Shown here: positions 1 through 64,000 of the stretch, in pieces | Layout of the letters: each line of letters opens with the position of its first letter | How positions within the stretch are numbered: the stretch's first letter is position 1 | From: Candidatus Azobacteroides sp. | Lineage (GTDB): Bacteria; Bacteroidota; Bacteroidia; Bacteroidales; WRGA01 | Reading direction: 5' to 3' | DNA length: 64,000 nucleotides | NCBI GenBank assembly: GCA_021201815.1 | Contig: JAJQEC010000080.1 | Location: 1 to 64,000, forward strand | Made by a program: the position numbers and the translations under genes | The notes under the pieces: generated by a model | Told to the model about the DNA's origin: nothing | Databases searched by the model: none | The model's input: the letters and a program-made list of their open reading frames with translations, nothing else

Positions 1-194
1 TTTCATATAAAATGGAATATTCCTTCTTGTTTTCTTTCTATATGAAATTGATTTTTTCAGGTCAGTGTAAAAAATATTCTTACTCTTTTTAACTCTTAGT
101 ATTTAAATTTTAATTTTTCCATCCTTTTTCGGGACTTTGCAACTTATTGATTTTTAAATTATAAGTATTGTTAATAACTCGTTGATAACTTTTT

Positions 195-220
195 GTGGGG
201 AAAAGTGGGGAGAAGTGGAA
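195..220 (+). promoter_or_regulatory. MraZ box upstream of mraZ
   Basis: Three direct repeats lie at an exact 10-base period: GTGGGG at 195-200, GTGGGG at 205-210 and GTGGAA at 215-220. The spacer in each case contains AA before the G. MraZ proteins of other bacteria bind two to four TGGGN-type repeats separated by 5 nucleotides in front of their own operon, and this arrangement matches, with a degenerate third repeat. The box ends 43 bases before the mraZ start. A weak -7-like TAACTTTT at 186-193 sits directly upstream, so MraZ binding would cover the start of transcription. Autoregulation is inferred. Confidence 0.7.
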
Positions 221-263
221 TATCGTTATATCTTTACATCGAAAAAAACTGATTTTCAAAAAA

Positions 264-710
264 ATGATAAGCTTTTTAGGAAATATTGATGCGAAAGTTG
301 ACCATAAAGGAAGAGTAGCCATTCCGGCTCAATTCCGGAAAATCCTGCAAACTGCGGGACATACGGCGCTCGTATTAAGGAAAGATATTTTTCAGCCTTG
401 CTTGTCATTATATACGCAGGAAGTCTGGGAAGAAAACATTGCCCAGTTGCGCTCCCGTCTGAATAAATGGAACGAAAGACATCAGTTACTCTTCCGCCAG
501 TTTGTAATGGATGTGGACCGGGTGGAGATTGATAATTCCGGAAGAATCCTAATTCCGAAAAGATATTTACAGATGGTGGATATTGTCTCTGAAGTACGTT
601 TTCTGGGAGTAGAGAATATCCTGGAAATATGGTCTAAAAGTGCATTGGAACAACCATTGGTTTCTGTTACGGATTTTAGTAATGAAATTCAGGAATTAAT
701 GAATGAATAA
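264..710 (+). CDS. mraZ: Division/cell-wall cluster transcriptional regulator MraZ
   Basis: This 148-residue protein is a member of the MraZ/AbrB-like family, a DNA-binding repressor that forms rings and controls the dcw operon. It carries the two expected half-domains: an N-terminal one beginning ISFLGNIDAKVDHKGRVAIP and a second containing the repeated DxxGRxxIP-type motif (VEIDNSGRILIPKRY) near residue 90. An ATG at 264 was chosen because the family starts at this point; a longer frame reaching back to 195 would run through the MraZ box and is unlikely. It is the first gene of the dcw operon and is followed by rsmH after 54 bases. The presence of GTGGGG repeats upstream supports autoregulation. 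Confidence 0.95.
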   Translation: MISFLGNIDAKVDHKGRVAIPAQFRKILQTAGHTALVLRKDIFQPCLSLYTQEVWEENIAQLRSRLNKWNERHQLLFRQFVMDVDRVEIDNSGRILIPKRYLQMVDIVSEVRFLGVENILEIWSKSALEQPLVSVTDFSNEIQELMNE

Positions 711-713
711 TTT

Positions 714-721
714 TATCTTTG
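714..721 (+). promoter_or_regulatory. Candidate -7 box between mraZ and rsmH
   Basis: TATCTTTG matches the Bacteroidota -7 consensus TAnnTTTG exactly and lies 43 bases before the rsmH start. No TTG is visible at the expected distance upstream, so this is a weak candidate for an internal promoter that would let rsmH and ftsL escape MraZ control. Confidence 0.3.
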
Positions 722-764
722 CATAAATTTTATAAAACATACCAAAAAATCAAAAAATACCTTT

Positions 765-1679
765 ATGACAGATGTTTACCACATACCTGCCCTTTTACAG
801 GAATGCATAACCGGTCTGAATATAAAACCGGACGGTGTATATGTGGATGTTACATTCGGCGGAGGTGGCCATTCACGGGAAATACTGACTCATCTTTCTC
901 CGGAAGGGCATTTGTATGGTTTTGATCAGGATCTGGATGCTGCAACCAATATTCCGGAAGATGAACGGTTCACATTTGTCCATAGTAATTTCCGTTTTTT
1001 ATCCAACTTTATGCGGTATTACGGCGTGGATCAGGTAGATGGTATTTTAGCTGATCTGGGCGTATCCTTTCATCATTTTGATCAGGCGGAACGTGGGTTT
1101 TCCTTCCGGTTTGACGGAGCATTGGATATGCGGATGAACCGGAAAAGTCTGAAAAGTGCTAAAGAAATTCTTAATCATTATAGTAAGGAACAACTGGCTG
1201 ATCTTTTTTATTCTTACGGAGAATTAAAAGCATCCAGACGAATCGCTGATCGTATTATAAATTACCGGCAGAAAAAGGCAATTGTGTCTGTTCCGGAATT
1301 TGTTGAACTGATCCGGCCCTGTTTGTCAAAGAAACAGGAAAAAAAAGAACTGGCACAGGCATTTCAGACATTACGGATGGAAGTAAATCAGGAAATGGAT
1401 GCGCTAAAGGAAATGTTAATGCAGGCAAAAAAGATATTAAAGCCGGGAGGAAGACTGTCCGTAATTTCTTATCATTCCCTGGAAGACCGTCTGGTAAAGA
1501 ATTTTCTCAAAACAGGAAATTTTGAAGGAAAACAAGTAAAAGATTTCTATGGCAATATAGAATCTCCTTTTACACTCATTACCCGGAAACAGATTGTTCC
1601 TACGGAAGAAGAGATTAGCCGTAATCCCCGGTCACGGAGTGCTAAATTGCGTATTGCGGAAAGAAAGCAGGAAGCATGA
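765..1679 (+). CDS. rsmH: 16S rRNA (cytosine(1402)-N(4))-methyltransferase RsmH
   Basis: At 304 residues this is a normal-length RsmH (MraW), the SAM-dependent enzyme that methylates N4 of C1402 in the 16S rRNA P-site. The SAM-binding motif YVDVTFGGGGHS is near residue 26, the family signature GILADLGVSFHHFD lies around 95-108 followed by RGFSF and DMRMN, and the C-terminal PGGRLSVISYHSLEDR motif is near 235. Its stop overlaps the next start by four bases (ATGA), which suggests translational coupling to the ftsL-like gene. Second gene of the dcw operon, as in most bacteria. Confidence 0.96.
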   Translation: MTDVYHIPALLQECITGLNIKPDGVYVDVTFGGGGHSREILTHLSPEGHLYGFDQDLDAATNIPEDERFTFVHSNFRFLSNFMRYYGVDQVDGILADLGVSFHHFDQAERGFSFRFDGALDMRMNRKSLKSAKEILNHYSKEQLADLFYSYGELKASRRIADRIINYRQKKAIVSVPEFVELIRPCLSKKQEKKELAQAFQTLRMEVNQEMDALKEMLMQAKKILKPGGRLSVISYHSLEDRLVKNFLKTGNFEGKQVKDFYGNIESPFTLITRKQIVPTEEEISRNPRSRSAKLRIAERKQEA

Positions 1680-2032
1680 GTAAGAAAAAGAAAAAAAAGA
1701 AGAAACTGACAGCTACATTGGGTGAAATTCTCGGTGGGGATGTGCTGGAGCGTAATTTGTTGTCGAAGCATCTTGCTTTGATTCTCTGGATCGTGTTTCT
1801 TATTTTTGTTTATATGAGTTACGGATACAATGCGTTTTCACAACTGAAAGAAATTGAAACGCTACAGAAAGACCTGATTCGTGTAAAAAACGAGTCGTTG
1901 AATCAATCGGTCGAACTGGTAGAAAAAAGCCGTAGAACAAATATCAATCATTTGATTGATACCCGCAGGCTGGATTTGAAAGAATCCCAGGCTCCTGTGT
2001 ATGTAATAACAGAAGAACCGGAAAAAAAATAG
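1676..2032 (+). CDS. ftsL: FtsL-like septal membrane protein
   Basis: The 118-residue protein has a lysine-rich N-terminus (residues 2-10 are almost all Lys), a single transmembrane helix at about 38-58, and a periplasmic segment with heptad-like leucine/isoleucine spacing at 60-95. This is the bitopic, short-tail, coiled-coil plan of FtsL, which bridges FtsQ/FtsB and the FtsW-FtsI synthase. Sequence identity is too low for motif recognition, so the name rests on architecture and on its fixed place between rsmH and ftsI. The N-terminal poly-lysine codons form an A-rich tract at 1683-1702 that could be prone to slippage. Overlaps rsmH by 4 bases. Confidence 0.82.
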   Translation: MSKKKKKKKKLTATLGEILGGDVLERNLLSKHLALILWIVFLIFVYMSYGYNAFSQLKEIETLQKDLIRVKNESLNQSVELVEKSRRTNINHLIDTRRLDLKESQAPVYVITEEPEKK

Positions 2033-2044
2033 GATAAGTAATAC

Positions 2045-4291
2045 ATGGAGAAAAAAAGGATTATTATCGTATTCGGAATTTTCGTGATCTTACTTTGTAC
2101 GATCATGGGATTTGTCGTATACCGGGTATCCTATTTTTCTGTAGATAAGGGAAAATGGGCGGAATACGGGGAAAAACGGTTGCATGTAGTAGATACCATT
2201 CCCGCAGAACGGGGAAATATTTATGATTGTACGGGACACCTGCTTTCCAGTACATTACCACAATATACTTTTTACCTGGATTTCTCCAACCTGGCCTCTG
2301 TACGTTGGAGAGGGGCTTCCGAAGTACTGGAAAATAAAGATGCTGCTAAAAAGGCAACGATGCTGGATGCTTATCATTTTTACCTGGATTCGTTGGCTTA
2401 TTACTTATCAAAGGAATTTAAAGATAAAACTCCTAATCAATATAAGAAACATCTGAATGAAGGACTGAAAAAGAAAAGCGGTTATTACCGGATCACCACC
2501 CAACGGGCTTCTTATCAGCAGATGATGCGTATAAAAGATTTTCCTTTCCTCAGAATCGGTATCCGGGAACAGAACATTGACGGCTATACCGCTTATAAAT
2601 CCAATCATAGCGGATTGATATCGGTTGTGGAAGTAAAAAGAAAGAAACCGTATGGTTCCCTGGCTTTCCGCACAATCGGCGAAATCCATCTTGACCGCAG
2701 GATGGGTGGAAAAAACGGACTGGAATATGCGTATGATTCTTTGCTGAAAGGAGAACCCGGACTCGGAAGGTATGTATATGCCACCATGAACGTGCCGGTC
2801 GGCAACCGGGAAGTAAATCGCTTAAAATCTTTAAAAGTAACCATTAAAGAGCCGGAAGCCGGAAAAGATATTATATCCACGATTGACATTAACATGCAGG
2901 AAATAGCAGAAAAGGCATTGCGGAAGAAGCTTATGGAGCATAATGCCAAAAACGGAATGGCTGCTATTATGGATGTGAAAACAGGGGAAATCAGGGCTGT
3001 TTCCAATTTGATGAAAACCCGCAGTGGCATGTATGAAGAAGGACGGAATGAAATGCTGGTCGGACTGTATGAACCGGGATCTACCTTTAAAACTGCAGCT
3101 ATGATGGCAGCATTGGAAGACGGAGTCGTTCATGTAAATGATCCGGCTCTGGACGGAGAAGGTGGGGTCTGGAATTTTCAGAAAGGAATAAAGCCTATCC
3201 GGGAACATAACTGGAGGCGGGGTGGATATCAAAGCCTTACCGTTCCTCAGGTTTTATATAATTCTTCAAACATCGGTATTTCAAAGATTATCCTGAAAGG
3301 ATATCGATCCGACCCGGAGCGGTTTCTGAACAGGCTGGATGAGATGGGGATTACTCGTCCGATGGAGCTGGAAATACCGGGAAGCCATATTCCACAGGTA
3401 AACCATCCGGGTACAAGGCATAAAAGGGATGAGAATTCCATGCTGGGAGCCTGGTCTGCCACTACGTTACCCTGGATGTCCTTTGGGTATGAGTTGCTAC
3501 TCCCTCCTATTTACACCTTGTCTTATTATAATGCAATTGCTAATAACGGAAGTTTTCTGAAACCGGTTTTTGCACAGGCAGTAAGTAAGAACGGAAAAAT
3601 TTTAGAGACTTTCGAACCGGAAGAACTGATCTCTTCTATTTGTTCACCCGGTACACTTTCTGCTATTCAGGAGATGCTGCTGGGTGTGGTCGAAGAAGGC
3701 ACCGGAAGACCAGTGAAATCGGATTATATGCTTATTGCCGGGAAGACCGGTACTACACAGATTCCCAATACCGGACAGGTAAATACATCTTTCTGCGGAT
3801 ATTTCCCGGCGGATAATCCCCGGTATAGTTGTTTTGTCATGGTGTGCGGAATCGATAGCTATCTTTCTGCAGGAAAAACAGCAGGAGAAGTTTTTAAGAA
3901 TATCGCGGAACAGGTATATGTCGCAAATATGAAAGTGCCTGTAAAAGAAGCAAAAGATACCCTGAATCCCTTAATTCCTTATATAAAATACGGAAATACA
4001 AAAGAAACAGAAATGGTCTTGAAAAGGCTGGACCTTATGTATACGAATGCAGCCAATACGGATTGGTTGAAACAGGTTTCGTCGGAGAACAGCATTCAAC
4101 TGGATGGTATCAGATTCTCGCAGGATGTAGTGCCGGATGTGTTCGGAATGGGAGCAAAAGATGCGGTGTATTTACTTGAGTCGTATGGTCTGAAAGTGAA
4201 ACTCAATGGCAGAGGAAAAGTCTCGGCACAGAGTATCAAAGCAGGAACGGCAGTCCGGAAAGGGGAAACAATCACTATAAATCTTATGTAA
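2045..4291 (+). CDS. ftsI: Penicillin-binding protein / septal transpeptidase FtsI (PBP3 class) with PASTA domain
   Basis: This 748-residue class B PBP cross-links septal peptidoglycan. An N-terminal membrane anchor spans about 5-27. The dimerisation (pedestal) domain starts at the conserved ERGNIYD near 55-61. The transpeptidase motifs are S346-T-F-K349 (catalytic serine), S407-S-N409 and K567-T-G569. A PASTA domain at about 693-748 (DVFGMGAKDAVYLLESYGLK and the VRKGETITINL end) is usual for Bacteroidota FtsI. It sits 12 bases after ftsL and 27 before murE, in the operon. It functions with FtsW, encoded at 8.6-10 kb. Confidence 0.95.
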   Translation: MEKKRIIIVFGIFVILLCTIMGFVVYRVSYFSVDKGKWAEYGEKRLHVVDTIPAERGNIYDCTGHLLSSTLPQYTFYLDFSNLASVRWRGASEVLENKDAAKKATMLDAYHFYLDSLAYYLSKEFKDKTPNQYKKHLNEGLKKKSGYYRITTQRASYQQMMRIKDFPFLRIGIREQNIDGYTAYKSNHSGLISVVEVKRKKPYGSLAFRTIGEIHLDRRMGGKNGLEYAYDSLLKGEPGLGRYVYATMNVPVGNREVNRLKSLKVTIKEPEAGKDIISTIDINMQEIAEKALRKKLMEHNAKNGMAAIMDVKTGEIRAVSNLMKTRSGMYEEGRNEMLVGLYEPGSTFKTAAMMAALEDGVVHVNDPALDGEGGVWNFQKGIKPIREHNWRRGGYQSLTVPQVLYNSSNIGISKIILKGYRSDPERFLNRLDEMGITRPMELEIPGSHIPQVNHPGTRHKRDENSMLGAWSATTLPWMSFGYELLLPPIYTLSYYNAIANNGSFLKPVFAQAVSKNGKILETFEPEELISSICSPGTLSAIQEMLLGVVEEGTGRPVKSDYMLIAGKTGTTQIPNTGQVNTSFCGYFPADNPRYSCFVMVCGIDSYLSAGKTAGEVFKNIAEQVYVANMKVPVKEAKDTLNPLIPYIKYGNTKETEMVLKRLDLMYTNAANTDWLKQVSSENSIQLDGIRFSQDVVPDVFGMGAKDAVYLLESYGLKVKLNGRGKVSAQSIKAGTAVRKGETITINLM

Positions 4292-4318
4292 TAACAGCTT
4301 AGCAATAAGAATCTTATT

Positions 4319-5770
4319 ATGAATATACAACGACTTATCAAGCCTCTTAAGATCATATATAAACAAGGAGAAAATTCTTGTGAAATCATAGGATTACATT
4401 CCGATTCAAGGAAAATACAAGAAGGATTTTTATTTATAGCCGTAAAAGGGACACAGTCCGACGGGCATGATTATATTGAAAAAGCAATTTCACAAGGAGC
4501 CATTGCGATTGTTTGTGAACAGCTTCCGGAAAGTATTTCTCCTGAGATATATTATATTCAGGTAGAAGATACCGCGGAAGCATTAGGCATACTGGCTTCC
4601 CAATGGTTCGATAATCCTTCGGAAAAGTTTAAATTGGTAGGAATAACCGGTACAAACGGAAAGACGACAGTAGCTACGTTATTATACCAGATGTTCCGGA
4701 ATTTCGGGCATAAAGCCGGACTTTTGTCTACCGTACGGAATTATGTGAATGAGGAGATCTTTGAAACTACTCATACTACTCCTGATCCTATTACCATGAA
4801 TGAATTGATGGCAAAGATGGTACAGGCAGGATGTGAGTATGTTTTTATGGAAGTAAGTTCTCATGCGGTTGAACAGAAGCGAATTGCGGGTCTGGTATTT
4901 TCGGGAGGTATTTTTACCAACCTGACCCGTGATCATCTGGATTATCATAAAACATTTGATGCTTACCTGAAAGCGAAGAAAACCTTTTTTGACCAACTTC
5001 CTTCATGTGCTTTTGCATTGACAAATTTCGATGATAAGAACGGAATGGTGATGCTGCAGAATACAAAAGCTGAAAAACACCTTTATTCTTTACGTTCTCT
5101 TGCCGATTATAAAGGCCGCATCCTGGAAAACCATTTTGAAGGAATGCTGATGGAAATAAATAAACATGAAATTTCCGTTCATTTTATCGGGAAGTTCAAT
5201 GCGTATAATCTCCTGGCGGTATTCGGAGCTGCTTGTTTATTAGGAAAGGATGAAGAAGAAGTATTGGTGCAGTTAAGTGTCCTGACACCGGTAGATGGCC
5301 GCTTTGAACCCATTCGTTCTCCACAGGGAATTACGGCGATTGTTGATTATGCTCATACGCCTGATGCATTGACAAATGTATTGGTGAGCATAAAAGAAAT
5401 TATTGAAAATCAGGGAAGTCTTATCACAGTGGTTGGTGCCGGAGGCAACCGGGATACAGGGAAACGTCCTTTAATGGCAAAAGAAGCTGTGAAATATAGC
5501 GACCGGCTTATTTTGACATCCGATAATCCCCGGTTTGAAGATCCGGAAACAATTATTCAGGATATGTATGCCGGCCTGGATAATGAGGAAAAAAGGAAAA
5601 CCCTTTGTATCACTGATCGGAAAGAGGCCATAAAGACAGCGATTATGCTAGCTAAGCCAAAAGATATTATTCTCATTGCGGGTAAAGGACATGAGAATTA
5701 TCAGGAGATAAAAGGGGTCAAACATCATTTTGACGACAAGGAAGTCGTACGGGAGTTTTTTACTTTTTAG
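4319..5770 (+). CDS. murE: UDP-N-acetylmuramoyl-L-alanyl-D-glutamate--2,6-diaminopimelate ligase MurE
   Basis: A 483-residue Mur ligase that adds the third stem residue to UDP-MurNAc-dipeptide in the cytoplasm. The ATP-binding motif [10 protein letters not shown] is at 108-117, and the central domain includes TTPDP and the [10 protein letters not shown] motif. The amino-acid specificity loop reads D402-N-P-R405; in characterised MurE enzymes DNPR marks meso-diaminopimelate rather than lysine, so the peptidoglycan is predicted to be DAP type. Start codon ATG at 4319, 27 bases after ftsI. A 195-base gap, unusual within this operon, separates it from mraY. Confidence 0.96.
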
Positions 5771-5909
5771 GTTTCTTTATTTAAACCGGCTATTGATCTT
5801 AAATTATTATTTTTATTGAAGTTGAGTGTTTATTATTGATAGAATTGTTCTGAGTTTAATAAATTATAATAAAGAGGATGCTGGTAAATAATAACGTGTT
5901 TAATAGATT

Positions 5910-5917
5910 TATATTTA
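5910..5917 (+). promoter_or_regulatory. Possible internal promoter before mraY
   Basis: The 195-base murE-mraY gap is AT-rich and holds TATATTTA at 5910-5917, seven of eight matches to the TAnnTTTG -7 box, and a run of TTAACTTTTAACTTT-like direct repeats just before the mraY ATG. No convincing -33 TTG is seen. It is noted because the gap is the largest break in the operon. Confidence 0.22.
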
Positions 5918-5965
5918 CATAATTGCAAAGATTTTTAGTTTTAACTTTTAACTTTCAACTTTAAA

Positions 5966-7228
5966 ATGTTTTATTACCTTTTTGATTATCTGCATGCTAA
6001 TTTTGATATTCCCGGCTCGGGGGTCGTAAAGTATGTTTCTTTCCGGGCAATAGCGGCATTGATATTGTCATTATCTATTTCCACTATTTTCGGACGGAAG
6101 ATTATTAACCGGTTACAGCGGATGCAAATTGGGGAAACAGTGCGGAACCTGGGGTTAGAAGGACAAATGCAGAAAAAAGGAACTCCTACGATGGGAGGAG
6201 TAATTATTATACTGGCTATTCTTATTCCCTGCCTTTTATTAGGACGCCTGGAAAATATCTATATGATTATGATGCTTATTACCACTGTCTGGTTAGGATG
6301 TATCGGCTTTCTGGATGATTATATAAAGGTAATTAAAAAGGATAAAGAAGGGTTGCATGGTCGTTTTAAGGTCTTCGGACAGGTTGGGCTTGGTATTATT
6401 GTGGCAGCCATTATGTTTTTTAGTCCTAACGTTGTAATTCGGGAAAATGCGGAAGTAATGCATGATGGAAACATTGAAAAGGTGGTTTATTCCCAGGAAA
6501 ATGTGAAATCAACCAAAACAACCATTCCTTTTATGAAGAACAATAACCTGGATTATGCGGACCTGATTCCTTTTCTGAAAGATTCGGCCAAACAGAATGT
6601 CGGTTGGATCGTATTTGTATTACTAACTATCTTTATCGTAATTGCAGTTTCAAATGGAGCCAATCTGACAGACGGACTGGATGGGCTGGCTGCCGGAAGT
6701 TCAGCGATTATCGGGATTATTCTGGGAATATTGGCGTATGTATCCAGTCACGTGGAATTTGCTTCCTACCTGAGTATCATGTTTATACCCGAAAGCGAGG
6801 AGTTGGTAGTATTTATCAGTGCTTTCATCGGTGCTACCATCGGTTTTTTGTGGTACAATGCTTATCCGGCACAGGTATTTATGGGTGATACGGGAAGCCT
6901 GACAATCGGTGGTATTATTGCTGTTTTTGCCATCGCTATTCATAAAGAGCTTCTCATTCCTATTCTTTGTGGAATATTTCTGGTGGAAAGCCTTTCTGTG
7001 ATTATGCAGGTAGCTTATTTTAAAGTAACAAAAAAACGGTGTGGCGAAGGAATGCGGATATTTAAAATGACCCCTTTACATCATCATTTCCAGAAACAGG
7101 GAAGCATGCTGAATACAATGATTCAACGTCCGTTCAATGCGGTGCCGGAATCTAAAATCGTAGTTCGTTTCTGGTTGATTGGTATTGTTCTGGGAGCTAT
7201 TACCCTTGTAACATTGAAATTAAGATAA
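5966..7228 (+). CDS. mraY: Phospho-N-acetylmuramoyl-pentapeptide-transferase MraY
   Basis: The 420-residue integral membrane enzyme transfers phospho-MurNAc-pentapeptide to undecaprenyl phosphate, making lipid I. It is longer than the ~360-residue E. coli enzyme, as is usual in Bacteroidota, owing to an extra loop at about 150-210. Motifs seen are [10 protein letters not shown] near 70, the DDYIKV catalytic aspartate pair near 117, [12 protein letters not shown] near 233, GDTGSL near 310 and MTPLHHHF near 370. About ten membrane spans are evident. Its stop lies three bases before the GTG start of murD. Confidence 0.96.
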
Positions 7229-7231
7229 ATA

Positions 7232-8569
7232 GTGAAAGAAAAGATTGTTATACTGGGAGCCGGGGAAAGTGGTGTGGGCGCCGCTATTCTTGCACAGAAG
7301 AAAGGTTTTGAAGTTTTCGTATCCGATTTGTCCTCTATTCAGGATAAATATAAGAGGGTATTGAATGAATATGGCATCCCATGGGAAGAGAAACAACATA
7401 CGGAGGAAAAAATACTGGAAGCCCGGGAAGTAATCAAAAGTCCGGGTATTCCTGATAAAGCTCCTTTGATACGGAAGATAAAAGATGCTTCCATTCCTGT
7501 GATTTCAGAAATTGAATTTGCCGGACGTTATACGGATGCAAAGATGATTTGTATTACGGGCAGTAATGGGAAAACCACGACTACGATGCTTACTTATCAT
7601 TTGCTTAAAAATGCCGGACTGAATGTCGGACTGGCGGGAAATGTGGGGAATAGCCTTGCTTTACAGGTAGCGAACGAATCGTACGATTATTATGTGGTGG
7701 AATTAAGCAGTTTCCAGTTGGATGGCATGTATGATTTTAAAGCGGATATTGCGGTTCTGTTGAATATTACTCCTGACCATATGGACCGGTATGATTATAC
7801 CATGCAGAATTATGTGGATTCCAAATTCCGTATTACCCGGAATCAGACACAGGAAGATGTTTTTATCTTCTGGAACGATGATCCGTTAATTAAGGCAGAA
7901 TTGAAAAAAAGAACATTCAGCGCTCAATTATATCCGTTTTCCGAAAAAAAACAGGAGGGTGTGAAAGCCTGGACTGGAAACGGACAAATTATAATACAAA
8001 CAATTAAACATACTTTTACGATGGAACAGGACTTATTGGCACTAACAGGGAAACACAACCTGTACAATTCACTGGCATCGGCTATTACAGGAAATGTAGT
8101 TGGAATTAAAGATGAAAATATCCGTGAATCATTAAGTGATTTTAAAGGAGTACCTCATCGGTTGGAGTATGTGGCTACCGTAAGAGGAGTCCGGTTTATC
8201 AACGATTCGAAAGCAACGAATGTCAATTCCTGCTGGTATGCCCTGCAAAGCATGATTAATCCGGTTATCCTGATTCTGGGGGGGACGGATAAAGGAAATG
8301 ATTATACGGAAATAGAAGCCCTGGTAAAAGAAAAAGTACGTGCCATGATTTACTTAGGAGCAGACAATAGTAAACTGCACGCTTTTTTTGATGATAAAGT
8401 ACCTCTGCATGCGGATGCCGGTTCTATGGAAGAAGCGGTAAAGAAAGCCTATGAATTTGCAGAGAAAGAAAATACGGTTTTATTATCTCCCTGTTGTGCA
8501 AGTTTTGATTTGTTTAAAAATTATGAAGACCGGGGAGATCAGTTCAGAGAATATGTAAAAAAGTTATAA
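7232..8569 (+). CDS. murD: UDP-N-acetylmuramoyl-L-alanine--D-glutamate ligase MurD
   Basis: A 445-residue Mur ligase adding D-glutamate to UDP-MurNAc-L-Ala. The N-terminal Rossmann-like motif VILGAGESGVG is at 6-16, the ATP-binding ITGSNGKTTT at 108-117, and the acceptor-binding YYVVELSSFQLD near 155. The C-terminal domain contains SPCCASFDLFKNYEDRG near 420, typical of MurD. The start is GTG at 7232, only three bases beyond the mraY stop, with no in-frame ATG nearby; this points to translational coupling. Confidence 0.96.
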   Translation: MKEKIVILGAGESGVGAAILAQKKGFEVFVSDLSSIQDKYKRVLNEYGIPWEEKQHTEEKILEAREVIKSPGIPDKAPLIRKIKDASIPVISEIEFAGRYTDAKMICITGSNGKTTTTMLTYHLLKNAGLNVGLAGNVGNSLALQVANESYDYYVVELSSFQLDGMYDFKADIAVLLNITPDHMDRYDYTMQNYVDSKFRITRNQTQEDVFIFWNDDPLIKAELKKRTFSAQLYPFSEKKQEGVKAWTGNGQIIIQTIKHTFTMEQDLLALTGKHNLYNSLASAITGNVVGIKDENIRESLSDFKGVPHRLEYVATVRGVRFINDSKATNVNSCWYALQSMINPVILILGGTDKGNDYTEIEALVKEKVRAMIYLGADNSKLHAFFDDKVPLHADAGSMEEAVKKAYEFAEKENTVLLSPCCASFDLFKNYEDRGDQFREYVKKL

Positions 8570-8577
8570 GTAAAAGC

Positions 8578-8610
8578 TAAAAGGTAAAAAGATGAATTTC
8601 TTACCTTTTA
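8578..8610. repeat. AAAGGTAA/TTACCTTT intergenic hairpin (copy 1)
   Basis: TAAAAGGTAA (8578-8587) pairs perfectly with TTACCTTTTA (8601-8610) across a 13-base loop in the 66-base murD-ftsW gap. The same arms recur at 59909-59984, so it is probably a small dispersed hairpin rather than an operon terminator; there is no clean T run after it. Confidence 0.5.
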
Positions 8611-8635
8611 TCTTATACCTTATTAATTTATTAGT

Positions 8636-9994
8636 ATGGATTTGGCCAAGAGTTTATTCCGTGGAGATAAAGGAATCTGGACTATTTTCTTTTTCCTTTG
8701 TGTCATTTCACTGGTAGAAGTATTCAGTTCTTCCATTGCTTTATCAAGCACACAGGGGGGAATACACTGGACTCCGATTATGAAGCATTTTGTTTTGCTT
8801 GTATTCGGAATGTTCATTGTGTTGATTGTGCATAATATTCCCTATAAGTGGTTTAACCTGTTGGTATTAATGGTTCCGGTGGCTTTTGTTCTCCTTATAT
8901 TTGCCATGATATGGGGGGTGGAGAAAGGAGGAGCCAGTCGATGGATTTTTGGTTTCCAGCCTTCGGAACTCGCTAAAATATCTGTTATCGTCTCCGTGGC
9001 TTTTTTACTGGGTCGTATGAAAGATACGCCTGCTTCCAAACAAATGACGTTTAATGCGCTGATATGGGGTGTAGGAGTAATCTGTTTCTTTATTATGCTC
9101 GATAATCTTTCTACCGCATTGCTATTGTTAACCGTATGCCTTATTATGATGATTATAGGGAATATTCCCATTATGAAGCTGGTTAAGATTATTGTTCCGG
9201 TCATCGCGTTTGCTTTATTAATGTATATGGTTGCTCCGGTATTTGATAAGTTTGGAGATGAAGAGATCGCAGAAACGGAACATGTACAGGAGAAATCCGG
9301 TATCGTAAGTGCATTCAGCCGTATTCCTACCTGGCGGAACCGGGTTGACCGTTTTATTGATGATATTCTCCATGATAAATCTCCTCAGGTATATATGGAA
9401 GAGGATAAAAATTATCAGCCGGGTTATGCGCGTATTGCCATTGCCCGTGGCGGCTTTTCTCCGAAACTTCCGGGAAACAGTTATGCCAGGAATTTCCTTC
9501 CGGAAGCTAACTCGGATTTTATATATGCTATTATTATTGAAGAACTTGGAATTATAGGTGGAATTTTTGTCATTATTTTATATGTCGCCTTGCTTATCCG
9601 ATGTGGCAGACTGGTGCAGAAATGTAAAAAGAAATTTCCTGCTTTTTTATTAATCGGATGTTCCCTTATCATATTTTGCCAGGCAATGATCCACATGCTG
9701 GTTTGTGCTCAGTTAATGCCTGTTACAGGACAGCCTTTGCCACTGATAAGTAAGGGAGGAACTTCCATCTGGATCACATGTATGTATTTTGGAATTATAT
9801 TGAGTATCAGTCGTACGATCATTCCATCAGAAATAGAAAGAAACAGTACATTTGCCGAAATGTCGGATGATGGTTCGGAACCAGGAGACGATATTATGGC
9901 AAATGAAGAAGAAATACCGGCTCCGCCGGTTCTTTCTGCTGATAAGCAAAAGCAACCTTCCCGGAAAAGGCAGCGTGAATATTTCGATGATTAG
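8636..9994 (+). CDS. ftsW: SEDS peptidoglycan glycosyltransferase FtsW
   Basis: The 452-residue SEDS-family protein polymerises lipid II at the septum together with FtsI. Hydrophobic segments fit about ten membrane helices between residues 15 and 400. The family motifs QPSELAKIS (about 107), the large extracytoplasmic loop at 190-290 with NSDFIYAIIIEELG (about 290-303) and LPLISKGGTS (about 368) are present. Residues 405-452 form an acidic then basic cytoplasmic tail, absent from shorter RodA proteins. It is the last gene of the operon here; a strong terminator begins 20 bases after its stop. Confidence 0.95.
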   Translation: MDLAKSLFRGDKGIWTIFFFLCVISLVEVFSSSIALSSTQGGIHWTPIMKHFVLLVFGMFIVLIVHNIPYKWFNLLVLMVPVAFVLLIFAMIWGVEKGGASRWIFGFQPSELAKISVIVSVAFLLGRMKDTPASKQMTFNALIWGVGVICFFIMLDNLSTALLLLTVCLIMMIIGNIPIMKLVKIIVPVIAFALLMYMVAPVFDKFGDEEIAETEHVQEKSGIVSAFSRIPTWRNRVDRFIDDILHDKSPQVYMEEDKNYQPGYARIAIARGGFSPKLPGNSYARNFLPEANSDFIYAIIIEELGIIGGIFVIILYVALLIRCGRLVQKCKKKFPAFLLIGCSLIIFCQAMIHMLVCAQLMPVTGQPLPLISKGGTSIWITCMYFGIILSISRTIIPSEIERNSTFAEMSDDGSEPGDDIMANEEEIPAPPVLSADKQKQPSRKRQREYFDD

Positions 9995-10013
9995 TTTTTA
10001 TATTCTTTTACGG

Positions 10014-10036
10014 AGACGCAGCAATGCGTCTTTTTT
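10014..10036 (+). terminator. Rho-independent terminator after ftsW
   Basis: AGACGCA (10014-10020), loop GCAA, TGCGTCT (10025-10031) and a following T run form a classic intrinsic terminator. It ends the dcw operon after ftsW and also shows that an ATG at 10024, which lies in its loop, is not the start of the AraC-type gene. Confidence 0.85.
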
Positions 10037-10089
10037 ATTGGATAGAGGCTTTAATTAAATGTGTCGGATTCTTTTTTATCTCTTGTAAT

Positions 10090-10959
10090 ATGAAATCTTT
10101 TCCGCAATATACTTTTTTCAGATCCAAATATGGAGAAGAACTTCTTATTGATGTGGTTGAACTGAAAGATATTAAAAAGTATTTATTCGACATACAGGTT
10201 CATTCTTTAACTTATTACGATATTACTTTTATTACAGAAGGAAGCGGATTTTTCCATATTGATGACAGAAAGTATGAAATTTGTCCGGGTGATATTATTT
10301 TTTCTGTTCCCGGGGAAGTTCGTTGTTGGGATATTTATAGCATTCAGAATGGATATGCCCTGATTTTTGAAGAAGAGTTCCTCCTTTCTTTTTTTAAGGA
10401 TCCTGCTTTTATACGCCGGCTTTCTTATTTCCGCCCGGAAGCTGAACGGAAAATGACACTTGCCGGAAAAGCAAGAACAGAGATTTTGCCATTGCTCGGA
10501 ACAATTCGGCAAGAAATAGAAATTTATCAGCCGCAGCATGAACATATTCTTCGTGCTGTTTTATATGAAGTGCTGATGCGAATAGATCGTGCATATAAAC
10601 AATATGGACCTCCTCTCCCACTCCATGCTGAAAAAGCTTTTAGCAGGCACATGAACAGGTTTGCAAGTTTATTGGATAAAGAGTGGTCCTCTCACCGGGA
10701 TGTGGCGTATTACGCGGATAAACTTTGTCTTACTACCGGCTATTTAAATGAAATAGTAAATCAGGTTTATGGAGTGAGTGCAAAGAAATATATCCGGCAA
10801 AGAGTGATGCAGGAAGCAAAGAAATTGTTGAAATATACCTCATTGCCTATCGTGGAAATATCTGAACGGCTGAATTTCAATACGGATTCTTATTTTATTC
10901 GTTATTTTCGGGAGTACGAAGGAGTAACGCCTTTGAAATATCGTAATCAAAAAGAGTAA
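10090..10959 (+). CDS. AraC-family transcriptional regulator
   Basis: The 289-residue protein has an N-terminal cupin-like sensor domain (residues 30-110, with a HIDDRKYEICPGDIIFSVPGE type hairpin) and a C-terminal double helix-turn-helix of the AraC/XylS family at about 195-285, including TGYLNEIVNQVYGVSAKKYI and the second HTH ending with the FIRYFREYEGVTPLKYR signature. The start at 10090 is preferred because an earlier in-frame ATG lies inside the ftsW terminator. It interrupts the position where murG normally follows. The next gene, a SnoaL-like protein on the same strand, has its own -7 box and is a plausible target; the inducer is unknown. Confidence 0.85.
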   Translation: MKSFPQYTFFRSKYGEELLIDVVELKDIKKYLFDIQVHSLTYYDITFITEGSGFFHIDDRKYEICPGDIIFSVPGEVRCWDIYSIQNGYALIFEEEFLLSFFKDPAFIRRLSYFRPEAERKMTLAGKARTEILPLLGTIRQEIEIYQPQHEHILRAVLYEVLMRIDRAYKQYGPPLPLHAEKAFSRHMNRFASLLDKEWSSHRDVAYYADKLCLTTGYLNEIVNQVYGVSAKKYIRQRVMQEAKKLLKYTSLPIVEISERLNFNTDSYFIRYFREYEGVTPLKYRNQKE

Positions 10960-11020
10960 AAACCCCGGAAAGTATTATTTTTCCCTTTCTTTTTGTCATT
11001 CTCCGTATTTAACCGCAAGT

Positions 11021-11028
11021 TATTTTTG
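11021..11028 (+). promoter_or_regulatory. Candidate -7 box for the SnoaL-like gene
   Basis: TATTTTTG matches TAnnTTTG and ends 31 bases before the start of the next gene. A TTTG at 10992-10995 is 25 bases upstream, slightly beyond the usual 19-21 spacing, which might fit an activator-dependent promoter. Confidence 0.4.
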
Positions 11029-11059
11029 TATTGTATTACTAATAAATGAAATAACATGT

Positions 11060-11467
11060 ATGGAACGAAAAGAAATTGCTGCTAAGATTATCGAACTTGA
11101 AGTCGCTGCATTGGAAGAATGGAATAAAGGCAATCCCACTCCTTTTCTGGATTTATTATCAGCAGATATCACTTACGTTGATCCTTTGCAGGAGAATCGG
11201 ATCGATGGCTTTGCCCGTATGAAAGATTTTTATGAAGGACTAAGAGGGCAAGTGAATGTCAGCCATTATGAAATGATTGATCCTGTGGTGCAGATAAATG
11301 CCAATGTGGCGGTGTTATCTTACCGGCTGGATTCTTATTCCGGAGATATTCTTTATAAATGGAATTGTACGGAGGTGTATTGTCAGGATGCAGATAATCG
11401 ATGGAGAATTATTCATACCCACTGGTCGTTTGTAAGGCCTATGGAGATAAAAAAGGAAATACGTTAA
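11060..11467 (+). CDS. SnoaL/NTF2-like (DUF4440-type) protein
   Basis: This 135-residue cytoplasmic protein has the cone-like alpha+beta plan of the NTF2/SnoaL superfamily: an N-terminal helix pair (residues 1-30), the motif FLDLLSADITYVDP near 26-40, and a strand run VAVLSYRLDSYSGD...WRIIHTHWSFV to the end. Members range from small hydrolases and isomerases to ligand-binding proteins; nothing here fixes the substrate. It follows the AraC-family gene by 100 bases on the same strand with its own promoter box, which suggests that it is regulated by that protein. Immediately downstream a block of tandem repeats begins. Confidence 0.7.
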   Translation: MERKEIAAKIIELEVAALEEWNKGNPTPFLDLLSADITYVDPLQENRIDGFARMKDFYEGLRGQVNVSHYEMIDPVVQINANVAVLSYRLDSYSGDILYKWNCTEVYCQDADNRWRIIHTHWSFVRPMEIKKEIR

Positions 11468-11471
11468 CAAG

Positions 11472-11929
11472 ACCGTGGGTTGAGAACAATTGGTAAATGT
11501 GCTAATGTGCCAATGTGCCAATAAGATAATAAGATAATATACTATTATGTGTATAGCTAATCTTATCAATAAGCCACGTAGTGGCGTCATATCACTAGCC
11601 GTGCTGCCTCAGCCCACGGTCCTCAAATTGACAATATTGGTTAATTGCTAATATGCTAATATGCCAATGTGCCAATGAGATAATAAGATAATAAGGGAAT
11701 ATCCTATTTATGTGTATAGCTATCTCATCAATAAGCCACGTAGTGGCGTCATATCACTAGCCGTGCTGCCTCAGCTCACGGTCTTCAAATTGACAATATT
11801 GGTTAATTGCTAATATGCTAATGTGCCAATGAGATAATAAGGGAATATCCTATTTATGTGTATAGCTATCTCATCAACAAGCCACGTAGTGGCGCCATAT
11901 TATTAGCCGTGCTGCCTCAGCTCACGGCT
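11472..11929. repeat. Three tandem copies of a REP-like hairpin element
   Basis: Three consecutive units of about 150-160 bases (11472-11620, 11621-11782, 11783-11929) share the order: CAATATTGGTTAATTGCTAA-like AT-rich start, an arm pair, the imperfect palindrome GCCACGTAGTGGC (11573, 11735, 11881) and AGCCGTG...CACGG(C)T. The central arms read ATAAGAT/ATCTTAT in copy 1 but ATGAGAT/ATCTCAT in copies 2 and 3, a compensatory change. Related copies lie at 13613-13758 (inverted) and 14281-14330. No gene is seen. The unit resembles REP/BIME elements mobilised by RAYT transposases. Confidence 0.85.
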
Positions 11930-12027
11930 TAAATTAACGACTTTTTTACTAGACAAATATAACTTTCCGATTGGCTGAAGTGCAAAATAAATGCGGATAA
12001 TAAAATTCATTTTTTGAGAGTTTCTTT

Positions 12028-12035
12028 TATCTTTG
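12028..12035 (+). promoter_or_regulatory. Candidate -7 box for DUF4494-yggS
   Basis: TATCTTTG matches TAnnTTTG and lies 81 bases before the DUF4494 start. The best upstream TTG is only about 11 bases away, so the -33 element is not convincing. Confidence 0.4.
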
Positions 12036-12116
12036 TATAGAATTTCTGCAGTTGAAATCTATCGGTTCCAAGCAGGATACACACCTTTTGACAATCAATA
12101 AAATAAACATATAAAA

Positions 12117-12794
12117 ATGAATAACTGGTTTGAATGTAAGGTTCGTTACGAAAAAACGATGGAAAATGGAATGTTGAAAAAAGTAACAGAGCCTTATCTG
12201 GTAGATGCGTTGTCTTTTACGGAAGCAGAAGCGAGAATCATTAAGGAAATTACACCGTTTATTTCAGGGGAATTTACCGTATCCGATATTAAACGGGCAA
12301 AATACACGGAGATTTTTGAAGATCCGACGGGGGACAGATGGTACCGGTGCAAGGTTTTGTTTATCACATTGGATGAGAAAAGCGGTGCAGAGAAAAAAAC
12401 AGCCTGTAGCATGCTGGTTCAGGCGCCGGATATTAATGTCGCCCTGCAAAATCTGATAAAAGGAATGCAGGGAACAATGGCGGATTACCAGATTGCTGCT
12501 ATAACTGAAACTCCTCTTATGGATGTGTTGCCGTATGCGGCAATGGAAGAGGAGACCAAACCGGTCACTTCCGTGGGTATCGGTGAAGAAAGGATTCAGG
12601 AAATTCTGAAAGAAAGTCCGGTAGAAGAAGTACAGCCGACAGAGCTTCAGCAGGAAGATGGTACAGATCTGCAAGAGGAATTCTCAGTGGAAATCGACGA
12701 AGAAGATTCAGCGGTTGAGGAATTTGTTGCCATAGAAGAACCCGAGTTGGCGGAAGAAGAAATCAGTGAAGAAATTCCGGAAGAAGAAATTTAA
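12117..12794 (+). CDS. DUF4494 domain protein with acidic C-terminal tail
   Basis: This 225-residue protein matches the Bacteroidota family DUF4494 by its start (NNWFECKVRYEKTMENG) and by the sequence VDALSFTEAEARI near 30. The domain, about 1-140, repeats a strand pattern in which WFECKVRY and WYRCKVLF are similar. From about 145 onward the protein is dominated by Glu (more than a third of residues) and is probably disordered. Function is unknown. It sits two bases ahead of the YggS-like gene, so the two are surely co-transcribed; this pairing suggests a housekeeping role linked to PLP or amino-acid metabolism, which is inference only. Confidence 0.8.
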   Translation: MNNWFECKVRYEKTMENGMLKKVTEPYLVDALSFTEAEARIIKEITPFISGEFTVSDIKRAKYTEIFEDPTGDRWYRCKVLFITLDEKSGAEKKTACSMLVQAPDINVALQNLIKGMQGTMADYQIAAITETPLMDVLPYAAMEEETKPVTSVGIGEERIQEILKESPVEEVQPTELQQEDGTDLQEEFSVEIDEEDSAVEEFVAIEEPELAEEEISEEIPEEEI

Positions 12795-12796
12795 AA

Positions 12797-13465
12797 ATGA
12801 CAATTGCAGAGAATATTCTTGCCATAAAAAAAACGTTGCCGGAATCAGTTAACCTGGTAGCTGTTTCCAAGTTTCATCCTGTGGAAGCTATCGAAGAAGC
12901 TTACCAGGGAGGGCAACGGATATTCGGAGAAAGTAAAGCGCAGGAACTCCAGAAAAAAGCCGTTATCCTTCCGAAAGATATTGAATGGCATTTTATCGGA
13001 CATTTGCAAACCAATAAGGTAAAGTATATTGCACCGTTTGTTTCTTTAATTCATAGTATGGATAGCGTTAAATTATTGGAGGAAGTAAATAAACAAGAGC
13101 AAAAACATTCCCGTGTCGTTCCCTGTCTTTTGCAGATTCATATTGCTGAAGAAGAAACAAAATTCGGACTGGATATGGAAGAATGCCGGAATCTGCTTTC
13201 TTCAACAGCATTCGGTAACTTTTCTAATATAGCTGTACATGGTTTAATGGGAATGGCAACTTTTACGGATAATGAAGAACAGATCCGGAAAGAATTCAGG
13301 CAGTTACGTACCTTTTTTAACGATATAAAGAAACAATTTTTTTTGAATAATGATAATTTTAATATCCTTTCTATGGGAATGTCCGATGATTATCCTGTAG
13401 CAGTAGAGGAAGGCAGTACGATGATTCGTGTAGGAAGCCGTATTTTCGGGGAAAGACACTACTAA
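12797..13465 (+). CDS. YggS/PLPBP-family pyridoxal phosphate-binding protein
   Basis: A 222-residue single-domain PLP protein of the YggS/PROSC family, related to the alanine racemase N-terminal barrel. These proteins buffer PLP and affect amino- and keto-acid homeostasis. The PLP lysine is in LVAVSKFHP at residue 25; other family motifs are FGESKAQEL, WHFIGHLQTNKVKYI near 72, HGLMGMAT near 150 and the phosphate-binding SMGMSDDYPVAVEEGSTMIRVGSRIFG at the C-terminus (GSRIFG replaces the commoner GTAIFG). Starts two bases after DUF4494 and ends about 85 bases before a very strong hairpin terminator. Confidence 0.92.
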   Translation: MTIAENILAIKKTLPESVNLVAVSKFHPVEAIEEAYQGGQRIFGESKAQELQKKAVILPKDIEWHFIGHLQTNKVKYIAPFVSLIHSMDSVKLLEEVNKQEQKHSRVVPCLLQIHIAEEETKFGLDMEECRNLLSSTAFGNFSNIAVHGLMGMATFTDNEEQIRKEFRQLRTFFNDIKKQFFLNNDNFNILSMGMSDDYPVAVEEGSTMIRVGSRIFGERHY

Positions 13466-13550
13466 TGGAAGTAAGAATTTATATCTAAGCGCCTGAGAAA
13501 GCTAGATTAGTTATTAGAATAATAGAAGACCGTCTTACGCTCCATTCATA

Positions 13551-13600
13551 AAATTATCCCGTTTTTGAAATAGTTGTTCAAAGACGGGATAATTTTTTGT
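13551..13600 (+). terminator. Terminator after yggS
   Basis: The arms 13551-13569 and 13577-13595 form a 19-pair stem with one G-U pair and a 7-base loop, centred on ATTATCCCGT/ACGGGATAAT, followed by TTTTTT. It closes the DUF4494-yggS operon and lies directly before the inverted REP-like copy. Confidence 0.85.
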
Positions 13601-13612
13601 TATTTTATCAGT

Positions 13613-13758
13613 GCCGTGGGCGGAGGCCTCACGGCTAATTACATGGCGCCACTCCGTGGCTTGCTGATAAGATTAGCCAGGCACATATGAATATATTCCT
13701 ACATTATATTATTCCCCTATTCTCATATTATCACATTGGCATGTTGACATATTGACCA
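13613..13758 (-). repeat. REP-like element, inverted copy
   Basis: Read on the minus strand this segment repeats the plan of the units at 11.5-11.9 kb: CCAATGTG-type AT-rich start, TAATCTTATCAGCAAGCCAC, the palindrome GCCACGGAGTGGC (13648-13660) and AGCCGTG...CACGGC (13613-13635). It stands immediately before the RAYT remnant, as REP copies often flank their transposase gene. Confidence 0.75.
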
Positions 13759-13780
13759 AGGGTGTGAAGCCAATGCCGTC

Positions 13781-13927
13781 AATTTAAGGAAAAAATTTCA
13801 GTGGAGAACCTCCGGATGGGTGGAATTTGCAGCAGACTATTTATATTCCGGTGCAGGATACTATGCGAGCAAAGAAGGGCTACTGGAAATTATAAAAGAA
13901 ATAAGGCCCATAGAAAAAAAGGTGTAA
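13781..13927 (+). pseudogene. C-terminal remnant of a REP-associated tyrosine transposase (RAYT, IS200-like)
   Basis: In the frame ending at the TAA of 13925-13927 the translation is SGWVEFAADYLYSGAGYYAS followed by KEGLLEIIKEIRPIEKKV. This matches the conserved C-terminus of RAYT/TnpA_REP proteins (NPVRSGWVE...DYxYSSARDYA...GLLE). Upstream of residue SGWV the frame is unrecognisable (NLRKKFQWRT), so only about 38 residues of a protein normally ~180-230 long survive; the HUH and catalytic tyrosine motifs are gone. It has no start and lies between an inverted REP-like copy and a hairpin cluster. It is too short for standard gene callers. Confidence 0.7.
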
Positions 13928-13987
13928 AAGGTATCTTACATAAAGAAGGGAAGCATATGCCGGCCGGAGGCCTGCTTTTAGTTTCGA

Positions 13988-14170
13988 CGTAGCGAGACGC
14001 TACGCCGAACAAGGGGCAGCACTCTGTAGGAGTGCCGGAGACAACCATGGGCTTTCCCGGTTGTTGTACATGTATGATCTGGTACTGCGCTGCAGTGCGA
14101 TGGTGCGTGTGGCCTCCTTTGACCATGGGTTCACACCCATGGCTACGAAGCTGTGACTGCTCTGCAGTCA
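13988..14170. repeat. Row of six REP-type hairpins
   Basis: Six short perfect stem-loops follow one another: CGTAGCG/CGCTACG (13988-14004), GCACTC/GAGTGC (14019-14035), ACAACC/GGTTGT with an inner GGG/CCC (14041-14064), ACTGC/GCAGT (14084-14096), CCATGGGT/ACCCATGG (14123-14142) and TGACTGC/GCAGTCA (14154-14170). Loops are mostly 3-5 bases. The stretch is clearly richer in G+C than its AT-rich surroundings and contains no credible gene. Such arrays sit next to RAYT genes in several phyla. Confidence 0.75.
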
Positions 14171-14280
14171 GAAAGGAATCAGTCACGGAAAGCGATCTGA
14201 CAAAAGGAGGACAGCCCTAAGTTGACGACATTGGGGCTCAACTCATGTAAAAATAGCAATGTCCTACCAAAAACGCTTCA

Positions 14281-14330
14281 GAGCCACGGAGTGGCGCCAT
14301 GTAATTAGCCGTGTTACCTCAGCCCACGGT
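14281..14330 (+). repeat. REP-like element, partial direct copy
   Basis: GAGCCACGGAGTGGCGCCAT followed by GTAATTAGCCGTGTTACCTC and AGCCCACGGT repeats the 3' half of the units at 11.5-11.9 kb. The AT-rich 5' half is missing. With the inverted copy at 13613-13758 it brackets the RAYT remnant and hairpin row. Confidence 0.75.
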
Positions 14331-14393
14331 ATAATTTATTTTAAGTTAAATAATATAATAAGATAACTAAATACAAAAAGAAAGAAAAAAAGA

Positions 14394-14520
14394 CAAAAGC
14401 GCATCCGGATTTTTCAAAAGCGGATGCGGATTTTTTAAAAGCGCATCCGCTTTCATAGCAATTTTCACTCCGCTTTTCAAAAAAGTTGAGGCGCTTTTTT
14501 GAAATCCGGATGCGCTTTTT
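14394..14520. repeat. GCGCATCCGG multi-arm inverted repeat
   Basis: AAAAGCGCATCCGGATTT (14395-14412) is perfectly complementary to AAATCCGGATGCGCTTTT (14502-14519). Between them AAAGCGGATGCG (14417-14428) pairs with CGCATCCGCTTT (14442-14453), and AAAAAAG (14479-14485) with CTTTTTT (14494-14500), giving a three-stem cloverleaf-like fold. Three 21-24-base near-tandem units of the form AAAAGCGCATCCGGA make up the left half. It has no coding potential. It could be an RNA, a protein-binding palindrome array or a non-autonomous element. Confidence 0.75.
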
Positions 14521-14530
14521 GAGAAAAATA

Positions 14531-15064
14531 CAAGGAAAATAAGGGAAAAAATAAGGTCAGAATATGTCTATAGAAAGACTAAAAGGGAAAATAACGCGGC
14601 AAAAAAAGGACAATGAACCTGCTCTCTTCTTTTTGAAGAATACATAATCCCTGTATGAAAAGGAGGAAAAAGAAAAGAGGAAGCCAGCAGAAAAGTTGTT
14701 TTGTAAAATTTTGTACAAAAATTCCGGATGATTATAATTGGACAAAGCAGCCTTTTTTTGCAAAAGTAAAAGTCCTCTTCCTATTTTTCCTTCCTGAAAG
14801 AAGAAAAAGAAAGAAACCCCCGCAAAAATAAAAAAGATGGGTATGTATAATATGTATAAAATAGCCGTCATCTATCTAATTTCGTCTCTTGTACTTTTTC
14901 AAAGATACAACATAAATAAGCAAAAGTCAAGTCCCGGAAGAAAAAAAAACACCGGTCTGTTTTTTTCTGACATATCGGTTATCAGGGAAAGCATTCTTTC
15001 TTCCCGGGCTGACTTTTAATTTACGGCAGATAAAAGAAAGGCTACTCCGGCTAACCGCATGTAT
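14531..15064. other. AT-rich intergenic stretch, no gene seen
   Basis: About 530 bases of A-rich and T-rich low-complexity sequence. Open frames here encode only Phe/Lys-rich strings and are not supported. No promoter or RNA gene was recognised. Confidence 0.5.
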
Positions 15065-15129
15065 TTTACTAAATAAAACAATGCCTATCACTTTTTATAA
15101 GGGTAACAGGCATTGTTTTATTTAGTAAA
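15065..15129. terminator. Bidirectional terminator after tatC
   Basis: A perfect 22-base inverted repeat, left arm 15065-15086 (core AACAATGCCT) and right arm 15108-15129 (core AGGCATTGTT), with a 21-base loop. Both arms end in T- or A-rich tracts, so it can terminate transcription in either direction. It lies 55 bases beyond the tatC stop, which reads from the minus strand. Confidence 0.8.
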
Positions 15130-15183
15130 TTGTCCTTCTCTAAGTTTTCTTTTTAAGGGACTTATTATATAAAGAATTTGCAT

Positions 15184-16026
15184 TTACATTTTTCCTGTAT
15201 GTACAAGTTCATTATTTTCCTCTTCCTCCGGTTCTTCAATAGGTGCCGGTTTTACAAAAAGACTACTGAGTTCCCACAACATATATAACGGGAAAAAAAC
15301 AACCGCTAATGTAAAAGGATCTCCGGAAGGAGTAATAATGGCTGCTGCTACTAATAATCCGGTGATTGCGTGCCTTCTGTATTTTTTGAAAAAAGACCTG
15401 TTCAGAAGCCCTAATTGAGATAATAACCAGGAAATAAGGGGGAGTTCGAAAACTACTCCCATGATAAAAATAAGCATCAGGAAATTGTCCATGTAAGAAT
15501 CCAGTGAAATCTGGTTTGTAATCATCTCACTTAGCTGGTAAGTTGCGAGAAAACGGAATGTCATGGGAAAAACCAATGCATATCCCATAAAGCATCCGAT
15601 AAAAAACATCACCGTACCGAATGCAAAGACCAGTTTCATGCTTTTTTTCTCTTCAGCATACAAGGCGGGTTTTACAAAACGCCAGATTTCGAATGCCAGA
15701 TAAGGGAATGTAAGGATAAGCGCCAGCCAGAAAGAGGTACTCATGTGCCTGAAAAATTGTGATGCCATTTTAATGTTGATGATATCAACTTGAAAAGTAT
15801 CATCGCAAAAATCCGGAAAAAAAGGGATCGCAGAAGTTACTTTACATAAATATTTATAAAGGAAAAAATCAGATCTTGTAGGCGCCATCACCACACTGTC
15901 GTATAAATCCGGCATCCATATAAATCCGAGAATTGCAAATATAAATAAAGCAACTATACATCTCACTAATGTCCATCTAAGATCTTCCAAATGATCCCAG
16001 AAAGACATCTTCTCATTTTCACCCAT
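15184..16026 (-). CDS. tatC: Sec-independent protein translocase TatC
   Basis: The 280-residue polytopic protein is the signal-recognition core of the twin-arginine translocase. It begins with the conserved cytoplasmic motif MSFWDHLEDLRWTLVR (residues 7-22), has six predicted membrane spans, and holds the family's ALYAEEKKSMKLVFAFGTVMFF region near 140-160 and PSGDPFTLAVVFFPLYMLWE near 235-255. A periplasmic loop of about 45 residues between the first two helices is longer than in E. coli, as usual for Bacteroidota. The C-terminal tail is acidic. It follows tatA by 25 bases, making a tatAC operon. Confidence 0.95.
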   Translation of the reverse strand: MGENEKMSFWDHLEDLRWTLVRCIVALFIFAILGFIWMPDLYDSVVMAPTRSDFFLYKYLCKVTSAIPFFPDFCDDTFQVDIINIKMASQFFRHMSTSFWLALILTFPYLAFEIWRFVKPALYAEEKKSMKLVFAFGTVMFFIGCFMGYALVFPMTFRFLATYQLSEMITNQISLDSYMDNFLMLIFIMGVVFELPLISWLLSQLGLLNRSFFKKYRRHAITGLLVAAAIITPSGDPFTLAVVFFPLYMLWELSSLFVKPAPIEEPEEEENNELVHTGKM

Positions 16027-16051
16027 AGGAACGTTCTGTTTCTTTCGTTTC

Positions 16052-16246
16052 TTATTGGTTATTGGTATTGTTTCCTTCTATTTCGTCTTCAATTCCTTTT
16101 ACTCCTTCTTTAAAGCTCTTGATTCCTTTTCCAAGTCCTTTCATCAGTTCAGGAATTTTTTTACCGCCGAAAAGCAATAAAACAACGATGGCTATAATAA
16201 CAATTTCACCTGTTCCCAGGTTACCTAAAAATAATAATGTGTTCAT
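16052..16246 (-). CDS. tatA: Twin-arginine translocase subunit TatA
   Basis: A 64-residue protein with the TatA plan: N-terminal hydrophobic helix (residues 3-25), the [20 protein letters not shown] hinge plus amphipathic helix, and a short charged tail rich in Glu and Asn. TatA oligomers form the translocation site around TatBC. No tatB is present nearby, so a minimal TatAC system is likely, as in many Bacteroidota. A TATTTTTG box lies about 60 bases upstream. A Tat-signal oxidoreductase is encoded 2.2 kb away on the same strand. Confidence 0.93.
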
Positions 16247-16305
16247 GATTTACTTTTTTTATGTGTAAAATGGTTGTGTGAATTTTCATCTGAAATTCTG
16301 TCATA

Positions 16306-16313
16306 CAAAAATA
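16306..16313 (-). promoter_or_regulatory. Candidate -7 box for tatAC
   Basis: On the minus strand this reads TATTTTTG, an exact TAnnTTTG match, 60 bases before the tatA start. No TTG is found at the expected distance further upstream. Confidence 0.4.
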
Positions 16314-16406
16314 ACGAATAAAAGACAGAAAGCGTATGCTTTTCGTATTAATTATCGAATTATTTTACAACCCTTCCGGTATGAAATGGAAATGTGCTTA
16401 AAAATA

Positions 16407-16432
16407 AACAGACCTTGAAGGCAAGGTCTGTT
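16407..16432 (-). terminator. Terminator of the sugar oxidoreductase operon
   Basis: AACAGACCTTG (16407-16417), loop AAGG and CAAGGTCTGTT (16422-16432) form an 11-pair hairpin just beyond the stop of the TIM-barrel lipoprotein gene; on the minus strand TATTTTTAAG follows. Confidence 0.75.
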
Positions 16433-16442
16433 ATTTATTGTT

Positions 16443-17336
16443 TTACTTATCGTAACTTGCTTTAACAAGCGGGCAGTTCTGCAGGTATTCCAGACTCTTT
16501 TTTACACTTTCTTCAGGAGTAAAATTATACTGTTCTACTTCTACAATCAAGTGTTTGGTGCCTGCTACATCAGTATTCTTAAAGATAGCATCAAAACCGA
16601 CCATTCCACTTTGACCCAGTTCTTTATTGTCTTTGATATGTAATAAGGTAAAGCGACCCGGATATTTATTGAAATAGTCCACCGGACTTTGTCCGCCTCT
16701 GACTACCCAATAGACATCCATTTCATAAAAGACATATTCCGGATTTGTATTTTCAATCATGTAATCAAGCATTACCTGATCTTCTACCTTTTCGAATTCA
16801 TGTGCGTGATTATGATACCCGAATGACATTCCGTTTTCTTTACATCTTTTCCCTATTTCATTATAAAAATCGCAATAGCTTTTCAGATCTTTCAGTGTTT
16901 TAGGTACGTCCATCCATGGAGCTACAATGTATTTCATTCCGGCAGCTTTATGTGCCTGAATACATTCGTCCCACCATGTCAGGGTTTCTGAAAAATCACC
17001 GGAAGCCAGTTCTTTATCCGTAAGGTTTTTTGTTGTATGCGAAGATAAAACGGTCATTCCGGCATTTTCTATATCAGCCTTAAATTCTTCCGGCGTTCTA
17101 CCATAGAATTTGCCATCGCCATATCCGGCAGCTTCTATGGCTGTGTAGCCTATCTCGCCGGCTTTTTTAATGGTACCTGCATAATCTTTTGAAATATCAT
17201 CCCTTAAGGAATAAAGCTGGATTGCAATTTCTTTTTTCGGAGCATTTTCCTGTGTTTTGTCTTCTGTATTGGGATTGGAAGCACAGGAACAGATAAGAGC
17301 CAGGAAAATACCTGACAATAACATTGATTTTTTCAT
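16443..17336 (-). CDS. Sugar phosphate isomerase/epimerase-like TIM-barrel lipoprotein
   Basis: The 297-residue protein starts with a lipoprotein signal (MKKSMLLSGIFLALICSCAS, cysteine at about 19) and continues as a xylose-isomerase-like (AP endonuclease 2 superfamily) barrel. Recognisable parts are AIQLYSLRDDISKDYAGTI near 40, IGYTAIEAAGYGDGKFYG, FGYHNHAHEFEKV (metal-site His) near 175, and LLHIKDNKELGQSGMV followed by LIVEVEQY near 225-270. A longer start five codons upstream was rejected because it would precede the signal sequence with non-basic residues. It is the third gene of the operon. With the DUF1080 protein and the Gfo/Idh/MocA enzyme, it fits a 3-keto-sugar isomerase or lyase; the substrate is not visible. 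Confidence 0.8.
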   Translation of the reverse strand: MKKSMLLSGIFLALICSCASNPNTEDKTQENAPKKEIAIQLYSLRDDISKDYAGTIKKAGEIGYTAIEAAGYGDGKFYGRTPEEFKADIENAGMTVLSSHTTKNLTDKELASGDFSETLTWWDECIQAHKAAGMKYIVAPWMDVPKTLKDLKSYCDFYNEIGKRCKENGMSFGYHNHAHEFEKVEDQVMLDYMIENTNPEYVFYEMDVYWVVRGGQSPVDYFNKYPGRFTLLHIKDNKELGQSGMVGFDAIFKNTDVAGTKHLIVEVEQYNFTPEESVKKSLEYLQNCPLVKASYDK

Positions 17337-17417
17337 GGTTATATAAAACATTTAAATCAGATCCATGAATGAAGGAATGCATGGATCTGATTATATAATT
17401 TAGTTGTTAAGACTGTA

Positions 17418-18302
17418 TTAATCCAGGATTTTTACTCTTATATTGCGGAACCATACATCATCTCCATGATCCTGAAGACCGATATAACCTTCTCTGTTTT
17501 CTCCTCCGCAGTTGTTAAGTAATTCGAAAGCCAATGGCCATGCTTCTTCGCTGAATTTACTTTTCTGAAGCATTTCAGTCCATTGTGGAGTCCATAAATG
17601 ATATTCTAATACATTTTCTCCGTTTTGTCCATGAACGACAGTTCCTTTGTAAACCATGATTTTAGAAGTATTCCATTCTCCGAATGGTTTAGCATTCTGT
17701 GGTTTAGCAGGAATCATATCATACAAGGACATGGACTGACGATTGTTGTCTTTTCCTAATTTAGCATCCGGATGGTTTTCGTTATCCAGTACCTGTGCTT
17801 CAGGAGCAGAAATATAAATCGGTTCCATTCTCCAATCTCCTGTGTTAGGATCTTTTGCTTCTATTTCACGAGCTAAATAGAAAATACCTGAGTTTCCACC
17901 TTTGGATATTTTCCATTCCATTTCCAACTCAAAGTTTTTGAATTTGTGAGTAAAGATAATATCTCCACCATCACCATCCTGGGCTTCTCCACCACCACTG
18001 CCGTTGAATTTGATTGCTCCGTCTTCAATTGTCCATTTACCGGGAACGTTATCTTTTCCATATCCTCGCCATCCGTTAAATGTTTTTCCGTCAAAGATTT
18101 TGATATAGCCATCTGCATCTTTTTCAAAGCCGGCAAGATCTACTTGTGGCTTGTCAAGATCACGGTATTCAGGAAGTGTTTTTTCATCTGTTTGTTCAGT
18201 CCCTGTAGTTTCATCCTGCTGGCTGCTTTTCTGTCCACCATTACAAGCTACAAATGCTCCCATGAGCATACTACAGCTGATTCCTAAAATAATTTTTTTC
18301 AT
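17418..18302 (-). CDS. DUF1080 (3-keto-disaccharide hydrolase family) lipoprotein
   Basis: This 294-residue protein has a lipobox signal (MLMGAFVACNG; Cys20), a low-complexity Gln/Thr/Glu linker to about 45, and a DUF1080 LamG-like jelly-roll domain from about 65 to 294. Family signatures are IKIFDGKTFNGWRGYGKDN near 65-85, FELEMEWKISKGGNSGIFY near 120-140 and PEAQVLDNENH near 165, with the closing YIGLQDHGDDVWFRNIRVKIL. Members of this family from gut Bacteroides have been shown to hydrolyse or eliminate 3-keto-glycosides. It lies between the dehydrogenase and the TIM-barrel genes, which fits that chemistry. Likely anchored in a membrane facing the periplasm. Confidence 0.88.
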   Translation of the reverse strand: MKKIILGISCSMLMGAFVACNGGQKSSQQDETTGTEQTDEKTLPEYRDLDKPQVDLAGFEKDADGYIKIFDGKTFNGWRGYGKDNVPGKWTIEDGAIKFNGSGGGEAQDGDGGDIIFTHKFKNFELEMEWKISKGGNSGIFYLAREIEAKDPNTGDWRMEPIYISAPEAQVLDNENHPDAKLGKDNNRQSMSLYDMIPAKPQNAKPFGEWNTSKIMVYKGTVVHGQNGENVLEYHLWTPQWTEMLQKSKFSEEAWPLAFELLNNCGGENREGYIGLQDHGDDVWFRNIRVKILD

Positions 18303-18422
18303 TGTTTGTTTTCTTTTGATGTTAAATATGAGTTTTAAGAATGTGTTATTTTTATAATAGAAGTAAAGAGAAACAGGTTCTCTTCACTTCTTATTTATAT
18401 GTTTTACTTTTCACCTGGTACC

Positions 18423-19895
18423 TTATTTAGGCATATCCGGTAAACTCCATCCGTTCCGGTATGTATGCTTAATCAGTTCCTGTGCATATGCCTGTGCATT
18501 GACAGCCGGAGACATGGTTTTATTGAATGTCGGATGTCCGTCTGTAATACTGAATCCGTCTTTTTCAATCGTTTGAATGGTTGCATTTTCCGGGATATTG
18601 GTAAACCGCATATTTTGTCCGTCCCAGTTTAATTCCTGATTCAATCCTTGCAATCTCACTCCCAGTACACCCATCACTACCATTTCATTGAACGGACCGG
18701 CTTCACTGAATGGAGAAGCGGTTTCTACGCGGTTGGAAGGATCTTCTTTACAAGCGCGGACGAAGTCCATTTCATGAGTTTCTTTAATTTCACGCAATAC
18801 TTTAGGAGCGTTTGGTGTACGTCCGGATAATAACCAGGGGTTCACACCATAACATCCACAAATCAGGATGTCTTTTGTTCCGTGGAAAATAACACCACCA
18901 CCGGAATCATTCATATCTTTTCCTGCAGGCATTCCTTCGGGGCGCATAGGCATTAAACCTCCGTCATACCAGTATACTTCTACTTCCGGAAGAGCTACTT
19001 TCGGCATGTTGTCTCGTGCCGGGAAAACAAATTTTACCATCTGGGCATTCGGTGCCGAATCCGTTAATAACATCGTTGAGCTACCCTGTACTTTGGTTGG
19101 ATATCCTAATTTAAGACCTTTAAATACCGGATGAAGGATATGACATGCCATATCACCTAAGGCTCCTGTACCAAAGTCCCACCAGCCACGCCAGTTCCAT
19201 GGAGTATAAATAGAGTGATAATCACGGTATTTTGCCGGGCCGATAAATCCGTCCCAGTTCATTGTACTTGGTATTTTCTGTCCTTTTTCCGGACGGGCAA
19301 GTCCCTGAGGCCAGATAGGACGATCAGTAAATGCTTCTACCTTTGTAATTTCTCCGATTTCCCCGTTCCATATCCATTCACAGATTTTGCGGACACCTTC
19401 GCCGGAAGCTCCCTGGTTTCCCATTTGGGTAGCGACTTTATATTTGTCGGCTAATTTGGTTAATAAGCGGGATTCATATACAGAATGAGTAAGAGGTTTT
19501 TCGACATACACATGTTTTCCTGCCGTCATGGCATCAGCAGCCACTATGGCATGGGCATGGTCGGCGGTGGCTACCATTACAGCGTCAGCAGACTTTAATA
19601 ATTTGTCATACATTTTCCTGTAATCGTTGAACCTTTCGGCTTTAGGAAAATAATTGAATACAGGTTGACTGTATTTCCAGTCTACATCACAAAGGCCAAT
19701 GATGTTCTGACTTTCCATCGCTTTTAATACACCAAAGCCACGTCCTCCGACCCCTACCCCAAGGATATTTAATTTATCGCTTGGTGCAGTATGGCCAAAG
19801 CTCTGACCCAGTACTGTGTTTGGAACTACAGCCAATCCGATGGCAGCAGTAGCTCCTGTCTTAAGAAATTTTCTTCTACTGATTTCTGATGACAT
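18423..19895 (-). CDS. Tat-exported Gfo/Idh/MocA-family oxidoreductase
   Basis: The 490-residue protein opens with a twin-arginine signal: S-R-R-K-F-L-K at 6-12 followed by a hydrophobic run to VVPNTVLG. The NAD(P)-binding fold begins near 42 (LNILGVGVGGRG), with the family motifs VMVATADHAHAIVAADAMTAGKHVYVEKPLTHS around 105-140 (EKP catalytic Lys). The C-terminal domain is the alpha/beta substrate domain with WDFGTGALGDMACHILHPVF near 235. Export of a folded, cofactor-loaded dehydrogenase would need Tat, and tatAC are encoded 2 kb downstream on the same strand. First gene of a three-gene operon; probably oxidises a sugar or glycoside at C3. Confidence 0.9.
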   Translation of the reverse strand: MSSEISRRKFLKTGATAAIGLAVVPNTVLGQSFGHTAPSDKLNILGVGVGGRGFGVLKAMESQNIIGLCDVDWKYSQPVFNYFPKAERFNDYRKMYDKLLKSADAVMVATADHAHAIVAADAMTAGKHVYVEKPLTHSVYESRLLTKLADKYKVATQMGNQGASGEGVRKICEWIWNGEIGEITKVEAFTDRPIWPQGLARPEKGQKIPSTMNWDGFIGPAKYRDYHSIYTPWNWRGWWDFGTGALGDMACHILHPVFKGLKLGYPTKVQGSSTMLLTDSAPNAQMVKFVFPARDNMPKVALPEVEVYWYDGGLMPMRPEGMPAGKDMNDSGGGVIFHGTKDILICGCYGVNPWLLSGRTPNAPKVLREIKETHEMDFVRACKEDPSNRVETASPFSEAGPFNEMVVMGVLGVRLQGLNQELNWDGQNMRFTNIPENATIQTIEKDGFSITDGHPTFNKTMSPAVNAQAYAQELIKHTYRNGWSLPDMPK

Positions 19896-20615
19896 AATTG
19901 TGTTGTTTTTTGGTTAAATAATTTAATAAGATTCAGGTTATGATATTCTTTATTATTTCTATTTATTTTGAAAATGTGTTTAATTTTTTATTCTTTTGAA
20001 GAAAGGATTGCAGATCAGTAGGTTTATATATAAAAGCTATTTTTCAGCATAAAGAAAAAAGATTTCTGGTATACTGGTTTTTCACATATAACTCGGATCC
20101 TTTTAACCTGAAAGAGGCAGATTAAAATGTTGTGTTTCTCCTTTCATGGATAGAATTAAATGAAATTGATATACTGCCCTGATTTTTGATATTTTTAAAA
20201 CCACCTGTACGGCATTATAACATTTATTAAACTACACGCTATTAATTTTAGTTTTTTTTGCATATTGATAAATATACTCAGCAAACTTATTAATTTTATT
20301 TGAAAATTGACAAAAAAAACAACAATTTTTACAATACAAATTGCATGCAAAATATATATTTATCTTATGTTTCAGGAATAAAATTTTTATTTTTTTCTTT
20401 GGAAGAAAAATGAGGTCGATGTATTTTCGTTTTATTCATTTAATTATAAAAGTTTAATGAAATAAATGAAACGGGGAAAAGAGAGGTGTAAGGTTACAAC
20501 AATTACGGTTTAATCTCTTGTATTTTTAGTTGAAGTCTTTGTATTATAAAAAAGGTTTTTTCCTTCTATTTTATAAGAAAGTAAAAATAAATATTGGCAT
20601 CATAAATTGGAAAAT
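19896..20615. other. Long AT-rich intergenic region
   Basis: About 700 bases without a gene, separating the oxidoreductase operon from the SUI1 gene. Apart from the promoter at 20282-20313 it holds only AT-rich sequence with an ATTGCATGCAAA partial palindrome near 20339-20350. An open frame at 20530-20898 on the plus strand is a shadow of the SUI1 gene plus low complexity. Confidence 0.5.
20282..20313 (-). promoter_or_regulatory. Bacteroidota-type promoter upstream of the oxidoreductase operon
   Basis: On the minus strand TTG (20313-20311) is followed after 21 bases by TAAGTTTG (20289-20282), matching both promoter elements. It would give a leader of about 380 bases before the Gfo/Idh/MocA start at 19895. 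Confidence 0.45.
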
Positions 20616-20960
20616 TCAAATGATTTTTGTTTTTCCGTATCCTTCTTTTTTAAGGATTTCCAGAATTTTCTGCCTGAAGTCTCCCTGTATAATGATTTCT
20701 CCGTCTTTAGATGATCCTCCTACTCCACATTTCTGTTTTAATAGTTTTTCTATTGTTTTTAAATTTTCTGCAGAACCGATAAAACCGGGGATTAAGGTAA
20801 CGGATTTTCCATTTCGGTGGCGTTTATCCAGTTTGATTCTTAATAATTGTTTTTCTGCAGGAATTGTTTCCTCTTCCTGTGGTGCATTTTCTTCATAATT
20901 AAAGTCCGGATTTGTCAAATAAACAATACTGAGACGTTTTTTCCAATCGTTATCTTTCAT
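20616..20960 (-). CDS. SUI1/eIF1-like translation initiation factor (YciH family)
   Basis: A 114-residue protein whose last ~75 residues form the SUI1 domain: LRIKLDKRHRNGKSVTLIPG at about 41-60, then KKLKQKCGVGGSSKDGEII-type motif near 75-90 (here LKQKCGVGGSSKDGEIIIQG) and a final KEGYGKTKII. Bacterial homologues, such as E. coli YciH, influence start-codon fidelity and inhibit some initiation. The N-terminal 40 residues are variable and acidic. It lies downstream of the aminotransferase gene on the same strand, but a terminator lies in the 83-base gap between them. Confidence 0.9.
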   Translation of the reverse strand: MKDNDWKKRLSIVYLTNPDFNYEENAPQEEETIPAEKQLLRIKLDKRHRNGKSVTLIPGFIGSAENLKTIEKLLKQKCGVGGSSKDGEIIIQGDFRQKILEILKKEGYGKTKII

Positions 20961-20976
20961 AAGGTTGAATAATAAA

Positions 20977-21004
20977 AAGCCATTCCTTTCGGCAGGAATG
21001 GCTT
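20977..21004 (-). terminator. Terminator after the aminotransferase gene
   Basis: AAGCCATTCCT (20977-20987) and AGGAATGGCTT (20994-21004) form an 11-pair stem with a 6-base loop; on the minus strand it is followed by TTTATTATT. It lies 40 bases past the aminotransferase stop. Confidence 0.8.
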
Positions 21005-21043
21005 ATGTTTTTATACATTTCTATCGGAAGGATAGAGGATTTA

Positions 21044-22240
21044 CTATTGTAATTTAGATAATGCTTCTTTTACACGGCGCATTGCTTCTTTCAAATTATC
21101 GTCAGAAGTTGCATAGGAGAAACGGATACATTCAGGAGCACCGAATGCTGCACCACCTACAGCAGCTACATGTCCTTCTTCTAACAGATACATTGCCAGA
21201 TCTGCTGAATTTTCCATTACCTGTCCGTTCGGTGCTTTTTTTCCTAAGTAATAGCTGCATTCAGGAAAAATATAGAAAGCGCCATCCGGTACATTTACTT
21301 TAAATCCGGGAATTTCTTTTGCTAATCCGACAATTAAATTACGGCGGCGTTCAAAAGCGGAACGCATTTCTTCGAGGCATTCCTGTGGTCCGGTATAAGC
21401 TGCTTCTGCTGCTTTCTGAGCGACAGAACAAGGACCTGAGGTATACTGACTTTGTAATTTATTACAGGCTGCGGCAATCCATTGCGGAGCGGCAATAAAG
21501 CCAATGCGCCATCCGGTCATTGCATACGCTTTAGAGACACCATTTACAATTACTACCCTGTCACGGATATTATCGAACTGGGCAATACTCTGGTGGCCTC
21601 CTATATAATTAATATGTTCGTAAATTTCATCGGCAATTACGATTACATTTGGATATTTTGCCAGTACATCTGCCAATTCTTTTAATTCTTCTTTGCTGTA
21701 TACACTTCCGGTCGGATTAGAGGGAGAGCAAAGAATTAATGCTTTGGTTTTTGGAGTGATCGCTTTTTCTAACTGAGAGGCAGTCATTTTGAAATCCTGA
21801 TCAATACCTGCAGTAACAATAACATTTGTTCCTTCTGCCAGTTTAACCATTTCCACATAACTTACCCAGTAAGGAGCCGGAATAATTACTTCATCCCCTT
21901 TATTAACGATGCTTAATATTACATTACAAACCGATTGTTTCGCACCTCCGGAAACAACAATCTGTTCCGGTTTATATTCCAGTCCGTTTTCGTTTTTTAA
22001 TTTAGCGCAAATTGCTTTACGTAATTCCGGATAACCTGGGACAGGTGAGTAAAAAGAATAGTTATCATCAACTGCTTTCTTTGCAGCTTCTTTTATAAAA
22101 TCCGGTGTAAAAAAGTCCGGTTCTCCGACACTAAGATTAATAACGTCAATTCCCTGAGCTTTGAGCTCTGCACTTTTCTGCGACATCGCCAGGGTTTCCG
22201 ATGGCGATAAGCTTGCTAAACGATCTGAAACTGGATTCAT
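21044..22240 (-). CDS. Aspartate/aromatic-type class I aminotransferase
   Basis: The 398-residue fold-type I PLP enzyme resembles bacterial aspartate aminotransferases of subgroup 1b. The PLP lysine is K237 in GVSKAYAMTGWRIG, with upstream SGGAKQSV (about 97), CSPSNPTGSVYS (about 171-182) and VIADEIYEHINY (201-212); the carboxylate-binding arginine is in IRFSYATS near 375. Full length for the family. Substrate cannot be fixed from sequence; aspartate with 2-oxoglutarate is most likely. Monocistronic by its terminator. Confidence 0.92.
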   Translation of the reverse strand: MNPVSDRLASLSPSETLAMSQKSAELKAQGIDVINLSVGEPDFFTPDFIKEAAKKAVDDNYSFYSPVPGYPELRKAICAKLKNENGLEYKPEQIVVSGGAKQSVCNVILSIVNKGDEVIIPAPYWVSYVEMVKLAEGTNVIVTAGIDQDFKMTASQLEKAITPKTKALILCSPSNPTGSVYSKEELKELADVLAKYPNVIVIADEIYEHINYIGGHQSIAQFDNIRDRVVIVNGVSKAYAMTGWRIGFIAAPQWIAAACNKLQSQYTSGPCSVAQKAAEAAYTGPQECLEEMRSAFERRRNLIVGLAKEIPGFKVNVPDGAFYIFPECSYYLGKKAPNGQVMENSADLAMYLLEEGHVAAVGGAAFGAPECIRFSYATSDDNLKEAMRRVKEALSKLQ

Positions 22241-22526
22241 TAGAATTATTATTATTCAATTATATATTTCAGGATGCAAAGTAAGTAAATTAATGTTCAA
22301 CTTGAAAGTGTTTAACCCTCTTTTTTTTGATAAAAAGAGAAAAATGTACCTTTTTATGAACATAAAATTCAAATTTGGCGTTTAAAATTGACATTTATGT
22401 ATGTTTCGGATTATTTTTTTCAGTTTTTTATAAAAATAGATTTCTGGCTTTTTTTCCTATATGTAAAACCATATAAATATGTATGATTTTCTTTTTTCAA
22501 ATAAATAAAGACCGATAGGTTTTAAA

Positions 22527-25202
22527 ATGAATAACAAAATAGCATGTTCCATGTATTATAATCAATCAATAGAAGATGTTGAAAAATCCCTGAACACTTC
22601 GATAAAAAATGGTCTTACTTCGGAAGAGGTAGAATCGCGGCTGAATAAGTATGGGTATAATGAATTTCAGAAGAAGAAACCCAAAAGTTTAGGAATCAAA
22701 TTTCTGGAACAGTTCAAGAGCTTTATGATCATAGTGCTGCTTATTGCGGCTGCCATTTCGGGTGTCATCGGTTATCTTCAAGGTGAAGGATTTACAGATG
22801 CTATCATTATTCTTGCCATCGTTATATTAAATGCCATTATAGGAGTTATCCAGGAAGCAAAAGCAGAAAGCTCGCTGGAAGCATTGGAAAAAATGTCTTC
22901 TCCTCATTGTAACGTAGTACGGAACGGAAAGATTGAAGAGATAGAATCCAGGAATCTGGTGCCTGGGGATATTGTGGAATTGGAAACAGGGGACGCTATT
23001 CCGGCAGATCTGAGGTTGGTAGAAGCCGTTAACCTTAAAATTCAGGATGCTGCACTTACCGGGGAGTCTGTTCCGGAAGAGAAATTTACAACTATTATTC
23101 CGCAAGATGAGGTTGCATTGGGTGACCGGGATAATCTGGGCTTTTCTTCCAGTATTGTTACATACGGAAGAGGAAAAGGGATTGTTATCGCTACCGGAAT
23201 GGCAACGGAGGTAGGAAAGATTGCATCCATGATTCAGTCGGTGCCTGATATGCAGACACCGATGCAGGAGAAGCTGGATAAATTAGGTAAGTTTCTGGGG
23301 ATCGCAGCATTAATTATTTGTGCGCTGATTTTTGGCGTAGGAGTGCTTCACGGAAGGGATATTACAGATATGTTCCTGATTGCAGTCAGCCTTGCTGCCG
23401 CGGCTATTCCGGAAGGATTGCCGGCTGTATCTACTATTGTTCTTGCGGTGGGTGTACAACGGTTAGTAAAAAAGAATGCCATTGTGAGGAAGTTACCTTC
23501 TGTAGAAACCCTGGGAAGTACGACCGTCATCTGTTCGGATAAGACCGGTACTCTTACTCAGAATAAGATGACGGTTACGCGTATTTTTATTGATGGAAAA
23601 GAATATGGGATTACTGACTTTTCTGACGGGAATAATAGTAGATTATCTGATTTACTCATTCCTTTTATTCTTGCGAATGATGCGAAACTGACAACGGATA
23701 ATGACGGATTAAAGACTACCGGAGATCCTACGGAAACGGCTCTCATAGATGTTGGAATCAGGTTCGGTCTGGATAAAAACAGGCTGGAAATGGAAAATCC
23801 ACGCGTGACAGAAATACCTTTCGATTCGGAAAAAAAACTAATGACTACTGTTCATAAAGAAGAAAATGCTTTTTTGCAGGTTTATACAAAAGGAGGATTG
23901 GATGAGATACTTGCCTGTTGTGACCGGATATGGATAAACGGAAATATTCTCCCTTTAACACAAAAAGATAAAAACATTATATATGAAGCGAATGATCATA
24001 TGGCCGGTGAAGCATTACGGGTATTAGCAGCAGCTTATAAAGAAATACCGCATTTACCTGAAAAAACACAGCCTTCTGCTTTGGAGAAAAACCTCATTTT
24101 TGTGGGGATGGTCGGGATGATTGACCCACCCCGGGAAGAAGTGAAAGATGCGGTGAAGAAATGTCGGACAGCAGGAATAAAGCCTGTTATGATAACCGGT
24201 GACCATAAAATAACAGCAGTAGCCATTGCCGAAACATTAGGAATTAAGGAGAAACGGGATAAAGCGTTGACCGGAAATGATGTCGAAAAGATGTCCGATC
24301 GTGCATTGCAGGAAACGGTGGAATCTGTTGCTGTATATGCCCGTGTAGCGCCGGAACACAAAGTTCGGATAGTAAAAGCATTCCAGCAAAATGGAGAAAT
24401 TGTTGCCATGACCGGTGATGGAGTAAATGATGCTCCGGCCCTGAAACTGGCTGATATCGGGATAGCTATGGGAATTACCGGTACGGATGTCTCAAAAGAG
24501 GCTGCGGATATCGTATTGACGGACGATAATTTTGCAACGATTGTTACGGCTGTCGAAGAAGGACGACGTATTTATGATAATATAATAAAGGCTGTACAAT
24601 TTATGCTTTCTACCAATATCGGGGAAATTCTCGTACTGTTTGTGGCTGTATTGGCAAATTGGGTAACTCCTTTGCTTCCTATTCATATCTTATGGATTAA
24701 TCTGGTAACGGATAGTTTACCGGCCTTAGCGTTAAGTGTTGATCCTGCTGATCCTGATGTCATGGAAAGAAAACCGATAAGTTCGAAAGAAGGGATTATG
24801 AACCGGAAATTTTCTCTCCGGGTATTTTTACAGGGAGCTATGATTGGCATCTTATCTCTTATTGCGTTTCTGATCGGACGCCAGACAAGTGTGGAGGTCG
24901 CACAAACCATGACGTTTGCAGTCCTTGCATTCAGTCAGTTGACCCATGTTTTTAATGTACGATCATCTTATCATTCCGCTTTCAGGAATATGTTTCAGAA
25001 TAAATATTTAATAGGCGCAATTTTATTTGTAACAGGATTGATGATTATGGTTCTGGAAATTCCTTATTTACAACCTATTTTCCATTTACATCCGTTAAAT
25101 ACGTCGCAATGGATATGGGTAATTGTCCTTGCTCTTGCTCCCCTACCCATTGTAGAAATAGTGAAAGGCATACAACGATTAATAAGAAAGAAAACTATTT
25201 GA
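22527..25202 (+). CDS. Calcium-translocating P-type ATPase
   Basis: The 891-residue P2-type ATPase pumps cations, most likely Ca2+, out of the cytoplasm. It has a cation ATPase N-terminal domain (residues 10-75), two helices at about 60-105, the actuator TGES at 178-181, the PEGLPAVSTIVLA membrane motif near 297, the phosphorylated D338 in CSDKTGTLTQNK, the nucleotide-domain KGG motif near 455, and TGDGVNDAPALKLADIG from 629. Six C-terminal helices follow, with a WINLVTDSLPALAL motif near 725 that is characteristic of SERCA/PMCA-like pumps. An alternative start at Met9 is possible. It stands alone with long gaps on both sides. Confidence 0.92.
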   Translation: MNNKIACSMYYNQSIEDVEKSLNTSIKNGLTSEEVESRLNKYGYNEFQKKKPKSLGIKFLEQFKSFMIIVLLIAAAISGVIGYLQGEGFTDAIIILAIVILNAIIGVIQEAKAESSLEALEKMSSPHCNVVRNGKIEEIESRNLVPGDIVELETGDAIPADLRLVEAVNLKIQDAALTGESVPEEKFTTIIPQDEVALGDRDNLGFSSSIVTYGRGKGIVIATGMATEVGKIASMIQSVPDMQTPMQEKLDKLGKFLGIAALIICALIFGVGVLHGRDITDMFLIAVSLAAAAIPEGLPAVSTIVLAVGVQRLVKKNAIVRKLPSVETLGSTTVICSDKTGTLTQNKMTVTRIFIDGKEYGITDFSDGNNSRLSDLLIPFILANDAKLTTDNDGLKTTGDPTETALIDVGIRFGLDKNRLEMENPRVTEIPFDSEKKLMTTVHKEENAFLQVYTKGGLDEILACCDRIWINGNILPLTQKDKNIIYEANDHMAGEALRVLAAAYKEIPHLPEKTQPSALEKNLIFVGMVGMIDPPREEVKDAVKKCRTAGIKPVMITGDHKITAVAIAETLGIKEKRDKALTGNDVEKMSDRALQETVESVAVYARVAPEHKVRIVKAFQQNGEIVAMTGDGVNDAPALKLADIGIAMGITGTDVSKEAADIVLTDDNFATIVTAVEEGRRIYDNIIKAVQFMLSTNIGEILVLFVAVLANWVTPLLPIHILWINLVTDSLPALALSVDPADPDVMERKPISSKEGIMNRKFSLRVFLQGAMIGILSLIAFLIGRQTSVEVAQTMTFAVLAFSQLTHVFNVRSSYHSAFRNMFQNKYLIGAILFVTGLMIMVLEIPYLQPIFHLHPLNTSQWIWVIVLALAPLPIVEIVKGIQRLIRKKTI

Positions 25203-25288
25203 TAAAATTAAAAAAAAGAAATGAATTACTTCCGGATAGGTTTCATAAAATTACATTTTTTCAAATAATCCTTGTCAGAAGTTTTTTC

Positions 25289-25322
25289 TTGCGAAAAATG
25301 TAAAAAGAAATTTATAAATTTG
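25289..25322 (+). promoter_or_regulatory. Candidate promoter of the SNF transporter gene
   Basis: TTG at 25289-25291 and TAAATTTG at 25315-25322, an exact -7 match, are separated by 23 bases. The box ends 37 bases before the start codon. Confidence 0.5.
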
Positions 25323-25359
25323 AGCCTTCATTTTTAAACAAACAAATAGACGGGTAATT

Positions 25360-26724
25360 ATGAAAATTATAAAGATGAAAAAACGGGATGAATTCGGGAC
25401 TCAATTCGGGGCTCTACTTGCTTTAATCGGTTCAGCCGTAGGACTTGGCAATTTATGGAAATTTCCTTATATGGCCGGGAAAAACGGGGGCGCCGCATTT
25501 ATTCTGTTATATATTCTCTTTATGTTTTTGCTTTGTCTTCCCTTAATGTTGTCTGAATTTACGATTGGAAGACGTTCCCAGGCAAACGCTGTAGGTGCAT
25601 TTAAAAAACTTGCTCCCAAAAGTAAGTGGTATTTTACCGGAGTACTGGGAACCCTTACGGCTTTTCTGATTCTTTGTTTTTATAGTGTTGTAGGAGGCTG
25701 GTCCATAAAGTATTTACTTACTTCTTTATCGTTCGGATTTACAGAAAATATAAATGCAAAAGAACAGTTTGATGCTTTTACCAGTTCTTCTTTTGCTCCG
25801 GTAGGGATGAATCTTATCTTTTTAGGAACAATTATCGGAATTTTATGGACAGGAGTAAAAAACGGAATAGAGCGTTATTCAAAAATCCTAATGCCTGTTT
25901 TGTTTCTGATGGTCTTAATACTTGCAGCATATGCGGTCACCCTTCCGAATGCAACCATAGGGATTGAATTTTTGCTGAAACCAGATCTGAACAGCATTAC
26001 ACCTCAGGTAGTGCTGGAAGCATTGGGACAGGGGCTTTTCTCGCTTAGCCTGGGAATGGGAATTGCAATTACCTATAGTTCTTATATCGGCAAAAATGAA
26101 AATCTTCCGAAATTAGCAATCATTACTATTGTAATGGATCTTATATTTGCTCTTCTGGCCGGAGTAGCTATCTTACCAGCCGTGTTTGCTTTTGGTTTTC
26201 AACCCAACGAAGGTCCCGGCTTATTATTTGTTATTCTTCCTGAAGTATTTGCACGGATGCCTTTCGGTAGTATTTTTGCGATTGTCTTTTTTATCGTTTT
26301 ATTAATTGCAGCTCTTACTTCTGCGGTATCTCTTCTGGAAGTTGTGGTTGCATACTTATCGGAGCAGCGAAAACTTTCAAGAAAAAAAGCACTTATCTTA
26401 TCAGGTTTTGCTCTTGGTCTATTAAGTACTTTATGTTCTTTATCCCTTGGAGTATTATCGGAATTTAAAATTTTTAATTTAAATATCTTTGATTCTCTGG
26501 ATGCTCTTACTTCTACTTTCTTTATGCCATTAGGAGCGTTCTTTATTTCTCTTTTTGTGGGGTGGAAGATGAAAAAAGAAGAGGTATATGATGAACTGTC
26601 AAATTCCGGAAGAGTAAAAATAAAGGCATTTAATCTGTTTATATTTTTAGTAAGATATTTCGTTCCAACAGCTATTTTGATTATATTTTTTAACAAATTG
26701 GGTGCTTTTTCATCTTTTTTCTGA
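25360..26724 (+). CDS. Sodium-dependent transporter, SNF family
   Basis: The 454-residue membrane protein is a neurotransmitter:sodium symporter (LeuT-like) family member that takes up amino acids or related solutes with Na+. The hallmark GSAVGLGNLWKFPYMAGKNGGAAF stretch is at about 23-46 (unwound helix 1 with the Na+ and substrate sites). GVKNGIERYSKILMPVLF near 165 and SLSLGMGIAITYSSYIG near 225 are also family motifs. Eleven or so spans fit, as is usual for bacterial members. The start could be the first or the second Met (six codons later). Substrate unknown. Confidence 0.9.
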   Translation: MKIIKMKKRDEFGTQFGALLALIGSAVGLGNLWKFPYMAGKNGGAAFILLYILFMFLLCLPLMLSEFTIGRRSQANAVGAFKKLAPKSKWYFTGVLGTLTAFLILCFYSVVGGWSIKYLLTSLSFGFTENINAKEQFDAFTSSSFAPVGMNLIFLGTIIGILWTGVKNGIERYSKILMPVLFLMVLILAAYAVTLPNATIGIEFLLKPDLNSITPQVVLEALGQGLFSLSLGMGIAITYSSYIGKNENLPKLAIITIVMDLIFALLAGVAILPAVFAFGFQPNEGPGLLFVILPEVFARMPFGSIFAIVFFIVLLIAALTSAVSLLEVVVAYLSEQRKLSRKKALILSGFALGLLSTLCSLSLGVLSEFKIFNLNIFDSLDALTSTFFMPLGAFFISLFVGWKMKKEEVYDELSNSGRVKIKAFNLFIFLVRYFVPTAILIIFFNKLGAFSSFF

Positions 26725-26796
26725 AGAGATATATGATATCCATATATAATGTATAAATAAAATTATTATCTTCTTAAACTAATTACTTAATACGTG

Positions 26797-29007
26797 ATGA
26801 CACAAAACTTATTCTGGCTGGTACCGGCTTCGTCGCTACTGGCATTGGGTTTTGCCTGGTATTTTTTCAGGCAGATGAAAAATGAGAGTGAAGGAACAGA
26901 CCTTATGAAGGAAATTGCGGCGCATGTCCGTCAGGGAGCTATGGCTTACCTTAGGCAACAGTACAAAGTTGTAGGGATTGTATTTGCTGTGCTGGCTGTC
27001 TTTTTTGCTTTTCTGGCTTATGGGCTTAAGATTCAGAATGTCTGGGTTCCTTTTGCTTTTATAACAGGAGGATTCTTTTCCGGTTTAGCGGGTTTTATCG
27101 GAATGAAAACCGCCACTTATGCTTCCGCAAGGACAGCAAATGCTGCCATGAATTCCTTGAACCATGGTCTTCGGGTTGCTTTCCGTTCCGGCGCAGTAAT
27201 GGGGCTGGTTGTGGTTGGTTTAGGTCTTTTGGACATTTCTATCTGGTATCTGGTGCTGGATTATTTTGTAGAGAGTGCGACTGCCTCTCAGAAATTAGTT
27301 GTTATTACCACAACGATGTTAACCTTTGGAATGGGAGCCTCTACACAAGCATTGTTTGCCCGTGTCGGAGGAGGGATTTTTACAAAGGCGGCAGATGTGG
27401 GAGCCGACTTAGTGGGAAAGGTTGAAGCGGGAATTCCGGAAGATGATCCTCGTAATCCGGCTACTATTGCAGATAATGTCGGAGATAATGTCGGAGATGT
27501 AGCAGGTATGGGAGCTGATTTATATGAAAGTTATTGCGGTTCTATTTTGGCTACTGCGGCATTGGGAGCTTCTGCTTTTTATCTTAATCCCGAAATGCAA
27601 TTAAAAGCCGTATTTGCTCCGATGCTAATTGCTGCAGTAGGTGTTGTTCTTTCAATTATCGGAATTTTTCTGGTAAGAACAAAAGAAGGCGCAACAATGA
27701 AACAGCTTTTAGGATCTTTGGGAAAAGGTGTGAATGTGAGTTCCATTTTAATTGCATTATGTACCTTTGGTATATTATATATATTGGAAATACAAAATTG
27801 GGTAGGCATTTCTTTTTCTGTTATCACAGGACTTGTTGCCGGTATAATTATCGGGCAGTCAACAGAATATTATACTTCCCATTCATATAAACCTACAAAA
27901 AAGGTAGCAGAAAGTGCGAAAACAGGACCTGCTACTGTAATTATTTCCGGTATCGGATTAGGAATGTTATCCACTGCAATTCCGGTGTTGACTATCGGTG
28001 TTGCTATTATCCTGGCATTTTTGTGTGCTACTAATTTTGATGTGCAGAATATGCTTAGTGCACAAACTCTGAGTTTAGGATTATATGGAGTAGGTATTGC
28101 GGCTGTAGGTATGCTTTCAACACTCGGTATCACTCTTGCAACAGATGCGTATGGTCCTATTGCGGATAATGCAGGTGGGAACGCAGAGATGAGTAAACTT
28201 CCTCCGCATGTACGTCAGCGTACGGATGCCCTGGATGCTTTAGGAAATACCACTGCTGCTACAGGAAAAGGGTTTGCTATCGGCTCTGCCGCTTTAACTG
28301 CTTTGGCGTTGCTTGCTTCTTACATTGAGGAAGTAAAAATAGCCCTGCAACATGTGAATCAGCATGTGATTGTTCTTTCTAATGGAGTAAGCGTTGATGT
28401 AGTGAATGCTACTATTGTGGATTTTATGGATTATTTCCAGGTTACCTTAATGAATCCGAAAGTGCTTGTGGGAGTGTTTATTGGTTCTATGATGGCTTTT
28501 TTGTTCTGTGGATTAACGATGAATGCGGTTGGTCGCGCTGCCCAGAGCATGGTTCAGGAAGTACGCCGTCAGTTCCGTGAAATAAAAGGAATTTTAGACG
28601 GTACAGGACAACCCGATTATGCACGCTGTGTCGAAATTTCAACAAAAGGAGCTCAGCGCGAAATGTTATTGCCTTCTATTCTGGCTATTCTTGCACCTAT
28701 TATTACAGGAGTAATTTTCGGTGTTGCCGGCGTGATGGGATTATTAATCGGAGGACTTGCCAGTGGATTTGTTCTTGCTATTTTTATGGCTAACTCCGGT
28801 GGTGCCTGGGACAATGCAAAAAAATATATTGAAGAAGGAAACCTTGAAGGAAAAGGTTCGGATAATCATAAGGCTACAGTAGTAGGTGATACTGTCGGGG
28901 ATCCATTCAAAGATACTTCAGGTCCTTCTCTTAATATTCTTATTAAATTAATGAGTATGGTAGCTATTGTAACGGCTGGATTAACATTAGCGTTCTCTAT
29001 CATGTAA
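26797..29007 (+). CDS. hppA: Membrane-bound ion-pumping pyrophosphatase
   Basis: The 736-residue protein hydrolyses pyrophosphate to pump H+ and/or Na+ across the inner membrane. About 16 helices are evident. Active-site segments are [20 protein letters not shown] near 205 (DxxxDxxxKxE), [20 protein letters not shown] near 225, and [20 protein letters not shown] near 700. The [18 protein letters not shown] segment near 485 has Ala where K+-independent enzymes carry Lys, so it is predicted to be K+-stimulated; such enzymes in Bacteroidota include Na+ and dual Na+/H+ pumps. ATG at 26797 is preferred to a GTG one codon upstream. A strong terminator follows 28 bases after the stop. Confidence 0.95.
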
Positions 29008-29034
29008 TTAATTGTGAAATAAGTAAAATAGATA

Positions 29035-29068
29035 AAAACGCATATTTTCTTTAGAAAATATGCGTTTT
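29035..29068 (+). terminator. Terminator after hppA
   Basis: AAAACGCATATTTTC (29035-29049), loop TTTA, GAAAATATGCGTTTT (29054-29068) and further T residues make a 15-pair intrinsic terminator. Confidence 0.85.
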
Positions 29069-29485
29069 TTCGTTGTATCCATAATTCAAGCGATAAAAAT
29101 AAAACTCAAAATGATATTGCAATAAAATAAGATCATTAAAATAATAGTGATAAATTAATTTTTAATTGTTGTAAATGTGAATATTTTATAAATTAAACAA
29201 CTAAAGGCGCTTTGGTAGTAGTGGAAGGATTTTATTAATTTATATTTTATTTTTTTACATAAAATATTCTATCCTCTTTATCTTTAATTATGTTATATTT
29301 AAAAAAAATCATATTGTTTTGTATTAAAAAAAAACGTTTCTTTGCAAGCCAAAAACTTTATTGCTCTTTTAGATGTACTGTTCATTATATTACATCTATT
29401 CTTATATAGAAATATAAAATATTAAATTTTTATTTAAGAATATTTCATTGCCTTTTTAATGGATTAATATCAAATTAACCAAAAT
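29069..29485. other. AT-rich leader region of the polysaccharide export operon
   Basis: About 415 bases, extremely AT-rich, with no gene. TTTTG at 29317-29321 and TTTCTTTG at 29337-29344 (seven of eight to the -7 consensus, 15-base spacing) are a weak promoter candidate that would leave a leader of about 135 bases. No NusG-like antiterminator (UpxY) gene is found upstream, unlike many Bacteroides capsule loci. Confidence 0.35.
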
Positions 29486-30231
29486 ATGAAAATAAGATTT
29501 TACTTTTCTTTTTTGCTTTTTATCTTACTGGTTTCAAGTTGTATTTCACCTGGTAAAATTCCTTATTTAAAAGATGCGGAAAAATACCTCAGCAACAATT
29601 AAGCGCTGCGGCTACAGTATATGAGGCAAAAGTAATGCCAAAAGATATTTTATCTATTGTTGTAAGTACAGTTATCCCAGAAGCATCTGCTCCATTTAAT
29701 ATTAGCGGCTCGGAATATATTGTTGAAAGTGATGGATATATAGAATATCCGGTAGTAGGTCGTATCAGAGTGGAAGGATTAACTCGTTATGAAGTACAAG
29801 AACTTATAAAAAATCTTATTTATCCTAAATATCTGAAAGAAGATCCGTTGATTAAAGTTACTTTTATAAATTATAAAATAACCATTCTGGGAGAAGTAAG
29901 AAGTCCCGGAAGTTATAATGTGGATCGGGAAAAATGTTCGGTTTTCGATGCGTTGGCGCTTGCCGGTGATTTAACTATTGCCGGGAAAAGAGAGAATGTA
30001 TTGTTGATGCGGGAAGATGGGGATGGCGAAAAGAGTTTTTACCGCATAAATTTACAAGATAAAGATTTGGTACTCTATCCTTCTCTTTTTTATTTGCAGC
30101 AGAATGATATGTTATATGTAGAACCGAGTAAACAGGTTGCCATCAGTCAATCTTCAGGTTGGGTAATAAACACCATGTCCAGTCTTGTTTATTTAGCTAT
30201 TTATACCCTTACTCTTTTTAATTTAAAATAA
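29486..30231 (+). pseudogene. Wza-like polysaccharide export lipoprotein, frameshifted
   Basis: The ATG at 29486 opens a lipoprotein signal, KIRFYFSFLLFILLVSSC (lipobox Cys19), and continues to PYLKDAEK before meeting TAA at 29600. The rest of the protein, KIPQQQLSAAATVYEAKVMP and onward, is in another frame. One A missing from the five-A run at 29580-29584 accounts exactly for the break. The main part (from about 29600 to 30231) is an outer-membrane polysaccharide export domain: DILSIVVSTVIPEAS, DGYIEYPVVGRIRVEGLTRY, then a SLBB-type domain ITILGEVRSPGSYNVDREKC and NDMLYVEPSK. Restored length is about 248 residues, typical of Bacteroidota. Either an assembly error or a real, possibly reversible, inactivation. 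Upstream of the Wzc kinase by 21 bases. Confidence 0.8.
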
Positions 30232-30252
30232 TATTAATTTTTTTATTAAAAT

Positions 30253-32610
30253 ATGTCGGAAATTAATCAGAATATAAACATAAATAAAGGAAAAGAGCAT
30301 GAAATAGATTTGAGAGAATTCTTGTTCCGACTTTTAGGGCACTGGAAATGGTTCCTCATTTCTTTAATTATCTGTTTTGCTTACGGAATGTTTAAAATAT
30401 ACCGTGCCACTCCTTTATACAAAACGGTGGAACTTGTAATGATAAAAGATTCACGGAGCGGATCTGATGAATTTCTATTAGACCTGGCTGGTATGGGTAG
30501 AAGCAATATGGAAAATGAAATTGCCACTCTTACTTCTCCTGATATTTGTGCAAAAGTGATCACTTCATTAGAATTATATACTACATATCGTATTCAAGGA
30601 CAGTTCGGAATGCGGGAAAGGGAATTATATGGTGCGGATTGCCCTCTGTACGTAAGGTTAGAAAATGTTGCTCCGGATTCTATTTATCCTGCTTTTCTTG
30701 AATTTACTCCTCTTAAAGACCGGTTTGAGATAAATACGGGGGGTAAAATTTATTCTGTCAATGTGATGGATATGCCCTTGCAATTGAATACGCCAAAAGG
30801 AATATTTTATATTGACCTGAAAAAGGGACATTCTATGCCTGAAAGGGATATTTCGGTTTCTATTAATAATCCTGCTACTCTTTCCTGGATGTATGCCTCA
30901 TCCCTTTCGGTAGAAGAAGCAAGTGAAAATTCTACCTTGTTAAATATCTCAATGATTGGGCAGCATCCTGTAAAAAGCAGAGACTTTATTGTTAAATTGA
31001 TTGATATCTATAATGAAGAAACAGCGAATGATAAAAATATGGTTGCGTATAATACGTCAATTTTTATAAATGAACGTATAAAAGATATATCTTCAGAATT
31101 AGATGATGTAGAAAAAGCAGCTGAGGATTTCAGACAGGCACACCAGATAACAGATTTAAGTTCTGCTGCTCATGCTTATTTTCAACGTTCGAGTGTTAAT
31201 GAACAGGAATTATCGCAGTTAGAAACGCAATTGAATCTTATTACATTCGTAGAAAACTTTATTCTTAATCCGGAAAATGAAAGCAAGTTGATTCCGAATA
31301 TTTCTTTGTCAGATATGAGTATATCGAGTCTCATTAATCGTTATAATGAAGAATTATTAAACCGTGAGCGGCTTGTTAAAGCAACTTCAGAATCAAATCC
31401 GGCATTAATAGAAATGAATCAGCAGATCGCTTCAATGAGGCAAGGAATCCTGACGGCTATTTCTAATGTAAAAGGAACTACATTAATTGCAAAACAAAAT
31501 CTGGAACGACAGAATATTATTAATAATGCCAGAGTTCAAAATGTCCCTCAGCTGGACCGGCAGTTAAGTGAAATAACCCGCCAGCAAAAAGTAAAAGAAG
31601 ACTTATATATTTATCTTTTGAGAAAAAGAGAAGAAACAGCTTTGGCACAGGCTGCTATTTCTCCGAAAGCTAAAATAGTCACAGAACCTGTTGTTTCTTT
31701 TTCTCCGATTTATCCGAACACGAGGCTGACCATGATGTATTCATTGTTAGCAGGGCTTCTTATCCCCATAGCTATTATTGTAATAAGAGACTTTTTAAGG
31801 ACTAAGGTGGATAGTCGGGAAGATTTGACGAGAATATTACAGGCGCCTTTTATCGGGGAAATTTCTAAAAATACAGAAAAGTCGACTATTGTGGTCAGAA
31901 AGAATGTAAACTCTTCCATTGTGGAACTTTTCCGTACTCTTCGTAATAGTATCAACTTCATGATTTCTAACTCGGATAAAAAGGTTATATTAGTTACCTC
32001 TACATTAGCGGGTGAAGGAAAAACCTTTGTGAGTATAAATCTGGCGATGAGTTATGCATTGATGGATAAAAAAATTATCTTGATAGGGCTGGATATCAGA
32101 AATCCCAAGCTAGTTCAAAACATGGGAATAAAGAAAACCATAGGATTGACTTCTTATCTTTCCGGAGCAGAAACGGATTACAGGTCGTTAATAACCACCA
32201 CTCCTTTTCATGAAAATTTATTTCTTCTTCAATCAGGATCTGTTCCTCCTAATCCGAATGAACTGTTAGTATCTAATCGTCTTGATGAATTAATTCTTCA
32301 ATTAAGAAATGAATATGATGTGATTATTGTTGATACTGCACCCGTTGGTTTGATTTCGGATACTTTCCTTTTAAATCGTATTGCTGATTTGTTTATTTAT
32401 GTGACAAGGGAAAATGTAACACCAAAACAAACTATTGAATATGTAAATAATATTTATCATGAACATCGGTTAAATAACATGTATGTTGTGCTGAATGCAA
32501 CAGAACTGGATAAAAAGAGATATGGTTATGCACGATATAAATATGGATATAAATATTATTATGGTTATCAATCTGATGAATCGAAAAAGAAAAAAAAAGA
32601 AATAATGTAA
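30253..32610 (+). CDS. Wzc-like polysaccharide co-polymerase and tyrosine autokinase
   Basis: This 785-residue inner-membrane protein controls chain length and export of exopolysaccharide. It has a Wzz domain with a first helix at about 33-52, a long periplasmic coiled-coil region (250-470), a second helix near 492-512 after the PIYPNTRL proline motif, and a cytoplasmic BY-kinase. The Walker A GEGKT is at 587-591, the second Walker-like motif IILIGLDIRNPK near 613-624, and Walker B VIIVDTAPVGLISD near 692-705. The tail (about 756-775) is Tyr-rich (YARYKYGYKYYYGYQ), the autophosphorylation cluster. It follows the Wza-like gene in the same operon and is closed by a terminator. No glycosyltransferase or flippase genes accompany it. 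Confidence 0.92.
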   Translation: MSEINQNININKGKEHEIDLREFLFRLLGHWKWFLISLIICFAYGMFKIYRATPLYKTVELVMIKDSRSGSDEFLLDLAGMGRSNMENEIATLTSPDICAKVITSLELYTTYRIQGQFGMRERELYGADCPLYVRLENVAPDSIYPAFLEFTPLKDRFEINTGGKIYSVNVMDMPLQLNTPKGIFYIDLKKGHSMPERDISVSINNPATLSWMYASSLSVEEASENSTLLNISMIGQHPVKSRDFIVKLIDIYNEETANDKNMVAYNTSIFINERIKDISSELDDVEKAAEDFRQAHQITDLSSAAHAYFQRSSVNEQELSQLETQLNLITFVENFILNPENESKLIPNISLSDMSISSLINRYNEELLNRERLVKATSESNPALIEMNQQIASMRQGILTAISNVKGTTLIAKQNLERQNIINNARVQNVPQLDRQLSEITRQQKVKEDLYIYLLRKREETALAQAAISPKAKIVTEPVVSFSPIYPNTRLTMMYSLLAGLLIPIAIIVIRDFLRTKVDSREDLTRILQAPFIGEISKNTEKSTIVVRKNVNSSIVELFRTLRNSINFMISNSDKKVILVTSTLAGEGKTFVSINLAMSYALMDKKIILIGLDIRNPKLVQNMGIKKTIGLTSYLSGAETDYRSLITTTPFHENLFLLQSGSVPPNPNELLVSNRLDELILQLRNEYDVIIVDTAPVGLISDTFLLNRIADLFIYVTRENVTPKQTIEYVNNIYHEHRLNNMYVVLNATELDKKRYGYARYKYGYKYYYGYQSDESKKKKKEIM

Positions 32611-32637
32611 ATTATCAATTTTGTTTTTTCTGAATGA

Positions 32638-32696
32638 TTTTAATGCTTACCCCTGATAAAACTTATAAAAAGTTCTATCAGGGGTAAGCATTAAAA
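32638..32696. terminator. Long bidirectional terminator after wzc
   Basis: Perfect 21-base arms, 32638-32658 and 32676-32696 (cores GCTTACCCCTGATA and TATCAGGGGTAAGC), with a 17-base loop that itself contains AACTT/AAGTT. The arms end in T and A runs, so it can stop transcription from either side. It lies 27 bases beyond the wzc stop. Confidence 0.85.
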
Positions 32697-32797
32697 TAGG
32701 TTACCGGTTTAACTAAAATATCCAAGCATTCGGTTAATAAAAAAGAGAGAGGCAAATTTTCAATTGGTGTTTTAACCTGAAATAATTGATTAATACT

Positions 32798-32805
32798 TAT
32801 ATTTG
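32798..32805 (+). promoter_or_regulatory. Candidate -7 box for the DUF4254-GT9 operon
   Basis: TATATTTG is an exact TAnnTTTG match. Transcription would start near 32812, after an in-frame ATG at 32786, which therefore cannot be the start of the DUF4254 protein; the ATG at 32825 fits. Confidence 0.5.
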
Positions 32806-32824
32806 TATTTTAATAAAATCTTAT

Positions 32825-33436
32825 ATGATACAGTTTTCCAGTTTAGCGAATAAAATTTTTAAAGATTGTACAGATCTTTACCATGTGAAAAATAATGTAG
32901 ATGCCGAAATTGAAAATCCTTATGAAAAAAATAGTATTGAATATTATTTGTTTCTGAAAAACTGGATTGATGCTGTGCAGTGGCATCTGGAAGATATAAT
33001 AAGAGATCCGGGGATTGATCCCTGTGAGGCATTAAAAATAAAACGGAGGATTGACACTTCGAATCAGGAAAGAACAGATCTGGTTGAACTTATTGATACT
33101 TATTTCCGGGAAAAGTTCAGCACCATAACGCCACACGTAGATGCTACTATTAATACGGAAAGTCCGGCGTGGGCAATAGATCGTCTTTCTATCCTTGTTT
33201 TAAAAATATACCATATGCAGGAGGAAGTAAGCCGGAAAGATGCTTCTTCTCTTCATATTTTACAATGTGAACAAAAACTGAGCATTTTATTAGAACAGCA
33301 AAAGGATTTGTCTTTAGCTATTGATCAGCTATTAACAGATATAAGTATGGGGAAAAAATATATGAAGGTATATAAGCAAATGAAAATGTATAATGATCCG
33401 ACATTAAACCCGGTGCTTTATGGAAAGAACCGGTAA
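32825..33436 (+). CDS. DUF4254 domain protein
   Basis: The 203-residue, mostly helical, soluble protein matches the Bacteroidota family DUF4254, with NPYEKNSIEYYLFLKNWIDA near 36-55 followed by VQWHLEDIIRDPGIDP and ALKIKRRIDTSNQERTDLVE. Function is not established. It is regularly encoded next to glycosyltransferase family 9 genes, as here (GT9 begins 24 bases after its stop), which suggests a role in lipopolysaccharide or surface glycan assembly. Start at 32825 is chosen from the promoter position and because the family begins at about MIQFSSLANKIF. Confidence 0.8.
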   Translation: MIQFSSLANKIFKDCTDLYHVKNNVDAEIENPYEKNSIEYYLFLKNWIDAVQWHLEDIIRDPGIDPCEALKIKRRIDTSNQERTDLVELIDTYFREKFSTITPHVDATINTESPAWAIDRLSILVLKIYHMQEEVSRKDASSLHILQCEQKLSILLEQQKDLSLAIDQLLTDISMGKKYMKVYKQMKMYNDPTLNPVLYGKNR

Positions 33437-33460
33437 TTTAATGCTGTTTTTTGTTTTCTG

Positions 33461-34486
33461 ATGAATGTTTTGATAATCAGATTTTCCGCCATGGGAGATG
33501 TTACAATGACCGTGCCTGTGATTGATTCTTTGGCCAGACAACATCCGGAGATTACTTTTACAGTTGTTTCTCAGGATAATTTTGCAGCTTTTTTTGATTA
33601 TATGCCTGAGAATGTCCGTTTTTTTTCTGCATCTCTTAAAAAAGATCACAAAGGAATAAAAGGAATATACAAGCTTTTTCAGCAACTTAATAAATTGGGG
33701 ATAACGCATGTCGCTGACCTGCATAATGTGTTACGTTCAAAATTATTGCGTTTTTTCTTCTTCATTAGTGGGGTTCGTACTTTCCATATAAAAAAAGGAA
33801 AAAAGGAAAAAAGAAATCTTACCAGGAAAACAGATAAAAATTTATTTCCGTTAAAGAGTTCTTTCATCAGGTATCAGGAAGTTTTTTTATTATTAGGATT
33901 ACATTTTAACTTGAATTTTCATTCTATATTCGGAAAAAAGAAAGGAGATCTTAATAAAATAAAGTATTTTACAGGAGATAAAAATGAGGAATGGATAGGC
34001 ATAGCCCCTTTTGCAAAACATGTGGGTAAGATTTATCCTCTTGAAAAAACGGAAGAAATAGTTCGGGAATTGTCAACTAATTCCTCTATAAAAATATTTC
34101 TATTCGGAGCAGGTGAAAAAGAAAATCATATTTTATCATGTTGGGAAGAAAAATACAGAAATACTATTTCTGTTAATGGTAAGCTTAAGGGATTAAGAGA
34201 GGAGTTAATTCTTATCAGTCAGTTGAATGTAATGTATTCTATGGATTCCGCAAACATGCATCTTGCTTCTTTAACGAATACTCCTGTTATATCCATCTGG
34301 GGTGCTACGCATCCATATTCAGGTTTTTTAGGATGGAAACAGTCCTTAGAAGATGCAATCGGATCAGATCTTTCCTGTCGTCCTTGTTCTGTTTATGGAA
34401 ACAAGTCCTGTTATCGCAAGGATTATGCTTGTTTGAATAACTTATCTGTTGAAAAAATATTAGAAGCATTAAATAAATATTTGTAG
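33461..34486 (+). CDS. Glycosyltransferase family 9 (heptosyltransferase-like)
   Basis: A 341-residue GT-B enzyme of family 9. The N-terminal fold opens with VLIIRFSAMGDVTMTVPVID, typical of heptosyltransferases. The C-terminal domain holds IGIAPFAKHVGKIYPLEKT-type donor-site residues near 180-198, MYSMDSANMHLASLTNTPVI near 257-276 and a SCRPCSVYGNKSCYRKDYAC segment with four cysteines near the end. The likely role is transfer of a sugar to the lipid A core. It is co-transcribed with DUF4254 and followed after 11 bases by a PAP2 phosphatase. Confidence 0.9.
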   Translation: MNVLIIRFSAMGDVTMTVPVIDSLARQHPEITFTVVSQDNFAAFFDYMPENVRFFSASLKKDHKGIKGIYKLFQQLNKLGITHVADLHNVLRSKLLRFFFFISGVRTFHIKKGKKEKRNLTRKTDKNLFPLKSSFIRYQEVFLLLGLHFNLNFHSIFGKKKGDLNKIKYFTGDKNEEWIGIAPFAKHVGKIYPLEKTEEIVRELSTNSSIKIFLFGAGEKENHILSCWEEKYRNTISVNGKLKGLREELILISQLNVMYSMDSANMHLASLTNTPVISIWGATHPYSGFLGWKQSLEDAIGSDLSCRPCSVYGNKSCYRKDYACLNNLSVEKILEALNKYL

Positions 34487-34497
34487 TTTTTTTACTT

Positions 34498-35109
34498 ATG
34501 CACTTTCTTTTAGAATTAATACGGGATATTGAGGCCGGTTCCTTTTTATTTCTGAACGGGTATTTTCGTCATTCTGCTTTGGATTTTATTATGTGGTGGG
34601 CGAGTGATCGTTTTATCTGGATTCCATTGTATATTTTTTTCTTATGGAAAATTTATCAGAAGTATCCGAAACATTTCTGGCTGGTTATAATCTCCTGTTC
34701 TTTTCTTATTCTTTTAAATGATCAGTTGGGAAATATTTTTAAATACGGATTTGAAAGATTACGTCCGACGCATGATCTTTTACTTGGAAAATTGGTGAAT
34801 ACGGTAAAAGGTTATCAGGGAGGTAAGTATGGATTTTATTCGGCACATGCTGCAAATTCCTTTGCGATCGCCATGTTTGTCTCCATTCTTAAAAGAGATG
34901 AGTATACACTGTTTTTACCATTGGCATTTTCTTATGCTACTTTGGTTTCGTTTAGCCGTATTTATCTTGGAGTACATTATCCTAGTGATATTGTAACAGG
35001 AGCTTTTATAGGAATAGTTACCGGATGGTTTTTTGCTGTTTTATATTTAAAAGGTTATGGATATTTGGTAGATAGAAAAAAAGAACCACTGAAATTGGAA
35101 ATATCTTAA
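34498..35109 (+). CDS. PAP2-family membrane phosphatase
   Basis: This 203-residue integral membrane protein has the three PAP2 catalytic motifs: KYGFERLRP near 82-90 (KxxxxxxRP), YSAHAANSFAI near 117 (SxH) and SRIYLGVHYPSDI near 158-170 (SRxxxxxHxxxD). Five or six helices are predicted. Candidates for its substrate are undecaprenyl pyrophosphate or lipid A phosphates; its position after a GT9 gene, 11 bases away, favours lipid A or carrier-lipid recycling. Converges with rlmH nine bases downstream. Confidence 0.9.
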   Translation: MHFLLELIRDIEAGSFLFLNGYFRHSALDFIMWWASDRFIWIPLYIFFLWKIYQKYPKHFWLVIISCSFLILLNDQLGNIFKYGFERLRPTHDLLLGKLVNTVKGYQGGKYGFYSAHAANSFAIAMFVSILKRDEYTLFLPLAFSYATLVSFSRIYLGVHYPSDIVTGAFIGIVTGWFFAVLYLKGYGYLVDRKKEPLKLEIS

Positions 35110-35118
35110 TAGTATATT

Positions 35119-35592
35119 TTATTCATGATGATAGGGTTGTCCTTTTATTATAGTCATTGCTCTGTAAACTTGTTCAATAAATAATAACCTTATCATTTGA
35201 TGGGAAAAGGTCATTTTAGATAAAGATAATTTTTCTTTTGAAATTTTATAAACCTTTTCTGAAAAGCCAAAAGGTCCTCCTACTATAAAAACTATTTTTT
35301 TATTGGATTCCAGCATTTTTTTTTCTAAAAATTCAGCAAATTTTAACGAAGTAAATTCTGTGCCTTTTTCGTCTAAAAGAATGATATGATCATTTTTATC
35401 TATATATTTTAAGATTTCCTCCCCTTCTTTTTCTTTTTGCTGGATCTGATTCTGATTCTTATTGTTTTTAATATCCGGAATCACTATAACTTCAAAAGAA
35501 AGGTAGTGTTTAAGGCGTTTTTCATATTCCTGAATTGCTTCATTCAAGTATTTTGTCTGGGTTTTACCTACTACCAGCAACGTAATTTTCAT
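35119..35592 (-). CDS. rlmH: 23S rRNA (pseudouridine(1915)-N(3))-methyltransferase RlmH
   Basis: The 157-residue SPOUT methyltransferase acts on pseudouridine 1915 of 23S rRNA in the assembled ribosome. Its knot-forming C-terminus reads FIVGGPFGFSEKVYKISKEK, then SLSKMTFSHQMIRLLFIEQVYRAM and the terminal GQPYHHE that characterises the family. The N-terminal MKITLLVVGKT is also typical. Length is normal. Confidence 0.96.
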   Translation of the reverse strand: MKITLLVVGKTQTKYLNEAIQEYEKRLKHYLSFEVIVIPDIKNNKNQNQIQQKEKEGEEILKYIDKNDHIILLDEKGTEFTSLKFAEFLEKKMLESNKKIVFIVGGPFGFSEKVYKISKEKLSLSKMTFSHQMIRLLFIEQVYRAMTIIKGQPYHHE

Positions 35593-35673
35593 ATTTCTTT
35601 TTACTTTTAAGAAGGGTAAAAATAATATTTTTCATTGAAACAAATGGAAAGCCTGACAATAAAGATTTTTTGT

Positions 35674-35681
35674 TACTTTTG
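35674..35681 (+). promoter_or_regulatory. Candidate -7 box for the LysM-porT operon
   Basis: TACTTTTG matches TAnnTTTG and ends 32 bases before the ATG at 35714. No TTG at the expected upstream distance. Confidence 0.45.
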
Positions 35682-35713
35682 TTGTTTAATTAAAAACATT
35701 GGGAAAAATAGCT

Positions 35714-37819
35714 ATGAATTACAGTATTCGTATTTTATTGATATTCTCTTTTTTTATAACAGGACTATTTTTTACATTTTCACAGTCGACTTACCAGACC
35801 GTAACAGAAAATGGAAAAAGGTATATTCTTTATACAGTTCAACCAGCCGAAGGACTTTATTCTATATCCAGAAAGTTTAATGTCAGTCAGGATGAAATTA
35901 CAAATAGTAATCCTGAAATTTCCCAAGGCTTAAGGGTCGGACAAGAAATAAAGATTCCATTGTCGGGTAATAATGTTACTTCAGGCAACAATTCTTCTCT
36001 ACAACAAACCCATGTAGTAGCTCCCGGAGAAACTCTCTATTCTTTATCCAGGTTATACGATAAATCGGTAGATGAATTAATTAGTTTAAATCCGGAATTG
36101 CAAAACGGGCTAAAAGTCGGGCAAGAAATAAAAATTTCAACTTCTGCTTCCGATGCATCTACGCTGCCGACTTCTAACAGAACTCATACTGTGATTCCCG
36201 GAGAAACATTATATTCTTTGGCGAATGCATATGGAACTACAGTAGAGGAATTAATTCAATTAAATCCGCATGTAAAGGATGGATTGAAAACCGGGCAGGA
36301 AATCTATCTTCCCAGGGAAGGAAATGGATTTATTTATCATACGATTCAAGACAAAGAAACTCTTTTTTCAATCAGTAAAAAATATGAATTGTCTCAAGAA
36401 GATATTTTAACTGATAATCCGGGTTTATCAGCTTCTAATCTGAAAGTAGGAAGTGTTATAAGGCTAGATGCAGAGAAAATAAGACAAAAAAGAATAGAAA
36501 GGGAAGAGCGGGAACGGATCAATAATAGCTATTTTACATACATTGCAGAAAAGAAAGAAAAAGTAGAAGATGTTGCTGAAAGATTTAATGTTTCTGTCAA
36601 TGAATTAAAAAAAATAAATCCGAAGTTACCCAAAAAACTTTCTAAGGGAGATAAAATACTTATTCCTGCACCGAAAATACACCCTGTAAATACAAATCCG
36701 GTTGTTAATCAATTGCCATCCTTGAATGAAAAAGAACAAAATTCTATTCCGAAGATTGCAATCATGCTTCCTTTTTTGACAAATGTAGAAGGTAGGAAAG
36801 CGGAAAGAGACCGAATGGTGGAATATTACGAAGGTTTTCTGATGGCGTTAAATGAAGCTAAATTAAAAGGATTTTCAGTAAATCTGTATACCTATGATGT
36901 TCAAAATAACGAACAGCTTTTAAATTTGATAGGTAAACCAGAATTAAAAGAAATGAATTTGATTATAGGTCCGGCTTATGAAGAAGGAATTGATTTAATT
37001 TCCGAATTCTCACAAAATAACCACATTCCATTGGTAGTGCCGTTTACATCCAGAAATTCCAGTTATCAGACAAATCCTTATATTTATCAGATTAATGCTC
37101 CTCAAAGCTTTTTTCAATCAAAAGTGAGTGAAGTTTTTATTAAACAATATAAGAATTATCAAATTGTAATTTTAATAGCAGAAAATATTCCGGATGATAA
37201 ATCCGAGTTTATTCAAAATTTGACATCTGTTTTAGAGCAAGAAGGAATCCAATATAAAAAAGTAAGTATTTCAGGAAATAATACTTCTAATTTATTAAAT
37301 GCATTATCCTCTGAAAAGAAAAATGTAATTGTTCCGGCTTTTTCAACATCCGGAGCTCTGGAAAAAACTCTTCCTGGTATCCTGAAATTAAAAGAAGGTA
37401 ATCCCTCTAAGGATTTTATTTTATTCGGTTATCCGGAATGGCAAACCTATAATAAAAATATACGTTTGCGTTATTTACATCCTCTGGATTCCTATATTTT
37501 TTCTTCTTTTTATGCTAGTATGTCTTCTTTTGAAACAAATCAGTTCCGGACAAATTTTATGAAAGCTTATAGTAAAGATATTATTCCTACTTTTCCTAAA
37601 TTTGCTTTGTTAGGATATGATACAGGAAAATATTTTTTATCTGCTTTACAGAAATATGGTTTTAATTTTTATGAAAATTCAAATTCTCTGTATTCGCCGG
37701 GTTTACAAATGAATTTTAATTTTGAGAGAACTAATTATTGGAGTGGCTTTATTAATAAAAATATCTATTTTATTCATTTTGATAAAGAAAAAAATGTAAG
37801 TGCCACCAATTATCGTTAA
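35714..37819 (+). CDS. Five-LysM cell-wall protein with a periplasmic-binding-protein-like domain
   Basis: The 701-residue exported protein has a signal peptide (residues 1-24, ending TFSQS), then five LysM repeats at about 38-81, 99-141, 157-200, 207-252 and 272-318, each with the YxVxxGETLYSLS and NPxxxxGLKVGQEI pattern (the fifth more divergent). From about 345 to 650 it has a LivK-like type 1 receptor fold, starting PKIAIMLPFLTNVEGRKAER and containing MVEYYEGFLMAL and LIIGPAYEEGIDLISEF. LysM would hold it on peptidoglycan; the ligand of the receptor-like domain is unknown. A TTG five codons upstream is less likely than the ATG used. It precedes the PorT-like gene by 52 bases. Confidence 0.88.
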   Translation: MNYSIRILLIFSFFITGLFFTFSQSTYQTVTENGKRYILYTVQPAEGLYSISRKFNVSQDEITNSNPEISQGLRVGQEIKIPLSGNNVTSGNNSSLQQTHVVAPGETLYSLSRLYDKSVDELISLNPELQNGLKVGQEIKISTSASDASTLPTSNRTHTVIPGETLYSLANAYGTTVEELIQLNPHVKDGLKTGQEIYLPREGNGFIYHTIQDKETLFSISKKYELSQEDILTDNPGLSASNLKVGSVIRLDAEKIRQKRIEREERERINNSYFTYIAEKKEKVEDVAERFNVSVNELKKINPKLPKKLSKGDKILIPAPKIHPVNTNPVVNQLPSLNEKEQNSIPKIAIMLPFLTNVEGRKAERDRMVEYYEGFLMALNEAKLKGFSVNLYTYDVQNNEQLLNLIGKPELKEMNLIIGPAYEEGIDLISEFSQNNHIPLVVPFTSRNSSYQTNPYIYQINAPQSFFQSKVSEVFIKQYKNYQIVILIAENIPDDKSEFIQNLTSVLEQEGIQYKKVSISGNNTSNLLNALSSEKKNVIVPAFSTSGALEKTLPGILKLKEGNPSKDFILFGYPEWQTYNKNIRLRYLHPLDSYIFSSFYASMSSFETNQFRTNFMKAYSKDIIPTFPKFALLGYDTGKYFLSALQKYGFNFYENSNSLYSPGLQMNFNFERTNYWSGFINKNIYFIHFDKEKNVSATNYR

Positions 37820-37871
37820 AAAATAAGCTATTCTTTTTTGGAAAAGGAATACTTTATGGATTTTTCTTATT

Positions 37872-38552
37872 ATGAATAAAATAGTTAATATATTTTTTTT
37901 TCTACTTCTTTTTTGTTTTGCTTCTTTTGAATTAAAAGCGCAACGCTATTTTAAACCGGAACTTTCATTTGGTCCATTTGCCGGAGCTACTCTTTCTAAA
38001 GTTTCTTTTACTCCGACCGTGAAACAGGATTATTTTGTGAGTTATATTATCGGATTTAAATTCCGTTATATTTCTGAAAAGAATCTGGGCTTTCTGCTGG
38101 AACCAAGTTTTAGCAACTATGGTTGGAAAGAGAATTTTGCGGAATATACAGACCCGACTTTAGAATATTCCCGTAGGATATCTTATTTTGAGTTACCTTT
38201 TCTGACACATGTTTATTTTGGTGATAAGAAAAGGATATTCATTAATGCAGGTCCTGTTGCCAGAATTTTATTATCAGAAAAAGAAAGTATGAATTTTTCT
38301 TTGGAAAATGAATTACCTCCTACTACAAATGGCCGGGATGCATATGGAAATTCAATTGAGCATACATTTGATTATGGTATAAGTGCTGGTTTGGGATTTG
38401 AACTACAAACCAAAAAAGCAAATTTTTTACTGGAAGGGCGATATTATTTTGGTTTAGGAGATATATTTAATAATCATAAGCGTGATCCTTATTCTAAATC
38501 CGCCAACCAGAATATAATCATTACATTTAGTTATTTAATTCCCCGGAAATAA
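37872..38552 (+). CDS. porT: PorT-like outer-membrane beta-barrel protein
   Basis: This 226-residue protein has a signal peptide (cleavage after FELKAQ near 24) and eight or so amphipathic strands ending in an aromatic-rich terminus (IIITFSYLIPRK). Segments such as FGPFAGATLSKVSF, RRISYFELPFLTHVYFG, and YGISAGLGFELQT followed by LEGRYYFGLGDIFNN resemble PorT, an outer-membrane component needed for type IX secretion in Porphyromonas. Generic porin-family barrels share some of these traits, so the assignment is probable rather than certain. The presence of three proteins with T9SS sorting domains in this window supports it. Downstream of the LysM gene in one operon. Confidence 0.65.
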   Translation: MNKIVNIFFFLLLFCFASFELKAQRYFKPELSFGPFAGATLSKVSFTPTVKQDYFVSYIIGFKFRYISEKNLGFLLEPSFSNYGWKENFAEYTDPTLEYSRRISYFELPFLTHVYFGDKKRIFINAGPVARILLSEKESMNFSLENELPPTTNGRDAYGNSIEHTFDYGISAGLGFELQTKKANFLLEGRYYFGLGDIFNNHKRDPYSKSANQNIIITFSYLIPRK

Positions 38553-38706
38553 TTTGGTTTCTTTTCTTTTGGATCTTTTTAGTCCTACTCTTAATTTATT
38601 TACTTATCATATGTGGATGATTTTAGATAATATACTATTCAAGACCACAAAAGATAATTCCTGTAGCTAGTAAATTCTTTCTCTGAGAAAAGACAATAGA
38701 TTGAAT

Positions 38707-39801
38707 TTATTCTTTTTCAAGTAGGTTGTAGATCTTTTTCTGAAGGTTGTCTCTCATCAGATTAATAGCTGCAATATTCCCTCTTTTATCAATTAGAATA
38801 CATACGGGTAGTGAATTTACAGGATACGCTTTTATTCCTTCTTTTTTATTATCTATTAGTTGGATTAAGTTAGAATCGAATTTTTTTGTATTTTCCGACC
38901 ATAACTTTTTGTCAGTATCTGTGGCAATAGCAATGAAAGTTATATTATCTGACTCTTCTTCATACTGAACTAATGTTTCAGAAATTATTTCTTTGGAAAT
39001 ATCAGACCACGGGGCCCAGAAAAAAAGTAATGTTATTTTTTTTCTATCAATATAAGTGGATAAATTGTTTTCTTTATTTGAGGAATCTTGTATTTTGATA
39101 TCTTTATAAAATGTACCATATAATTTTTTGAATTCTTCTATTTGATTAATAACATTTTGAATTTCTGGTAATGACTTAAAATCAGGGGAAGAGGAATTGA
39201 TAATTTTTTCCTGTTCCATTACATCAAAATATGCTAAGTGTTTTTTAAATAAGTATTCTCCCAGTGAATTCTGTATATTTTTTTTGATGAATGAAAAAAT
39301 ATACCTATTTGTATTTTGATTTATTTTGTTTATCTGTTGTTGTTTTATTATTTTTTGTTCTTCCGGAAACAATAATAAACTGTCTTGTATTTTTTGTTTT
39401 TCTATATAATAGTTTTCCAGAATAGAAAGAAATTGTTGTAAAGAATCGTTTAAAGAAGTTCCGGATATATGACTTTGAGAGTCATTTATCTTTATGTTTA
39501 TTATTCCTGTCTCCGGAACAAATAAAACTTCTCTGAAATCCGGAAAATAAAGAGATAAAATATCTAAAGAATCATTTTGTATTTTAAATTCAAAATTTTC
39601 ATTCAGTATAATGGTGGAATCTATTTTTTCCCAGTCTGATGAAAGGTTGTTTTCTTTCATCAGATAAATAACTTCTCCGTTCCATTCCGGAATTTCAATT
39701 ATCCCTTTTATTACTGAAGATTCATTATTTGTGTCAGATTGATTACAGCCTGAGAAATGAAGAAAAATAAAAAGAATAAATAATAAATATATTTTATTCA
39801 T
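38707..39801 (-). CDS. Thioredoxin-fold (TlpA-like) lipoprotein lacking the CxxC active site
   Basis: The 364-residue protein starts with a lipoprotein signal, MNKIYLLFILFIFLHFSGC (Cys19), followed by a DUF4369-like beta domain (about 30-125), a helical linker, and a C-terminal TlpA/AhpC-like thioredoxin domain (about 225-364). Where redox-active homologues read WAxWCxxC it has FFWAPWSDIS, so both cysteines are replaced by serine; the cis-proline loop YPVNSLPVCILID is kept. It is probably not an oxidoreductase. The start at 39801 is chosen for its lipobox; a longer in-frame start at 39900 would overlap icd. Sits 43 bases after icd. Confidence 0.82.
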   Translation of the reverse strand: MNKIYLLFILFIFLHFSGCNQSDTNNESSVIKGIIEIPEWNGEVIYLMKENNLSSDWEKIDSTIILNENFEFKIQNDSLDILSLYFPDFREVLFVPETGIINIKINDSQSHISGTSLNDSLQQFLSILENYYIEKQKIQDSLLLFPEEQKIIKQQQINKINQNTNRYIFSFIKKNIQNSLGEYLFKKHLAYFDVMEQEKIINSSSPDFKSLPEIQNVINQIEEFKKLYGTFYKDIKIQDSSNKENNLSTYIDRKKITLLFFWAPWSDISKEIISETLVQYEEESDNITFIAIATDTDKKLWSENTKKFDSNLIQLIDNKKEGIKAYPVNSLPVCILIDKRGNIAAINLMRDNLQKKIYNLLEKE

Positions 39802-39844
39802 TGATGGTAAGAATATATAATAAATTCCATAATAAAATCTATCA

Positions 39845-41029
39845 TCATAAATTATTAACCAATGCTTGGGTAAATTCTGTTGTGGAAAGAGAAATTCCAT
39901 TATCCATGAATCGGGCTAAATCTGTAGTGGCTTTTTTTTGTTGAAATGTTTTTTCGATTGCTTCTTCAATTTTTTTCGATGCTTCTTTCCATCCTAAATA
40001 TTCTAACATCATCGTTGCCGAAAGAAGAAGTGAACATGGGTTAGCCATATTCTTACCGGCGATATCAGGTGCTGTACCATGTGTTGCTTCAAAAATAGCA
40101 TGTCCTGTTAAATAATTAATATTTGCTCCGGGTGCAATACCAATTCCCCCCACCATAGCTGCTAATTGATCGGAAATATAATCTCCATTTAAATTTAAAG
40201 TAGCAATTACACTGTAATTTTCCGGTTTGAGAAGAGTATTTTGTAAAAATGCATCTGCAATGCAATCATCGAGTACGAGCTTTCCTTCTTCCAATTCTTT
40301 TTTATATTCCCTTTCAGCCAAAGCATACCCCCATTTTTTGAATCCTCCTTCTGTAAATTTCATTATGTTTCCTTTATGAACTAAAGTCACTTTTGGAAGT
40401 TTATTTTTTAATGCATATTCAATAGCAGAACGAATTAATCTTTCAGAACCTTCTTTGGAAACGGGTTTAATACCAAAAGAAGAAGTTTCAGGGAAACGGA
40501 CTTTTTTTGTGCCCATTTCCTTTGAAAGGAACTGATAAAATTTGACTGCTTCCGGAGTACCTTCCTCCCACTCTATTCCGGCATAAATATCTTCTGTATT
40601 TTCTCTGAAAATAATCATGTCAACTTTCTCCGGATACTTAACAGGGGATTCTACACCAGAGAACCATCTGACGGGCCTTACACAGGCATATAGATCCAAT
40701 TCCTGACGAAGAGTTACATTCAGAGAACGAATGCCCTCTCCTACAGGTGTTGTCAAGGGACCTTTTATGCCTACCAGATAATCTTTAAAAGCATTCATTG
40801 TTTCTTCCGGAAGCCAGGTACCGGTCTGATCATACGCTTTCTCTCCTGCTAATAATTCTTTCCATTGAATTTTTCTTTTACCGCAATAAAGCATTTCTAT
40901 AGTTTTATCAACTACAGTTTGAGTGGCTTGAAAAATTTCTTTACCAATGCCATCACCTTCGATATAAGGTATTACCGGATAATCAGGAACAATTAGTTTA
41001 TTATTTTTTATAGTTATTTTGTGATCCAT
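39845..41029 (-). CDS. icd: NADP-dependent isocitrate dehydrogenase
   Basis: The 394-residue protein resembles bacterial-type homodimeric isocitrate dehydrogenase, which makes 2-oxoglutarate. Visible motifs are [20 protein letters not shown] near 18, the substrate loop [17 protein letters not shown] near 107-123, the [14 protein letters not shown] motif near 140 and the nucleotide-site [14 protein letters not shown] near 318-331. Length is slightly below that of E. coli Icd (416). Shares an operon with aconitase (50-base gap) under the promoter at 43400-43430. Citrate synthase, the usual third member in Bacteroidales, is not adjacent. Confidence 0.94.
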
Positions 41030-41079
41030 ATTTTTATTATCTATTGAAAAAGATTTTTAATTTCATTCCTGACATCCAA

Positions 41080-43353
41080 TTAATTGCTTTGGTCTACTTT
41101 TTTTATATAATTTAAGGCGCTTCCTGCTTTAAACCATTCTATTTGTGTTTCATTATATGAATGAAGTACGTCAAAAGTTTCCCAAGTTCCGTCAGAATGT
41201 TGTAGGAGGGCTTTTAAAGGCTGATTCGGAGTAAAAGAAGAAAGTCCGAGAATGCTTATTTTATCATCTTCACGAATTTTATGGTAATCATTTTTGTCTG
41301 CAAAAGTAATTGCCAGCATTCCCTGTTTTTTTAAATTTGTTTCATGGATGCGGGCAAAGGACTTAACCAGTATAGCCTTAACATTCATGAAGCGGGGTTC
41401 CATGGCAGCATGTTCACGGGACGAACCTTCTCCATAGTTTTCTTCTGCTACTACAATGGAACCAATTCCCTGAGTTTTGTAATATTTTGCTAATTCTGAA
41501 ACTTTTTGGTATATTCTTTCTTGAGGATTTAATATGGTATCTGTTTTATTATTAAAAGCATTTACTGCTCCCATAAGCATATTCCCGGAAATGTTTTCCA
41601 AATGTCCCCGGAATTTTAACCAGGGACCTGCCATGGAAATATGATCTGTTGTACATTTACCTTTTGCTTTTATTAATAATGAAAGCTCCATCTTATCTTC
41701 TTTATCCCAGGCAGGAAAAGGAGTTAACAATTGAAGCCGCTCTGAATCAGAATTGATTTTTACCTGAATATTTTCCGGATATTTATCGGGAGCAATATAT
41801 CCATTTTCTTTTGTTTCATATCCCAGAGGTGGGATTTCATAGCCTTTAGGCTCTTTTATTTTTATATTTTCCCCTTTTTGATTAATTAAAGTATCTACTA
41901 ACGGATTAAAACAGAGATCCCCTGCTATTGTTAAGGCCATTACAATCTCCGGAGATGCAACAAACCCATGAGTATTAGGATTTCCGTCATTGCGTTTGGC
42001 AAAATTCCGGTTAAAAGAGGTAATAATGGAATTACGACGGTCCGGGTTATCTGTATTTCGTATCCATTGGCCGATACATGGCCCGCAAGCATTTGCCATA
42101 ATGGTTCCACCAATATCTTCAAAATCTTTCAATATACCATCTCTCTCTGCTGTGTAACGAACTTTTTCTGACCCAGGATTGATAATAAGTTCTGCTTTTG
42201 CTTTTAGATTATCATTTTTTGCCTGGTGTGCAATGGATGCAGCCCGACTTAAGTCTTCATAGGAAGAATTTGTGCAGGACCCTATGAGTCCGACTTCCAT
42301 TTTACTCGGATAATTTTTTTCCTGAACTATTTTTCCGAATTCTGAAATCGGATAAGCGGCATCAGGAGTGAAGGGACCGTTAATGTATGGTTCAAGCTTA
42401 TTCAAATCAATTTCGATGATTTTATCATAATATTTTTCAGGATTTTCAAGAACTTCCGGATCTGCTACCAGACATGCTTTGTTTTCAGAAGCAAGTTCTG
42501 CAATTTCTAACCGGTCTGTAGCTGACAGATAATCAAACATTTTGTTATCAAAAGGAAAAACAGATGTCGTGGCACCTACTTCTGCTCCCATGTTACAGAT
42601 AGTTGCTTTTCCTGTTGCAGAAATAGTATCGGTTCCTTCTCCGAAATATTCTATAATAGAATTTGTACCTCCTTTGACCGTAAGAATTCCTGCCAGTTTT
42701 AGAATAACATCTTTAGGAGAAGCCCAGCCATTCATTCTTCCGGTAAGCTTTACTCCTATGATATGAGGCATTTTTAGTTCCCAGGGTAAACCGGCCATCA
42801 CATCCATGGCATCGGCTCCGCCTACTCCAATTGCAAGCATTCCCAGCCCTCCGGCGTTGGGAGTATGAGAATCCGTACCAATCATCATTCCTCCGGGAAA
42901 AGCATAGTTTTCCAGTAATACCTGGTGGATAATTCCGGCACCTGGTTTCCAAAAACCAATACCATATTTACTGGAAACAGACTGAAGAAAGTCATATACT
43001 TCTTTATTTGTTATTTCAGCCTCTTTTAAATCTTCACGAGCATTCTTTCGTGCAAGAATTAAATGGTCACAGTGAACAGTCGAGGGAACCGCAGTTCTTT
43101 TTTTCCCTGCTGTCATAAACTGTAAAAGAGCCATTTGAGCAGTTGCATCCTGCATAGCTACCCGGTCCGGAGAAAAGTTAACATAATCTTTTCCTCTACT
43201 ATAAGATTTTAACAGGCTATCTTTAGAAAGATGTGTGTATAGAATTTTTTCTGTAAGTGTTAAAGGTCGTTGCAGTACTTCTTTTATTTTATTATGTTTC
43301 TGAGAATAAGTTTTATATACTTCTCTGATCATTTCAATATCAAAAATCTTCAT
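41080..43353 (-). CDS. acnA: Aconitate hydratase (mitochondrial-type)
   Basis: At 757 residues this is the monomeric aconitase of the mitochondrial-like clade found in Bacteroidota, interconverting citrate and isocitrate. The iron-sulfur ligands are expected in the [13 protein letters not shown] motif near 358 and the [11 protein letters not shown] motif near 423-432. The TVHCDH motif near 93, [14 protein letters not shown] near 155-170 and the C-terminal swivel [18 protein letters not shown] near 638-655 are present. First gene of the acn-icd operon, preceded by a promoter with both elements. Confidence 0.94.
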
Positions 43354-43399
43354 ATATTTTATTTAAATTATCCGGATAAAGTCAAATCTTTTCCTTAAA

Positions 43400-43430
43400 C
43401 AAAGGTAGAAGTTTTTGAGAAGAAATGCAA
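43400..43430 (-). promoter_or_regulatory. Promoter of the acn-icd operon
   Basis: On the minus strand TTG (43430-43428) and TACCTTTG (43407-43400) are separated by 20 bases, matching both elements and the spacing of Bacteroidota primary-sigma promoters. Start of transcription is expected near 43393, about 40 bases before the aconitase ATG. Confidence 0.65.
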
Positions 43431-43530
43431 TCATTTTTTCTTACTTGATAAATATACTACTATTTATCAAATCCCAAAAAATTAAAGTTTACATACCAAT
43501 TTTCTTATGAATAAAAATTATTAATAGAAT

Positions 43531-46426
43531 TTATTTTTTTATGATTTTAAAAGTTTCATCTTCAATCATTACAAAAAATATACCTTTTGAACAAGTGGAT
43601 ACTGGAACATATTCTACATCAGTAGTGCAAAAATGATTAAGTACGGTTTTACCGGTAAAATCAAAAATTCTGATATTTTTATATTCTGCATTTTCGATTA
43701 TAAAATAATCTTTTACTGTAGTAGGATAAATTTTAAAATTGTTTTTCTTTTCGCTAAATTCACTATCATTACTATTAGGAGCATTGAAAGTGGGTGCCTG
43801 AATTACCCATTTTTCACTTCCATCAGGTATGCGGGAATAACTCATATTCTTTTCTAAGGCAGGAAAAGTTACTTTATCGATTTCCTCTATTTTATTTTCT
43901 TCATTTTTCCGGGAAAGAATAAGCGTTTCTCCGGCTTTACTGAGAGAAAAATTAAGATGTAATGGCCCTTTATAAGGTTGTTTATCTGCCCATAATATAA
44001 TTCTTCCTTTGGCTGGAATAACCGTTTTTTCCGGATAATTGTCCGGAAATTGATACAGTGTCGGTCTTGAAGGAGTATCGCTAATATACCAGCCTGCTAT
44101 ATCTACATCAAATAGTTCATCATTATATAATTCTATATAATCATTTGTATCCCCATATTCATCCTTAAACATATTATTTCTCGAAACAACCTCATTAATG
44201 TATATATCAGGTTTATCCATGGGAATAGCCGGTTGGTCTTCTTTATAAATAGCATTTAATGAAATATGGGTAGAAAGATTTATTTGAAGTTCAGCATCAG
44301 TAATAATTTCTTTTTTATTATCTGCAGCGAAAGAGAATTCCCAATGTTTAAAAGTATAACCTCTTACAGGAGCTGCTTTTAGAATAACTTTTTCATTATT
44401 AAAGTATTTAATAGAAATATCATTATGTAGGATGTTTTCAGAAAAGAAGAAGAGGGAGGGATTTTTAATATTGGATTTTAAAGAAATATTTTTAATAGAT
44501 GCGGAATTAAAAAAATAGTCAGAAATAAATGTCAGCATTTTATTAGGACGTTTTTGAGAGAATTCTTTCATGAGTGCCAGATCATAGTTCCATTCTCTTT
44601 CACTTCCACATTTATTTTTATGAAAAATAATTTCTTGAGATATTTTAGAAGAGATACTATCCATGATATGTCCTACTCTTTTTATTTCAAAAGTTGAAGA
44701 TAAGTGAATACAGAATTGATGAATAAATCTTTCCTTAAACTCATTATTTAATATTAATCTTCTAAAAATAAGAATGCTCCATTCTTCCGCCTCTTCTAAT
44801 ACATAACGCAATGTATTATGTTGGCCGACCCCATTATCGAAAAGATTATAACCATAATCTGTATCATATAATAACCAACGCCATTTTCCATTTTGTTTTT
44901 TCTTCCAAACTTTAAAATTATTATGCGGCCAGTCTCTGTTTTCATAATATATCTCTGCTATCATGTAATGGATATAACTGTCAATATCTATTTTTTCTTT
45001 AACTTGTTGATATATTTCATGATTTGTAATATCATTATTTTTAACGAAGTTTGTTAATTCAATAAATTCTGGATGGGTAATTATTTCTTCTGTCTTTAAA
45101 AGATAAAATTCTTCTTCATCTAACCCGTAATTTGTATATAAATAATCTTTATTAGTTCTTTCTCTTAAATTCTGAATTCCATAATATTCTCCGTTTATAA
45201 AGCATATAGCTGGTTTGTATGCCTGATAATCAATATTCATTTGATCTATAATCAATGATTGCATAAATCCATCACGCATCATGGAATAATAAAAATCATT
45301 ACCTGAATTTCGAAATAAGATATCTTTATATTTTTTATTTGGTTTCACTTCTGAAAAAATATCATATCGAAGCCGATTGTCACCGAATTTTTTTCTGGGA
45401 GATATTTTTAATGATTTCAGAGGGTTCTTACGAGAGCACCCGCCGGAAATAGAGATATCTAATTCTTGATTCAGACAACTTATTCCTTCGGTATCAAAAA
45501 GTTCAAAATTTACAGGACGATTCCATGATTGGTTCCAGTTTACAGGCTCTGTTTCACAATTGCCCTCTATCCCATTAATCCCTTTAGTATATATTCCAAT
45601 CATATCATCAAATAGATTTTTTTCATCTGTGATGATAGAAACAACTGGTAAATCAAATTCCCGTTCATTTATAAAATAAGTGGCAGAAGTAATCTCACTG
45701 GGTAATTTATTTTCAGAAAAAGCTATTGCTCTTACACAAGTTGTTTCGGTGAGAAGGATTCCATCTTTATTGGTATATTTTTTAGAATTCGGAGTTGGTT
45801 CACTTCCGTCCAACGTATAATGGATTGCGTCTGAAGAAAAAATGGAAATAATTTTAAGTATTTAATTGCCGGTATAGAAACCACCCGGTAATTCAAAAAT
45901 AGGTTTTTCACAACTTTCTTTTGCGAACCTTTTATTATTATTACTTTTTCCGGGACTATATTCTGAAAAGAAAACCCACTCGTTTCCTCCGTCTGTTTTT
46001 CTTCCATATGAAACATTTCGGAATTGAGCAGGATAAGTTATCTGATCAATAATTTCTTTTTTATTGTTCATCAAGTATAGACTACCTCCTTCCGGGGACA
46101 GTTTAAAATTTGCATGGCCGGTGATTTCATCTCTTTCAAACCAAAGGATGCCATACCCGAAGGGAGCTATCTGCTGAGAGAAGGGTTTCCATTTTGTAGG
46201 TTCTTCCGGATTATCCGTGAAATAAAAATCTTCTATGTCATAAATATCAGAAGATGAATTATAAACTTCTACCCACATACTATAATTAAAAGAATCATCC
46301 ATTACTGCCGAAACATTCTTCGGCATAATTTCATTTATTCTTAATTGACTTAATAGTGAGGGAAAAATAAAGCCATAAAAAAATAAGGATACAAAAAAAT
46401 CTTCTCACAACAAAAACCGGATACAT
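43531..46426 (-). pseudogene. Lamin-tail / CotH-kinase surface protein with T9SS sorting domain, interrupted
   Basis: The parts of one gene lie in order on the minus strand. ATG at 46426 opens MYPVFVVRRFF, which continues as a signal peptide (FYGFIFPSLLSQLRINEIM) only after a one-base shift in a seven-T run (minus strand). A lamin-tail domain follows to FELPGGFYTGN, where TAA at 45864-45862 interrupts the frame. The same frame goes on without a shift through a chitobiase-like segment (IHYTLDGSEPTP), a CotH kinase domain (FRNSGNDFYYSMMRDGFMQS, NGKWRWLLYDTDYGYN), a second lamin-tail domain and a type A T9SS sorting domain ending GIFFVMIEDETFKIIKK. Intact length would be near 960 residues. Likely a pseudogene or affected by sequence errors; the 3' part may still be intact but lacks export signals. 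Confidence 0.8.
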
Positions 46427-46952
46427 GATACTTCAACATTGAGTAAACTTGCTAATCAATGGAATTGCAAATATATAATATACTTTGAGAACAATAATAT
46501 AATTAACCATTTTTTGATTAATAATTTTTTTCTCCATTTCGTTTTATGGTATTCTATTACTGTATAAATTCGGGTACTGTATTATTTCACTACGCATCTT
46601 TAATTTTAGCAGATAGAAGATTTGCTCTGCCAATAAATCTTGTACGTACAAAAAGAAATTAGTTGCATAATATTTACCTTTTGTTTATTTTTTTATTATC
46701 TATAGCTTTAATTAAATTTAAATTTGTTTTCATTTTAAATTTATTTTTCCTTAATGGATTTGTCAGTTATCTTCTCTATTATTTTTATTTTTTACATAAT
46801 TACTTATAGTTATTTATAAAAGCTTTGATTTTAAGACTTTTATTTTCTATTATCCTCCTTATTCTGTTAAATAAGCAAAACAAAAAAACAATAAAATAAA
46901 TTGGATGTTTTATCTATGTATTTAAGTAAATATTAAAAATTATACTTATATT
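46427..46952. other. AT-rich intergenic region before the first giant surface gene
   Basis: About 525 bases, very AT-rich, lying between divergent surface-protein genes. TATCTATG at 46911-46918 is one mismatch from the -7 consensus. No gene or RNA recognised. Confidence 0.4.
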
Positions 46953-49900
46953 ATGAGGAAAAATATTAAATATAAATTGTTTATTATATTTATTTTTCAT
47001 TTATTGATCTTTCATAATTTTGCACAGACCTTCGGACCTGAATTAATAACAGGAGGTGATTTCGGTACAACAGAAACAGCAGGAAAGAATGGAGATAATG
47101 GAGAAGGATCAGATATTTATCCGGAGGTAACAGATCCGAATATTCCTCTTTATTATCAACCTGTGACCAGAGCTTATCATAATGGAAATCTTGTTTATAT
47201 TGAAATAAACCCCGGATTAACTATTGGAAAACCCCTGGTGAATAATAGTGGATATACTTGGGGATTAAATGAAGTATGGGATTCGGATGCTTATTTTTTT
47301 CCTGATACCAACGGAAATATTAATTATTCCACTGTGGTTCCTCATGCTCCTAATAATGGATTTTACATTGTAGGGACAACAACAAACGGAATGTATAATC
47401 TCCCTTCTTTAAATTCGCCGGCTTGGTATGAAATATACGACAGGTATGAAACAAACTTTACTAATCCTACAAACTACTTTCTTATTACAAATGCAGACTG
47501 GGATGACACAAAGCTTTTCTTTCAGGGAAGAGTTGCTGTGACTCCCGGTCAGGCTTATCGTATGAGTGCAGATATAAGCCGGTTGAATAATACAGGTGGT
47601 GCACCGAATATAGACTTTATTATTAGTACTGATGGAAGTAACCTGTCTTACGAAACACCTGTATATACGACGGGTAGTATTCCGGACCAGGGTGGTGAAT
47701 GGATAACACATTACTTTGATTATATTGCCCCTTGTAATGCCGACAGTATATATGTAGCCTTCCGGAACGCACATTATGGAGGTACCGGAAATGATGTTGC
47801 GCTTGATAATCTAAGCATGCGGGCTATTTATCCGCAGATTGTGGCAGATACTTCGGATGGATGTGCAGTAACATTATACTTAGACGGTTCCATGGAGGAT
47901 ATATTAGATCCTTTTCTGTATAGGTTATCTTGGGAGTTAAGTTCAGATGGTGGCACATCTTATACGTCTGTGTCCACATTGCAGCAATATACAACCAATA
48001 CACCAGGTATTTACCGGTTGGTTGTTTATACGGATGCAACGGAAAATTGCCCGATTTATTCTAATACGATAATTTTGGAAGATAGTGGGAATAATTGTGT
48101 TTTTATTAATTCACCGGAAGCTATTGATGATACGTATCAGTTAAATATCGGACAAAGTCTTACTGCAAATATTCTTACAAATGATATTCCCAGTGATGGG
48201 ATAAGTAATCCTGAAGATGTATTAAAAGTAACACACTTTACGATAAATGATACCATTTATCCGGCAGGTTCTACGGTAATTATATATAATATTTCCGGTT
48301 TTCGGGCTGGAGTACTTGAATTAGAACAGGATGGTACACTTATCTTTGAAGGTGCTTCCGACTATTTTGGAGCTATACCTCCTATCGGATATACCATTGT
48401 AGAAGAAGGGGGAGGACAAGATAGTGCATACGTATATATAAATGTAATAACTTATGAGGTAAGTATAAATGTTTCTTGCGTTTGTTGTCCTATAACCATT
48501 AAACTTTTAGTTCCGGATAATACAATTACCGATTATTCTTTATACCGTTATGACACAGATGAATTAGTTGTAAATGGAGAAATTGTCGGAGATTCTTTAT
48601 ATTTTGTTTTTAATGAAACTAATGCAGGAATATTTTATTATACCATTCATCAGGAAACAGAAGAGCTGATTTCTGTTTTTGCTATTGTTGGTCCGGACCG
48701 GGCAATCTGGGCTCCTAACACAGTATTAAATTCCCGGAGTTGGTTGGATTATAACAACTGGTATACTCCACAAGGATATGGCTCTCCGAAATGGTGCACG
48801 GATGTTGTTATCCCGGAAAATTCTCCTTATTATCCTGAGCTACAGTATCAGGGTTTTGAACAATGCAAAGATATATTGTTCGAACATGGAGCAGCGATAA
48901 ACCAGATACACCGGTTACTTTATCGCCGGGCATTTGTCCGGTATACACCTGTCCGGGAAAAATGGACCATGCTTTCTGCACCGTTGAAATATATTTATTC
49001 CGCGGACTTTTCTGCCGATCCTACATGGGGGGCTACAGCCGGAATTGATCCGAAAGTATATATGCGCTATTTTAATATCGCTTATGAAAATAATAATATG
49101 CCGAATCCGGACGGAACGACTGGTAGTTCTACCGGAAGTTTTTCCATGGCCTTTTCAGATATGAAAGAACGGCTAACCTTAGGACTTGGCTTTGCTTTGA
49201 ACGTAGGAACCGGAAGTAATTCGGTTTTTCAAGGAACGTTTAACTTTCCACGGTTAAATGCCGATAGTACAGAGGTGGAATATAAATATCATTATACAGA
49301 TGATGGGAGCTGGATAGAAGCTGGAGAGCCAGGAGTTCCTTCTTCCAAATATCCTTTTTATTTTACAGATCCGGGAGAACCGGGAAGAGGAAATGATGTT
49401 CCCCGAACAGATGAAGAATGGAGGGCGGATCATTCTAATCCGGTAGGAGAAGATAGCCGTTACCGGTTTATTTATGAAACTTCTTCCTCTGTAAATCCAT
49501 TTACTATAACACTTCCAGAACCAGGAACAACAAATATTGTTGGAAATCCTTTTATGTCACATATTGATTTTGATGAACTATATGCTTCCAATAGTACTGC
49601 CATATATAACTATTATCGTATCTGGGATGGAAGTGGTTTTTATTCTTATATCACGACTGGCGGGATGGACAATGAGACAACATGGTCCGGATTACCAGAA
49701 GATGGTTTAAGTAATATTTATCAGGGAAGTCGTTACATAGCACCTATGCAGGCATTTTTTGTAGAGATGCAGCCCGGGCAAAATCAGTTAACATTCATCC
49801 CTGATAACATTGCCATTACTCCTATGGATACCACAGGAACAAAGCTTAAGAATATAGATAATCCGGAAAATATCCTTAAACTGAACTTGCAGATGGGAGA

Positions 49901-50534
49901 TAATGTAAGCAAAGCGTTGATAGGAGTTCTACCTTTAGCAACAGATAATTATAATCCGAAAGAGGACGTATATAAGCTATTCTCTTATAATGAGGATACT
50001 CCCGAAATATATACGATTGCAGATGGAGAAGCAATTGAAATTAATGCAATCAGTGATAAAGGGGATATGAAACTTCTCCCCATAGGGATTAAAACCTCCC
50101 GCACAGGAAAAATCTATTTATCTTTTGATGGTGTTCGGAATTTTACAGCTTTCCCTCATATATATTTACTTGATACACAAACCGGAACTAAATTTAATCT
50201 CAAAGATTTTTCTTCAATTCTTATAGAAAAGGAAAATGCAGCAAATATAGAAGGGCGGTTATATCTTATGCTGACAAAACAGGCAAATAATATTTCTGAA
50301 AGCAAACCTGAAAATACAATACATATTTTTCTTAAAAATAATTTTTTACAGGTTTCTTCTCCTTTATCTGCTCTTCAGGAAATAGAAATAATAGATATGG
50401 TAGGTAGAAGTATTTATAAACAGGACAACATAAATAATATGCTTTACACATCGCAATTATCACTACCATCAGGAATATACATCATAAAAGTAAAAAACGG
50501 AGATAACACAGTAGAGCAGAAGATCAAATTATAA
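46953..50534 (+). CDS. Giant T9SS-secreted surface protein, paralogue 1
   Basis: This 1193-residue protein has a signal peptide (residues 1-25, ending HNFAQ), an N-terminal region of about 300 residues with a carbohydrate-binding-like beta fold (ending in VALDNLSMRAIYP), an Ig-like domain with the ALIDDTY-type start and ILTNDIP motif at about 388-500, a cysteine pair CVCC near 508, and a large central region (about 590-960) of unrecognised fold holding YIYSADFSADPTWGATAG and PFYFTDPGEPGRGND. The last 80 residues are a type A T9SS sorting domain (EIEIIDMVGRSIYKQ, LPSGIYIIKVKNG, EQKIKL). It is closely similar throughout to the protein at 51367-54990. A small membrane protein gene follows after 63 bases. 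Role unknown; an adhesin or surface-layer component is the simplest guess. Confidence 0.75.
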   Translation: MRKNIKYKLFIIFIFHLLIFHNFAQTFGPELITGGDFGTTETAGKNGDNGEGSDIYPEVTDPNIPLYYQPVTRAYHNGNLVYIEINPGLTIGKPLVNNSGYTWGLNEVWDSDAYFFPDTNGNINYSTVVPHAPNNGFYIVGTTTNGMYNLPSLNSPAWYEIYDRYETNFTNPTNYFLITNADWDDTKLFFQGRVAVTPGQAYRMSADISRLNNTGGAPNIDFIISTDGSNLSYETPVYTTGSIPDQGGEWITHYFDYIAPCNADSIYVAFRNAHYGGTGNDVALDNLSMRAIYPQIVADTSDGCAVTLYLDGSMEDILDPFLYRLSWELSSDGGTSYTSVSTLQQYTTNTPGIYRLVVYTDATENCPIYSNTIILEDSGNNCVFINSPEAIDDTYQLNIGQSLTANILTNDIPSDGISNPEDVLKVTHFTINDTIYPAGSTVIIYNISGFRAGVLELEQDGTLIFEGASDYFGAIPPIGYTIVEEGGGQDSAYVYINVITYEVSINVSCVCCPITIKLLVPDNTITDYSLYRYDTDELVVNGEIVGDSLYFVFNETNAGIFYYTIHQETEELISVFAIVGPDRAIWAPNTVLNSRSWLDYNNWYTPQGYGSPKWCTDVVIPENSPYYPELQYQGFEQCKDILFEHGAAINQIHRLLYRRAFVRYTPVREKWTMLSAPLKYIYSADFSADPTWGATAGIDPKVYMRYFNIAYENNNMPNPDGTTGSSTGSFSMAFSDMKERLTLGLGFALNVGTGSNSVFQGTFNFPRLNADSTEVEYKYHYTDDGSWIEAGEPGVPSSKYPFYFTDPGEPGRGNDVPRTDEEWRADHSNPVGEDSRYRFIYETSSSVNPFTITLPEPGTTNIVGNPFMSHIDFDELYASNSTAIYNYYRIWDGSGFYSYITTGGMDNETTWSGLPEDGLSNIYQGSRYIAPMQAFFVEMQPGQNQLTFIPDNIAITPMDTTGTKLKNIDNPENILKLNLQMGDNVSKALIGVLPLATDNYNPKEDVYKLFSYNEDTPEIYTIADGEAIEINAISDKGDMKLLPIGIKTSRTGKIYLSFDGVRNFTAFPHIYLLDTQTGTKFNLKDFSSILIEKENAANIEGRLYLMLTKQANNISESKPENTIHIFLKNNFLQVSSPLSALQEIEIIDMVGRSIYKQDNINNMLYTSQLSLPSGIYIIKVKNGDNTVEQKIKL

Positions 50535-50597
50535 TATTTTATTGGATGTTTTTATCCGGAAGTAATTGACTATTGTTCTTTAATTAAACATATTCGA

Positions 50598-51032
50598 ATG
50601 AAGAAAAATAAGAATAACATATTTATACAAAAGATATTCCTTTTCATTTTTACTTTATTTTTTGCTAATATCTTAACCGCAACTCTAACAGAAGTAATGG
50701 CTGCCAAAGAAATTAAAACTCCCTTTTATGTAGATTCGGAAAATTATCCGGTATCAGAATCTGTTTTTCCTGATCACAGAGAATATGAAAAAATCTCCGG
50801 AGAAAAATTTTTAAGTCCTTCTGTTTTTTCAGAAAATCAAAGTTCTGAAATTCTGAAAGATAATGAACAAAAGGTAGCTCTGACTGATATTACTGATGGA
50901 GAGTTGGAAATTGGAGGAGTAGAGAGAGCTGTTTCGGTGAAAGAAGATTATTTTGTTTTTGCTTTCCTAATAATCGGATATATAGGTTTTCGCCGTAAAA
51001 AAATAAAAGCTGAACTTTTAGATCACACTTAA
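50598..51032 (+). CDS. Small membrane protein partnered with giant paralogue 1
   Basis: The 144-residue protein is unrecognised. It has a basic N-terminus and hydrophobic signal-like segment (about 10-30), a charged extracytoplasmic stretch (36-105), the motif ELEIGGVERAVSV near 108-120, a second hydrophobic helix (FVFAFLIIGYIGF, about 123-136) and a basic tail starting RRKKIK. Motif, helix and basic tail in this order recall C-terminal sorting signals such as GlyGly-CTERM, although no match is claimed. It follows the giant gene in the same operon and precedes a terminator. A counterpart lies at 55036-55437. Confidence 0.65.
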   Translation: MKKNKNNIFIQKIFLFIFTLFFANILTATLTEVMAAKEIKTPFYVDSENYPVSESVFPDHREYEKISGEKFLSPSVFSENQSSEILKDNEQKVALTDITDGELEIGGVERAVSVKEDYFVFAFLIIGYIGFRRKKIKAELLDHT

Positions 51033-51090
51033 TGGAAGTCATTCTTATATTATTTTTCTAAATACCATTATTAACACTTTTTTATTTTAG

Positions 51091-51120
51091 AAAAGCCGGA
51101 TATGTTTTTATCCGGCTTTT
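51091..51120 (+). terminator. Terminator after the first giant/small module
   Basis: AAAAGCCGGATA (51091-51102) and TATCCGGCTTTT (51109-51120) form a 12-pair stem with a 6-base loop followed by TTT. The remaining bases up to 51366 are AT-rich with no gene seen. Confidence 0.85.
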
Positions 51121-51366
51121 TTTGTTACTTTCCTTTTTTATATAACTTAACTTTAACTCATCATATAGCTGTTGTATAGCTACTTATATCATTTTATTTC
51201 TTCATTGTAGAATTGTTTTTTTAGAAGAGAATTTTGATAAATATCTCATTAACATAAAGTTAAAATTATATTAATAAAATTTAATCTTAAAAACCCTTCC
51301 CTTTCCACTTTAGTTTATTAAGGAGATATAGTTATGGGTTAACTTATAATATATTAATATATAATT

Positions 51367-54300
51367 ATGAAATCACTACTAAAAAAAGTGGGTGGTTTCC
51401 TCATATTTTTGATTGGAACCCACTCTTTTATATATGCTCAGGTCTATGGACCGGAATTAATATTAAACGGAGATTTTGGAACAATAAAGAGAAACGGAAA
51501 AAACGGAGATAACGGTGTCGGAGAATATATTTACCCGGATGTCGTTTCTCAATCTGCGACGATCGGAATGTTTTATCAACCTCCGGAAAAAGGATTTTAT
51601 GCTTGGGGAGGTCTCTCTGCGGAGAATTTAGGAATATATCCTATATTAACAATTGGTCCCCCTCTTCAGAATGAAACAAGTTACAAATGGGGTATGAATG
51701 TATCAGGAGGAAGTTCTTATTATTTTTCCAATCTCGAGAATGGAAATAGTAATATTCCTATTCCATATGGTCCAACAGATGGAGCTTACATAATAGGAAC
51801 AACGACAAAAGGAATATTTAATGACCCGCTGGCAGGAGCTAGCTGGCATATAGTTTATGATAAGAATGAAACAAATCTGTCTGCTCCTACTAATTATTTC
51901 ATGATTGTAAATTCGGATGATGATCCGACAAAAATCTTTTTTAAAACAGAAGTGGAAGTAACTCCCGGTCAGGTTTACCGGATGTCTGTAGATATTGCAC
52001 GGTTGAATATTACCGGAACACCACCAAATGTAGATTTTGTTATCAGCGCGGATGAAAATAGCCTGACAACAGACCCATCGGTTTATTCTACTGGTAATAT
52101 TTCCGAAGCGGATGGTGGAAAATGGCTGGAGTTTTATTTTGATTATATAGCGCCTTGTACGGAGGATGGCCTTCCCTATAAGGTTTACATCGCTTTCAGA
52201 AATATAAACGCAGGTGGTGATGGAAATGATCTTGCTTTAGATAACCTGAGTTTTAAAGCAATTGTTCCGGAAATTCAGGCAACAGCTATAGATGGAGATA
52301 ATTGTAATAAAATTCTGGAACTTACCGGTGGTTTGGAAGGAGTGTTATCAACAGGTAATTATCGTTACGCCTGGCAGAAACAGTCCTTATTAGGAGGGGG
52401 TTTTTATGGAATAAGCGGTTCTACTTATTATCAGTATGCTACTAGTGAACCTGGTAATTACCGGCTTGCAGTATATAGCAATGAGCCGGATACATATGGT
52501 TGCCCTATGTATTCAAATGTAATAAAATTGGAAATTGATACAGATGGGGAGAGTGAATGTCCTGACTTAAGAGTTCCAAGAGCTGTTACGGATTATGTAA
52601 ATGCACAGGCAGGTACAACTGTTTATTTTAATGTTTTAGATAATGACCAGACCAGTGGTGCAAGTGTTCCTCGTTCAAATCTTATTTATATTCAGTGTGT
52701 AGCACAGTGGGCAACAAATGTTACACCTGCTGGTGAGATAGCAGCTGTAATAAATGGAGCAGGCACTACTATTGCAACCTTACTTATTCAGAAGGACGGT
52801 ACTGCTGAATTTACTTCTATATCCGGATATAGTGGAACTCTTGTTTTTCCTTATTTGATAAGAGAAGAAAACGGAGGGCAATCAAATGCCTATATATATG
52901 TTACAGTAGTACCTTACAGCATGGATATTGATGCATCCTGTATTGATAATCCGGTAAATATAAGAATTGGTATAGATACAGATACTCCATCGGAGTATAC
53001 TATTATGAAAGGTACAACAGTTATGGCAACAGCAACAAAAGATGACGAGTACCTGAATTTCTCTTTTAACGAAACCACCATTGGTGCTATGACTTATTCT
53101 CTAAGGCGCAACGGAACGGCTATGGTGACTTTGTATGCTACGGTTTATCCTTCTTCCGCTACATGGAGGCCGGACTTATCTGTAGAATCTCAACATTGGA
53201 GCGAATCAGCAAACTGGGCAACGGATTATGGTATTAATTTACATCCTATCTGGTGTACGGACGTAATTATTCCCGGAGACGTGGATTATTTCCCTATTAT
53301 AAGTGAAGATGTGGATGTCGATCAATGCCGGGATATTACATTCAGACATAATGCCGCAGTAGGACATGTTCAGAGGTTATTATATCGAAAGGCATTTGTT
53401 GAATATACACCTCTACGGAATCAGTTGACAATGCTCACAGATCCATTGAAATATATATATTCAGCGGATTACCATGCTGATCCGACATGGGGCGCAACAG
53501 CTGCAATTCATCCCAAAGTGTATATGAGGTATTTTGATGTAGATTATGAAAATTATAATAAACCTAATCCCGACGGAGTATACGGAGCTTCTTACGGTAG
53601 TTTCTCCAGGGCTTTTGCTGACCTGAAGGAAAAAATGGAAATGGGTAATGGGTATATGGTTACTGTAGAAGATGGCACAAATGCAGTCTTTGACGGAACA
53701 TTTCGTTTCCCGAGATTGAATGCGGATGGTACGGAAGTCCTTTTCAAATACCATTATACAGATGATGGGACATGGGTAGAAAACGGTGATCCCGTTGACT
53801 CAAAATATTATCCGTTTTATTTTACCGATCCGGGAGAAAGTGGAAGAGGAACAGAAGAACCTCCGACAGATGCTGAATGGATTGCAGACCATTCCAATCC
53901 ACGGGGAGCAGACCATCGTTATCGTTTTGTACATGAGTCTTCTCCTATTCCAACTCCGGTAACGATTACATTACCGCATGAAGGTACAACAAATATTGTA
54001 GGTAATCCCTTCATGGCACATTTATGCTTCGAAACATTCCTGAGAATGAATGAAGATAATATCTATCCGTATTATCGTATCTGGGACGGAGAAGGTTTCC
54101 ATTCCTATATGATAGGTGGAACACGAGATAATGAAGTGTGGGAAGGACTTCCGGATGAAGTGAGTACACTGGATCAGGGAAGTCAGTTTATTGCCCCGAT
54201 GCAGGGATTCTTTATTCAGATGAGAGAAAATAAAACGCAGGTTGTATTTGATCCGGATAGTATTTGCCTTCACCCACACAATGCCGCGGAAGCTCAGTTA

Positions 54301-54990
54301 AGGAGTAGTAAAGCAAAAAGTCAGAATATCCTGTCTTTACGCCTTAAAATGGGAGATAAGGAAGATATAACAATGATCGGATTATTTCCTTCTGCAAAAG
54401 ACGAATATGATCCGGAAGAGGATATATTTAAGTTATTTTCCTATGAAAAGAGTACACCGGAAATTTATACTGTAGTGGATGGAAACGCATTGGAAATAAA
54501 CGCAATGGAAAAGACAGAATATAACAAAAATATTCCTATCGGAATAAAAACCACTCAGACAGGGGAAATTACTATTTCTCTGGAAGGAGGGGATAATTTT
54601 GTACAATATTCGGAAATTAGTTTATATGATGCTCAGGAAGGAATTACTTATAACCTGAAACAATTTCCTTCCGTATCATTTATTAAAACAAGAGAAGAAA
54701 ATGTGGAAGGTCGCTTTTACCTAAGATTGGCCGGAGAAATAACAAATAGCTGGCAGGCCGACGAATCCGAGGCATTACAGGTTCTTGTTAATGACGGATG
54801 GATAATCGCTTCTTCTCCGTCATCTAAAATTACAGAGATGCATGTATATGATACTGCCGGAAAATTGCAGTACAACAAAACTAATATAGCAGCTTCTTAC
54901 TTTAAAGATAATCCTTATTTGATAAAAGGAATATATATTATTAAAGTAAAAACTGAAAATGAAGAAAAAAACGTAAAAGTTGTTTTCTAA
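51367..54990 (+). CDS. Giant T9SS-secreted surface protein, paralogue 2
   Basis: The 1207-residue protein has the same domain order as the 46953-50534 product. The signal peptide ends at YAQ near 25; the beta-rich N-terminal region begins VYGPELILNGDFGTIKRNGK and ends LALDNLSFKAIVP; an Ig-like domain at about 403-520 contains VYFNVLDNDQTSG; the central region again has YIYSADYHADPTWGATAA and YPFYFTDPGESGRG. The T9SS type A sorting domain at about 1125-1207 reads ITEMHVYDTAGKLQYNK and GIYIIKVKTENEEKNVKVVF. The central region is much more conserved between the paralogues than the N-terminal 300 residues. Tandem duplication is the likely origin. Function unknown; surface location is inferred from the sorting domain. 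Confidence 0.75.
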   Translation: MKSLLKKVGGFLIFLIGTHSFIYAQVYGPELILNGDFGTIKRNGKNGDNGVGEYIYPDVVSQSATIGMFYQPPEKGFYAWGGLSAENLGIYPILTIGPPLQNETSYKWGMNVSGGSSYYFSNLENGNSNIPIPYGPTDGAYIIGTTTKGIFNDPLAGASWHIVYDKNETNLSAPTNYFMIVNSDDDPTKIFFKTEVEVTPGQVYRMSVDIARLNITGTPPNVDFVISADENSLTTDPSVYSTGNISEADGGKWLEFYFDYIAPCTEDGLPYKVYIAFRNINAGGDGNDLALDNLSFKAIVPEIQATAIDGDNCNKILELTGGLEGVLSTGNYRYAWQKQSLLGGGFYGISGSTYYQYATSEPGNYRLAVYSNEPDTYGCPMYSNVIKLEIDTDGESECPDLRVPRAVTDYVNAQAGTTVYFNVLDNDQTSGASVPRSNLIYIQCVAQWATNVTPAGEIAAVINGAGTTIATLLIQKDGTAEFTSISGYSGTLVFPYLIREENGGQSNAYIYVTVVPYSMDIDASCIDNPVNIRIGIDTDTPSEYTIMKGTTVMATATKDDEYLNFSFNETTIGAMTYSLRRNGTAMVTLYATVYPSSATWRPDLSVESQHWSESANWATDYGINLHPIWCTDVIIPGDVDYFPIISEDVDVDQCRDITFRHNAAVGHVQRLLYRKAFVEYTPLRNQLTMLTDPLKYIYSADYHADPTWGATAAIHPKVYMRYFDVDYENYNKPNPDGVYGASYGSFSRAFADLKEKMEMGNGYMVTVEDGTNAVFDGTFRFPRLNADGTEVLFKYHYTDDGTWVENGDPVDSKYYPFYFTDPGESGRGTEEPPTDAEWIADHSNPRGADHRYRFVHESSPIPTPVTITLPHEGTTNIVGNPFMAHLCFETFLRMNEDNIYPYYRIWDGEGFHSYMIGGTRDNEVWEGLPDEVSTLDQGSQFIAPMQGFFIQMRENKTQVVFDPDSICLHPHNAAEAQLRSSKAKSQNILSLRLKMGDKEDITMIGLFPSAKDEYDPEEDIFKLFSYEKSTPEIYTVVDGNALEINAMEKTEYNKNIPIGIKTTQTGEITISLEGGDNFVQYSEISLYDAQEGITYNLKQFPSVSFIKTREENVEGRFYLRLAGEITNSWQADESEALQVLVNDGWIIASSPSSKITEMHVYDTAGKLQYNKTNIAASYFKDNPYLIKGIYIIKVKTENEEKNVKVVF

Positions 54991-55035
54991 AAATAAGAAT
55001 AAAAGAATTTAACATCAATCCAAAAGATAAAGAAA

Positions 55036-55437
55036 ATGAAAACAAAAATAAATAAATACAAGATGTATATTTTTCTCCTCTGGGGATCATTCTTCTTCTT
55101 CTCCTTTGTGGAGAAGGAGGAAAATGATGCCTTTACCACCCCGGATGAGAAAGCAATAGTGCCCAATATATTATCTCCTGTCAAACAGACAGATATCATT
55201 GAAGAGTTAAAAGCTTCTGTCATAGAGGAAGAAAAAGAAGTTGTTTCTGATCTTTTTGCCAGGGCTACAGCGGCTGAGAGCGAAGATGAAATAGAGCTGG
55301 GAGGTATTCCTCGGGCTACACCTTTGCAAAATTCTGTGCTTATTTTTATGATGTTGGCAGGAGGATATATTTTTCTCAAGAATAAGAAAGAAAATATAGT
55401 GGTACAGAACTCAAAAAAGAATAATTTATTGAAATAA
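55036..55437 (+). CDS. Small membrane protein partnered with giant paralogue 2
   Basis: This 133-residue protein parallels the one at 50598-51032: hydrophobic N-terminus (about 9-25), an acidic extracytoplasmic stretch (27-90), the motif EIELGGIPRATPL near 87-99, a hydrophobic helix (VLIFMMLAGGYIFL, about 103-116) and a lysine-rich tail. The shared core is E-[LI]-E-[IL]-GG-[VI]-x-RA, then about 8-12 residues, the helix and basic residues. It begins 45 bases after its giant partner with no promoter in between. Not recognised as a named family. It converges with the anti-sigma-like gene 18 bases beyond its stop. Confidence 0.65.
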   Translation: MKTKINKYKMYIFLLWGSFFFFSFVEKEENDAFTTPDEKAIVPNILSPVKQTDIIEELKASVIEEEKEVVSDLFARATAAESEDEIELGGIPRATPLQNSVLIFMMLAGGYIFLKNKKENIVVQNSKKNNLLK

Positions 55438-55455
55438 ATAGGAGTAAAAGGGGGG

Positions 55456-56757
55456 CTATTTTCCGGGAAAATAAATTGTTATTTCTCCAGGAACCTGAAC
55501 CGGATACCAGGTTCCGGACTTCTCCAGAATATCAATTGCAAGTTGGTCTGCTGAAGGACATAACGATTGTTTTATTACAATATTCTGTAGAAGACCATTT
55601 TCCCCGACATAGAAAGATAGCACGACTGATCCTTTCTTATTTTTACAGAAGTCATCCGTAGGCTGTTTTACATTTTTATCAAGGTAATTTCTGAATTCTG
55701 TTTTACCCATAGTGGGTTCAGGATGGGAGATTACCTTTTTTTCTATCTTTTTTTCTGAGCTACCTGTACTCAACGATTTTTGTTCTCGGATATTTCCATG
55801 TCCTGTCACTATTACCTCATCCAGCGTAGCATAATCTTCACGCAGAGCGATAAGCAGTTGGCTTTCTTCTTTTATTTTTGTTTCTTCAGTTTGATAGCCG
55901 ATGTAACTGATCGTTAATACATCTTTTCCGGTAGCCTCAATAGGTAAAGAAAAATTACCATCGATATCCGTAATAGTAATATTCTGAGTATTATTTTGTT
56001 TTACAACAGCTCCGATAATAGCTACTCCATTATTATCTACTACTTTTCCTTTAATCTGCCGAATATCAGGGGAAGTAGCTTCAATATTATCATCAGAAGA
56101 GGATGGAGGTAATGAAATAGCAAATTCTTCTTGCATTAGACCGGAAGCTTTTACAGAAATACTGTCTTCAGTACCTTTTTGAAAATACATGGAATAAGAA
56201 GATTTTTCCATATTTATTTCTTCTGCTATTGTTTCCTTCCGATATGTTATTATTTCTTTCGTATCTTCCATTTCTGATAGATGGAAACCTTCGTCATTTA
56301 TCATACGATTTACTTTTATCTTCTGTTCTAATTCCGGAGTTTGGATAGAGGCAGTTTTTTCCTGGGAATTTTTTTGGGTTCCTCTTTTTTCTTCTGTAAA
56401 AATTTCTCTTTCCAACCTGCTTGTCGGGGATGGGAAAAATACCTGCTCCTCAGGTATACCAACAGTTTCCTGACTAATATACACTTCTTTTTGTGAAGGC
56501 ATGAATAATAAAGTCCCTATCCCGGTCAGCACAAGAAGAGATGCAGCTACCCACCAAATGGATGTATTTTTTTTACGAACAGACGTTTTTTGTATGATAT
56601 TTTCCTGAAGCCTTGAAATTTCTTTTTCATGATTTCCTTTTACTATATCATATCCATCTATTGCATCCTGCAAAAAGGGATCTTTCATCGCTTCATATTC
56701 GATGCGATGAGCATTTTTTCCTTTTCGGTTTCCTTTTATATAATGCAATAAATTCAT
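55456..56757 (-). CDS. Anti-sigma-like membrane protein with CarboxypepD_reg-like and TonB C-terminal domains
   Basis: The 433-residue protein has a cytoplasmic N-terminus with the Bacteroidota anti-sigma-associated motif EYEAMKDPFLQDAIDGYDIV (about 20-40), one membrane helix at about 67-88, a low-complexity periplasmic linker, a CarboxypepD_reg-like domain at about 235-325 (IKGKVVDNNGVAIIGAVV, ITDIDGNFSLPIEAT, LDEVIVTGHG), and a C-terminal TonB_C-like domain at about 355-433 (EFRNYLDKNVKQP, KGSVVLSFYVGENGLLQNI). The product probably restrains the sigma factor encoded 61 bases upstream and senses an envelope cue. The carboxypeptidase-like domain is of the type that begins SusC/TonB receptors and is also found in the VWA protein divergently encoded at 57940. 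Confidence 0.82.
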   Translation of the reverse strand: MNLLHYIKGNRKGKNAHRIEYEAMKDPFLQDAIDGYDIVKGNHEKEISRLQENIIQKTSVRKKNTSIWWVAASLLVLTGIGTLLFMPSQKEVYISQETVGIPEEQVFFPSPTSRLEREIFTEEKRGTQKNSQEKTASIQTPELEQKIKVNRMINDEGFHLSEMEDTKEIITYRKETIAEEINMEKSSYSMYFQKGTEDSISVKASGLMQEEFAISLPPSSSDDNIEATSPDIRQIKGKVVDNNGVAIIGAVVKQNNTQNITITDIDGNFSLPIEATGKDVLTISYIGYQTEETKIKEESQLLIALREDYATLDEVIVTGHGNIREQKSLSTGSSEKKIEKKVISHPEPTMGKTEFRNYLDKNVKQPTDDFCKNKKGSVVLSFYVGENGLLQNIVIKQSLCPSADQLAIDILEKSGTWYPVQVPGEITIYFPGK

Positions 56758-56818
56758 ATGTACAGATAATACAAAATTAAATCATTAAAATAAAATTTAA
56801 TTAATCATGAATAAAGAA

Positions 56819-57400
56819 TTAATAAGAAATTTCTTTTTCTATGCAGATTTTTAGATTCCTTTTTCCATTCTGAATATAGCTTTTTACACTTTTAAGTTGA
56901 AAACCTGTCACATCAGCAATATCCATATACGACATTTCTTCCATAAAAAATTTGCAGATGGTTGTCCGCTGAATTTCCGGTAATTTTTCAAGACATTTCT
57001 TTAAAGCAGTTAATCGATTTGCATTCTCTTCTTTGTCATCGTTATCAAATAGATGCATGATATCCTCAAATTCCACAAATTGCGTATTGAAATCCACCGT
57101 TATTTCTTTTTCTTCTTTTCTTAATTGCTGTAAACAATAATTTTTCGCTACGCTGTAAAGCCAGGTTTTAAAAACTTTAATTTCATACCGGTTGATTTTT
57201 GGTAATAAATCTTCAAAAATCTGCATAACAGCATCTTGTGCTTTCTCCTCATTCTGCAGGTATTTCAGGCACAAACCATATAATAAAGGAATATAACGGT
57301 TATAAAGTTCACCGAAATAATTAGTTTCAGCTGTTTCTAAGTAGGCAGATAATAATTCTTCATCTGTATAGGTAGCCGTATTTTTTTTGAAGATGGGCAA
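56819..57400 (-). CDS. ECF-type RNA polymerase sigma factor
   Basis: A 193-residue sigma-70 family factor with region 2 (YNRYIPLLYGLCLKYLQNEE...AQDAVMQIFEDLL near 30-70, then FKTWLYSVAKNYC near 82) and region 4 (LEKLPEIQRTTICKFFMEEM then SYMDIADVTGFQLKSVKSYI near 140-178). The only usable start in frame is TTG at 57400; an in-frame stop is seven codons upstream and no ATG precedes region 2. The promoter at 57414-57442 leaves a leader of only a few bases. First gene of an operon with the anti-sigma-like protein. Targets probably include this operon and perhaps the neighbouring surface genes; that is inference. Confidence 0.88.
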   Translation of the reverse strand: MPIFKKNTATYTDEELLSAYLETAETNYFGELYNRYIPLLYGLCLKYLQNEEKAQDAVMQIFEDLLPKINRYEIKVFKTWLYSVAKNYCLQQLRKEEKEITVDFNTQFVEFEDIMHLFDNDDKEENANRLTALKKCLEKLPEIQRTTICKFFMEEMSYMDIADVTGFQLKSVKSYIQNGKRNLKICIEKEISY

Positions 57401-57413
57401 ACTGTTTTTTTTA

Positions 57414-57442
57414 CAAAACTACCTTTTTTTATTAAAATTTCA
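57414..57442 (-). promoter_or_regulatory. Candidate promoter of the ECF sigma operon
   Basis: On the minus strand TTG (57442-57440) precedes TAGTTTTG (57421-57414) by 18 bases, close to the primary-sigma consensus. Transcription would begin near 57407, giving a nearly leaderless message. Confidence 0.45.
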
Positions 57443-57939
57443 AATATTTTTCTAAAGCAATAATTTCCTGAAATTATAATTAATAAAATGAAACCATTTA
57501 TTAATTATATAAAATTGAACTCTATTTTCAGCAAATATTCTAGTATGCAGTGGGGAACAAGAAGTAACTTCTCCTTCATATAATCTGTTCGCCCTATATT
57601 TCAGAAAGGACGTTCCGGCTTTTACTTCGCAAAAAAAGTTATAAGGAGAAAGAATTCTCCGGATGAAAAGGTAAAAGAGGTTAACTATTTTGAAAGGCTA
57701 TCTTTATTCAGAAACCTGCTCTCTACACTTGTCTTTTTTATGCGACAAATCCTGTATTTATATTGCTGTATTTTTTCAAACAGTCTTATACTCTGTGACA
57801 ATTTGCATATACTGCAGAAAAAACAGAAAAAAATAAAATGGTTTATGGATTTTGTATCAATAAAACATCTATTTGTTAAAGCGCTTTCTTATCATGATAT
57901 AAAAAATTCAAAAGAAGAATGAAATTAAACTAAAAAATA
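57443..57939. other. Intergenic region between divergent sigma and VWA genes
   Basis: About 500 bases without a supported gene. It contains the inverted pair TTCTCCTT (57570-57577) and AAGGAGAA (57644-57651). The 60-codon frame at 57740-57922 lacks any recognisable feature. Confidence 0.4.
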
Positions 57940-59802
57940 ATGGAAACAAAGAAACTACATCTTGGCAAATTATTTTTCTTCCTTATGTTAAGTATAGGAG
58001 GAACTTTTCAGTTGGATGCACAGAAAATAACCGTCTCAGGAAAAGTGACAGATGCTGATACCGGTGAAAGGCTTATAGGTTGTGTAATTATAGAAAAAGG
58101 AAGCACGAATGGAATGGTTAGTGATTTTGATGGCAAATATTCGATTACGGTCAGGGAAGGTGCTACCCTCGTATTCTCCTATATTGGATATGAGACTCAA
58201 GAAATAAAAGTGAAAGGAACGGTGCATCATGTGCAATTACGACCTGATGTAGCCCACTTGCAGGAATCTATAGTGATTTCTTATGGAGTTAATGAGAAAA
58301 GAGAATTATCTTATAGTGTTTCTGATCAGGAAGTTTCCACGCACTATTATATTCCTTCTACTCCCCACTTTGCGCCGGATACGGAAGAATATGGAAGTTA
58401 TCAGGAAAATCGTTTTAAACTTGCCTTGGAAGAACCCCTTTCTACTTTTTCTGCGGATGTAGATATGGCTTCTTATTCTAATATAAGACGTTTTATCAAT
58501 AATGGACAGAAGCCTCGTTCGGATGCTGTGCGTGTCGAAGAAATGATCAATTATTTTTCATATTCTTATCCGGTACCCAAAGGAGATACCCCAGTAAATA
58601 TTATCACTGAAATTGGGGTTTGTCCCTGGAATAGACAGCATAATCTTGTACGTATCGGATTAAAGGCCAAAGAAATTGCCGATGAGAATCTCCCGGCTTC
58701 CAATCTCGTTTTTCTGATTGATGTATCGGGTTCCATGTATGGACCTACACGACTGGATCTTGTAAAATCATCTTTGAAATTGCTGGTGAATAATCTCAGA
58801 AGCAAAGATCAGGTTTCTATTGTAGTTTATGCCGGAGCTGCCGGACTTGTCCTCCCTCCTACTTTCGGAAATGACAAACAGAAAATCCGGGAATCACTTG
58901 ATGCCCTTACAGCCGGAGGATCAACGGCTGGTGGTGCAGGAATAAAACTGGCATACAAAATTGCAAAAGAAAACTTTATAAAGAATGGCAATAACCGAAT
59001 CATTCTTTGTACGGATGGAGATTTTAATGTCGGAGTATCGAGTAATGATGGGCTTGAAAAACTTATTGAAGAAGAACGCCGGAGTGGAATATTTCTTACC
59101 ATTCTGGGATATGGCATGGGTAATTACAAAGATAGTAAAATGCAGATTCTTTCCCAGAAAGGAAACGGTAACCACGCTTATATTGACAATCTTCAGGAAG
59201 CAAATAAAGTCCTGGTGAATGAATTCGGTGGAACCATGTATACAGTGGCTAAAGATGTGAAGTTACAGGTTGAATTTAATCCTGCTTTGGTACAGGCTTA
59301 CCGTCTTGTCGGATATGAAAGCAGGTTGTTGAATAAAGAGGATTTTAATGATGATACAAAAGATGCTGGTGAAATGGGAGCCGGACATACGGTGACTGCC
59401 TTTTATGAAATTATTCCGGTAGGAATGAAAAGCAACATTTTGGGAAATGTGGATGATTTGAAATATCAGAAACGGAATAATAATCCGGAAAAAAACGTGC
59501 AATTTACTGATTCTTCCGAATTACTAACGATCAAAATGAGATATAAAGAACCAACAGAAGATGTCAGTAAGAAAATAGAAGTTCCTGTTGTGAACAGAGG
59601 TGCTACTATAAATACGGAAGATTTTTATTTTTCTGCTGCTGTGGCTATGTTCGGACAGTTATTAAAGGAGTCGGACTTTAAAGGAAATTCCGATTTCCAG
59701 CAGATAATTGATTTGGCAGAGAAAGGTGTCGGTGCAGATCGGGAAGGATATCGCAGGGAATTCATCCGCCTTGTAAAAACAGTAAAAGGATTAACAGATT
59801 AA
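57940..59802 (+). CDS. CarboxypepD_reg-like and von Willebrand factor A (YfbK-type) exported protein
   Basis: The 620-residue protein has a signal peptide (about 1-28, ending QLDAQ), a CarboxypepD_reg-like domain at about 32-110 (ITVSGKVTDADTGERLIGCV, DGKYSITVREGATLVFSYIG), a YfbK-type N-terminal segment (TFSADVDMASYSNIRRFI near 170), and a VWA domain at about 253-430 with the metal site D261-V-S263-G-S265. The DUF3520-like C-terminal domain follows (VKLQVEFNPALVQAYRLVGYE near 445). It is exported and may bind divalent metal and a partner protein. Its first domain matches the fold of the anti-sigma-like protein encoded divergently, a frequent grouping in Bacteroidota. Confidence 0.88.
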   Translation: METKKLHLGKLFFFLMLSIGGTFQLDAQKITVSGKVTDADTGERLIGCVIIEKGSTNGMVSDFDGKYSITVREGATLVFSYIGYETQEIKVKGTVHHVQLRPDVAHLQESIVISYGVNEKRELSYSVSDQEVSTHYYIPSTPHFAPDTEEYGSYQENRFKLALEEPLSTFSADVDMASYSNIRRFINNGQKPRSDAVRVEEMINYFSYSYPVPKGDTPVNIITEIGVCPWNRQHNLVRIGLKAKEIADENLPASNLVFLIDVSGSMYGPTRLDLVKSSLKLLVNNLRSKDQVSIVVYAGAAGLVLPPTFGNDKQKIRESLDALTAGGSTAGGAGIKLAYKIAKENFIKNGNNRIILCTDGDFNVGVSSNDGLEKLIEEERRSGIFLTILGYGMGNYKDSKMQILSQKGNGNHAYIDNLQEANKVLVNEFGGTMYTVAKDVKLQVEFNPALVQAYRLVGYESRLLNKEDFNDDTKDAGEMGAGHTVTAFYEIIPVGMKSNILGNVDDLKYQKRNNNPEKNVQFTDSSELLTIKMRYKEPTEDVSKKIEVPVVNRGATINTEDFYFSAAVAMFGQLLKESDFKGNSDFQQIIDLAEKGVGADREGYRREFIRLVKTVKGLTD

Positions 59803-59844
59803 GTTTGTTTAAAATTGATTTGATTAGTTGTGGTAGTGAAGGGT

Positions 59845-59873
59845 CCATCTGTTTTCTTATATGGAACAGATGG
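59845..59873 (+). terminator. Terminator after the VWA gene
   Basis: CCATCTGTT (59845-59853) and AACAGATGG (59865-59873) form a 9-pair stem with an 11-base loop, followed by TCTTTTATTT. Confidence 0.7.
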
Positions 59874-59908
59874 TCTTTTATTTAAGGAGATGTTTAGAAG
59901 AATGAAAA

Positions 59909-59984
59909 AAGTAAAAGGTAAAAAACAAGGGAATGAAGCGAGAAGTTTTTTATTTTCTCTATTTCTATTCTTTACCTTTTACTT
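59909..59984. repeat. AAAGGTAA/TTACCTTT intergenic hairpin (copy 2)
   Basis: AAGTAAAAGGTAAA (59909-59922) pairs perfectly with TTTACCTTTTACTT (59971-59984) across a 48-base loop. The arms share AAAAGGTAA/TTACCTTTT with the hairpin at 8578-8610. No coding function. Confidence 0.5.
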
Positions 59985-60030
59985 CAGAAAGAATTTCTTA
60001 CTTTCGCTGACAGAATAAATAGAAAGAAGA

Positions 60031-60771
60031 ATGAAAGCAATGATTTTTGCCGCAGGATTAGGGACAAGGTTAAAACCTTTTACTTATACTGCTCCCAAAG
60101 CCCTCTTCCCGATAGCAGGAAAACCCCTGCTCTATCATATTATACATCAGTTAAAAAAATATGGTTTTGATGAAATCATTATTAATGTCCATCATTTTGC
60201 CCGGCTGATAATTGAATATTTGGAATCAGAAAATAACTTTGGTTTAAATATTCAAATCTCAGACGAACAAAATTTACTGCTGGATACCGGTGGAGGAATC
60301 AAAAAAGCGGCAGCATTTTTTAGTTCCGGAGAACCCTTTCTGGTGCATAATGTGGATATTATTTCCAATGCTGATTTAGGTGAATTTTACCGATTTCATC
60401 AAAAGCAGACAAATGCGCTGGCGTCTTTATTAATAAAGGATAGAGAAACTAACCGATATTTACTTTGGGATGAAAAATCTCGATTGGCCGGTTGGACGAA
60501 TATTATTACAAAAGAAGTAAAACCCATTTCTTCGATAAATCCCGAAGATTATAGGAAAAGAGCATTCAGTGGTATTCATATTCTTTCTCCCCGGGTATTT
60601 ACTTATATGAAAGATCAGGCGGAAAAATTTTCTATTATTGATTTCTATCTTTCTATCTTGCACCAATCAAATATTTATGGATATGAACCCGCTAATTTTC
60701 AAATGGTAGATGTGGGGAAGCCGGATAACCGGATACTGGCTGAAGAATTAATTCAAAAATTGAATAAATAA
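60031..60771 (+). CDS. MurU-like sugar-phosphate nucleotidyltransferase
   Basis: The 246-residue protein is an NTP-transferase fold enzyme. The signature MKAMIFAAGLGTRLKPFT with PKALFPIAGKPLLYHII opens the protein (nucleotide-binding G-x-G-T-R and catalytic Lys), DTGGGIKKA lies near 86-94 and HNVDIISNADLGEFY near 108-122 (metal-binding Asp). At this length it lacks the left-handed helix of GlmU and fits MurNAc-1-phosphate uridylyltransferase (MurU) or HddC-like mannose-1-P enzymes. The usual kinase partner (AmgK) is not visible in the window. The gene stands alone; a weak hairpin follows. Confidence 0.8.
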   Translation: MKAMIFAAGLGTRLKPFTYTAPKALFPIAGKPLLYHIIHQLKKYGFDEIIINVHHFARLIIEYLESENNFGLNIQISDEQNLLLDTGGGIKKAAAFFSSGEPFLVHNVDIISNADLGEFYRFHQKQTNALASLLIKDRETNRYLLWDEKSRLAGWTNIITKEVKPISSINPEDYRKRAFSGIHILSPRVFTYMKDQAEKFSIIDFYLSILHQSNIYGYEPANFQMVDVGKPDNRILAEELIQKLNK

Positions 60772-60841
60772 TTAACCGACCTTTAAGAACTAAATAAACT
60801 AATTGAAAACAGTTTCCGGCAAAGTGAGAAGAAATAAATTT

Positions 60842-60882
60842 AAAACGGGCTTGTCCCGAAGTTTTTCAGGCAATCCGTTTTT
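60842..60882. terminator. Weak hairpin between convergent genes
   Basis: AAAACGG (60842-60848) and CCGTTTT (60876-60882 within one base) flank a 26-base loop containing a small GGG/CCC stem. It is placed between the convergent nucleotidyltransferase and surE genes and could terminate either. Confidence 0.3.
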
Positions 60883-60909
60883 AATAGAATGATAGTTTTT
60901 GTTTTCCTT

Positions 60910-61680
60910 TTATATTTCCAAATACTTCAGGTCTTCCATATATTCATAGGCAGTAAGATCGATTTTAGAGGGAACTACTGAAACATATCCTTCACCTATT
61001 GCGTATTCATCTGTTTCCGTACAATCCGGTTCCATATTCATCATCACTCCTGTCAACCAGTAATAACGACCATTATGTGGATCTGTTCTTTCTTCAAACT
61101 CTTCCGACCAGTTTCCTGCTGCCTGCCGGCAGACTTTTATCCCTTTTACTTCTGTTCCATAAGGTATATTTACATTCAGGCAAATGCCCTTAGGTAAGCC
61201 TTTTTCCAATATATGTTTAGTAATCAGAGCCGAATAAGACACGGCCTGTGAAAAATCAGCATCTGGTTTGTGAGTACATAATGAGAAGCCAATAGAAGGA
61301 ATGTTATTTAGTGCCCCTTCGATAGCAATTCCCATTGTTCCTGAGTAATGAATATTTACAGAAGCATTGTTTCCATGATTGATACCTGAAACAATGAGAT
61401 CCGGTTTTCGGGGCAGGAGATTTCCCAGGGCAAGCTTCACACAATCCACCGGAGTTCCGCTGCAACTGTAAATAGTCAGGCCTTTCTCTTCTTTGATAAG
61501 CATAGCCCGGATAGGAATTTTGGAAGTCACTGCACAAGAAAGTCCGGAACGACCTCCGTCCGGAGCTACTATGAATAAGTCTCCCAGTAAACGAAGACTT
61601 TCAATAAGGCTATTTATGCCTTTCGCATCAACTCCGTCATCATTGGAAATTAAAATTAATGGTCTTGTATTCAATGTCAT
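60910..61680 (-). CDS. surE: 5'/3'-nucleotidase SurE
   Basis: A 256-residue metal-dependent phosphatase acting on nucleoside monophosphates. The metal site opens ILISNDDGVDAKGINSLIES near 9-28, with APDGGRSGLSCAVT near 39-52, CSGTPVDCVKLAL near 74-86 and the second metal-site Asn in DLIVSGINHGNNASVNIHYS near 94-113 (GINxGxN). Length and motifs are standard. It lies 80 bases downstream of the LysE-family gene on the same strand. Confidence 0.96.
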   Translation of the reverse strand: MTLNTRPLILISNDDGVDAKGINSLIESLRLLGDLFIVAPDGGRSGLSCAVTSKIPIRAMLIKEEKGLTIYSCSGTPVDCVKLALGNLLPRKPDLIVSGINHGNNASVNIHYSGTMGIAIEGALNNIPSIGFSLCTHKPDADFSQAVSYSALITKHILEKGLPKGICLNVNIPYGTEVKGIKVCRQAAGNWSEEFEERTDPHNGRYYWLTGVMMNMEPDCTETDEYAIGEGYVSVVPSKIDLTAYEYMEDLKYLEI

Positions 61681-61760
61681 TACTATTCCTGTTATGATAA
61701 AAAAATCAACCCAACTCCCCCATTTGGTATTTTACTTTTTATCTGCTGTCTTTACCTTAT

Positions 61761-62396
61761 TTATACATGGACAGATTCACCCGACAAGGTTGCGATCAAT
61801 CCGATCAGAGAAGCTGTAAACACGATGATGCCGATAGTCCGGTTTACAATCCAGAGACCTCTTACATTAAATTTACCCCTTAACTTACTAATTAAGGTAG
61901 TAATCAGAAACCACCATATAAGGGCTCCCAGACCTATGCAAAAATAACCGATTATTTGATTGAACGGTGGAAGTTCGGTTGAAACAAACCCGAAACGGGC
62001 AAAAAGACCTATAAAAAGTACAATAATCAAAGGGTTGGATAATGTAAGAAAAAAAGAAGTAACCAGATCCTGAGCATAATTGGTAGAAGTTTTCGGTTTT
62101 CGGAGGGTTTTTACCGGATTACTCCTAAAAATATAAACGCCGAATCCCATAAGTACAATACTTCCGAATATCTGTAAAACATCCATATGAGCTTCTACAA
62201 AATCAAGTAAAAAACTCATACCAATTCCAACAATAAGCGCATAAAAAAAATCTGACAATGTTGCCCCTACTCCTGTAAGGAATCCATGCCAACGTCCCTT
62301 ATTAAGGGTTCTCTGAATGCAGAGCAGCCCGATTGGTCCCATTGGCGCGGATACTAATACACCTATTGTCAAACCTTGTAAGACTGTATTAAACAT
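61761..62396 (-). CDS. LysE-family amino-acid exporter
   Basis: The 211-residue membrane protein belongs to the LysE/RhtB family of amino-acid efflux carriers. Five to six helices are evident; the family signature is at the start (VLVSAPMGPIGLLCIQRTLNKG near 14-35 then GRWHGFLTGVGATLSDFFYA), followed by SFFLTLSNPLIIVLFIGLFA near 115-134. The substrate is unknown. Encoded ahead of surE and divergent from the GT2 gene. Confidence 0.9.
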   Translation of the reverse strand: MFNTVLQGLTIGVLVSAPMGPIGLLCIQRTLNKGRWHGFLTGVGATLSDFFYALIVGIGMSFLLDFVEAHMDVLQIFGSIVLMGFGVYIFRSNPVKTLRKPKTSTNYAQDLVTSFFLTLSNPLIIVLFIGLFARFGFVSTELPPFNQIIGYFCIGLGALIWWFLITTLISKLRGKFNVRGLWIVNRTIGIIVFTASLIGLIATLSGESVHV

Positions 62397-62491
62397 TTTG
62401 CAAATATCGTGATTTTTACGAAAATCTTCTCCATTCGGTATAAAATAAATGCTAATACATGTATTTTTTATAGAAAAACAAAAACAATCCC

Positions 62492-62499
62492 TATTTTTG
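62492..62499 (+). promoter_or_regulatory. Candidate -7 box for the GT2 gene
   Basis: TATTTTTG, an exact TAnnTTTG match, ends 29 bases before the ATG at 62529. It supports that ATG over a more upstream in-frame ATG at 62409. Confidence 0.45.
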
Positions 62500-62528
62500 T
62501 CAAAGAGAAAAGATTTTTACTTTTTAAT

Positions 62529-63806
62529 ATGCATTCATTCGCAAGTTACCTTTCCAGGCAAAAGGAATATAATTTTATTTCATCCTGTTATTCAAATTTT
62601 GATGTTGCTATCATTATTCCCTGTTTTAATGAATTAAATATTAATTTAACAATTCAAACTTTATTAAGTTCTGTCCCTCCAGCTTTAAGTATCCATCTGA
62701 TTATTGTAATTAATTCTCCTCAATGTGCTACGAATGAGCAGCGATATGTAAATAGGGTTATTTATTCGGATATCATAGAAATATTGAATAATCTTCCGGA
62801 TTCCATAGGAATAAGTGTAATAAATATTGAAAATATCCCTGTAAAACTGGCTGGTGCAGGCTATGCCAGAAAAGTTGGTATGGATGAAGCCATACGTTTG
62901 TTTTATGAAATGGGTAACCTGAACGGAATACTTATTTCTTTGGATGCGGATTGCCTGATTAAAAATAATTATTTACAAATTATTTATGATACATTCAGAC
63001 GAAATAAAAAAATAAACACAGCCATTATTCATTTTGAACATATCCTATCTTCCGGGGTAACGGATGCTGATTTATTACAGGCCGGATATTTATATGAACT
63101 TTATTTAAGGTATTATAAAGAAGCATTGCGATACATTGGTTTTCCCTGGTATTATCATACCATAGGGTCTGCTTTTGCTGTAAAAGCGGCAACATACGTA
63201 AAAGCTGGAGGAATGAATAAAAAAAATGCAGGGGAAGATTTTTATTTTCTTCATAAAGTTTTTCCATTAGGTGGAGTTATAGAAATAAATGAAACCACCG
63301 TATATCCTGAAATAAGATTATCCGACCGGGTAGTATTTGGTACAGGTCCTGCGATAAAAAAAATAATGGCAGGGAAAGATATTTGCTGGGAGACCTATTC
63401 ACTGGAAGCCTTCATGGATTTAAAACTATTTTTTGACAATGTATATAAATTATACAGGATTACGGAAAAGGAATTTAACTTACTTTTAAAAGAATGGCCT
63501 GTTACCATCCGTTCTTATTTTGAAAAAACAGGAATGCTGTTTGAAAAAATCCGGGAAATAAATGCGAATACCAGTACCGGAGAGAATTTCCGAAAACGGT
63601 TTTTTGAATGGTTTAATGCTTTTCAGATAATTAAATTTATGCATTTTGTCCATCCGGCATTTTATCCGTTAAAAAAGACGGAAATTCTTGTTGTTGAATT
63701 ATGGGAACTTATCTTTGGAGAAAAACCAGAAAATGAAACGGAGGTTTTTTACCTGCTTGAAAAGTACAGAAAATTACAAACCGGTCAATCGGAAGATTTC
63801 GGATAA
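62529..63806 (+). CDS. Glycosyltransferase family 2 protein
   Basis: The 425-residue protein has a GT-A fold: VAIIIPCFNELNINLTIQTL near 26-45, ILISLDADCLIKNNYL near 135-150 (DxD metal site D-A-D), GSAFAVKAATYVKAGG near 214-229 and GEDFYFLHKV near 236-245 (ED motif). The C-terminal 150 residues are helical and of unknown role. No membrane helices are seen, so it probably works in the cytoplasm on a soluble or membrane-face acceptor. The start at 62529 was chosen on promoter position and because upstream codons are low-complexity Lys/Phe/Ile. Its 3' end overlaps a minus-strand gene by 22 bases. Confidence 0.88.
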   Translation: MHSFASYLSRQKEYNFISSCYSNFDVAIIIPCFNELNINLTIQTLLSSVPPALSIHLIIVINSPQCATNEQRYVNRVIYSDIIEILNNLPDSIGISVINIENIPVKLAGAGYARKVGMDEAIRLFYEMGNLNGILISLDADCLIKNNYLQIIYDTFRRNKKINTAIIHFEHILSSGVTDADLLQAGYLYELYLRYYKEALRYIGFPWYYHTIGSAFAVKAATYVKAGGMNKKNAGEDFYFLHKVFPLGGVIEINETTVYPEIRLSDRVVFGTGPAIKKIMAGKDICWETYSLEAFMDLKLFFDNVYKLYRITEKEFNLLLKEWPVTIRSYFEKTGMLFEKIREINANTSTGENFRKRFFEWFNAFQIIKFMHFVHPAFYPLKKTEILVVELWELIFGEKPENETEVFYLLEKYRKLQTGQSEDFG

Positions 63807-64000
63807 GAAAAAACAGCGTATAATTGAAATACCGCAGAGAGTAGCACACAAATAATCCATTCCTGCCTGTGATGGAACATAAAATAAGAAGATAACACAA
63901 GCAAAATGCCTGCAATAGCAAGAAACAGATTTAATCTGCGGATTCTTGTATCTTTATTTTTAAGGTCTCCGGTCAGGTATATTACTGCGATACCTGCGGT
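63785..64000 (-). CDS. Membrane protein, C-terminal part (runs off the window end)
   Basis: On the minus strand a frame open to the window edge ends at the stop of 63787-63785. The 71 visible residues begin TAGIAVIYLTGDLKNKDTRI and contain two hydrophobic stretches (LFLAIAGILLVLSSYF and WIICVLLSAVFQLYAVF), ending YPKSSD. This is the end of a polytopic membrane protein; no family is recognised. It converges on the GT2 gene with a 22-base overlap. An alternative minus-strand frame at 63709-63921 overlaps it but lies inside the GT2 gene and is not supported. Confidence 0.55.
   Translation of the reverse strand, partial: TAGIAVIYLTGDLKNKDTRIRRLNLFLAIAGILLVLSSYFMFHHRQEWIICVLLSAVFQLYAVFSYPKSSD

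Follow-up and report, generated by a model that had tools for sequence, protein, structure and literature searches.

The window, by which we mean the whole 64,000-nucleotide stretch of DNA analyzed here, contains two modules in tandem, each consisting of a gene for a giant protein followed by a gene for a small one: a giant of 1193 residues with a partner of 144 residues and then a giant of 1207 residues with a partner of 133 residues, all four on the plus strand and with ATG starts (Table 1). Giant and small genes are separated by 63 bases in the first module and by 45 bases in the second. The stem-loop 3' of small partner 1 is the strongest terminator-like structure of the region, and the same search recovered none between giant 1 and small partner 1, a combination that fits one transcript per module. 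The reading frames, the gaps, and the matches to the T9SS sorting-domain model TIGR04183 agree in confirming the initial annotation of this DNA, which had described a tandem-duplicated, co-directional pair of a T9SS giant and a small partner.

Table 1. Positions of the two modules and their features in the window
Feature	Position	Strand	Basis
Giant 1, T9SS type A cargo, predicted RemA/RemZ-like adhesin, 1193 aa	46953..50534	+	Open reading frame; TIGR04183, 35.5 bits; core profile against RemZ/RemA
Giant 1 conserved core, residues 574-960	48672..49832	+	Alignments A1 and A5; structure model (pLDDT 84.9, pTM 0.87)
Giant 1 T9SS type A C-terminal sorting domain, residues 1131-1191	50343..50525	+	Domain search
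Small partner 1, 144 aa, with signal peptide, acidic linker, and a tail resembling a sorting signal	50598..51032	+	Open reading frame; comparison
Small partner 1 tail: EIGGVERAVSVKEDYF, helix, and RRKKIK; motif proline absent	50907..51008	+	Profile A4, E = 1.1e-8 (the sequence is itself in the profile)
Intrinsic terminator-like stem-loop 3' of small partner 1	51089..51122	+	Stem-loop search, 14-pair
Giant 2, T9SS type A cargo, 1207 aa	51367..54990	+	Open reading frame; TIGR04183; giant alignment
Giant 2 conserved core, residues 588-977	53128..54297	+	Alignments
Giant 2 T9SS sorting domain, residues 1147-1206	54805..54984	+	TIGR04183
Small partner 2, 133 aa	55036..55437	+	Open reading frame; comparison
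Small partner 2 tail: ELGGIPRATPLQNSV, helix, and KNKK; PID-CTERM-like	55294..55395	+	Tail comparison

The two giants can be aligned end to end, with 46% identity over 1209 columns. Identity per 60 residues peaks in the core (55 to 72% across residues 661 to 960) and is 35 to 57% in the N-terminal domain (residues 1 to 300), so the earlier impression that the giants are more alike in the core than at the N-terminus was correct; the accompanying idea of a diversified N-terminus was not, because the lowest identities fall in the Ig-like stretch (25 to 38%) and in the sorting domain (32%). The Ig-like domain Big_9 was detected only below threshold in giant 1, as was tand_rpt_95 in giant 2. Both giants are type A cargo of the T9SS, since their C-termini exceed the TIGR04183 cut-off of 23 bits (35.5 bits in giant 1 and 28.3 bits in giant 2) and the same genome encodes the SprA translocon (G000:C114; 2777 bits). 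The core itself comprises two segments, W..NW...DV.IP and GNPFMSHxDF..., that are conserved in Bacteroidales, and about 20 further proteins with the giants' core and C-terminus are encoded in the window's own genome.

The central region had been described as being of unknown fold, and a profile search had been proposed beforehand as a check. This search matched the C-terminal halves of two proteins of Flavobacterium johnsoniae: a profile of the core together with the following domains recovered RemZ (E = 2.7e-37) and RemA (E = 8.8e-36), a kinship that is seen by profile and missed by single-sequence search. RemA and RemZ are both type A T9SS substrates, RemA being a gliding adhesin and RemZ its homolog (PMC10994853), and the homologous core and C-terminal region mark the giants as putative RemA/RemZ-like T9SS surface adhesins. 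AlphaFold gave a good model of the core (Table 1), for which a fold search returned no solved structure at a Z-score of at least 2; the fold itself thus gives no function. The full giant is predicted to be an all-beta string with a poorly modeled N-terminus. A fold search with this full-length model was set aside, as it gave mostly generic matches to Ig strings with TM-scores too low for use; the top match was to the neck of GhpA, the grappling-hook protein of Aureispira.

The operon layout could also suggest a toxin-immunity pair, in which the small membrane protein would confer immunity to a giant acting as a polymorphic toxin, and T9SS-linked polymorphic toxins do exist in Bacteroidetes (PMC7073777). 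No toxin domain was found in the giants, however, and we rejected this reading on that ground; in addition, their C-terminus consists of a conserved core and a sorting domain rather than a variable toxin end, and the tails of the small partners, described below, are common to many types of cargo, all of which makes a toxin-immunity function highly improbable.

Neither small protein matched any Pfam or NCBIfam family above cut-off. They are 26% identical to each other (pair E = 1e-8), with the likeness concentrated in the tail, and they share a plan in which a signal peptide and an acidic linker are followed by a C-terminal E-[IL]-G-G motif, a helix, and a tail of Lys and Arg. Small partner 2 has the complete tripartite tail with its P-[ILV] motif, and small partner 1 keeps E-[IL]-G-G without the proline. 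Of 43 partners, 37 have P-[ILVM] immediately ahead of the helix, compared to 17.9 +/- 3 after shuffling (maximum of 27 in 1000 shuffles). A profile of these tails aligns motif on motif with PID-CTERM tails, and although the alignment is moderate in itself (probability 56%), its hhalign score of 23.1 exceeds those of all 18 shuffled-motif controls (20.6 or less). The NCBIfam model PID_CTERM (NF046080; cut-off, 26 bits), which is described as a protein-sorting domain, matches neither small protein and finds nothing over cut-off in their whole genome; a Bacteroidales partner of a core-bearing giant in genome G015 does pass it, with 26.2 bits. It is in the closest orthologs that the link of these predicted sorting tails to PID-CTERM becomes plain: the closest ortholog of the window pair, in MAG U_126897, has the tail ELGGITRVPIQDDVY before its helix, the counterpart of ELGGIPRATPLQNSV in small partner 2, Dysgonomonas orthologs have ELGAVDSPVGDAW or ELGAVDSPIGDYK, and four Dysgonomonas orthologs share the pattern ELGAV-x2-P[VI]G. 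Judging from these tails, the small partners are best read as exosortase substrates and not as permanent membrane helices. The signal-like N-terminus and C-terminal helix originally noted in the small partner are both present, but the helix is more likely part of a cleavable sorting tail of the PID-CTERM type than a lasting anchor.

The genome encodes one exosortase (G000:C129), which scores 39.5 bits against PF09721 (cut-off, 25.7) and 47.2 bits against TIGR04178 (cut-off, 23), and the catalytic-type Cys, Arg, and His are invariant in the exosortases of 23 aligned relatives. Its best match among the NCBIfam families listed is exosortase X, with 54.9 bits against a cut-off of 170, and we therefore call it XrtX-like rather than XrtX. 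Because both the tails and the enzyme lie below the family cut-offs, we do not claim membership in PID-CTERM or XrtX, only that the system would work like them. The accession of exosortase X, NF046081, directly follows that of PID_CTERM. A T9SS cargo gene, a small gene of the PID-CTERM type, and an exosortase gene occur in a row in three genomes (G092, G174, and G053), the cargo in G053 carrying the core of the window giants, and a PID-CTERM-type gene adjoins the exosortase in two others (G332 and G131). In the clade of the window the exosortase is usually unlinked to the modules, which counts against the exosortase reading, as do the scores below cut-off and the missing proline of small partner 1.

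Small proteins of this kind number about 25 in the window's own genome, almost all of them adjoining T9SS genes, and nearly every core-bearing giant there has a partner of about 120 to 140 residues. The usual order is giant, T9SS protein of about 300 residues, and small protein, compared to giant and small protein in the window, and contigs C132 and C66 have the small gene immediately upstream. Many of the tails in this genome follow a pattern of acidic residues, APPPG, and Q-K-[IVM]-P-[LM] ahead of the helix and basic end. The profile search added tails on three contigs, two of them directly after large genes with T9SS-type ends (C32 and C83) and one at a contig end (C81); matches inside long frames (G376 and G000:C117) were not counted, and those inspected lay away from the C-terminus. 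A full-length paralog of the window giants on C147 (38% identity) and several giants of genome G001 have no adjacent partner, another point against the exosortase reading, and even in genomes with an exosortase about half of the core-bearing loci lack one.

The pairing extends well beyond this clade. When PID-CTERM matches were chosen with their neighbors disregarded, 22 of the 29 with upstream sequence followed a T9SS-cargo gene by 0 to 184 bases; all 10 cargo genes tested exceeded the TIGR04183 cut-off, and the other twelve were judged by eye. The association of a small tail protein with T9SS cargo is thus phylum-wide in Bacteroidota and suggests cooperation between two separate protein-sorting systems in these bacteria. 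The class of sorting tail is already known at the database level. Within the portions of the literature available to our searches on PID-CTERM and on exosortases together with T9SS or Bacteroidota, we found no report of a pairing with T9SS cargo and no mention of PID-CTERM.

Co-occurrence across genomes points the same way. Among 296 Bacteroidota genomes, an exosortase is present in 42 of the 47 with PID-CTERM over cut-off and in 48 of the 249 others (raw counts, with kinship ignored). We also compared 50 named genomes with core-bearing giants, in which SprA was found in 47 and the small partner in 17; the exosortase occurs in 14 of the 17 genomes with the partner and in 6 of the 33 without it (Fisher p = 3e-5; kinship ignored). 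With SprA present almost throughout, the T9SS does not explain which genomes have the partner, and across genomes the partner tracks the exosortase instead. For these 50 genomes PF09721 alone was blunt (16/50), and profile A2, built from the relatives' own exosortases, gave a cleaner split; gene calls in the relatives are longest-ORF calls. Three MAG assemblies with small partners yielded no exosortase in the scan (G359, G365, and G371), which likewise counts against the exosortase reading. The tail profile, at an E value of 0.01 or less, hits 20 of 21 genomes with an exosortase and 0 of 19 without one, a comparison that ignores kinship and in which many of the 20 genomes had contributed to the profile. 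Six exosortase genomes had contributed no sequence; in four of these a verified tail gene adjoins a large or T9SS-tailed gene (p = 0.001; kinship ignored), in three cases directly after a gene with a T9SS-type end (G377, G393, and G398) and in the fourth (G367) at the edge of a contig, immediately upstream of a giant with the core. The count of pairs across genomes, proposed beforehand as a check, therefore had a divided outcome: the giant/small pairing does recur in relatives, as anticipated, but its tie to this particular giant family fails, as the partner accompanies many types of T9SS cargo and is present in only 17 of 50 genomes compared to 47 for SprA.

These distributions bear on the initial proposal, in which the small protein would remain intact as a bitopic helper in the inner membrane and use its acidic periplasmic linker to tether or chaperone the giant of its module until the T9SS takes over. 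A signal peptide plus a C-terminal helix with a basic end is the topology such a helper would have, and the tight operons with T9SS cargo are consistent with it. A plain anchor, however, needs no conserved motif just before the helix, the partner follows the exosortase rather than the T9SS, and T9SS giants with the same core occur without a partner in Parabacteroides, Prevotellaceae, and Muribaculaceae; we consider a permanent helper quite unlikely.

We propose that each module makes a T9SS surface adhesin together with an exosortase substrate, and that the cleaved small protein anchors or escorts its own cargo, an account we regard as probable. It builds on what the computations established about the sequence class of the tails, the presence of the enzyme, the association in operons and across genomes, and the nature of the giants as T9SS cargo. 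The giant would be carried across the inner membrane by Sec and then, directed by its type A sorting domain, through the SprA translocon in the outer membrane, to act as a RemA/RemZ-like adhesin on the surface. The small protein would likewise be exported by Sec, and its C-terminal helix would retain it in the inner membrane with the N-terminus outside, until the genome's single XrtX-like exosortase cuts it at the PID-CTERM-like motif E-[IL]-G-G-x3-P-[IL]-x-[DNS]. This cut would release an acidic ectodomain of about 100 residues, probably with a lipid or glycan on its new C-terminus, and the mature protein would then encounter the T9SS cargo of its module, either in the periplasm or on the cell surface, and act as its anchor or escort. 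Export by Sec, cleavage at the motif, and a modified C-terminus are inferred by analogy with the models for the PEP-CTERM and rhombosortase systems (summarized in PMC7468200).

The operons favor an action of the processed small protein on the giant of its module, and the main alternative to this step is co-regulation alone. One such alternative reads the tail in the same way as our proposal and departs from it only at the final step, with the small proteins being exosortase substrates for an exopolysaccharide or biofilm matrix that have no contact with the giants and share an operon with them because both are needed in surface growth. The window genome's own exosortase lies near a cluster of glycosyltransferase and polysaccharide-type genes (identities by eye), and the F. 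johnsoniae exosortase XrtF is needed for biofilm formation and colonization (PMC10936215). Nevertheless, one small gene per cargo gene, in order and across many types of cargo, is more than shared regulation needs, and a matrix role without contact seems unlikely to us.

The 2024 study of F. johnsoniae, which found the exosortase to be needed for biofilm and surface colonization, left its substrates to future work and predicted them to be quite unlike PEP-CTERM proteins (PMC10936215). The pairing described here indicates where in other Bacteroidota candidate substrates of XrtX-like enzymes can be sought, namely, in the small protein next to a T9SS cargo gene, and this rule yields about 25 candidates in one genome. 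It also joins two sorting systems that have so far been studied separately, and the giants gain named relatives in RemA and RemZ. A broader generalization, which we offer only tentatively, is that Bacteroidota have a coupled two-system surface pathway, in which every T9SS adhesin has a dedicated small protein that is produced with it, is processed by the exosortase, carries the group added by the enzyme, and anchors or escorts the adhesin on the cell surface. If true, Bacteroidota would have, in addition to the known PorU/A-LPS route, a second way of anchoring that is linked to the T9SS.

Several known systems resemble parts of this arrangement. RemA and RemZ of F. johnsoniae (PDB 8gl6 and 8gl8; PMC10994853) share with the giants a homologous core and C-terminal region as well as the status of type A T9SS substrates, but the match covers only these parts and not the N-terminal domains, and the sorting domain is the only part that the RemZ structures resolve well (PMC10994853). 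The PEP-CTERM/EpsH exosortase and GlyGly-CTERM/rhombosortase systems likewise use a tripartite signal of motif, helix, and basic end, with one enzyme for many substrates, whereas here the motif is another one, the substrates are small, and T9SS cargo genes adjoin them. PID-CTERM (NF046080) and exosortase X (NF046081) involve small, Sec-exported proteins in which a motif of the P-[IVL]-[DG]-x-G type comes together with a short helix and a basic end, encoded in some genomes beside a short exosortase and in many cases just after T9SS cargo; the window partners differ in scoring below the model and in their motif, which is ELGG-x3-P-[IL] or APPPG...P[LM].

The RemA/RemZ-type core of the giants was predicted with confidence (model m15e48c9ad39d, window 48672-49832), but comparison of this model with solved structures returned none at a Z of 2 or more; the core may therefore have a fold without a solved example.

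Operon layout varies within the source genome. In most of its operons a gene for a ~300-residue T9SS-tailed protein separates the small partner from its giant; the window modules lack this intervening gene. Two operons have the reversed order, with the small exosortase-tail gene immediately 5' rather than 3' of the giant. Upstream of the window modules, a CotH-kinase/lamin-tail-domain gene is apparently broken across two reading frames, a pattern suggestive of either a frameshift or a fault in the assembly. On the other side, the 193-aa ORF looks like a putative sigma factor.

Features of operons in the source genome and of the module flanks
Feature	Position	Strand	Remark
~300-residue T9SS-tailed protein	L054:14280-15173		example; similar genes on other contigs of this genome
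Small exosortase-tail gene	L053:12277-12660		5' of giant
Small exosortase-tail gene	L057:6499-6897		5' of giant
CotH-kinase/lamin-tail-domain protein, T9SS tail	window 43531-46326	-	ORFs 43531-45813 and 45862-46326
ORF, carboxypeptidase-regulatory-like match, weak TonB-C match	within window 55456-57400	-	adjoins modules
193-aa ORF	within window 55456-57400	-	upstream ORF; adjoins modules
YfbK-type von Willebrand factor protein	window 57940-59802	+	adjoins modules

Across the phylum, a T9SS cargo gene followed by a gene for a PID-CTERM small protein occurs in many families, and this order extends beyond Bacteroidales (loci L091-L120).
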